Assembly: GCA_945897885.1 (NCBI GenBank)
Contig: CAMDGU010000032.1
Coordinates: forward strand, 1 to 32,448
Length of the DNA: 32,448 bases
Origin: Chitinophaga pinensis
GTDB lineage: Bacteria; Bacteroidota; Bacteroidia; NS11-12g; UBA9320
Direction: 5' to 3'
Part shown: piece after piece, positions 1-32,448 of the stretch
Layout of the letters: the number at the start of each line of letters is the position of its first letter
Numbering within the stretch: the first letter of the stretch is position 1
Position numbers and translations under genes: made by a program
Notes under the pieces: model-generated
Told to the model about the DNA's origin: nothing
What the model saw: only the letters and a program-made list of their open reading frames with translations
Database searches by the model: none

Positions 1-90
1 TAACCTATTTGTATACAAGTAGTTTTCATTATATTAAGATAACCGATTCGGGGATGTTTATTTTGATACGGTAAATAGTATTATTTAAAT

Positions 91-543
91 TTAAAAATCC
101 ACCGGATTGGGCATCTTCTCATTAAAGTCGGTTTTAGTTACCATATTGCTAATGTTTCCGTTAAACAAATCGGGTGAGGCCGAGGCCAGTGAAGTACTAG
201 TTTGCTTCACATCAAAATAATTGGCTGCACTTATGGCCAAGTTAATTGGCGAATAATCTCCATTAAAATAGCGCAATGAAAATCCATATTCATCTGCTGC
301 TACATAACGATTATTACCCGATGTGTAGCCATCTTTACCGGGGTCGCGGCTTGTATTTACACTGGTACTATTTACTCCCTTAAGCCATCCTTGCAGGGTA
401 TAGATGTAATCTACGCCTTGCACATAAAGTCGCCCTATCTCGGTTCGTGCTAATGGCCCGTGTTTGTAATAGCTATACCGTGCATCGGTTTCAAAATGTA
501 CATTATCGGTACTGGTGTTGGCGACTGATGCAGTGAAGATCAT
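91..543 (-). pseudogene. RHS/YD-repeat protein fragment, truncated at both ends
   Basis: This 150-residue frame reads like an internal slice of a large RHS-type surface protein. It has YYKHGPLARTEIG followed by VQGVDYIYTLQGWLKGVN, and then FNGNISNMV near the end, which is the usual order of the RHS core in Bacteroidota. Intact family members are normally well over 1,000 residues and have a secretion signal. Here there is no signal peptide, and the frame begins in the middle of the core. It stops at 91-93, before the later YD repeats and the variable toxin tip. Its ATG overlaps the stop codon of the Fic gene (ATGA at 540-543), so the start may be fortuitous. I read it as a decayed remnant. It could still be translated by coupling to the Fic gene, but I see no function for such a piece. 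Confidence 0.7.
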
Positions 544-2114
544 TGCGCGGATTTTTCGAAAATAACTTTATACTTTGTCTCAATTTTTGTAATCTCATTA
601 TTTGTTAAAGTTAAAAATTCCTTTTCTTTGGCTCTTTCAGATAAAACACCATTGTTTTGCTGCAAGAAGCCCACTAATAATGAAATCATCTTATCTGGCA
701 TTTCAAATTCTTCCTCTAGAAATATTCTAAATTCATCAAAATTTGTTAGATAATCTATTTCTTTCGGAATAATATTGGTAATCGTATCCATTACACAATC
801 GAAAAGAAATTCAGCCTGTTTAGTTGCATCAAAAAAACGGTAATAATCAAATGTAGTATTTGTTACTTTAACATTATGATCATCTGTTTCATCCCATTCG
901 ATAAAATCCAAAAGTGGACGAGAATAAGACTCTAATACTATACGGTAATCATCAATATGATCGAGTATAGAAGCGGATACCGGAAATACAATCCCCTGGT
1001 CTGAAAACCGCTTTTTTGCTAACATGTGGTGAATTAAATAACGGTGTATTCGTCCGTTGCCATCTTCAAAAGGATGAATAAATACAAAGCCAAAAGCAAT
1101 GATTGAAGCAGCAAGTACTGGATTTAGTTCGCTGTTTATTAAAAGATTGTTAGTACTTATCAATCCTTCAATTAGTATAGTCAAATCTTCAGCTTTCGCC
1201 GATATATGATCTGGCATTGGTTCTCCTGAACTGCGGTCATGCTCTCCTACAAATCCTCCTTTTGTGCGAAACCCCATATCAATAAACCTACTATTTTCAA
1301 TTACAAGCTGTTGTAATCTAATGAGTTCCTCTTTTGATAAATCTCTAAGTCCGGCTTGTCCAATTGCACTACCCCATCTTGCGGCCCTTTTACTTTTTGG
1401 ACTTTCTCCTTCAATTGTAAACGATGCCTTAGAATCTTTAAGTAAAAGAAAGGCAGAAGCTCTTTGAATAATTTCTTTTCGAATGCCCGACATGTTTTTT
1501 TTGCTCAGCGCATCGTAGTTTATTTTTAGGTATTTTTCAAGTTTATCTGTTTTTTGAATTAGGGGACAGAAGTTGGCGGTTCCAGGTAAATTATTTAAAA
1601 CTAAATGTCTCGGCGATTTAATTCCTTCAATTCCAAACTGCAATTTTTCATCTAATACGGGTACATAACTCTTTTTGCTGAGGTTTATTTTTCCCACGAT
1701 TTCTTTTCCCGAAACCCATTCAATTAAAAACCATATCCTGCGTGAATATAGCCCAGTGGGCTCTATATCTACTAGTTCTCTCAATTCTTCGTTCAAAAGT
1801 ATCTCAGCCAATTTAGCAAATACCAATAGGCTCACACCTTCATACTTTAAGGCAAATACAAGGTGATTGTATAACGCTTGAATTTTTGATAGCTCATTAT
1901 TGTCTTCGGGTAAGTGGGTAATTGGCATTATGAGCCACTCATCCGTCTTAATTTTTTTAAATTTTTCAGATACCATTGCAATTATGCTTGGCATTGGCAT
2001 AGCCAAGTTCATCGAGTCAATGATTGCGGCATAGCCCACTATAGTTCCTTTTTGAGGTGTGGTTTTACCATTAAAAATAGGCGCATTTACTGAATAATGG
2101 GTGTATTTCTTCAT
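540..2114 (-). CDS. Fic family protein (class II, predicted AMPylase)
   Basis: Fic enzymes usually transfer AMP from ATP to a hydroxyl side chain of a target protein. The catalytic loop is complete at residues 347-355 (HPFEDGNGR, with His347 as the catalytic base). About 110 residues earlier lies SFTIEG (231-236), which fits the class II inhibitory helix [S/T]xxxE[G/N]. Its Glu is known in the family to block productive ATP binding, so the enzyme should be self-inhibited. The protein is long (524 aa). Roughly 200 residues precede the inhibitory helix, and a C-terminal extension after about 400 may be helical or winged-helix. The start MKKYTHYSVN is the only good ATG. No separate antitoxin gene is seen, as expected for class II. 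The target is unknown. An RHS remnant follows directly. Confidence 0.9.
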   Translation of the reverse strand: MKKYTHYSVNAPIFNGKTTPQKGTIVGYAAIIDSMNLAMPMPSIIAMVSEKFKKIKTDEWLIMPITHLPEDNNELSKIQALYNHLVFALKYEGVSLLVFAKLAEILLNEELRELVDIEPTGLYSRRIWFLIEWVSGKEIVGKINLSKKSYVPVLDEKLQFGIEGIKSPRHLVLNNLPGTANFCPLIQKTDKLEKYLKINYDALSKKNMSGIRKEIIQRASAFLLLKDSKASFTIEGESPKSKRAARWGSAIGQAGLRDLSKEELIRLQQLVIENSRFIDMGFRTKGGFVGEHDRSSGEPMPDHISAKAEDLTILIEGLISTNNLLINSELNPVLAASIIAFGFVFIHPFEDGNGRIHRYLIHHMLAKKRFSDQGIVFPVSASILDHIDDYRIVLESYSRPLLDFIEWDETDDHNVKVTNTTFDYYRFFDATKQAEFLFDCVMDTITNIIPKEIDYLTNFDEFRIFLEEEFEMPDKMISLLVGFLQQNNGVLSERAKEKEFLTLTNNEITKIETKYKVIFEKSAQ

Positions 2115-3051
2115 TTTTAAATATTAATGAGCGCAATTTAACGAAAAAATACAGGCAAATAAAAATAAACAGGCGCCAAAATCACTTAATTTAAATTTAA
2201 GGGCGCACATTCAGATAAAAAAATCACCTATTTTAAAAATTTAACCAAACATATTTTATTATCTCCATTTTTTGATTGTTTAAAAATGGCTCATCGTTCT
2301 GAAAACCTGCGATATTCAACATTATTTATAGAAATAGAATGTTAAAAAAGCTATTTTCTGGGCTATTTTCGTGTGTCTGAAGGGGATACCCTGCCGTAAG
2401 TATTTTTGTTGGCAGGGAGGTGGTGCGTTTATGCATTTAAGTTATTTTATAAAAATTAGGCCTGAGCAATTTTGTAACTAAACTAAGAGATAGGAAACAA
2501 AATAAAGCAGATTAACGAGGTTTTATTTTTTGGAGCCGCTTGGCTACAATTTCATTTACATTGATTTTTTTCCTCTTGACTGACTTACCTTTTAACATAC
2601 TATTTTTAAGTACCCGCAAATATTTCAAGGCTCGCAGTAGACTTAACTCCGAAATTTCAATAAGATTTAAAAAGTTATCACTTTTTTCTTCCCTCCCGAG
2701 TCTCACCATAGTAACCTTCCCAGCCACCGTCTCGCCCCAGTGGGCCTGAGTGGTGGAGGGCTGACGTGGCGGCTTTCTTTAACAATACTTCATTATACAT
2801 TTTACAAAAAAACAATAGCGGCAATTTTCTAATAATTAGTAAGGCAAAAATAAGTAGTTTTTAAAATGGTTGATACGTATACTTCTAGTTTATAGAAATC
2901 ACCCGATCTTATTAAGAATAACGCGGCATCACAAAATAAAATTTGTTAAATACTATGTAATTAACTGAATAAAATTCAAACTTTAGGTATAATTAAAGAT
3001 ACATAACAAATCGAAATTTGATTTGTTTAATTACCAATCAAACTCATAAGG
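2115..3051. other. Gene-poor intergenic stretch with hairpins
   Basis: I find no gene I can support here. Two stem-loops stand out. CCCTGCC (2389-2395) pairs with GGCAGGG (2411-2417) across a 15-nt loop. A GC-rich hairpin at 2724-2756 has outer arms CCACC/GGTGG and inner arms GCCC/GGGC. Neither is followed by a clear T-run, so they are not obvious terminators. Small open frames cover 2512-2749 on both strands, but they overlap each other and resemble no family I know. The last 100 bases before 3052 must hold the promoter of the photolyase operon, though I see no clean TAnnTTTG box. Confidence 0.5.
3007..3025. promoter_or_regulatory. Inverted repeat upstream of the photolyase operon
   Basis: CAAATC (3007-3012) and GATTTG (3020-3025) form a perfect 6-bp inverted repeat with a 7-nt spacer. 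It ends 26 nt before the first ATG of the operon, a plausible place for an operator or a 5' leader hairpin. No regulator gene lies nearby, so the role is only inferred. Confidence 0.3.
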
Positions 3052-3693
3052 ATGAAGAACACCTATTTTTCAAGTAGTGATATTTTGGAGATGGAATCGC
3101 GCCAAAGGGCTGCATTTATAAACTCGCTAAGTGGTTTTAAAAGCGCATCTTTAATTGGTTCCATTGATAGTAATGGAAACACCAACCTCGCCGTTTTTAG
3201 TTCTGTGGTTCATCTTGGTTCAAACCCGGCACTAATTGGTTTTATCAACAGGCCCGATTCAACAAGCAGGCATACCTTAGAAAATATTTTGGAAACAAAT
3301 TGCTTTACTATAAACCATATCAATGCGGCTATTTACAAACAAGCACATCAAACTTCGGCTCGTTATGACAAAACTATTTCTGAGTTTGATGCTACCGGAT
3401 TGACGCCTGAATTTAGCAAATTACTTGAAGCACCGTATGTAAGAGAAAGCCAAATAAAATACGGTTTGGAGTTTGTTGAAAAATATGAACTCAAAATAAA
3501 CGGCACCATTTTAATAATAGGCAAAGTAGTAGAAATAATAATTCCCGAAAGCTGCTTGCTTGCTCATGGTGCCATTGATATTGAAAAAGCCGAAACTATT
3601 GCCATATCAGGCTTAGATAGCTATCATACTACCCATCAATTAGCGCGATTAACGTATGCTAAACCAGATAAAATGTCGGAAGAAATTTCTTAA
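3052..3693 (+). CDS. Flavin reductase family protein (FMN-binding split barrel)
   Basis: This 213-residue protein matches the flavin reductase-like / FMN-binding split-barrel family. Residues 20-130 carry typical features: the strand [13 protein letters not shown], then [19 protein letters not shown], then [17 protein letters not shown], the segment that lines the FMN site. Members bind FMN and use NAD(P)H or act as flavin-binding partners. It starts a seven-gene operon and its stop lies 8 nt before the next ATG. In this setting it may supply reduced flavin or influence the redox state of the photolyase cofactors; that is inference from position only. There is no signal peptide, so it should be cytoplasmic. 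The ATG at 3052 fits the family start. Confidence 0.85.
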
Positions 3694-3701
3694 TAACTGG
3701 A

Positions 3702-5213
3702 ATGAAAAAGCGGGAAATTAATTTGGTTTGGTTTAAACGTGACTTGCGTTTTACTGACCATGAACCGCTTTATTATGCACAACAATCTAAGTTGCCATTG
3801 TTACTGATTTATATTTTTGAACCTTCGGTAATGACCTACCACGACAGTGATATAAGGCATTGGCGTTTTGTTTACGAGTCGTTAATGGAGATGAATGAGA
3901 AATTAAAAAGTTTGAATGCAGAAATATTCACTTTTCATAACGAAGCTCAAACTGTTTTTGAAACACTACTCAAGTCGTATTCTATAAATACCATTTTTTC
4001 ATCCCAGGAAATTGGCAATGGCCTAACCTATGAGCGAGATAAGGTTATGAAAAAACTATTTCAAAAACACAATACCAACTGGAAGGAATATCAAACGAAT
4101 GGCATTGTTCGCAGGTTGAAATCCCGCAAGGATTGGGAAAAACTTTGGGAAGCAAAAATGACATCACCGCCAACATTTGTTGACGAAAAAGATTGGAATA
4201 TTATTCACTTAGATAATGAAATATGCAGCCAGTTGAATGGAGAAGATTTATCTATCGAAATTACAACTCGTAATAAAAACTTTCAGGAAGGTGGCGAACA
4301 TTGGGCATGGCGTTACTTAGAAAACTTTATAAAAGAACGCCATGTCAATTACAGCAAGCATATCAGTAAACCCCAATTAAGCCGCACCGGATGCAGCCGC
4401 TTATCGCCTTATTTAGCTTATGGCAACATCAGTATGCGAATGGTTTATCAATACACACGGCAGCATTACAGTAATTCATCAAACAAAAGAGCTTTATCAA
4501 ATTTTATATCGCGATTACATTGGCATTGCCATTTTATTCAAAAATTTGAGGACGAGTGTAGGTATGAATTTGAAAATATTAACCGTGCCTACAATACATT
4601 AATAAAGCCTAAAAATGAAGCCTATATAACCGCTTGGCAAAACGGACAAACAGGCGTTCCTATTGTGGATGCATGTATGCGCTGTCTGGTGGCAACGGGT
4701 TACATTAATTTTAGAATGCGAGCTATGGTAGTATCATTTTTTGTGTTTAACCTTTGGCAAGATTGGCGCGATTTGCATTTTTTAGCACGCCAATTTTTAG
4801 ATTATGAACCGGGTATCCATTACCCGCAATTGCAAATGCAAAGTGGCACAACCGGAATCAATACCATTAGAATTTACAATCCTGTAAAAAATTCAGAAGA
4901 CCATGATAAGGATGGCTTGTTTATAAAAAAATGGATTCCGGAACTTAGAAATATTCCGGCTAATTTAATTCACGAGCCACAGAAACTCAGTTTGATAGAG
5001 CAACAATTATATCAATGTGAAATAGGAAAACATTATCCTGCACCTATTGTTAATGTTGATGAAACAAGAAAAATGGCAAGTGATATTGTGTGGAGTTTCA
5101 GAAAAAATGAAGAGGTAAAAGAAGAAGGAAAACGTATTTTGGCAAAACATGTAAACAATCCTAAATCGCATTTGACGAAAAAGAAAAAATCAAATCAAAT
5201 CAGTTTATTATGA
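3702..5213 (+). CDS. Photolyase/cryptochrome-family protein with atypical FAD pocket
   Basis: An N-terminal photolyase Rossmann domain ([15 protein letters not shown], residues 9-23) is followed by the all-helical FAD-binding domain. That domain shows [16 protein letters not shown] (229-244), RLHWHCHF (271-278), [17 protein letters not shown] (311-327), the FAD-contacting NFRMR (336-340) and IRIYNP (389-394). Compared from memory with E. coli CPD photolyase, Trp306 and Trp359 of the electron-transfer triad correspond to Trp312 and Trp355 here. The FAD-proximal Trp382 is Leu377, the substrate-stacking Trp384 is Met379, and Asn378 is His373. It is therefore either a divergent photolyase with another electron route or a photoreceptor. 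Its stop overlaps the next gene's ATG (ATGA, 5210-5213). I do not assign a subclass. Confidence 0.85.
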
Positions 5214-5923
5214 AAACTTTTTTAACAGCTCAGTGGCAAAATTTAATAATGGCTAATTATGAAATTGACCCTTCTATTTTATTGCCCTATTTGCCAAAAA
5301 ATGTTGAGCTAGATTACTACCAAGGAAAAACGTATGTGAGTTTGGTAGGTTTTTTATTCAAGAATAGTTCCATTTTTAACATCCCAATTCCTTCCATGGG
5401 AACTTTTGAAGAAGTGAATCTTCGGTTTTATGTCGTTAGAAAAGTGGGGAATGAATTAAGGCGTGGTGTAGTTTTTATTAATGAAACGGTACCCAATAAA
5501 ATAGTGGCTTGGGTTGCCAACAAACTTTACAAGGAACATTACATCGCTATACCTACTAAGCACAATTGGACCATTTTAAATGATAAAAAGGAAGTTGAAT
5601 ATCAATGGAAAGTTAAATCTAAATGGAACAGCATTAGCGTGGTTGCTTCTGCTACCAAACATAAAATGGAAGGAGGCAGTGCGGAAGAATTTATTTTTGA
5701 GCACTACTTCGGTTATACAAAAGTAAATAGTGAACATAGTATTGAATATAAAATAAACCATCCCAGTTGGGAGATTAACGAAATTCATGATTACCAAATA
5801 GATTGTAATTTTGAAGCTTTTTATGGTAAAGATTTCGATGTATTAAACAGCACCAAGCCACATTCAATTATGCTGGCAGAGGGCTCAGATATTCGTGTGG
5901 ATTGGAAACGAATTAGTTTTTAA
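5210..5923 (+). CDS. DUF2071 (YqjF-like) protein
   Basis: The 237-residue protein fits DUF2071. It opens with [17 protein letters not shown], continues with [27 protein letters not shown] (split over residues 24-50), then EEVNLRFYV, and has a late [20 protein letters not shown] segment. The biochemical role of this family is unknown; the fold is related to acetoacetate decarboxylase-like barrels. The ATG overlaps the stop of the preceding photolyase-family gene by 4 nt, which indicates translational coupling. There is no signal peptide. DUF2071 genes are often found beside cryptochrome or photolyase genes in Bacteroidota (from memory), and the placement here agrees. Confidence 0.85.
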
Positions 5924-5933
5924 AACGATAAAA

Positions 5934-6071
5934 ATGAAAGGCGTTAAAAGGGAAAATCTTCCAACCAAAATTTGCATAACCTGTAACAAGCCATTTACAT
6001 GGAGAAAAAAGTGGGAGAAAAATTGGAACGATGTGAAATATTGCAGCGACAGGTGCAGAAATAACAAGTAA
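5934..6071 (+). CDS. DUF2256 small zinc-binding-type protein (45 aa)
   Basis: A 45-residue open frame fills the gap between the DUF2071 and FeS-photolyase genes and fits DUF2256. It reads [20 protein letters not shown], then a basic, Trp-rich middle ([11 protein letters not shown]), and ends [10 protein letters not shown]. Cys14/Cys17 and Cys37/Cys41 make a CxxC...CxxxC arrangement that probably binds one zinc ion. The family is known as tiny proteins found with cryptochrome/photolyase genes; their function is undetermined. The spacing is tight: 10 nt after the previous stop and 2 nt before the next ATG. A DNA- or protein-binding adaptor role is plausible from the basic residues, but this is not shown. 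Confidence 0.85.
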
Positions 6072-6073
6072 AA

Positions 6074-7621
6074 ATGGCAAAAACAGAAAAGACTTTGCGC
6101 CTAATATTGGGTGACCAGCTTAACATAAAGCATTCGTGGTACAAAACCGTTGATGAATCGGTTACGTATGTTTTGATGGAGATACGAAGCGAAACCGATT
6201 ATACCCAACATCACATTCAAAAGGTGATTGGTTTTTTTGCAGCCATGCAAAATTTCGCAAATGAATTAAAGCAGCTAAACCATCAAGTAATTTATTTCCA
6301 TCTGAATGATGAAAGTAATTTGCAAGAGTTTGATAAAAATTGTGAGGCATTAATTTTAAAAAACAAGTTCACCCACTTTGAATATCAATTGCCTGATGAA
6401 TACAGATTGGATGAGCATTTAAATAGCTTTACGAATAAATTAAATATAGCAAACAATGTATATGACACAGAACATTTTTACAGCCCTCGGCATGAATTAC
6501 AAGATTTGTTTGCAGGCAAAAAAATGTACCTTATGGAAACCTTTTATCGCTACATGCGAAAAAAGCATTCTGTGCTAATTGAGGATGGTGACAAGCCCTT
6601 AAATGGCAAATGGAATTTTGACGAAGACAACCGACAAAAATTACCCAAAACCCACAAGCCAATTGTGCCATTATTATTTGCAAATGATGTTAGTGAAATT
6701 GAAAAAGAAATTAGAAAAGCCGAAGTAAAAACAATTGGGAATGTAGATAGCAAAAATTTTGTTTGGCCCATAAATAGAGCACAATCTCTACAATTGCTTG
6801 ATTTTTTTGTAGAAAACTGTTTGCCTTTATTTGGAACCTTTCAAGATGCAATGGCTCCAAACGAATGGTCTATTTACCACTCGCGATTATCTTTTTCAAT
6901 GAATACCAAAATGCTTTCGCCAAAAGAAGTGGTTGATAAAGCGATTGATGCCTATTTTAAAAATCCTGACCAAATTGAGTTCCATCAGTTAGAAGGTTTT
7001 GTGCGGCAAATTATTGGATGGAGAGAATACATACGTGGTATTTATTGGATGAAAATGCCGGAATATGCATCGCTTAATTATTTTGAACATTCTGAAAAAT
7101 TACCGCAATGGTTTTGGACGGGTAAAACAAAAATGAATTGCTTGAAAAATGCCATTCAACAATCGCTTAATTATGCTTATGCGCATCACATACAACGTTT
7201 AATGATAACAGGCAATTTTGCATTACTGGCAGGAGTGCATCCCGATGAAGTGGATGCTTGGTATTTGGGTATTTATATTGATGCCATTGAATGGGTTGAA
7301 ATTACCAATACCAGAGGAATGAGCCAGTTTGCAGATGGCGGAATTGTGGGAACCAAACCGTATGTAAGTTCAGCAACGTATATCAATAAAATGAGTTCAT
7401 ATTGCACAGGATGTTACTATGATAAAGCCAAAAAAACAGGAGATAAAGCGTGTCCGTTTAATAGTTTGTATTGGAATTTTTACGATAAACATGAAGCCAA
7501 ACTAGCCAAAAACCCTCGCATAGGAATGATGTATAATGTTTGGAAAAAAATGCAACCTGAATCAAAAACAGAACTGCTGGAACAAGCAGAATATTACTTA
7601 AATCATATTAACGAATTGTAA
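6074..7621 (+). CDS. FeS-type bacterial (6-4) photolyase / cryptochrome (PhrB class)
   Basis: This 515-residue protein belongs to the photolyase-related family with a [4Fe-4S] cluster (FeS-BCP; Agrobacterium PhrB is the studied member and repairs (6-4) photoproducts). The start LRLILGDQLN is characteristic. The four cluster ligands are Cys356, Cys444, Cys447 and Cys460. Their spacing (88, 3 and 13) equals that recalled for PhrB (350, 438, 441, 454). With the same +6 offset, PhrB His366, Trp342, Trp390 and Tyr391 fall on His372, Trp348, Trp396 and Tyr397, all conserved; PhrB Tyr399 is Ile405. The substrate-side and FAD-side motifs HHIQRLMITGNFALL and DAWYLGIYIDAIEWVE are intact. Its stop directly abuts the ATG of the cryptochrome DASH gene. 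Active enzyme expected. Confidence 0.92.
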   Translation: MAKTEKTLRLILGDQLNIKHSWYKTVDESVTYVLMEIRSETDYTQHHIQKVIGFFAAMQNFANELKQLNHQVIYFHLNDESNLQEFDKNCEALILKNKFTHFEYQLPDEYRLDEHLNSFTNKLNIANNVYDTEHFYSPRHELQDLFAGKKMYLMETFYRYMRKKHSVLIEDGDKPLNGKWNFDEDNRQKLPKTHKPIVPLLFANDVSEIEKEIRKAEVKTIGNVDSKNFVWPINRAQSLQLLDFFVENCLPLFGTFQDAMAPNEWSIYHSRLSFSMNTKMLSPKEVVDKAIDAYFKNPDQIEFHQLEGFVRQIIGWREYIRGIYWMKMPEYASLNYFEHSEKLPQWFWTGKTKMNCLKNAIQQSLNYAYAHHIQRLMITGNFALLAGVHPDEVDAWYLGIYIDAIEWVEITNTRGMSQFADGGIVGTKPYVSSATYINKMSSYCTGCYYDKAKKTGDKACPFNSLYWNFYDKHEAKLAKNPRIGMMYNVWKKMQPESKTELLEQAEYYLNHINEL

Positions 7622-8917
7622 ATGAAAAGAGCACTAGTTTGGTTTAAAACAGATTTACGTTTGCACGATAACGAAACGTTGGTGCTTGCCATGGAACAAA
7701 GTGATGAAGTAATTCCGGTGTATTGTTTTGACGAGGCTCACTTTAAAACGACCAAGTTTGGTTTTAAGAAAACAGGAAACTTTAGAGCACACTTTTTATT
7801 GGAATCATTAATGGATTTAGATAAAAATTTAAGAGCCGTTGGTTCGGGATTAATTGTAGTTAAAGGAAAGCCTGAAGTGGAAATTGCCAAACTAATTGAA
7901 AAGTATAATGTTCAAAAAGTATATGCAAAAGATGAAGTAGCTTATGAAGAATTACAAACACAAGCATTGGTTCAAAAAGAATTATCTAAAATTAACACCC
8001 CTCTCGTAACCTTTAATTCAAGCACATTGTATCAAGAGGAAGACTTACCATTTTCAATAAAAGATATTCCTGATGTATTTACCAACTTTAGAAAACAAGT
8101 TGAAAAAGAATCGAAAATTAGAGCCGCTTTTTCAAAACCAAAAGCAATAAATTCTCCTGAAATTGATGTACTTAATTTGCCCAGTTTAGAAGAATTGGGA
8201 CTTGAAAATATCGCTACTGATAATCGAGCAGTTTTAGATTTTGAAGGAGGCGAAACAGCATCATGGACAAGATTGGAACACTACTTTTTTAAAACCAAGT
8301 CATTATCTGTTTATAAAGAAACCAGAAACGGATTAGTAGGTGCTGACTATTCATCCAAATTTTCGGCTTGGCTGGCTTTGGGGTGCATTTCGGCACGAAG
8401 TATTTATGCTCAAATACAGCACTATGAAAAGGAAATTGTTGCTAATGAGTCTACCTATTGGTTAGTTTTCGAATTGCTATGGAGAGATTATTTTAGGTTC
8501 GTTATGAAAAAATATGGGCATCTTTTCTTTTTACAAAATGGAATTAAAACTTCCAAAAAAAATTCAAACAGACACAATGCTAAATTATTTGAAACGTGGA
8601 AAAATGCACAAACCGGCAATGATTTTATAAATGCCAATATGTTGGAATTAAAACTCACTGGTTTTATGAGCAACAGAGGCCGGCAAAATGTGGCTAGTTA
8701 TCTTGTTAACGATTTACAATTAGATTGGCGCTATGGTGCAGCTTATTTTGAGGAGCAACTGATAGATTATGATGTGTGCAGCAATTGGGGTAACTGGGCA
8801 TACTTAGCCGGTGTGGGCAACGACCCAAGAGAAAACAGGGCATTCAACATTGAAAAGCAAGCAAATGATTACGACAAAAATAATACCTACAGAAATTTAT
8901 GGCTGAACAAAATTTAA
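7622..8917 (+). CDS. Cryptochrome DASH
   Basis: This 431-residue protein is a cryptochrome DASH, a blue-light flavoprotein that in known members repairs CPD lesions in single-stranded DNA and may signal. The N-terminal domain starts ALVWFKTDLRLHDNETL. The FAD domain has ELLWRDYFRF (284-293), then GFMSNRGRQNVASYL (347-361), LDWRYGA (367-373), and LIDYDVCSNWGNWAYLAGVG (380-399), a DASH hallmark. The electron-transfer Trp triad is complete: Trp326, Trp369 and Trp389. That contrasts with the atypical homologue at 3702. The length fits DASH proteins without C-terminal extension. The ATG follows the previous stop without any gap, and the 3' end is overlapped by the maximal reading frame of the next gene. 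Confidence 0.94.
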   Translation: MKRALVWFKTDLRLHDNETLVLAMEQSDEVIPVYCFDEAHFKTTKFGFKKTGNFRAHFLLESLMDLDKNLRAVGSGLIVVKGKPEVEIAKLIEKYNVQKVYAKDEVAYEELQTQALVQKELSKINTPLVTFNSSTLYQEEDLPFSIKDIPDVFTNFRKQVEKESKIRAAFSKPKAINSPEIDVLNLPSLEELGLENIATDNRAVLDFEGGETASWTRLEHYFFKTKSLSVYKETRNGLVGADYSSKFSAWLALGCISARSIYAQIQHYEKEIVANESTYWLVFELLWRDYFRFVMKKYGHLFFLQNGIKTSKKNSNRHNAKLFETWKNAQTGNDFINANMLELKLTGFMSNRGRQNVASYLVNDLQLDWRYGAAYFEEQLIDYDVCSNWGNWAYLAGVGNDPRENRAFNIEKQANDYDKNNTYRNLWLNKI

Positions 8918-8988
8918 TTTGCGAATACAGCGGATTGCGCTCTTTAGCAAGTCTTTTAGCAGAGCAAGAGAAACATGATACAATAAAA

Positions 8989-9273
8989 ATGCATGCTGAA
9001 AAATTTAACTTTAATGATGAGGACAGAGACAGAATAATTCAAATGGCATGGGAAGACCGTACACCATTTGAAGCCATTGAATTTCAGTTTGGCTTAAAGG
9101 AAAAAGATGTCATGGAATTTATGAGAAAAAATTCCTTGCCTTCTAGTTTTCGCATGTGGCGAAAAAGAATGAAGTCGCGCAAAACAAAACACACTGCCCT
9201 GCGTGATGACGGAACCAATCGCTTTAAATGCAGCCGGCAAAGAAGTACAGGAAATAAGATTTCTAAGAGGTAA
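8989..9273 (+). CDS. TIGR03643 / DUF2805 family protein
   Basis: The conserved core DRIIQMAWEDRTPFEAIEFQ and FGLKEKDVMEFMRKNS through SSFRMWRKRMKSRKTKH identifies the TIGR03643/DUF2805 family, unusual for its conserved Trp and Met residues; function unknown. The tail RFKCSRQR is also typical. The frame is open from an ATG at 8899, inside the cryptochrome DASH gene, which would give 124 residues. I prefer the ATG at 8989 (MHAEKFNFND), because it gives 94 residues, close to the roughly 90 usual for the family. The extra N-terminal part overlaps coding sequence in another frame. The strongly basic C-terminus suggests nucleic-acid contact, but that is a guess. It is the last gene of the photolyase operon. 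Confidence 0.8.
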   Translation: MHAEKFNFNDEDRDRIIQMAWEDRTPFEAIEFQFGLKEKDVMEFMRKNSLPSSFRMWRKRMKSRKTKHTALRDDGTNRFKCSRQRSTGNKISKR

Positions 9274-9386
9274 TCCTTTTTATTCAGAAACGTTCTAAAG
9301 CTTTCTCATTCTGGTTACAATTGAATATCTAAATATCTTTAGAGACGAAATAAAGAGGCAGTTTTAAAACAAAAAGGATTCAAAAT

Positions 9387-9608
9387 ATGTTAAACAAAGA
9401 ATTAGAAATAAAATTCATAAAAATGTTTAAAAAATTTACAATCACAGATAAACTCTTATTTGTTGCCGCTCTTTTATCTTTGATATTTTCTGAGATACTT
9501 TATTTTCAAGGCGAAAAAGCAGACGGAACTTTCATTGGGATATGGGTTCCTTCAATATTGGCATTTGGTATATACCTAAAACTTATAAATAGCACGAAAA
9601 ATGATTGA
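9387..9608 (+). CDS. Small two-helix membrane protein (unknown)
   Basis: A 73-residue protein with a basic N-terminus (KFIKMFKKFTITDK) is followed by two hydrophobic stretches: LLFVAALLSLIFSEILYF (about 23-40) and GIWVPSILAFGIYLKLI (about 51-67). They are joined by a charged loop, GEKADG. This predicts an inner-membrane hairpin protein. An ATG at 9423 (MFKKFTITDK) is an alternative start. Its last codons overlap the start of the 33-aa protein at 9601. I do not recognise a named family. It lies 113 nt after the photolyase operon, so co-transcription is possible but unproven. Confidence 0.65.
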   Translation: MLNKELEIKFIKMFKKFTITDKLLFVAALLSLIFSEILYFQGEKADGTFIGIWVPSILAFGIYLKLINSTKND

Positions 9609-9702
9609 TTTAATTCCATATTTTGCAGGACTAATTACTATGATTTTTGGATTAGGATTCATGATTGCCATCAGGGAAGGTAATAGAAATCAAGACAAAT
9701 AA
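9601..9702 (+). CDS. Single-helix membrane microprotein (33 aa)
   Basis: The frame encodes 33 residues: a short lead MIDLIPYFAG, one hydrophobic helix LITMIFGLGFMIAI, and a charged tail REGNRNQDK. Its ATG lies within the last three codons of the upstream membrane protein gene (overlap at 9601-9608), the pattern of a translationally coupled pair. Length and hydrophobicity resemble accessory subunits of membrane complexes, but nothing identifies the partner. The overlap with a real-looking gene is the main reason to call it. Confidence 0.5.
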   Translation: MIDLIPYFAGLITMIFGLGFMIAIREGNRNQDK

Positions 9703-10046
9703 TCTTCTTTAAGCGCACAGTAATGCAAGGGCTACTTGCAAAAATCAAATCTTATAGCAACCATAAGTTGGTATGTCTCAACTTGTGATTGTTCTTGTAT
9801 TTTTGCACATTTATTCTCAGCTTGCATTAGGTATTATCTAAACAAGCGTTTACAGCGCAAAAAAAATTATAATACTTAACCATAGAATGAGGCCCCTATA
9901 CCCATTTTATAATAGTTTTTTTTCATAAGATTTGATTTAGTGAGGACTCTCGGCTTGATTTTCAATAATCATATAATATCCTCCATTATAATGAGGACAC
10001 TCCCGGTTGGTAATTTAATTACCTTTGCCATGTATAAAAAAAACAC
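9703..10046. other. Gene-free stretch with repeats
   Basis: No coding frame is supportable here. TGCAAG (9724-9729) and CTTGCA (9735-9740) form a short hairpin just after the microprotein gene. Two imperfect copies of a tgaggac-ctc-cgg-ttg string occur near 9952-9968 and 9992-10010. A TATTTTTG string near 9797-9804 matches the Bacteroidota -7 box but has no gene close behind it; it could be chance or drive a small RNA. Confidence 0.4.
10009..10027 (+). promoter_or_regulatory. -7 box with overlapping palindrome before the PhnA-like gene
   Basis: TACCTTTG at 10020-10027 matches the Bacteroidota -7 consensus TAnnTTTG, 19 nt before the ATG at 10047. It overlaps an inverted repeat, GGTAAT (10009-10014) and ATTACC (10018-10023), with a 3-nt spacer. 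A protein bound there would compete with RNA polymerase. No clear -33 TTG is seen at normal spacing. Confidence 0.45.
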
Positions 10047-10385
10047 ATGCCCGAATTTCCTCCTTGCCCCAAATGTAATAGTGAATACGTTTATCCTACT
10101 GATGAATTACTGATTTGTCCTGACTGTTTTTATGAATGGAACCCGAACGATATGGATGACCAAACTGAAAACACCAAAGTATTGGATGCAAACGGCAATG
10201 AACTTAAAACCGGGGATTCGGTAATTGTTATAAAAGACTTACCTGTAAAAGGTTTCCCAAAACCTGTAAAAATGGGAACCAAAGTAAAAAATATTCGCCT
10301 TACAGATGGTGACCACAATATTGACTGCAAAATAGACGGGTTTGGGTCGATGGCTTTAAAATCAGAATTTGTTAAAAAAGCCTGA
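10047..10385 (+). CDS. phnA: PhnA/YjdM-like zinc-ribbon protein
   Basis: This 112-residue protein has the length and layout of the PhnA (YjdM) family. An N-terminal zinc ribbon has ligand pairs Cys7/Cys10 and Cys24/Cys27 (CPKC, CPDC). A small beta-barrel domain follows, with the signature [20 protein letters not shown] and a C-terminal [17 protein letters not shown]. Despite the name 'alkylphosphonate utilization protein', these proteins have no established role in phosphonate breakdown, and no phn genes are nearby. It stands alone between a promoter with palindrome and the promoter of the following TonB receptor. Confidence 0.9.
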
Positions 10386-10425
10386 GAAACCTCAATTTTT
10401 AACTACAGCCAATACCCTAAAATGA

Positions 10426-10433
10426 TATCTTTG
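10426..10433 (+). promoter_or_regulatory. -7 promoter box before the TonB receptor gene
   Basis: TATCTTTG matches TAnnTTTG and lies 40 nt before the ATG at 10474. The upstream TTG element is not clear at the usual spacing. The interval between the PhnA-like gene and this box is too short for a cobalamin riboswitch. Confidence 0.5.
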
Positions 10434-10473
10434 CCGGCCTAAATTTTAAAGCATTTAGGCTAACTATTTAAAC

Positions 10474-12321
10474 ATGATTAAATACATTTCAGGGATTGTC
10501 TTACTATGCTTTGTTGGCTATACCGAGTTATTCGCACAAGTTGACAGTTCAAAATTTGATTTAAAAGAGGTGGAGGTTAAAGAAAACCGCATGCAAATTC
10601 CTTTTTTAAAGGTTTCACAAAACATTACCTTAATTACCAGAGCCAATATACAGGCCACACCTGCCCGAAGCCTGCAGGAACTTTTGGCTTTTACACCGGG
10701 TATAGATGTGAGGCAACGCGGTATTAGTGGAGTACAGGCTGATATCGGAATACGTGGTGGAAGTTTTGAACAAACCTTACTTTTGGTAAACGGAATTAAA
10801 CTTTCCGACCCCCAAACAGGGCACCATATGATGAATATTCCCGTGCCATTGCAAGCTATTGAACGCATAGATGTGCTTAAAGGTCCGGGGTCACGTATTT
10901 TTGGCCAAAATGCTTATGCCGGCGCCATTAATATTATTACGGCTTTGCCCGAAAAAAAATCAATCGTTGTTCAGGGTTTTGGTGGTGATTTTGGAATGCT
11001 GGGTGGTAATGTGTATGCTGCTTTACCTATCGGCAAATACAAGCAGGTAGTTTCAGCTTCGCATGATGCCTCCAAAGGATACTGGCACAATTCGGATTTT
11101 AAAGTAAGCAACATGTATTATGAAAGTGGTTTTAATCTCAACAAAAAAAATCAAATACGCTCAATGGTAGGTTATACTTTACGCGATTTTGGAGCCAACG
11201 GATTTTACTCCAACCGTTTTCCTGACCAATGGGAAGCTACCAAAACATTGCTTACATCGATTAGTCATACCTATGCTAACAAAAATTTATACATCCAAAC
11301 CCGAGCTTACTGGCGCAAAAATGATGATGAATTTAGACTAAAAAGAAATGAGCCGGCCTTTTATACCAATATTCATAAAACCGAAGTACTGGCTGCCGAA
11401 ATTAACGCTGCCTACACCAGCAAATTAGGGAAAACAGGCTTCGGTATTGAAAACCGAAAAGAACTCATTAGCAGCACCAATTTGGGTGATAGAGACCGCA
11501 TGCTTTCTGGTGTGGTAATAGAACATCGGATTGAGTTTTTAAAAAATGCTGTTTTGCGGGCAGGTATGTATTCCAATTATTACAGTGAGTATGGCTGGAA
11601 ACACTTTCCGGGAGCAGAATTGGGGTATCAGTTAAGCACCCAATCGCGCGTTTATGCCAACTTTGGAAAAAGTTACCGCATACCAACTTATACGGAATTA
11701 TATTATGAAGACTTTTCAAACTCAAGCAATTCAGAGTTAAAACCCGAAGAGTCGGTGAGTTATGAAGCCGGTTATAAATACAACGGTAAAAAAATATCGG
11801 GCGAAGTTGTGGTTTTTAATCGCAACAGTTCCAATATGATTGATTATTTCCGTCCGGCCAGCGATTCTGTTGTAAACCCCAATAAATGGTCACCCAGTAA
11901 CATTGGGTCGGTTACGTTTTTAGGAATTGAAACTGCCATTAATTATGCTATAAATCTGGGCAGCAATAAGGTATCCTTAAAAAATATTGGGTTAAGCTAT
12001 AATTATATTGATGCCAGTGTTGATAAAGAAGCATCTATAGAATCTCGATATGCTTTATCTGCCTTAAAACACCAATTAATTGGTCGTGTTCAACTTAATT
12101 TTTTCAAACATGCCGACCTGCAAGTGAATACGCGCTGCATCGAAAGGATGGCATTATCTCCTTACTTTCTATTAGACGCAAAGCTAAATTTAAAATTACC
12201 ATACAAAGCAGGTTGTTTTATGGAAGTAAGTAATATTACCAACACCAATTATACCGAAGCCGGTTTTTTGCAAATGCCCGGACGCTGGTTTAAAATTGGC
12301 TTACAAATAGCAATTCTTTAG
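10474..12321 (+). CDS. TonB-dependent outer-membrane receptor
   Basis: This is a 615-residue outer-membrane receptor of the BtuB/FepA type. A signal peptide (MIKYISGIVLLCFVGYTELFAQ) is followed by a candidate TonB box around DLKEVEVKE. The plug domain spans about 45-160, with LQELLAFTPGIDVRQRG, IGIRGGSFEQTLLLVNGIKL and ERIDVLKGPGSRIFGQNAY. A 22-strand-type barrel full of aromatic-alternating segments ends in LQIAIL. There is no N-terminal carboxypeptidase-like domain, unlike the receptor at 24143. The substrate cannot be read from the sequence: no riboswitch, no SusD, no siderophore genes. The last frame ends 73 nt from a convergent gene. Confidence 0.92.
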   Translation: MIKYISGIVLLCFVGYTELFAQVDSSKFDLKEVEVKENRMQIPFLKVSQNITLITRANIQATPARSLQELLAFTPGIDVRQRGISGVQADIGIRGGSFEQTLLLVNGIKLSDPQTGHHMMNIPVPLQAIERIDVLKGPGSRIFGQNAYAGAINIITALPEKKSIVVQGFGGDFGMLGGNVYAALPIGKYKQVVSASHDASKGYWHNSDFKVSNMYYESGFNLNKKNQIRSMVGYTLRDFGANGFYSNRFPDQWEATKTLLTSISHTYANKNLYIQTRAYWRKNDDEFRLKRNEPAFYTNIHKTEVLAAEINAAYTSKLGKTGFGIENRKELISSTNLGDRDRMLSGVVIEHRIEFLKNAVLRAGMYSNYYSEYGWKHFPGAELGYQLSTQSRVYANFGKSYRIPTYTELYYEDFSNSSNSELKPEESVSYEAGYKYNGKKISGEVVVFNRNSSNMIDYFRPASDSVVNPNKWSPSNIGSVTFLGIETAINYAINLGSNKVSLKNIGLSYNYIDASVDKEASIESRYALSALKHQLIGRVQLNFFKHADLQVNTRCIERMALSPYFLLDAKLNLKLPYKAGCFMEVSNITNTNYTEAGFLQMPGRWFKIGLQIAIL

Positions 12322-12394
12322 TTTTTTTTAACTACAAATTTTTGGAAGAATTGAGAATTTATAGATTATTGATGTGCTTATTTAAAAATACAGT

Positions 12395-12724
12395 TTAATA
12401 CTTTTTACCTTTTTTTTCCAGCATTTCAAAAGCTTCTTCCCAGCTAGGTATTTTATCAGATTCAAATCCAAAAGTTCTCCCTGTTGCAATCGTGTGAAAT
12501 GATTTCATCGCCTTGAGATGTGTTCCTCTTCTCATAAACTCAAGCATAAGTTCTCTATTTTCCCATGCAGTGAGTGTACATTGGAAACCATTTACTCGTT
12601 TCACTTCACAAAAAAGATTCCCTTTAGCCGCTTGCGCTTGTCGAAAAGATGGGATAGCCAATGTCCAAAAATGAAGATAACTTAAAATTCCTTTTGGCTT
12701 GAGTCCTGTAATGGAAATATGCAT
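12395..12724 (-). CDS. Conserved small protein, DUF3291-like
   Basis: About 109 residues starting MHISITGLKPKG, then a Trp/Phe-rich strand (LSYLHFWTLAIPSFRQAQAA), KGNLFCEVKRVNGFQCTLTAWENRELMLEFMRRG, and SWEEAFEMLEKKGKKY at the end. The pattern fits small dimeric alpha/beta-barrel proteins such as DUF3291 (monooxygenase-like fold), though the family call is from memory. I place the start at 12724; an ATG directly before it (12727) is equivalent. A longer frame to 12751 would run through the terminator hairpin at 12746-12763, which argues against it. There is no signal peptide. It is convergent with the upstream TonB receptor gene and abuts the tRNA/terminator remnant. Confidence 0.7.
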   Translation of the reverse strand: MHISITGLKPKGILSYLHFWTLAIPSFRQAQAAKGNLFCEVKRVNGFQCTLTAWENRELMLEFMRRGTHLKAMKSFHTIATGRTFGFESDKIPSWEEAFEMLEKKGKKY

Positions 12725-12745
12725 CATCAAATGTAATAAAAAAAA

Positions 12746-12763
12746 CCTCACAATTATGTGAGG
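12746..12763 (-). terminator. Intrinsic terminator hairpin, left copy
   Basis: A perfect 7-bp stem (CCTCACA/TGTGAGG) with a 4-nt loop is followed on the minus strand by a run of eight T. It lies directly behind a degraded tRNA 3' end on that strand. The same 18 bp recur at 14484-14501. Confidence 0.75.
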
Positions 12764-12770
12764 AGGCTTT

Positions 12771-12800
12771 GGCTCCCCAAGCTGGTCTATTCTCGAACCA
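12771..12800 (-). other. Degraded tRNA 3'-end remnant, left copy
   Basis: Read on the minus strand this has GGTTCGAGA, a T-loop-like string, then ACCAGC and an acceptor-like GGGGAGCC, directly followed by a terminator. The T-arm is interrupted by about four extra bases, so no functional tRNA can fold. No 5' half is present upstream. Likely a leftover of a tRNA gene or of an att site. Confidence 0.45.
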
Positions 12801-12927
12801 ATTCTGGAATGAATTGAGGGTTTATGCGACCTTGGTATAAATGCAGCTTAATTAATATTGGTAAAATTTCGTTTTGGTTTAATAACAAAATTGTTTTGTT
12901 TTGGTTAAAGAATGTAGTGGAATATTT

Positions 12928-12976
12928 TTATAATTCGCCAAAACTGATTTTATTTCGTAATTTTGGCGGATTATAA
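12928..12976. repeat. Palindrome upstream of the ATPase gene
   Basis: Arms TTATAATTCGCCAAAA (12928-12943) and TTTTGGCGGATTATAA (12961-12976) pair at 15 of 16 positions around a 17-nt spacer. The right arm ends 9 nt before the ATG at 12986. A closely related palindrome with the same left arm and the same spacer length follows the gene at 14404-14452. It may be an operator, or the end of a mobile unit. Confidence 0.75.
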
Positions 12977-12985
12977 GTTGTTTTA

Positions 12986-14401
12986 ATGAGTGAAATTATT
13001 GGAAGAAAGTTGGAGCAGGCTCTGCTGAAAGAATCCATTGATAATAACAAGTCTGAATTAATTGCCCTATACGGTCGAAGAAGAATTGGCAAAACATATC
13101 TGATACGTGAATACTTTAAGACTAACCTTGTTTTTGAAATGTCAGGATTATGTGGAGGCTCACTAAAAGATCAACTCGAAACTTTCAGTAAGGAGCTCAC
13201 CAAAAGAACAAAGAAAATGGAATTGGAGACTGCAAAATCATGGTTTCAAGCATTCACGATGCTTGAATCGTATTTGGAGACATTTAAATCAAGGAGTAAA
13301 AAAGTAATATTTATAGATGAATTTCCTTGGATTGCTACGCCCAAATCGAAGTTTTTAATAGCCTTTGAAAACTTTTGGAATACCTATTGCACCAAAAGGA
13401 ATGATTTGATTGTGGTTATTTGTGGCTCTGCTGCGTCCTATATGGTTCAGAAAATAATAAAAAATAAAGGTGGACTGCATAATAGAATCTCGAGGAAAAT
13501 TCGGTTGCTTCCGTTTAATTTATTTGAAACAGAACAGTTTTTGATAAAGAATGGTATAAAATATACGCGTTATGACGTGATACAGATTTACATGGCTTTG
13601 GGCGGGGTGCCACACTATTTAGAAAAACTGAAAAAAGGGTTGAGTGCATCTCAAAATATTGATAAATTATATTTTAGTAAAGATGGTATATTAAACGATG
13701 AGTTTAATCAGTTGTTTGCTTCGCTATTTGATGACTCTGAGCGGCACATGAAACTTATAAAAACGTTGGCAAAATCAAATAAAGGGTTGACGAGAAATGA
13801 ATTAATAAATCAAAGTAAAATATCGTCTAGTGGTGATTTTTCATCAAAACTTGAAGAGTTAATTGAATCTGGCTTTGTGACAGATTATCCATACTATCAG
13901 AATAAGAAACAGCTCACCCTTTATCGCTTATCCGATGAATATTCTAGATTTTACTTAAAGTTTATTGACAATAATAAGAGTGGTGGAGATGGAACTTGGC
14001 AAAAACTATATACTACACAATCCTACGTCTCATGGTCTGGATTTGCTTTTGAAACGCTTTGCCTTAAACATATTCAACAAATCAAGAAGGCGTTGAGAAT
14101 AGATGCTATTTATACAACGAGCAGCAGTTGGTTTAATGAAAATGCCCAAGTTGATATGTTAATTGACCGTAGCGATAATGTTTTGCAATTGTGTGAAATG
14201 AAGTTTTATAATGCTGTTTTTACAATTGATAAATCATATTATCTGAATCTGAAAAATAAAATTGTACAGCTACAACGGGATACTAAAACTAGGAAGAATA
14301 TTTTTGTTACGCTAATTACTTCTTATGGAATCCAGGAAAACGAATACAGCAAAGAATTAGTAAATAGTCACTTGGAAACGGATGTTTTGTTTAGTGATTA
14401 G
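12986..14401 (+). CDS. AAA ATPase with DUF234/PD-(D/E)XK-like C-terminal domain
   Basis: This 471-residue protein belongs to the 'archaeal ATPase' family (ATPase_2 plus DUF234). Walker A is GRRRIGKT (30-37) and Walker B is VIFIDEF (107-113). CGSAAS (146-151) is the likely sensor, and GGVPHYL (206-212) is a family signature. A winged-helix-like region (about 255-320) leads into a C-terminal domain with Glu356, Asp390 and E404-M-K406, which fits a PD-(D/E)XK nuclease active site. The biological role of this family is not settled; defence and mobility have both been proposed. The gene is alone, flanked by matching palindromes and outside these by tRNA-end/terminator repeats. All catalytic motifs look intact. 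The ATG at 12986 follows the palindrome closely. Confidence 0.9.
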   Translation: MSEIIGRKLEQALLKESIDNNKSELIALYGRRRIGKTYLIREYFKTNLVFEMSGLCGGSLKDQLETFSKELTKRTKKMELETAKSWFQAFTMLESYLETFKSRSKKVIFIDEFPWIATPKSKFLIAFENFWNTYCTKRNDLIVVICGSAASYMVQKIIKNKGGLHNRISRKIRLLPFNLFETEQFLIKNGIKYTRYDVIQIYMALGGVPHYLEKLKKGLSASQNIDKLYFSKDGILNDEFNQLFASLFDDSERHMKLIKTLAKSNKGLTRNELINQSKISSSGDFSSKLEELIESGFVTDYPYYQNKKQLTLYRLSDEYSRFYLKFIDNNKSGGDGTWQKLYTTQSYVSWSGFAFETLCLKHIQQIKKALRIDAIYTTSSSWFNENAQVDMLIDRSDNVLQLCEMKFYNAVFTIDKSYYLNLKNKIVQLQRDTKTRKNIFVTLITSYGIQENEYSKELVNSHLETDVLFSD

Positions 14402-14403
14402 TA

Positions 14404-14452
14404 TATATAATTCGCCAAAATCCATCAATTTGGATTGTTTTAGCGGAATATA
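14404..14452. repeat. Palindrome downstream of the ATPase gene
   Basis: TATAATTCGCCAAAA (14406-14420) faces TTTTAGCGGAATATA (14438-14452), pairing at 12 of 15 positions around a 17-nt spacer. It begins 2 nt after the stop codon. The left arm shares ATAATTCGCCAAAA exactly with the upstream palindrome. Confidence 0.7.
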
Positions 14453-14483
14453 AAATTACCAAAAGAATGTAAACACAAAAAAA

Positions 14484-14501
14484 CCTCACAATTATGTGAG
14501 G
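14484..14501 (-). terminator. Intrinsic terminator hairpin, right copy
   Basis: Identical 18 bp to the hairpin at 12746-12763, again followed on the minus strand by seven T. It stands between the ATPase gene and a tRNA-like remnant and could also act on plus-strand transcripts leaving the ATPase gene. Confidence 0.75.
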
Positions 14502-14506
14502 CTTTT

Positions 14507-14549
14507 GCTCCCCCTTCTGGACTTGACCCGGCGACCCTCTGATTAAGAG
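14507..14549 (-). other. tRNA 3'-half remnant (Asn/Lys-like), right copy
   Basis: On the minus strand the order is CTCTTAATCAGAGGGTCG, a T-arm-like GGGTCAAGTCC, and acceptor-like AGGGGGAGC, then the terminator. This is the 3' half of a tRNA from the anticodon loop onward, closest by eye to tRNA-Asn or tRNA-Lys. The bases 5' of the anticodon loop do not pair with the 3' anticodon stem, and the T-stem has mismatches, so it is not a working tRNA. The breakpoint in the anticodon loop is where tyrosine integrases often recombine. Confidence 0.55.
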
Positions 14550-14835
14550 AAACCACGAAGTACATATACATTTACTAAAACGATGATTATTAAATTATTA
14601 AAATCGTCCAGATTCCAACAAATGTGCCCTTAAAAAGGTTACTGGTCACTTTAAGGCTCGATTTTAAGTCTTTTCTTTGATGGTAGTGGCAGTTCGGTTA
14701 AAAACCTTTAATGTCAATTACACGCATAAATTGGAAGATTATTTAAAGACTTGAGTTGAAAATCAATAATTATTAAAGAAGACCAAGTGCGAATTAGAAA
14801 TTTGTTCACAGCTGTGAGCTAGCTGTAATTTTTAA
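14550..14835. other. Gene-free stretch downstream of sbtA
   Basis: Together with the palindrome and tRNA remnant before it, this makes 434 bases without a gene after the ATPase stop. I see no coding frame. ACAGCT (14808-14813) and AGCTGT (14821-14826) form a hairpin 9 nt past the sbtA stop, a possible weak terminator, although the only T-run is on the plus-strand side. Confidence 0.4.
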
Positions 14836-15798
14836 TCATGTATTTTGCACAATTAAAAAATAAATAGGCATACCAACAGTTATGTTTATTGGGAAGGTAA
14901 CCGCCAAAGCCATTGGTAAGAAAAGCCCTGGATTTGCTTTTGGTACAGATATTTTCATTGCAGCCGGAACTGCGATATAAGAGGCACTGGCAGCCAAAAT
15001 TGCGAACATAAAGCGATTGGTTATATCGAGGGTTACATATTTACTTAAGAAAGCAATAATACATCCATTGATTAGGGGAATTAGAATAGCGAAAATAGTT
15101 GGAAACCAACCGAATGAAAAAAATGCTTTTAGTTTTCTGCCACTTGTAATGCCCATGTCTAAAAGAAAGATGGCAAGAAAGCCTTTAAAAAGGTCGTTGG
15201 TAAATGGTTTTATTCCTTCAGCTTGTTTGGCATTAGCAAGAAAACCAATAACTAAACTTCCCAGAATAAGCAGTACACTTCCATTGGTGAATGAATGTTT
15301 AATAGCAGTTCGTTTCTTTATTATTTCTTTTTCATCGTTATTGAAAATAGAAATGAGCAAGAGCCCAATAATTATCGCAGGAGATTCCATTATTGCCATA
15401 ATGGCAACCATGTGTCCGTGAAGAATTAATTGTTGTGATTCGAGATAGGAAACTGCTGTTACAAAAGTAACTGCACTCACCGAGCCATAAGCTGCTGCAA
15501 TTGCGCCGGCATCAAATACATTCATTCTTCTTTTGAGTATAAAAAATGTATAAAAAGGAATGCTTAATGATATGAATATCCCGAATAACATCGACCATCC
15601 AATTTCGGCCGTAAATGCTTCATGAGATAATTCTTGCCCCCCCTTAAAGCCGATCGCGAATAATAGATAGAGTGAAATAAATTTAGACGAATTGGGGGGT
15701 ATTTCTAAATCACTTTTTAAATAAACAGCAATTATGCCAAGCACAAAAAAGAGTAATGCGGGGTTTGTTAGGTTTTCGAGTAGTAAGTTATAATTCAT
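14836..15798 (-). CDS. sbtA: SbtA-type sodium-dependent bicarbonate permease
   Basis: A 320-residue inner-membrane protein with about ten hydrophobic helices, matching the SbtA family. Diagnostic segments are LFAIGFKGGQELS near 47-59, AAAYGSVSAVTFVTAVSYLE and MAIMESPAIIIGLLL in the first half, LLDMGITSGRKL in the second, and ITVGMPIYFLI at the C-terminus. In cyanobacteria SbtA imports bicarbonate with sodium. The cyanobacterial protein is somewhat longer (about 370 aa), and the loop between halves is shorter here. No SbtB/PII-like regulator gene is adjacent. The ATG is 7 nt from the stop of the dihydroorotase-like gene, so the two are probably one transcript. Bicarbonate supply for anaplerosis or pyrimidine synthesis is a reasonable inference. 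Confidence 0.9.
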   Translation of the reverse strand: MNYNLLLENLTNPALLFFVLGIIAVYLKSDLEIPPNSSKFISLYLLFAIGFKGGQELSHEAFTAEIGWSMLFGIFISLSIPFYTFFILKRRMNVFDAGAIAAAYGSVSAVTFVTAVSYLESQQLILHGHMVAIMAIMESPAIIIGLLLISIFNNDEKEIIKKRTAIKHSFTNGSVLLILGSLVIGFLANAKQAEGIKPFTNDLFKGFLAIFLLDMGITSGRKLKAFFSFGWFPTIFAILIPLINGCIIAFLSKYVTLDITNRFMFAILAASASYIAVPAAMKISVPKANPGLFLPMALAVTFPINITVGMPIYFLIVQNT

Positions 15799-15805
15799 GA
15801 TTTTT

Positions 15806-17152
15806 TTATCTCGTTTTTGAAAATTTTAGTCTTTTGCCTTGCTTTTTTTCATCAAAAATGCCCTGGTCATATATCAAATTTCCATTTACAAATGTTTTAA
15901 GAATTTTGCTTTTAAACCATTCATTTTCAAAGGGTGACCATTGACATTTGTAAAGATTATTTTCATGGGTTACTTTCCATTCATTATTTAAATCCACCAA
16001 AACTAAATCAGCATAATATCCTTCTCGAATATAGCCACGTTCTTTAATTCTATATATCTCAGCGACATTGTGACTCATTTTTTCCACTATTTTTTCAATA
16101 CTTATTTTACCTTGATGAAATAATTCAATCATTGCTGGTAAAGCATGTTGAACTAGTGGTCCACCTGACAAGGCTTGAAAATAAGTCCCATTTTTTTCTT
16201 CAAGGGTATGTGGAGCATGATCGGTGGCGATAATGTCAAGTTTGTTCTCTAATAGAGCTGCCAATAAACCGTTTTTATCTTCCTCTGTTTTGATAGCAGG
16301 GTTCCATTTAATTTTAGAGCCTAGTCTTTCATAATCTTTATCACAAAACCAAAGATGATGAACACAGGCTTCTGCTGTTATTCTTTTTTCTCGAATAGGT
16401 AATAGATTATCCAATAATTTGGCTTCGGCTAAAGTAGAAATATGAAATAAATGCAGGCGATTGTTATATTTTTTTGCAATTTCAAGAACGCGTTTCGTGG
16501 CAGAAAAACAAGATTCTTCACTTCTAATTAAGGGGTGGCATGCAAATGGTATATTTTCACCATATAATTCTCGATACCTCTTTGTATTATTCTTAATGAT
16601 GACGTCATCTTCAGAGTGTAAGGCAACCAAGGCATTTGTTCTTGAGAAAAGTTGTTCTAAAAATTCAGGATAATTTGCTAAAATGCCTTCATCGTTATTA
16701 AAATATAATCCATCGTCTGTAATACCACAAACATTTTCATTATCAGTTTTTAATGCCTCTTCTAAATTGTTTTGATTTATCCCCATAAAGAAGGAATAAT
16801 TTGCCAAAGATGTTTTGGATGCTAAATTATACTTCTCCTGCAAGAGTTCTTGTGTAAGGGTATTTGGAATTGTGTTAGGCATATCCATAAACGACGTAAC
16901 GCCTCCGGCAACTGCTGCTTTTGATTCAGAATAAATAGTTCCTTTATGTGTTAAACCCGGTTCGCGAAAATGCACTTGGTCATCAATTACTCCAGGCAGG
17001 AGATACAAATTTTTAGCGTCGAATATTTCAGCATTATTATCAGATATGGAACTAAAGATATTTTCAATCCGTTCGCCTACAATCAATACATCTGCCAATA
17101 TGATTTTTCCTTCGTTAACTATATACGCTTGCTTGATTAGTTTTCTTCTCAC
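15806..17152 (-). CDS. Dihydroorotase-family amidohydrolase lacking the carboxylated lysine
   Basis: The 448-residue protein follows Bacteroidota dihydroorotase nearly throughout: DDQVHFREPGLTHKG (57-71), AAVAGGVTSFMDMPNT (79-94), ALHSEDD (177-183), LFHIST (235-240), ITAEACVHHLWF (258-269), ATDHAPHT (309-316), and SGGPLVQHALPA (329-340). The enzyme closes carbamoyl-aspartate to dihydroorotate in pyrimidine synthesis. One expected feature is missing. Where relatives have CGxKxFMGSSTG, whose Lys is carboxylated to bridge the two metals, this protein has CGITDDGLYFNNDEG (142-156), with Thr145 at the Lys position. The other metal-site residues (His61, His179, His237, Asp311) remain. The frame is continuous, so this is no frameshift. 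It may be a one-metal or differently bridged enzyme, or a related amidohydrolase. Confidence 0.8.
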   Translation of the reverse strand: MRRKLIKQAYIVNEGKIILADVLIVGERIENIFSSISDNNAEIFDAKNLYLLPGVIDDQVHFREPGLTHKGTIYSESKAAVAGGVTSFMDMPNTIPNTLTQELLQEKYNLASKTSLANYSFFMGINQNNLEEALKTDNENVCGITDDGLYFNNDEGILANYPEFLEQLFSRTNALVALHSEDDVIIKNNTKRYRELYGENIPFACHPLIRSEESCFSATKRVLEIAKKYNNRLHLFHISTLAEAKLLDNLLPIREKRITAEACVHHLWFCDKDYERLGSKIKWNPAIKTEEDKNGLLAALLENKLDIIATDHAPHTLEEKNGTYFQALSGGPLVQHALPAMIELFHQGKISIEKIVEKMSHNVAEIYRIKERGYIREGYYADLVLVDLNNEWKVTHENNLYKCQWSPFENEWFKSKILKTFVNGNLIYDQGIFDEKKQGKRLKFSKTR

Positions 17153-17161
17153 TTTCTACAA

Positions 17162-17698
17162 TTATGGATTACAAACATCACAATGCATTGGATCTTCGAA
17201 AAATTTACCATTCGGATATTTTTCCTCTTTTAAATAAGAGCATTTTTTACAACTGAAAATATGGCTCGAAACACTTCGGGTTGGAAAATTACATACATTA
17301 CAAGGTAATCCTTTTTTTGAATCTGTAATTCCAAATCCAGGCGTACTGCATTCGGGACAAACTGTATTTATTTTATCCAACAGTTTAAACGTGGCTTTCT
17401 CAATCACTTTCATACGCATAGGGTTATACATTGCTCTCATGTCGGTTTCGATAAAAGCTTTTGAATAACTGGAAGAAAATAATTTAAAGGTTTTGTATAG
17501 TACTTCAGCATTTGTAATACCTTTAACTATATCTGAGAAATCATCCTTTTCTTTTCTTAGAATCAAGCCATGGGTTGGCAAATGTGCTTTAGAAGCAAAA
17601 TCATTAAGTTCATTTTCTGAATGAATAACTGAGCCATTAAAATTTGTTGCTGTACTTAGTTCTCTAACAATTATAGGTAAGAAATTGTGATAGTAATG
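17162..17698 (-). pseudogene. DUF6671 protein, 5'-truncated
   Basis: The frame opens after a TAA at 17699-17701 and runs to the stop at 17162-17164. From about 17677 it matches the C-terminal two thirds of DUF6671: IIVRELSTATNFNG, LPTHGLILRKEKDDFSDIVK, then FIETDMRAMYNPMRMKVIEK, and two Cys-pair zinc-ribbon units at the end (CPEC/CNVC, CKKC/CDVC). The N-terminal part of the family (roughly 100 residues) is absent, and no ATG begins the remaining homology; only a TTG at 17579-17581 offers a start. Upstream sequence belongs to a lipoprotein gene in a different frame. A deletion fusing the two genes explains this. The stop is 9 nt before the dihydroorotase-like ATG, so it was probably the operon's first gene. 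Confidence 0.7.
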
Positions 17699-17969
17699 TT
17701 AATATTGGTAAGCTAGTTTTCTTATAAGTAATAGTGAACATTCCCATACTATCAGTAATGCCAGTTCCTAATATTTCCTTTTTAAATTTGGTAAGCCCAT
17801 CAGGAAAAGTACTGGCTTGCCGAGTTACTGCAAGCCCTACAGGAACTTCATTTGTAGTGGCATTTAATATTTGAGCCCTAAATGTAAACATTGGGGTGGT
17901 ATCCTCATTGGGCTTACAATTAGTTAATATTACTGCTGAAATTACTAAACCGAAAAATATTAGTCTCAT
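17664..17969 (-). pseudogene. Lipoprotein gene, probably 3'-truncated
   Basis: A 101-residue frame starts MRLIFFGLVISAVILTNC, a lipoprotein signal peptide with Cys18 as the likely lipidated residue. It continues with a beta-rich segment (FRAQILNATTNEVPVGLAV ... GTGITDSMGMFTITYKK) like the start of a carboxypeptidase-regulatory or transthyretin-type fold. After about residue 85 it runs into sequence belonging to the DUF6671 remnant in another frame and stops at 17664. The real C-terminus has therefore probably been lost. A -7 box lies upstream at 18004-18011, so the hybrid region may still be transcribed. I do not recognise the family. Confidence 0.6.
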
Positions 17970-18003
17970 AATTTTATAAACTTAATATGCTGCTCCTGAT
18001 TAT

Positions 18004-18011
18004 CAAAAGTA
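18004..18011 (-). promoter_or_regulatory. -7 promoter box before the lipoprotein remnant
   Basis: On the minus strand TACTTTTG matches TAnnTTTG, 34 nt before the ATG at 17969. It may now drive the whole lipoprotein-DUF6671-dihydroorotase-sbtA series. Confidence 0.45.
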
Positions 18012-18125
18012 ATATTAAAATATTAAAAACCATTTGCCATATTTTGTTCACTAAAACAGATTAAACTAATTTCCGCGTAAAAAGAAACCTTAAAAAAATC
18101 TATTTACCGATGAAAATGAATAATA

Positions 18126-20117
18126 TTGGAGTGTAATTCTGCTTTTAAATTGTCGAACCGATTTTTCACTTTCATTCTGGTGCTTTTTCCGGCCTTTGTT
18201 TTTGCCCAAAACATTGGCAAAGACAACACCATGTTTGAAACCGGACAATTTAAAAAAGTGAAACAAAGTGAATTGGCAGATGTAACCCGTATAATAACTG
18301 AAGCTGAAATACGGTTGCGGGGAGCCAATAATTTAAAGGATATTTTGCTGATGGAAACCGGTGGAATATTTAATTATGACGCCCAAAAAGGATGGCAATT
18401 TCAATGGCACGGCAGTACTAAAGGAAATATTTTAATACTTATGGACGGCTTACCATTTCGCTCGGTTCAGTTTGATGAAATGGACTTGCAGCAAATACCT
18501 TTGGATAACATAAGCCGAATTGAAATTACTGAAAATTCGCAGGGTGTATCTTATGGAAGCTCAGCCATAATGGGGGTCATAAATATTATTTCCAAATCAA
18601 CTCAGGAAAAAGTATATAAGCCTTCGCTGCGTTTTCAGGGTTATAATCCCGGGAGTTTTTACAGCAATGTAAATTTAGGACGACGAACCACTGAAAATTA
18701 TTTTCGTTTTTCATCCTCAGTAGATGCCTTTGCCGGGCGACAAGGCAATGATTCAGGAAGAGTATTGCAATGGGTACCTTACACCCGAATTAATAACCAA
18801 TTGTTTTTTTCGCATAAAATTTTGCAATACATGGAAGTATCGTGTGGATTTAATAATATGTATGAAAACAAAACCCAGTTGGGTTATCCCTATCCTCAAA
18901 CGGTAAGGGCTTATGACCGCGAGTTGAAGACAAATAACAATTCGGTGTATGCCGGCATAAAGGGCAAACTTACCCGAAATTACAATTTGCAGGGCGATGT
19001 TCAGTTTATGGATTACCGAAGAAATAATACCTTATTTTTAAAGGATATATCAACGGCAGAGCAGCGTGAGGTAAATGATACAGCTTTAAACGATACTATA
19101 CATTACACATTGGTTTTTAGCAGATGGGTTATTTCTCAAAACGATAAAAATAAATCCTTTAATTATTTGGCTGGGTTTGATATTGCCAGCACCCAAGATA
19201 AGTATAGGTCAACTGTAAACAATGTTCACCAATCCAATGCCACTACAAGTTTATTTTTAATTACAAATTATACAGGCATTAAAAACCTCATAGCCTATGG
19301 CGGATTTCGATTGCCTTACAGTTCGAAATACAAGACCAAGCCCTTATGGGATGTGAAATTTAAGTATAAATTTACTCCAACCGTAAGTTTAAAATTTGTT
19401 GTCGCCCGAAGTACCAAAGCCCCTACATTTGACCAGATGTTTGCCACATATCTTACTAATGGGTATAGCATTAAACGAAACCTGAACTTAACCGATGAAA
19501 GTGTTCTTTCATACCATTACTCATTGCTTTACAAAAAAGACAACTTCACCTTTGAGCCCGGATTTTTTAACTATTTTTTTAAAAATGGAATAGAACTGAT
19601 AAGCGACCAAAATAACCCGGGTAGATTAGTTCATAAAAACCTCAGTGAAAAAACGACAATTGGCACCAGAGTAAATATTGCCTACCAAAGTAAAAATCTG
19701 GATTTGTATTTAAGAGGTATACTTACCGGCAATAATCATTTTGCCAACTTGTTTGACAAACAACTGTTTTTTACGGAAGTGTACTCAAACATAATGCTCA
19801 AGTTGCCTAAATACGGTTTTAATCTTTGTTACATAGGCAAGCTAACTTCACAGCGGGGTTATATGGCTTTGGATGCTGTAACCGGTCCTCAGAGTTATTT
19901 TAACAATCGGTTTTATTTGGCGGATGCTATAATGGAAAAATCGTTTGGCAAAAACCCTATTTTGCTGCGCGGGGGATTTAAAAATTTGTTTAATGTTAAA
20001 AATATTGAAAGCTTTTTTCTACCCACCGCAACCTCCGGTAGCGAAGAACCCCAATATTATTCAACAGCCTTAATTGCGGGGAGATATTTTTTTATAGAAT
20101 TAAATATTAAGCTATAA
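18126..20117 (+). CDS. TonB-dependent receptor (paired with HmuY-like lipoprotein)
   Basis: An outer-membrane receptor of about 660 residues. The signal peptide NRFFTFILVLFPAFVFAQ is followed by a plug with SELADVTRIITEAEI, RGANNLKDILLMETGGIF, ILILMDGLPFRSVQFDEM, and RIEITENSQGVSYGSSAIMG, then a beta barrel ending in FIELNIKL. No in-frame ATG precedes the signal peptide: the frame is closed by TGA at 18117-18119. The start must be a non-ATG codon, most likely TTG at 18126, or TTG at 18150. The next gene, an HmuY-like lipoprotein, begins 2 nt after the stop. The pair resembles haem receptor/haem-binding protein pairs of Bacteroidota, so haem is the best guess for the ligand; nothing in the barrel proves it. 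Confidence 0.88.
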   Translation: MECNSAFKLSNRFFTFILVLFPAFVFAQNIGKDNTMFETGQFKKVKQSELADVTRIITEAEIRLRGANNLKDILLMETGGIFNYDAQKGWQFQWHGSTKGNILILMDGLPFRSVQFDEMDLQQIPLDNISRIEITENSQGVSYGSSAIMGVINIISKSTQEKVYKPSLRFQGYNPGSFYSNVNLGRRTTENYFRFSSSVDAFAGRQGNDSGRVLQWVPYTRINNQLFFSHKILQYMEVSCGFNNMYENKTQLGYPYPQTVRAYDRELKTNNNSVYAGIKGKLTRNYNLQGDVQFMDYRRNNTLFLKDISTAEQREVNDTALNDTIHYTLVFSRWVISQNDKNKSFNYLAGFDIASTQDKYRSTVNNVHQSNATTSLFLITNYTGIKNLIAYGGFRLPYSSKYKTKPLWDVKFKYKFTPTVSLKFVVARSTKAPTFDQMFATYLTNGYSIKRNLNLTDESVLSYHYSLLYKKDNFTFEPGFFNYFFKNGIELISDQNNPGRLVHKNLSEKTTIGTRVNIAYQSKNLDLYLRGILTGNNHFANLFDKQLFFTEVYSNIMLKLPKYGFNLCYIGKLTSQRGYMALDAVTGPQSYFNNRFYLADAIMEKSFGKNPILLRGGFKNLFNVKNIESFFLPTATSGSEEPQYYSTALIAGRYFFIELNIKL

Positions 20118-20119
20118 AT

Positions 20120-21169
20120 TTGGAAGAACTATTAACTGTAAAAGCAAAGTTGAAACACCAAAGACATAGGATAGTTATTTTAATTATGGTACTCAGCATA
20201 TTTTTGTCGGCTTGCACCGAGACTGAAAAGCCAATGCCAGAAATTCCTGCTCCCGTATTACAATCAGTAGAAATAAATACAAATTATTTGGCCTCGCATT
20301 ATTATAGCCTCAGCCAAAAAAAAGTGATTACATCGCATCAAATTTCAGAGTGGGATTTGCAACTCTGTTCTCAAAATGATAAGTACTATATTCATTTAAA
20401 CACAGCCAAAAATATGCGAATAGCCAGGTACAATGGTAAATTTTCGGATACCATGCATCCCTTAAATTCGGTAAAATGGCAAATGGATATGATAGCGGAT
20501 GGAAAGGTAATTACAGGAATGGGAAATTGGGGTGATTTCTCTTTCACCAATCCCAAATCATATGGCTATACTTACCTTGTTGATTTGGGGTATTATACCG
20601 CAGGCAATGAATTGGGCTACCGAAAAATAGAAATTATTGGTTGCACAAATAATCAATACATTATTAAGTTTGGATTGTTAAATGACCCCTTAGGTGATAC
20701 CTTAAAAATAGATAAAAAAAGCGGTTTTAATAATGTGTTTGTATTGCTTGAATCAAAGGCTAAAGTTGTAGAAGTTGAACCGCCATCAGCCAAGTGGGAT
20801 TTGCTTTTTACCCAATATGGTTTATCAAGCCAGGTAAAAGTAGATGGAAAAATTAGTGATACTGTTTTTAGCTTTACAGATATGATTTTATTAAATAATG
20901 CAGGGCGTCAAATTTATTGCGACTCCATAAAAAGCTTTGATAACATTACCTTTTGGGATGCTGAAAAATACACCTATTCATCAGCCATTGATTTTATAGG
21001 AAATAAATGGAGGTTTTATAATTCATCTTCCGGCCAATACGAGGTTTCAATAAGAAATGTATACATCGTAAAAACGTCTGACAACCATATTTATAAAATT
21101 CAAATAAGGTCGGTAGATAAAAATGCAGCAGGTATTACCAAAATAGAGTTCATGGTTATTAATTTGTAA
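20120..21169 (+). CDS. HmuY-like haem-binding-type lipoprotein, duplicated domain
   Basis: Up to 349 residues with a lipoprotein signal (IVILIMVLSIFLSAC, Cys32). Two HmuY-like halves can be seen. The first has YYSLSQKKVITSHQISEWDL and YYIHLNTAKN. The second has VVEVEPPSAKWDLLFTQYG and closes with VYIVKTSDNHIYKIQIRSVD. HmuY in Porphyromonas takes up haem at the cell surface and passes it to the TonB receptor HmuR; that protein has a single domain of about 215 residues. The start is a TTG at 20120 or a TTG at 20150; the latter gives a cleaner signal peptide (MKHQRHRIVILIM...). It is coupled to the receptor gene before it. Haem binding is inferred from family and context. Confidence 0.75.
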   Translation: MEELLTVKAKLKHQRHRIVILIMVLSIFLSACTETEKPMPEIPAPVLQSVEINTNYLASHYYSLSQKKVITSHQISEWDLQLCSQNDKYYIHLNTAKNMRIARYNGKFSDTMHPLNSVKWQMDMIADGKVITGMGNWGDFSFTNPKSYGYTYLVDLGYYTAGNELGYRKIEIIGCTNNQYIIKFGLLNDPLGDTLKIDKKSGFNNVFVLLESKAKVVEVEPPSAKWDLLFTQYGLSSQVKVDGKISDTVFSFTDMILLNNAGRQIYCDSIKSFDNITFWDAEKYTYSSAIDFIGNKWRFYNSSSGQYEVSIRNVYIVKTSDNHIYKIQIRSVDKNAAGITKIEFMVINL

Positions 21170-21315
21170 CTAGTCGAACCTCAAAAAGTCAATTTTTAAC
21201 GAAGAAAATATTCGTCCGTATGGCATCATCCGCATGGGTGCGGCTGCGATCCAACACATGCGAAGCATTGCATAAGACCATTGAAAATAAACATGGATTA
21301 CTTATGAAAAGAGCG

Positions 21316-21379
21316 AACTGCAAAATTTTCATAACTACTTTTTAACCTTACGGATAAATTATGTGAAAATTTTGCAGTT
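21316..21379. repeat. Large hairpin within the 21-kb element
   Basis: AACTGCAAAATTTTCATAA (21316-21334) pairs with a matching arm at 21359-21379 that differs only by a 2-nt insertion; the loop is 24 nt. Strings very like the right arm and the following ggttttgttggtgc recur in many Bacteroidota genomes (from memory), which suggests a dispersed repeat family. Confidence 0.6.
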
Positions 21380-21421
21380 GGTTTTGTTGGTGCCTTTTTT
21401 TGCTCCTTTTTTGGGCAAGCA

Positions 21422-21438
21422 AACCGAGGAACGAGGTT
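21422..21438. repeat. Short hairpin with GAGGAACGA loop, copy 1
   Basis: AACC-GAGGAACGA-GGTT. The nine-base loop is identical to that of the hairpin at 30347-30365, but the stem bases differ in a way that keeps the pairing. Confidence 0.5.
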
Positions 21439-21870
21439 CATGAACACCTTTAAAAAATAAACAGCAAATCAGTGAACTAAAAAAGGAGATAAATAGAAAG
21501 AAGAACATTGATTTTGATTGATATAGCTTTAGATATTAAAAGAGCTAACGTTCTTTTTATTCACGTTTATATTTTCCTTTATAGGTGTTCATGAATCTTC
21601 GATTTCCTTGATGAAAAAGAACCAAAAAATCAAGACAAAACGATGCTCCCAAGCCGAACCCATCACACCCCCGCCGTTTTGTCAAACCCACCGCACCTTA
21701 ACCCGAACACCTGTTTTTAGGGTAAGACAGTTAATTTTTAGTTTTTAGGGATGGTTGTTTTCAAAGAGGTTTATGATAATTTTATTGAAATGCTTGCAAA
21801 CTATTTTCAATAATTTGTTCCCATAATACTTCCTATAATTGGATTCATTATTTTTTTGAGGTTCGACTAA

Positions 21871-23118
21871 CTACCCTTTTTTTAGCTCAATAACTGTAAT
21901 CTCAGGCAATATGCCAAATCTGCCGGGATAGCCCAAAAATCCAAATCCGCGGTTGACATATAAATGCTGGTGTCCTTCTTTGTGTAAATCAGCCCATTCT
22001 TTATACATGTATTTTATTGGACTCCATTTATAACCTGCTACTTCCACCCCAAACTGCATACCGTGGGTGTGGCCTGAAAACATAACATCAATATCAGGAT
22101 ATTCCTTTAAAACTTCACCGCGCCAATGACTTGGATCATGAGATAACAAGAGTTTTACGGGTAAATCTTCAGTTCCTTCTACAGCTTTTTTCATTACACC
22201 GTATTTTGGAAACCGACCTTTATTTCCCCAATTTCCAATCCCCAATATGCCAATCGAATCATTTCCAATAGATATTCTTTCATGTTCGTCAACCAATAAT
22301 CGCCAGCCCAATTCCTTGTGAACCGTTTTTAAATCTTCTAAATTTTGAATCTTTGCTTCGGAGCTTGGCCATTGCACATAGTCACCGTAATCATGATTAC
22401 CAAAAATGCTAAAAACACCATGCGGTGCAGTTAGTTTATTAAAAACATCCATGTAAGGTTTCATTTCTGATGCCTCATTGTTTACCAAATCTCCTGTAAA
22501 AAAAATCACATCCGCTTTTTGATCTAATACCATTTGCACACCTCTTTGAACCGCTTCTGTATTCCAAAAAGAGCCGGAGTGTATGTCACTTATTTGAACA
22601 ATTTTAAAACCATCAAAGGAGTCAGGAAGATTTTTTAAAGTAATACTTCGTCGTTTTACTCTGTAATCATAAGCACCACTATAAATACCCCAACTTAAGG
22701 CAGCAATTATTCCTCCCCCGGCCAGCAATCCAGCTTTTACTATAAAATCAGAACGACTGATTTTGGTTCCGGCTACACTTTCAGTTTTTGTTTGAAATAA
22801 GGATGCAGTCCACCTGAAAAAACGAATGATATCATCAATAAATAAAAAGAGTATCCAAACAAATTTGCCAAAATATTGACCAAAAAGAAAGGTGGCTATC
22901 ACAACTTTCAATCCCCAAAATTGGTGGGTTGGTAATGAATGAAACGTTACCAACATTAAAATATTAGTTGCTGTAAGGATCCAAAATCCGGTTTTAAACC
23001 ACCTTTGGGTTATTGGCTGGTAATTGCTTATTAAAACTTTTAATCCGTTAAAAACATACCAGTCTATCAGCAGCATTAAAGCAGAAAAAAAGGCTATTAT
23101 AAATAATTTATTAGGCAT
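21871..23118 (-). CDS. Membrane-anchored metallophosphoesterase (YkuE/YaeI-like)
   Basis: The 415-residue protein has three or four N-terminal hydrophobic helices (about 5-100) and another near 128-145. A calcineurin-like phosphoesterase domain follows. All metal motifs are present: SDIH (177-180), GDLVN (209-213), GNHDYGD (240-246), then LLLSHDP and a C-terminal GHTHGMQFG. Related enzymes hydrolyse phosphate esters such as UDP-diacylglucosamine or lipid phosphates; the substrate here is not evident. The catalytic part probably faces the periplasm, but topology is uncertain. Its stop lies just beyond the right terminal repeat of the 699-bp element. Confidence 0.9.
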   Translation of the reverse strand: MPNKLFIIAFFSALMLLIDWYVFNGLKVLISNYQPITQRWFKTGFWILTATNILMLVTFHSLPTHQFWGLKVVIATFLFGQYFGKFVWILFLFIDDIIRFFRWTASLFQTKTESVAGTKISRSDFIVKAGLLAGGGIIAALSWGIYSGAYDYRVKRRSITLKNLPDSFDGFKIVQISDIHSGSFWNTEAVQRGVQMVLDQKADVIFFTGDLVNNEASEMKPYMDVFNKLTAPHGVFSIFGNHDYGDYVQWPSSEAKIQNLEDLKTVHKELGWRLLVDEHERISIGNDSIGILGIGNWGNKGRFPKYGVMKKAVEGTEDLPVKLLLSHDPSHWRGEVLKEYPDIDVMFSGHTHGMQFGVEVAGYKWSPIKYMYKEWADLHKEGHQHLYVNRGFGFLGYPGRFGILPEITVIELKKG

Positions 23119-23299
23119 TTTTTTGGATTATGAGGTTTTAGTACAGAGATTATGAGACATGAATGGAGATAAATTCGAAGTGATAAATTTTATGTAATAG
23201 TGTTGGAGTGGTTTTGATTTTTTTATTAGAGGAGATCTTAAAATTACAATACATCTTTATACTTATATCTCACAATCTCTGTACTCATGTTCTATCTCC

Positions 23300-24127
23300 C
23301 TATTTTGCTACTAATTTTTTTCGGATAATGTTTCTAACGGCAAAATATCCCAATCCTCCGTTGCTAATGTTTCCTGCTATGTTGGAAGGTGGGGCTGAAA
23401 AAGGGCTACCATCTCTTCCCGTTTGGCTTTGAATGGCTGTTAAAAAATTATAAAATTGGCGTGAAATAGCTATCTGTTCCAGCTTAATACTATCATTCAA
23501 ACGGAATGGGAATTGAAAATCGGTACTTAAATATTGTCCACCTTCCTCTAAAAATTGATCATCGGCTAAATAATAAAAGTCTTTAGTTAGCATTGTATCA
23601 TTTTGGTAAAGGTTCCATAGGTAGCAATCGCCTTTTCCTGGTTTTTCTCTGGTCCATTCATACAAGTAATAGCCGGCGGGGAAAAATCCTCTTTTAGGTA
23701 GATAGATTGTTTTTAAAGAATCTATTGGATTTTGTGGTAAGCAAGTTTCAGTTGCACTGTAGGTTTTACCTTTATAAGTAACATTTAAAGTGTAAGCCAC
23801 ACCAACTTTGCAAGGATGGATAAATTTAGGAGATCCAGGAATAGACTGATAGCATTTTGTGCTTTCCATAAAAATAAGAGTATCCAAACTTCCATCACTT
23901 CCGCTGATAGTTACAAAAGCATCATTTACAATAGGAATATCTAAAGAATAGTAATCGGCGGTAGTTGTTATTTTAATCACAAAAGGCACACTATCATTAC
24001 TGATATTAGCTTCTATTACCGGGATAGCCCCAACAGTATTCAAGTCAAGTATTACTTCCTCTCGGCAAGAGGATAATGCAACTATGGCTGTTGTGAAAAT
24101 TAAAATGTTTTTAAATATTTTGTTCAT
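23300..24127 (-). CDS. DUF4249 lipoprotein, partner of the TonB receptor
   Basis: 275 residues with a lipoprotein signal (FTTAIVALSSC, Cys21), then the DUF4249 pattern: VILDLNTVGAIPVIEANISN, a strand-rich domain with VNDAFVTISGSDG, YTLNVTYKGKTYSATETCLP, and a C-terminal part with YYLADDQFLEEGGQY and AISRQFYNFLTAI. DUF4249 proteins are outer-membrane lipoproteins found next to TonB receptors in Bacteroidota and are thought to play a SusD-like part. The ATG is 15 nt after the stop of the receptor gene, so the two form an operon. The ligand is unknown. Confidence 0.9.
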   Translation of the reverse strand: MNKIFKNILIFTTAIVALSSCREEVILDLNTVGAIPVIEANISNDSVPFVIKITTTADYYSLDIPIVNDAFVTISGSDGSLDTLIFMESTKCYQSIPGSPKFIHPCKVGVAYTLNVTYKGKTYSATETCLPQNPIDSLKTIYLPKRGFFPAGYYLYEWTREKPGKGDCYLWNLYQNDTMLTKDFYYLADDQFLEEGGQYLSTDFQFPFRLNDSIKLEQIAISRQFYNFLTAIQSQTGRDGSPFSAPPSNIAGNISNGGLGYFAVRNIIRKKLVAK

Positions 24128-24142
24128 CGTTCGTTTTCTTAA

Positions 24143-26509
24143 TTAAAATTTAAAATTCCAGGTTACAGATGGTATCCAGCGAAATAAGGCCACTTGTTCG
24201 GTTATTGGTATTCCTGTATCTACCTGACTTCCATCTGCAGACGTTGTTTTGCGGGTTCCGGTAGTTATGGTATATGGATTTTTTCTTCCGTAAACATTGT
24301 ACAATGAAAAATTCCAAGTGCTTTCTACTTTTCCTTTTTTACGCATGGTAGGATAATAATTTACCCCTGCATCCATCCTATGGTAGGCAGGAAAGCGTTG
24401 AGAATTTCTTGGACCATAAAGGCTTAACAATTTCCCATCATATACCCATCGGCCTTGAGGAAAAGTAATTGGATTTCCTGTAGCCAATACAAAATTCAAA
24501 TTCACATCCCATTTTTTACTAATATCATAGTTTGTCGTAATGGTTAAATTATGTCGTCTATCTGTATTGGTTGGGTAAGGATTGTAGTTGTTAATTCCTT
24601 TTATTTGACGCATGGATTTGGATAAGGTGTAACTAATAAAACCTTTAAATTTTCCTTTGGTTTTTTTAATAAAAAACTCGGAACCATAGCTCCATCCTTT
24701 GCCGGTAAGCAATTCACCATACACCTGGTCGTTTAAAAATAGTACAGCATTGTCTCTAAAATCAATCTGGTTTTTCATCCATTTGTAATAAACCTCAACA
24801 GAAGTTTCTAATCCCAAATCAAAATTTTTGAAAAATCCCAAAGCTACCTGATCACTTATTTGAGGTTTAATATTGATGTTGGCAGGTATCCATTGGTCAG
24901 TAGGCAGCGCAAATGAACTGTTGGAGGCTTGCTGCAAATATTGGAAAGTTCGGTTATAAGACACTTTTATTGCATCATTTTTTGTAAGATTATAACTTGC
25001 ACTGGCTCGCGGTTCAAGGCCGCCGTATGTATTTATGATATCATTTTTTTTGTAAGTAAATGTATCTACTACTTGTGGAGCAGCTCCAGCACTATCATAA
25101 GCAAATTGATATTCTTTAGCACTTCCAAGATTATTAAAAATAGAATACCGAACGCCATAACGAACTTTAAATCGTGCATTAAATTTATGCTCGTGTTCGG
25201 CATACAATGCACTTTCCAAAGCTTTTCGTTTTTCTAAAATAATTGGGGCAGTAAGAATAGAGCCGTCACCAATTGGTCTTATTTCACCGGGATTAAAAGT
25301 GTGATGGGTTATGACTCCCCCAAAATTAAATTTATTATTGGGGTTATAAAACCAGGCAAAATCAGATTTATAGCTTACATCGGTAATTCCTTGGGTAAAT
25401 TCTAAACTATTGGCATCCGAAATATTAATTTTAAAGTAATAGTCAAAATCACTGAATATAAGGGTTTGGTTGCTGAAAAGCTTTTTATTAAATAAGTGAT
25501 TCCAGCGAACAGTAGCTGTTTTATTTCCCCAGCTGTTTCCAAAAAGATTAGTAAATTCAAATTTGTCTCTACCAAAATATCCGGAGATAAATAATTTGTC
25601 TTTATCGCTCAGTCTGTAATTAATTTTGGCATTAAAATCGTAAAAGTAAAGCTTGCTATTCTTTGCTTCTTCCTGCGGAGCCAATGGTAAAAACACATCG
25701 GCATATGACCTGCGCCCAGAAATGATAAACGAGGCTTGGTCTTTTACAATAGGTCCTTCAAGGGTTAATCGGCTTGAAAGTAATCCAACGCCTCCGGTTC
25801 CTGCAAATTTTTTGTTATTACCCTCCTTCATCCTAATATCTATTAAAGATGATAAACGACCTCCGTATTGAGGTGGTATTCCACCTTTATAAACATCCAA
25901 ATCCCTTATAGCATCCCCATTAAAAACAGAGAAAAAACCTAATAAATGAGATACATTGTAAACAGTAGCTTCATCCAATAATATCAAATTTTGGTCTTGT
26001 GTTCCACCTCTTACGCTAAATCCGGAATTGCCTTCACCTGCACTAATTATACCGGGAAGCATGGTAACTGTTTTTAAAATATCTACCTCGCCAAATACAA
26101 CCGGTATACGTTTCACCGTTTGCATATCCAGTTTCATTACATTTATCTGTTTGTTCTCAACTTTTGATTCTTCAGCCTTAGCACTTATAGTTATTTCATC
26201 AATGTCTTTGGATGATTCACTAAGTTCCACATTGATGGTGGTGTTTTTATTTAAGGCTATTGATTTTTCAATATTGTCATACCCTACATACCTAAATGAA
26301 ACCTTATAATTTCCTTTTGGAAGAGTTAGTGAATAAAAACCATACGAATTTGTGGCTACTCCATAATTTGTTCCGGGAATAAGAACTGTCGCTCCTGTTA
26401 GGTCTTCACCGGTTTTTGAATCTGTAATTCTACCACTGATGGTGTAATTTTGGGCAAATAGTAGGGTTGTAAAAAGGAGAAAAACGGCTGTTAGGATGGG
26501 TTTAAACAT
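24143..26509 (-). CDS. TonB-dependent receptor with carboxypeptidase-regulatory-like domain
   Basis: After the signal peptide (MFKPILTAVFLLFTTLLFAQ) comes a CarboxypepD_reg-like beta-sandwich (YTISGRITDSKTGEDLTGAT ... NKNTTINVELSE). A plug domain follows with VVFGEVDILKTVTMLPGI, GFSVRGGTQDQNLILLDEA, and VYKGGIPPQYGGRLSSLIDI, then a long barrel to a C-terminal aromatic strand (PSVTWNFKF). The total is 788 residues. A longer frame begins at 26530, but that ATG lies within the -7 box at 26528-26535, so I use the ATG at 26507-26509. It is transcribed with the DUF4249 gene. The architecture fits Bacteroidota receptors of the FecA-CarbR type; no ligand can be assigned. Confidence 0.92.
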   Translation of the reverse strand: MFKPILTAVFLLFTTLLFAQNYTISGRITDSKTGEDLTGATVLIPGTNYGVATNSYGFYSLTLPKGNYKVSFRYVGYDNIEKSIALNKNTTINVELSESSKDIDEITISAKAEESKVENKQINVMKLDMQTVKRIPVVFGEVDILKTVTMLPGIISAGEGNSGFSVRGGTQDQNLILLDEATVYNVSHLLGFFSVFNGDAIRDLDVYKGGIPPQYGGRLSSLIDIRMKEGNNKKFAGTGGVGLLSSRLTLEGPIVKDQASFIISGRRSYADVFLPLAPQEEAKNSKLYFYDFNAKINYRLSDKDKLFISGYFGRDKFEFTNLFGNSWGNKTATVRWNHLFNKKLFSNQTLIFSDFDYYFKINISDANSLEFTQGITDVSYKSDFAWFYNPNNKFNFGGVITHHTFNPGEIRPIGDGSILTAPIILEKRKALESALYAEHEHKFNARFKVRYGVRYSIFNNLGSAKEYQFAYDSAGAAPQVVDTFTYKKNDIINTYGGLEPRASASYNLTKNDAIKVSYNRTFQYLQQASNSSFALPTDQWIPANINIKPQISDQVALGFFKNFDLGLETSVEVYYKWMKNQIDFRDNAVLFLNDQVYGELLTGKGWSYGSEFFIKKTKGKFKGFISYTLSKSMRQIKGINNYNPYPTNTDRRHNLTITTNYDISKKWDVNLNFVLATGNPITFPQGRWVYDGKLLSLYGPRNSQRFPAYHRMDAGVNYYPTMRKKGKVESTWNFSLYNVYGRKNPYTITTGTRKTTSADGSQVDTGIPITEQVALFRWIPSVTWNFKF

Positions 26510-26527
26510 GTTTGTATTAAAGCGGTG

Positions 26528-26535
26528 CAAAATTA
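26528..26535 (-). promoter_or_regulatory. -7 promoter box of the TonB receptor/DUF4249 operon
   Basis: TAATTTTG on the minus strand matches TAnnTTTG, 18 nt before the ATG at 26509. It decides between the two possible starts of the receptor gene. Confidence 0.6.
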
Positions 26536-26636
26536 TTTTTATAAAGGATGCTATACTATTACGTTAGACTATATTATTGTAAAATCTGATTAACGTGGAA
26601 ATTGTTTGGCAATAATGAAAATAATCAGGAATTAAT

Positions 26637-26690
26637 AATTAGGAATTAGGAATTGGTCACCCGTAATTCGTAATTTCTAATTCGTAATTA
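26637..26690. repeat. AATT-rich direct repeats before pssA
   Basis: TAATTCGTAATT occurs exactly twice (26664-26675 and 26678-26689), preceded by AATTAGGAATTAGGAATT (26637-26654), which can pair imperfectly with it. The last repeat ends one base before the pssA start codon. Such strings are common filler between Bacteroidota genes. Confidence 0.5.
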
Positions 26691-27425
26691 ATGAATGCTA
26701 TTAAAAAATGGGTACCTAATATTATTACCCTTGGAAATTTGACATGTGGGATGATTGCGTGCTACCTAGCTGCATCTAAAAGTGGAGAATATACAGACGA
26801 ACACTTGGAAGAATCTGCCTACAAAATGTGGTGGTATGTTTATCCTTCTCTTTTAATTTTTTGCGCAGCTGTTTTAGATTTTTTTGATGGTTTGGCTGCC
26901 CGTTTATTAAAGGTTCATTCAGAGCTGGGAAAGCAACTAGATAGTTTGGCGGATGTGGTGAGTTTTGGGGTAGCTCCTTCATTAATTTTAATAGGTTATG
27001 GTTTTATGGGCGATTATTCCTTTTTAGGATTGCTTATCGGCATTTTTGCCTGCATCCGTTTAGCTAAGTTTAATATTGATACCCGCCAAAGTGATTCGTT
27101 CCTTGGCTTGCCGGTTCCAAGTACCGGAATTGTTATCGCTTCTTTGCCCTTTATTGATAAAGCAGGGCCTTTGGCGTTTATGCTCAATCCATGGTTTGTA
27201 GCAGGTTTAGTCGTTTTGCTGTGTATTTTAATGGTTTCTGAATTGCCGCTTTTGGCTTTAAAATTTAAAAACTATGGCCTGAAAGATAATGTTTACCGCT
27301 ATTTAGTTTTGCTCATTGGGCTACTCGCTTTGATATTTTTTCAATTTCAGGGATTGCCTTTCGTTATTTTAGGATATGTGCTGGTTTCATTAATTGCTCC
27401 TAAAAAATCACCTGTTCCTCTTTGA
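26691..27425 (+). CDS. pssA: CDP-diacylglycerol-serine O-phosphatidyltransferase
   Basis: A 244-residue inner-membrane enzyme that makes phosphatidylserine, the precursor of phosphatidylethanolamine, from CDP-diacylglycerol and serine. The CDP-alcohol phosphotransferase motif is complete: Asp66-Gly67-x2-Ala70-Arg71-x8-Gly80-x3-Asp84-x3-Asp88. It begins KKWVPNIITLGNLTCGMIA, as usual for bacterial PssA, and has about six to eight helices. GLPVPSTGIVIASLPF lies in the middle. The gene is divergent from the receptor operon and directly follows AATT-rich repeats. No decarboxylase gene is in the window. Confidence 0.93.
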   Translation: MNAIKKWVPNIITLGNLTCGMIACYLAASKSGEYTDEHLEESAYKMWWYVYPSLLIFCAAVLDFFDGLAARLLKVHSELGKQLDSLADVVSFGVAPSLILIGYGFMGDYSFLGLLIGIFACIRLAKFNIDTRQSDSFLGLPVPSTGIVIASLPFIDKAGPLAFMLNPWFVAGLVVLLCILMVSELPLLALKFKNYGLKDNVYRYLVLLIGLLALIFFQFQGLPFVILGYVLVSLIAPKKSPVPL

Positions 27426-27553
27426 ACAACATAGTCACATTGGCATTTAAGGATTCACGCAGTTTATTTTCTATAAGGTTTTCTATGTTTCTATGCTCCT
27501 ATGTGGTTCAAAAATTGAAACCTGTTAGTAAAAAATTAAATAATCTATTATCG

Positions 27554-27561
27554 TATTTTTG
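27554..27561 (+). promoter_or_regulatory. -7 promoter box of purS
   Basis: TATTTTTG matches TAnnTTTG and ends only 5 nt before the ATG at 27567, so the transcript would be leaderless or nearly so. Confidence 0.5.
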
Positions 27562-27566
27562 CCTTA

Positions 27567-27818
27567 ATGAAATTTATAGCTGAAATAAACGTAATGCCTC
27601 ACAAAAATTTGTTGGATCCACAAGGTAAAGCCGTAACAGGAAGCATGGCTGCCATTGGGTTGCCGCAAGTTCAAAATGTGAGAGTTGGTAAGCACATTAC
27701 TATGGAAATAGAAGCCGCCAACGAAGCAGAAGCAAAAACAAAAACGGACGAAGCCTGCCGTAAATTATTGGCCAATCAGGTAATGGAATTTTTTGAATTT
27801 ACCATTCACACGGCTTAA
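27567..27818 (+). CDS. purS: Phosphoribosylformylglycinamidine synthase subunit PurS
   Basis: The 83-residue protein has the PurS pattern: AEINVMPHKNLLDPQGKAV at the start, GLPQVQNVRVGKHITMEIEA in the middle, and a C-terminal CRKLLANQVMEFFEFTI. PurS forms the complex with PurQ and small PurL that converts FGAR to FGAM in purine synthesis, bridging the glutaminase and synthetase. Neither purQ nor purL is in this window, so the complex is encoded in scattered loci. The length is normal for the family. A -7 box lies immediately upstream. Confidence 0.92.
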   Translation: MKFIAEINVMPHKNLLDPQGKAVTGSMAAIGLPQVQNVRVGKHITMEIEAANEAEAKTKTDEACRKLLANQVMEFFEFTIHTA

Positions 27819-27891
27819 TTGTCAAACCGTTTTATTGTTACGTTGTTTATTAACAACTCCATAATTAGTAACCCATTAACTCAATAACCAA

Positions 27892-29304
27892 ATGAACATT
27901 GAACAACTGTACACCAATTGCTTGGCTCAAGCCGCATATTATATCGAAAGCAACGGCGAAGTTGCCATCATCGATCCCATCCGCGATTATCAGATTTACA
28001 TTGATAAAGCCGATGAGCAAGGACATAAAATAAAATATGTGTTCGAAACCCATTTTCATGCAGATTTTGTATCTGGTCATGTGGATTTGGCTAAAGCTAC
28101 AGGTGCTACTATTATTTATGGCCCAAAAGCTGAAACCGGTTTTGATGCGCTTATAGCAACCGACGGACAGGTTTTTTCTTTAGGAAATTTAACAATTACT
28201 GCTTTACACACTCCAGGCCACACGCCTGAAAGTACCTGTTATTTATTAAAAGATGAAATAGGAAAAGACCATTGTGTTTTTACCGGTGATACTTTGTTTG
28301 TAGGAGATGTGGGCCGCCCCGATTTATTGGATGGCAACCCTGATTTGAATACGGAAAAAATGGCGGGTTGGTTATTTGATTCATTAAATTCAAAACTTAA
28401 ACCATTGGGTGATAATGTTATTGTTTATCCGGCTCACGGCCCCGGGAGTGCCTGCGGAAAAAGCATGGGAAAAGAAACTTTTAGCACCATTGGTGTTCAA
28501 AAAGCTTCTAATTATGCCATGGCTGATTTAACAAAAGAAGAATTTATAAAACAAGTAACGGACGGCATTTCAGCTCCGCCCGAATATTTTTTTAAAGATG
28601 CAAAACTAAATAAACAAGGGTATGCCAGCATTTCTGAAATAGAAACCAACGGGATGAAAGCCCTTTCGGTTGAAGAATTTGAAACACTGAAAACGGATGG
28701 AGCCTTGATAATTGACAGCCGCGACCCATTAGTTTTTGAAAATGGTTTCGTGCCAAGAGCTATCAATATTGGTTTAAATGGTCAATATGCTATTTGGGCA
28801 GCCACTTTATTTGAGTTGGATAGAAAAATAATTTTGGTAACCGAAACAGGCAAAGAAAAGGAAAGTGTTATTCGATTGGCTCGTGTTGGGTTTGATAATA
28901 TTGCCGGTTATTTAGAGGGAGGATTTGAGGCCTGGGTTGGTGCAGAAAAACGAATAGACATGCTGGTATCAGTAGATACTGAAGAATTAGCTTTGGAGCA
29001 AAAACATGGTAAAAATATTGGAATACTTGATGTTCGCAAACCTTCCGAATTTGAACAAGGCCATGTGGAGAATGCTGAATTTAGTACCTTAGCCAATCTT
29101 CAGGATAATTTAGAAAATATTGATAAGGACAAAGATCAATATGTTTACTGTGCTGGTGGTTACCGTTCCGTTATAGCATGCTCTATTCTTAAAGCTAATG
29201 GATTTCATAAAGTAAATAATGTTTACGGTGGCTTTGGAGCTATAAAAAATGATGACAGAGTAAAAGTTATCATGGCTGAAGTTCAGGCACCTTGCAGTAA
29301 ATAG
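27892..29304 (+). CDS. Persulfide dioxygenase-rhodanese fusion (CstB/ETHE1-like)
   Basis: 470 residues in three domains. The metallo-beta-lactamase domain (1-240) has THFHADFVSGH (53-63), His110 in HTPGH, Asp133 in FTGDTLFVGD and His182 in YPAHGPGS, the iron-binding set of ETHE1-type persulfide dioxygenases. The first rhodanese-like domain (about 255-355) lacks the catalytic Cys: its loop reads VTETGKEKES (316-325). The second (about 360-465) has Cys420 in the loop CAGGYRS. This order equals that of Staphylococcus CstB, which oxidises persulfides to thiosulfate during sulfide detoxification. Rhodanese-MBL fusions are also common in Bacteroidota. No sulfide regulator or Sqr gene is adjacent. 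Confidence 0.9.
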   Translation: MNIEQLYTNCLAQAAYYIESNGEVAIIDPIRDYQIYIDKADEQGHKIKYVFETHFHADFVSGHVDLAKATGATIIYGPKAETGFDALIATDGQVFSLGNLTITALHTPGHTPESTCYLLKDEIGKDHCVFTGDTLFVGDVGRPDLLDGNPDLNTEKMAGWLFDSLNSKLKPLGDNVIVYPAHGPGSACGKSMGKETFSTIGVQKASNYAMADLTKEEFIKQVTDGISAPPEYFFKDAKLNKQGYASISEIETNGMKALSVEEFETLKTDGALIIDSRDPLVFENGFVPRAINIGLNGQYAIWAATLFELDRKIILVTETGKEKESVIRLARVGFDNIAGYLEGGFEAWVGAEKRIDMLVSVDTEELALEQKHGKNIGILDVRKPSEFEQGHVENAEFSTLANLQDNLENIDKDKDQYVYCAGGYRSVIACSILKANGFHKVNNVYGGFGAIKNDDRVKVIMAEVQAPCSK

Positions 29305-29380
29305 AAAATTTTAAGGTTCCTTTTATTAAAGAGTTTTATTCCTAAAATTTCCATAATTGATGGTGATTTGAGATTTATCC

Positions 29381-29414
29381 TTGTTGTTTCCTGCCTATTT
29401 TAAAATTACTTTTG
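29381..29414 (+). promoter_or_regulatory. Promoter of sucD
   Basis: TACTTTTG (29407-29414) matches the -7 box, and TTG (29384-29386) sits 20 nt upstream as the -33 element; a second TTG is at 29381. The ATG follows at 29437. It is the most complete Bacteroidota promoter in the window. Confidence 0.65.
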
Positions 29415-29436
29415 CCCCTCGTTTTTAATACAACAC

Positions 29437-30321
29437 ATGAGCGTTTTAGTTAATAAAAATTCCAAAGTAATAGTTCAAGGTTTTACAGGTACTGAAGGTA
29501 CTTTTCATGCCGGTCAGATGATAGAATACGGTACCAATGTTGTTGGTGGTGTTACTCCAGGTAAAGGAGGACAAACCCATTTGGATCGCCCTGTTTTTAA
29601 TACGGTAAAAGAAGCGGTAGACAAAGCCGGAGCCAATGTATCTATCATTTTTGTTCCACCTCCGTTTGCAGCTGATGCCATTATGGAAGCGGCTGATGCC
29701 GGTATAAAAGTAATTGTATGTATTACCGAAGGAATTCCTGTAAAGGATATGATTCCTGTAAAGGCTTATATCAAAAAACGTGATTGTACGTTAATAGGCC
29801 CTAACTGCCCTGGGGTTATAACTCCAGATGAAGCCAAGGTTGGTATTATGCCGGGTTTTGTATTCAAAAAAGGAAGAATTGGTATTGTGTCTAAATCAGG
29901 TACTTTAACTTATGAAGCCGCCGACCAGATTGTAAAAGCGGGATTAGGGGTTTCTACTGCCATTGGTATTGGTGGTGACCCAATTATAGGAACAGCTACC
30001 AAAGATGCCGTTGAATTATTAATGAACGACCCTGAAACGGATGCTATAGTTATGATTGGCGAAATAGGTGGAAGTTATGAAGCCGATGCCGCACGTTGGA
30101 TTAAAGCCACCGGAAATAAGAAAGTAGTAGTTGGGTTTATTGCCGGACAAACTGCCCCTCCGGGACGCCGCATGGGTCATGCCGGAGCTATTGTAGGTGG
30201 AGCTGACGATACTGCTGCTGCCAAAATGAAAATTATGGCTGAATGTGGAATCTATGTGGTTGAATCTCCTGCCGAAATAGGTTCTAAAATGGTTGAAGCT
30301 CTGAGTGCCAAGGCAAATTAA
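29437..30321 (+). CDS. sucD: Succinate-CoA ligase, ADP-forming, subunit alpha
   Basis: The 294-residue alpha subunit interconverts succinyl-CoA and succinate with nucleotide phosphorylation in the TCA cycle. The CoA-binding domain begins [20 protein letters not shown], with [13 protein letters not shown] next. IGPNCPGVI (120-128) and [10 protein letters not shown] (152-161) are typical, and His248 in GHAGAIVGG is the phosphorylated residue. The length equals the family norm. The beta subunit gene sucC is not in this window, so the two subunits are encoded apart. The gene has its own promoter and faces the DUF6029 gene. Confidence 0.96.
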
Positions 30322-30346
30322 AATCTTCTAAATTTTCTCTTTAGTC

Positions 30347-30365
30347 ATGCCGAGGAACGAGGCAT
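30347..30365. repeat. Short hairpin with GAGGAACGA loop, copy 2
   Basis: ATGCC-GAGGAACGA-GGCAT, lying between the convergent sucD and DUF6029 genes. The loop is identical to the copy at 21422-21438. From memory, similar strings recur between genes across Bacteroidota. It may act as a terminator, though no T-run follows closely. Confidence 0.55.
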
Positions 30366-30434
30366 CTATAAATTTTAGGTGATTAGTTTAAATCCAATTC
30401 ATAAATTAGATAAAACCAAGGTTGCGTATTATCT

Positions 30435-32078
30435 CTAAAAATTCGTAGTCAAAGTAAACCTTACCCCACTAAAGGCCGGCTCCAAACGGCAAACTCCTCC
30501 TGAGCAATTTACCCCTTCCACTTGTTTGATATAAGCTAAAGTAAAGGCCGTAGTGTGAATGCTGTATTTTCCAAATACTGAGTAGTAATGCAATACCTTA
30601 TCAGGCGTTGGGTTGTCTTCATAACGGTGAGGTTTCACGTTTATCATATCCGATACTGCAAAGGAATAATGGGGTGATACATTCCACTCCACTATGGCAT
30701 TGGCAAAACTTCCGTAATCTTGTTCAGTGCTTAGGTATTGTCCTTCAAAGCGTAATGAATTTTTCTTATCCACTTTCCAGGTTACTTCCGCAAATGGGGT
30801 AATGGCTTCAACCGGAGCATGCCCTGGTTTTCCCTGATAAATTTCTTGATCGTAATACAACGCCTGAACCCCGGCTTTTGCTTTTACATTTTTATTAAAC
30901 TTTCGGCTGTATTCAAAATAATATTCACGGTATAGTCGGTCACCGTTCAATTGTTTTATATCAGCCAAATTTATCATTATGGCATTTTCTTTATTAATCG
31001 TATAATTAATGTCCATCTGCACTCCTGTTTCTCCTGTTGTAATGGCTTGAGCTGAATAGCGTGCCAAAAGCCTGTAAGTGCTTTGCTGAGTAAGTGACGG
31101 AACAAACCCTACCAAGCCTTCCAATGGCTTCACATTAGGCGTAAGGTTCATATTGTAATGATCAACATAACGATACTGTAAATTAACCCCAATACCGCTT
31201 TTCTTTTTTTTACCCAATTTAGATTTGGAATAACCCGCCGTAGCCAAAACCAATTTACCGGCCTCGTTTTCCAAATCTCCGGTAAGCTGATTTCTGGAGG
31301 CTTCTTTGGTTTTTCCAACGTATTCAACCCCATAGGTAAAGTCTTTTACTGCCATTGTGAAATAGCCGTTATAGGCATAAACATTGTATTTTGGATAAAA
31401 GCGTTTGTCTACATCCAAGGCATTTATTTCAGTAACCAAACTATTCATGGCATCATTATCTAAGGTGCGATTAACCAAGGATAATCCACCATTAAAATCC
31501 GCATTTGCTATGGTTCGGCTTCCTTCTGCATTTACTCCTTTAATAATTTGATTGGCGAAGCCAAACCGATTTTCCTGAAATCCTTTTTGGCGTCCGGTAA
31601 ATGCTTTTACAATAAAATTATCATTTATGGTGTACTTTGCTTTTACCCCTTGCACAGCATAGTCAATACCAATTAATCGATCTTCATAGGCTCTAAAAAC
31701 AAGCCCTGAACCAAATTGCTCGTAAAAATAACCTGCTGTAATATTTAGCTTATCAATGTCTTTTGAGATTTGCCAAAATCCCAAACCCTGGCCTGAAAAG
31801 GAACCGCTTGGGTTTAATAAATTTGAGTTATTAAATAAATCAAAACGGGCAGCAATGCTATAGCCGTAGATACTATAGTTCATAAATAAAAAAGCCTCGG
31901 CACTTGTTTTTTGTGTGCCATATTGTGGTGAGGTTTTTTCAGTAACCCCAATATTGGTATCTACCGCAAAAACATTGTATGAACCTTGAAAATTTCCTGA
32001 AAAGACACCTTTATCATTTTGTGCTTGGGCAAATAGGGCAGCACTAATTAAAAGAAGAGTTGCTGATACGTGTTTCAT
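30435..32078 (-). CDS. DUF6029 outer-membrane beta-barrel protein
   Basis: 547 residues with a signal peptide (MKHVSATLLLISAALFAQAQ). Antiparallel strands with alternating aromatics fill the rest: FSGNFQGSYNVF, INTAGYFYEQFG-like segments (LNITAGYFYEQFGSGLVF), DRLIGIDYAVQGVKAKYTI, and a last strand GVRFTLTTNF suited to the BAM machinery. This fits DUF6029, a Bacteroidota family of uncharacterised outer-membrane proteins. A Cys pair in the last part (VEGVNCSGGVCRLEP) could form a disulfide in an outer loop. It stands alone and is divergent from the lipoprotein gene at 32255. Its job is unknown. Confidence 0.88.
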   Translation of the reverse strand: MKHVSATLLLISAALFAQAQNDKGVFSGNFQGSYNVFAVDTNIGVTEKTSPQYGTQKTSAEAFLFMNYSIYGYSIAARFDLFNNSNLLNPSGSFSGQGLGFWQISKDIDKLNITAGYFYEQFGSGLVFRAYEDRLIGIDYAVQGVKAKYTINDNFIVKAFTGRQKGFQENRFGFANQIIKGVNAEGSRTIANADFNGGLSLVNRTLDNDAMNSLVTEINALDVDKRFYPKYNVYAYNGYFTMAVKDFTYGVEYVGKTKEASRNQLTGDLENEAGKLVLATAGYSKSKLGKKKKSGIGVNLQYRYVDHYNMNLTPNVKPLEGLVGFVPSLTQQSTYRLLARYSAQAITTGETGVQMDINYTINKENAIMINLADIKQLNGDRLYREYYFEYSRKFNKNVKAKAGVQALYYDQEIYQGKPGHAPVEAITPFAEVTWKVDKKNSLRFEGQYLSTEQDYGSFANAIVEWNVSPHYSFAVSDMINVKPHRYEDNPTPDKVLHYYSVFGKYSIHTTAFTLAYIKQVEGVNCSGGVCRLEPAFSGVRFTLTTNF

Positions 32079-32233
32079 TTTACTGCAAGTCTAAAAAAAA
32101 TTAATGGTTTCATTCGCAGTTTATATTTATTTTTTTAGAGAATGCTTTATGAAATGCCTTTCTTTAAAAATTGGATGATGCAATCTTTTTGTGAATTTCT
32201 TGGCAGTTGACTAATGAGGCCGGTATTATTTTT

Positions 32234-32241
32234 TAAATTTG
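32234..32241 (+). promoter_or_regulatory. -7 promoter box before the terminal lipoprotein gene
   Basis: TAAATTTG matches TAnnTTTG and lies 13 nt before the ATG at 32255. The nearest TTG upstream is at a longer than usual distance. Confidence 0.45.
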
Positions 32242-32254
32242 AAGTGGCAAAATC

Positions 32255-32448
32255 ATGAAAAAAGCTTCCATATCTTTTATTCTCCTCATAAGTTTAGCAC
32301 TATTGGCTTGCAAAAAAGACCCACCCATTCCTCCATTTAAATTTTATGAAGGGATAGGTACCCTTTCTGTTGGGCAAAGTGGTTTGTTTTATTTAAAAGA
32401 TACTACAGAGCCCATTGAGTTAAAATTTGTAAAGGTTGTTAGTGATTC
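32255..32448 (+). CDS. Lipoprotein, partial (cut by the window end)
   Basis: The open frame begins MKKASISFILLISLALLACK, a clear lipoprotein signal with Cys19, followed by a Pro-rich linker (DPPIPP) and a beta-type segment (GIGTLSVGQSGLFYL ... IELKFVKVV). Sixty-four codons are present before the window ends. The family cannot be told from this part. The upstream -7 box supports the start. Confidence 0.75.
   Translation, partial: MKKASISFILLISLALLACKKDPPIPPFKFYEGIGTLSVGQSGLFYLKDTTEPIELKFVKVVSD

Follow-up and report, generated by a model that had tools for sequence, protein, structure and literature searches.

Co-varying palindromes frame a PDC-S27 ATPase–nuclease gene that appears to move as a single-gene unit

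Described systems and the window locus

PDC-S27 is a candidate single-gene defence family of PADLOC, for which 'guilt-by-embedding' is cited; most PDC families are unvalidated (PMC12988326). The protein encoded at the locus described here, like all its tested relatives, matches the family profile over its full length. It has the AAA+ and winged-helix fold of Orc1/Cdc6 and the PF01637 archaeal ATPases (PDB 2qen, 1w5t and 2qby) but differs from them by a fused PD-(D/E)XK nuclease and by sites that frame its gene. Orc1/Cdc6 proteins bind inverted-repeat DNA boxes. The same two enzyme activities occur in the Tn7 family, as TnsA (PD-(D/E)XK) and TnsC (AAA+); the unit at our locus, however, encodes a single chain and has neither the DDE transposase TnsB nor terminal repeat arrays. 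Its surroundings resemble the WHO homing elements of yeast, in that outer cassettes carry the 3′ end of the target gene, orphan the old 3′ end and form arrays (PMC7282813), but the host is bacterial, the targets are tRNA-Asn or frnE and the nuclease is different; any homing here is putative. Arrays of single small genes with a common boundary behind tRNA-Asn (loci L067, L007 and L010; L numbers denote relative loci, G numbers genomes, G000 being the window's own, and W the window locus) also recall integron gene cassettes, except that their boundaries are tRNA-3′-end-like with terminators and no integrase was seen. The gene family is known as a candidate defence gene, whereas the paired co-varying palindromes, the promoter overlap and the solo palindromes are apparently new; in the open-access journal papers searched, we found no description of them for PDC-S27.

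The gene of W (positions 12986–14401, plus strand, of the window, which is the whole 32,448-nt stretch that was analysed) encodes a 471-aa protein in which Pfam recognises ATPase_2, AAA_14 and DUF234 and no known transposase or recombinase domain. The PADLOC profile PDC-S27 matches residues 1–469 of 471 (E=5e-189) and was also assigned to 8 tested relatives, plasmid and phage copies among them. The protein is thus the product of a listed candidate anti-virus defence gene, and may act in defence. An AlphaFold2 model built with 31 relatives (pLDDT 91.7) is closest, among solved folds, to the PF01637 ATPase 2qen and then to Orc1/Cdc6 and ORC subunits; the top sequence match among solved structures was TnsC (E=0.006). 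The model delimits a winged helix at about residues 251–315 (13736–13930, plus strand), which by its similarity to Orc1/Cdc6 is the likely reader of the palindromes, and a PD-(D/E)XK nuclease core at residues 345–445 (14018–14320, plus strand). GRRRxGKT and FxDExPW (Walker A and B), E356, D390 and E404-x-K406 are invariant in 31 of 31 relatives; thus, the ATPase and nuclease activities both look intact, as an earlier note on this DNA had read from the motifs.

The gene has no close relative among 37 other genomes of the family, and six other Bacteroidota MAGs carry copies of 88–92% identity; together, these findings argue for recent horizontal transfer. Another DUF234 gene, shorter than that of W, is present in the window's genome (G000:C15:44746-44880), and its counterpart in G006 (L119) carries a strong, different upstream palindrome. 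In Wolbachia phage WO, a PDC-S27 gene lies among head genes (L207:3001-4464), with short CCGCGG inverted repeats upstream.

Two matching palindromes frame the gene, at coordinates that we could confirm from the earlier description. The upstream palindrome, a probable operator (12929–12975, unstranded), reads TATAATTCGCCAAAA-17 nt-TTTTGGCGGATTATA, with 14 of 15 arm positions paired and one further pair that extends it to 12928–12976; it ends 9–10 nt before the ATG at 12986. The downstream palindrome (14406–14452, also unstranded) reads TATAATTCGCCAAAA-17 nt-TTTTAGCGGAATATA, with 12 of 15 positions paired, and begins 2–4 nt past the stop codon at 14401. When the flanks were shuffled 300 times, 14/15 pairing was never reached and 12/15 pairing was reached in 14 trials. 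Taken alone, the downstream palindrome is therefore marginal; it is made secure by a left 15-nt arm identical to that of the upstream palindrome, by the equal spacer and by conservation in relatives.

Across the 3.03-Mb genome, the pattern was matched at two places and no others, namely on the two sides of the ATPase gene. A search of 395 genomes of the class, of the kind that had been proposed, recovered the strict pattern in 7, almost always as pairs 1471–1477 bp (about 1475 bp) apart that flank ATPase genes; the reversed control pattern gave 3 matches. The spacer of exactly 17 nt held at both window palindromes and in every strict match, although 13–23 nt were permitted. The shuffles, the uniqueness in the genome and the paired 17-nt-spacer matches across the 395 genomes rule out chance palindromes. 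An Rfam RNA family was also rejected (single sub-threshold match, E=0.53).

Palindromes and promoter across the family

The framing seen at W recurs in relatives across Bacteroidota, with a spacer that is nearly always 17 nt. Among 50 loci, an anchored GCCA..TGGC palindrome lies upstream in 39 and downstream in 23, and 54 of the 62 palindromes have the same span. Arm sequences vary by branch (TATAATTCGCC, TATAAGTAGCC, GAGTTGCAGCC and TTTGTTTCGCC, with unrelated arms in L038 and L039). Left and right palindromes are more similar within a locus (0.84) than between loci (0.71), and for representatives below 70% protein identity the left-right arm similarity was 0.85 within and 0.58 between loci (permutation p=5e-5). 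A single protein reading both palindromes would be expected to produce such paired co-variation, which suggests that each protein reads the palindromes framing its own gene.

Framing follows the subfamily and is not uniform. When DUF234 genes were sampled without bias from the 395 genomes, nearly all members of about 470 aa had an upstream palindrome and most had a downstream one; members of 436–461 aa mostly lacked both. Related ATPase genes without palindromes, which the earlier note had counted as evidence against its proposal, thus exist in the shorter subfamily and are the exception among the longer proteins. About 40% of class-wide relatives lack the downstream palindrome. On plasmids of Emticicia, Segatella and Butyrivibrio, relatives of 38–42% identity likewise have upstream palindromes, and L104, L109, L112, L114 and L115 have an upstream palindrome only. 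Two tandem palindromes, both upstream, are found in one clade (L029, L030 and L032–L036) and in L139, and the unit of L133 has three in total; these unusual numbers or placements (three, or two tandem upstream) can be seen at L133:5664-7252, L139:7407-7517 and L135:7348-7394.

Palindromes were also observed in other settings. A Planctomycete relative (L037:2629-4717) lies between copies of a 306-nt direct repeat, and this repeat contains CGCCAAA palindromes of its own. L015 has a second palindrome-rich direct repeat, TTTGTCTTATCAACAAGATAAAAA, at gene-relative positions -691..-576 on the left and +275..+390 on the right, possibly from another palindrome-framed gene. Fifteen viral contigs (L212–L226, 8 distinct sequences) carry a single TTCGCCAAAA-17-TTTTGGCG palindrome and no ATPase gene. 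Spacers of 15, 16, 18 and 19 nt gave no such palindrome; other spacers also yielded matches, and 4 of the 8 distinct sequences have the solo palindrome inside coding sequence.

What does the upstream palindrome contain? TAnnTTTG is the consensus of the Bacteroidota -7 box. At W, a promoter box of this type, TAATTTTG (12958–12965, plus strand), is formed by the spacer and right arm of the upstream palindrome. The motif TAnnTTTG (TAnnTTTGGC) lies within the palindrome at 35 of 39 upstream sites versus 5 of 23 downstream sites. The upstream palindrome is thus symmetric and overlaps the promoter of the gene that it precedes, as in an autoregulated gene with a palindromic operator. Together with the upstream palindromes of the plasmid relatives, this overlap makes an autoregulatory operator the best-supported core function predicted for it, and strongly suggests the self-regulating system that had been one of the two options in the earlier note. 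No promoter lies in the downstream palindrome, which may be a second site for the protein.

Edges, solo palindromes and the outer cassette

Pairs of loci at 70–85% protein identity in differing surroundings share the gene and the palindromes and nothing beyond: identity is at background within about 5 nt outside the outer edges of the palindromes, the exception being L013/L017, whose left flanks are similar over about 20 nt. Identity at fourfold sites was 65% for W/L010, whose flanks are strongly similar, and 57% for W/L021 and 61% for L014/L020, whose flanks are dissimilar. Since W and L010, a pair of similar age, retain homologous flanks, decay alone is an unlikely cause of the sharp edges. 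The edges could instead reflect selection on operators with loss of the unselected flank.

In one genus, an orthologous intergenic gap, with a glycosyltransferase gene on one side and a 172-aa gene on the other, contains a full unit in G273, a single palindrome with neither gene nor gene remnant in G429, and neither palindrome nor gene in G426, where about 40 bp of flank are also absent; the check for empty sites that had been proposed thus returned all three states. The sequences on either side of the G429 solo palindrome match those outside the two ends of the G273 unit, the solo palindrome itself has an 18-nt spacer and mismatches, and across ten genomes of the genus the palindrome is confined to this gap. 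The tRNA-Asn array of G327 contains another solo palindrome; G065, a sister of G327, has the unit at tRNA-Asn. The solo state is thus clear in one case, G429, and less clean in G327. Taken together, the sharp edges and the series of unit, solo and empty sites indicate that palindrome, gene and palindrome form a unit that is gained and lost and that, as read from these comparisons, moves horizontally between bacteria.

Several searches set bounds on how it moves. The window's own genus offered no empty site, the flanking gene itself being absent there, and near the units of L132 and L133 the orthologues were too diverged and had no palindromes. Outer arms were not more alike than inner arms (0.80 vs 0.85), which rules out typical transposon ends. 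The genomes scanned had one unit each, with no multi-copy spread and no short, internally deleted copies. No target duplication was seen at the sole empty site compared (G426, which lacks flank sequence as well), and none of the compared loci had an empty site precise to the base. As no terminal-repeat asymmetry, multi-copy spread, recombinase or target duplication was found, self-catalysed transposition is no more than a possibility.

In the window, the unit sits inside a larger cassette (12739–14549) with tRNA-Asn 3′-end remnants on both flanks, all on the minus strand. Its outer boundary is marked by the left copy (12739–12763) of an identical 25-nt direct repeat, a terminator hairpin, followed by a tRNA-Asn 3′-end-like remnant (12770–12824), a 'type A' boundary (...GGTTCGAGAATAGACCAGCTTGGGGAGC). 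The right copy (14477–14501), again a terminator hairpin, is followed by what is left of a tRNA-Asn gene, its 3′ half, which breaks off at the anticodon loop (14507–14549), as alignment to loci with intact tRNA-Asn showed. This repeat pair, which the earlier note had missed, is unique in the genome and represents duplicated tRNA-Asn terminators. Outside the palindromes, the sequence shared by W and L006–L011 continues as far as GCTCCCC on each side, a boundary that is the tRNA-Asn 3′ end, followed by the terminator. L007 and L009 have an intact tRNA-Asn immediately to the right (W has only the 3′ half), and the tRNA 3′-end direct repeat is present on both sides of the outer cassette in W, L007, L008, L010 and L011. 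Thus, the W unit rides in a larger tRNA-Asn cassette. No integrase gene is present in the unit, which holds a single gene. The self-contained mobile cassette of the earlier note therefore needs qualifying: the palindromes track the gene family, co-vary and frame a horizontally moving unit, but at W a larger cassette lies outside it.

Behind the tRNA-Asn of L067 stand small genes in a row, the ATPase unit among them; a common 77-nt boundary and a terminator close each one. Such arrays lie at L067:9719-11819, L007:652-2840 and L010:1232-4574 and in L008, L011 and L043; their genes are PfpI-like, glycine zipper, TfoX-C-like, DinB, hydrolase, SOUL, YefM-YoeB and SDR, and their tRNA-3′-end-like boundary of 53 or 77 nt ends in GGGGAGC and a terminator, integron-like with no integrase seen. 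At L068:825-1850 and L070:3240-3898, the tRNA-Asn has several degenerate copies of itself, with terminators, behind it, and L068 has a solo palindrome at 1804–1850 without an ATPase gene. Immediately behind tRNA-Asn at L006:6007-6429 is a gene resembling GIY-YIG nucleases, which makes this a position used by two different kinds of nuclease gene. At L062:6570-10221, tRNA-Leu precedes three near-identical genes for four-helix-bundle proteins around the ATPase unit. No carrier region without the ATPase was found in 16 genomes of one order.

Duplicated 3′ ends around the unit also involve a DsbA/FrnE gene (L032, L034 and L035), a cupin gene (L022) and tRNA-Met (L014). At L032:2735-4484, as in L034 and L035, the 3′ end of the DsbA/FrnE-like gene, KSFVGAQEDELFEEMLKEELEK, is duplicated on the far side of the unit; three independent duplications were rejected in favour of one old event at one syntenic locus. 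L022:1997-4757 and L023 have repeated cupin-gene 3′ ends separated by a YefM-RelE-type toxin-antitoxin pair and the ATPase unit, and form another 3′-end-anchored array.

Roles proposed for the palindromes

We consider it moderately probable that the locus is a horizontally moving PDC-S27 single-gene unit whose protein reads both palindromes and represses its own gene, and which is lost by recombination between the palindromes. This explanation builds on the architecture, the co-variation, the promoter overlap, the sharp module edges and the unit, solo and empty states. The Orc1/Cdc6-like AAA+/winged-helix/PD-(D/E)XK protein would most likely recognise both palindromes and, bound at the upstream one, would cover the -7 box and limit its own synthesis. 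The downstream palindrome would be a second site, perhaps bridged to the upstream one by an ATP-dependent oligomer. Gene and palindromes would be gained as one unit, presumably with a role in defence, and recombination between the two palindromes would remove the unit and leave one palindrome behind.

Alternatively, the palindromes may be the ends of a mobile element, which the protein would bind, join and cut so as to move the gene, either as a TnsA-TnsC-like single chain or by homing to palindromes. The coincidence of module edges with the palindromes, the solo palindrome left in G429, the intact nuclease residues, TnsC as the best sequence match among solved structures (E=0.006) and near-identical units in differing surroundings all agree with such ends; yet the similarity of outer and inner arms, the single, undeleted copy per genome, the failure to see a target duplication, the clade with both palindromes upstream and the missing flank of G426 argue against them, and we regard this possibility as rather unlikely. 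The idea that the product recognises its own ends is thus suggested by the co-varying arms as far as recognition goes, and weakened as to ends by the same both-upstream clade, arm comparison and copy number and by the roughly 40% of relatives without a downstream palindrome. It is likewise doubtful that we are dealing with a minimal mobile element, in which a single-chain AAA+/PD-(D/E)XK protein would recognise, pair and cut its own 47-bp palindromes while palindrome and reading head co-evolve.

Operators alone would suffice if tRNA-anchored cassettes, plasmids and phages carried an autoregulated gene along as a passenger and the solo palindrome arose by direct-repeat deletion. The -7 box overlap, the wider distribution of the upstream palindrome and the apparent decay of the G429 palindrome (18-nt spacer, mismatches) would fit, but a matched copy right after the stop codon in most Bacteroidota loci and the coincidence of edges with both palindromes across numerous independent pairs would go unexplained, making this improbable. 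That the outer tRNA-Asn cassette, as an integron-like array member, is the real mobile object and the palindromes are incidental seems very improbable: W and L006–L011 do share sequence out to the tRNA-Asn 3′-end repeats on both sides, and L067 has several cassettes behind tRNA-Asn, but loci beyond this subfamily keep the palindromes without the carrier, so this account describes the carrier of W and not the palindromes. We give equally little credence to RNA hairpins, acting as terminators or mRNA stabilisers, in place of DNA sites. Both palindromes fold as RNA (z -5.8 and -2.9) and G-U departures from symmetry slightly exceed A-C departures (37 vs 22); however, most departures are other than G-U, the spacer is fixed at 17 nt and unconserved in sequence, the upstream palindrome has a promoter inside, and a T run is absent.

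Few candidate defence genes are as abundant in archaea as PDC-S27, which is common in bacteria as well. The matched, co-varying palindromes give this family a candidate DNA site for binding, repression and cleavage, and may serve as a specificity code, readable across hundreds of natural variants. The series of unit, solo and empty sites illustrates how genomes gain and lose a gene of this kind.
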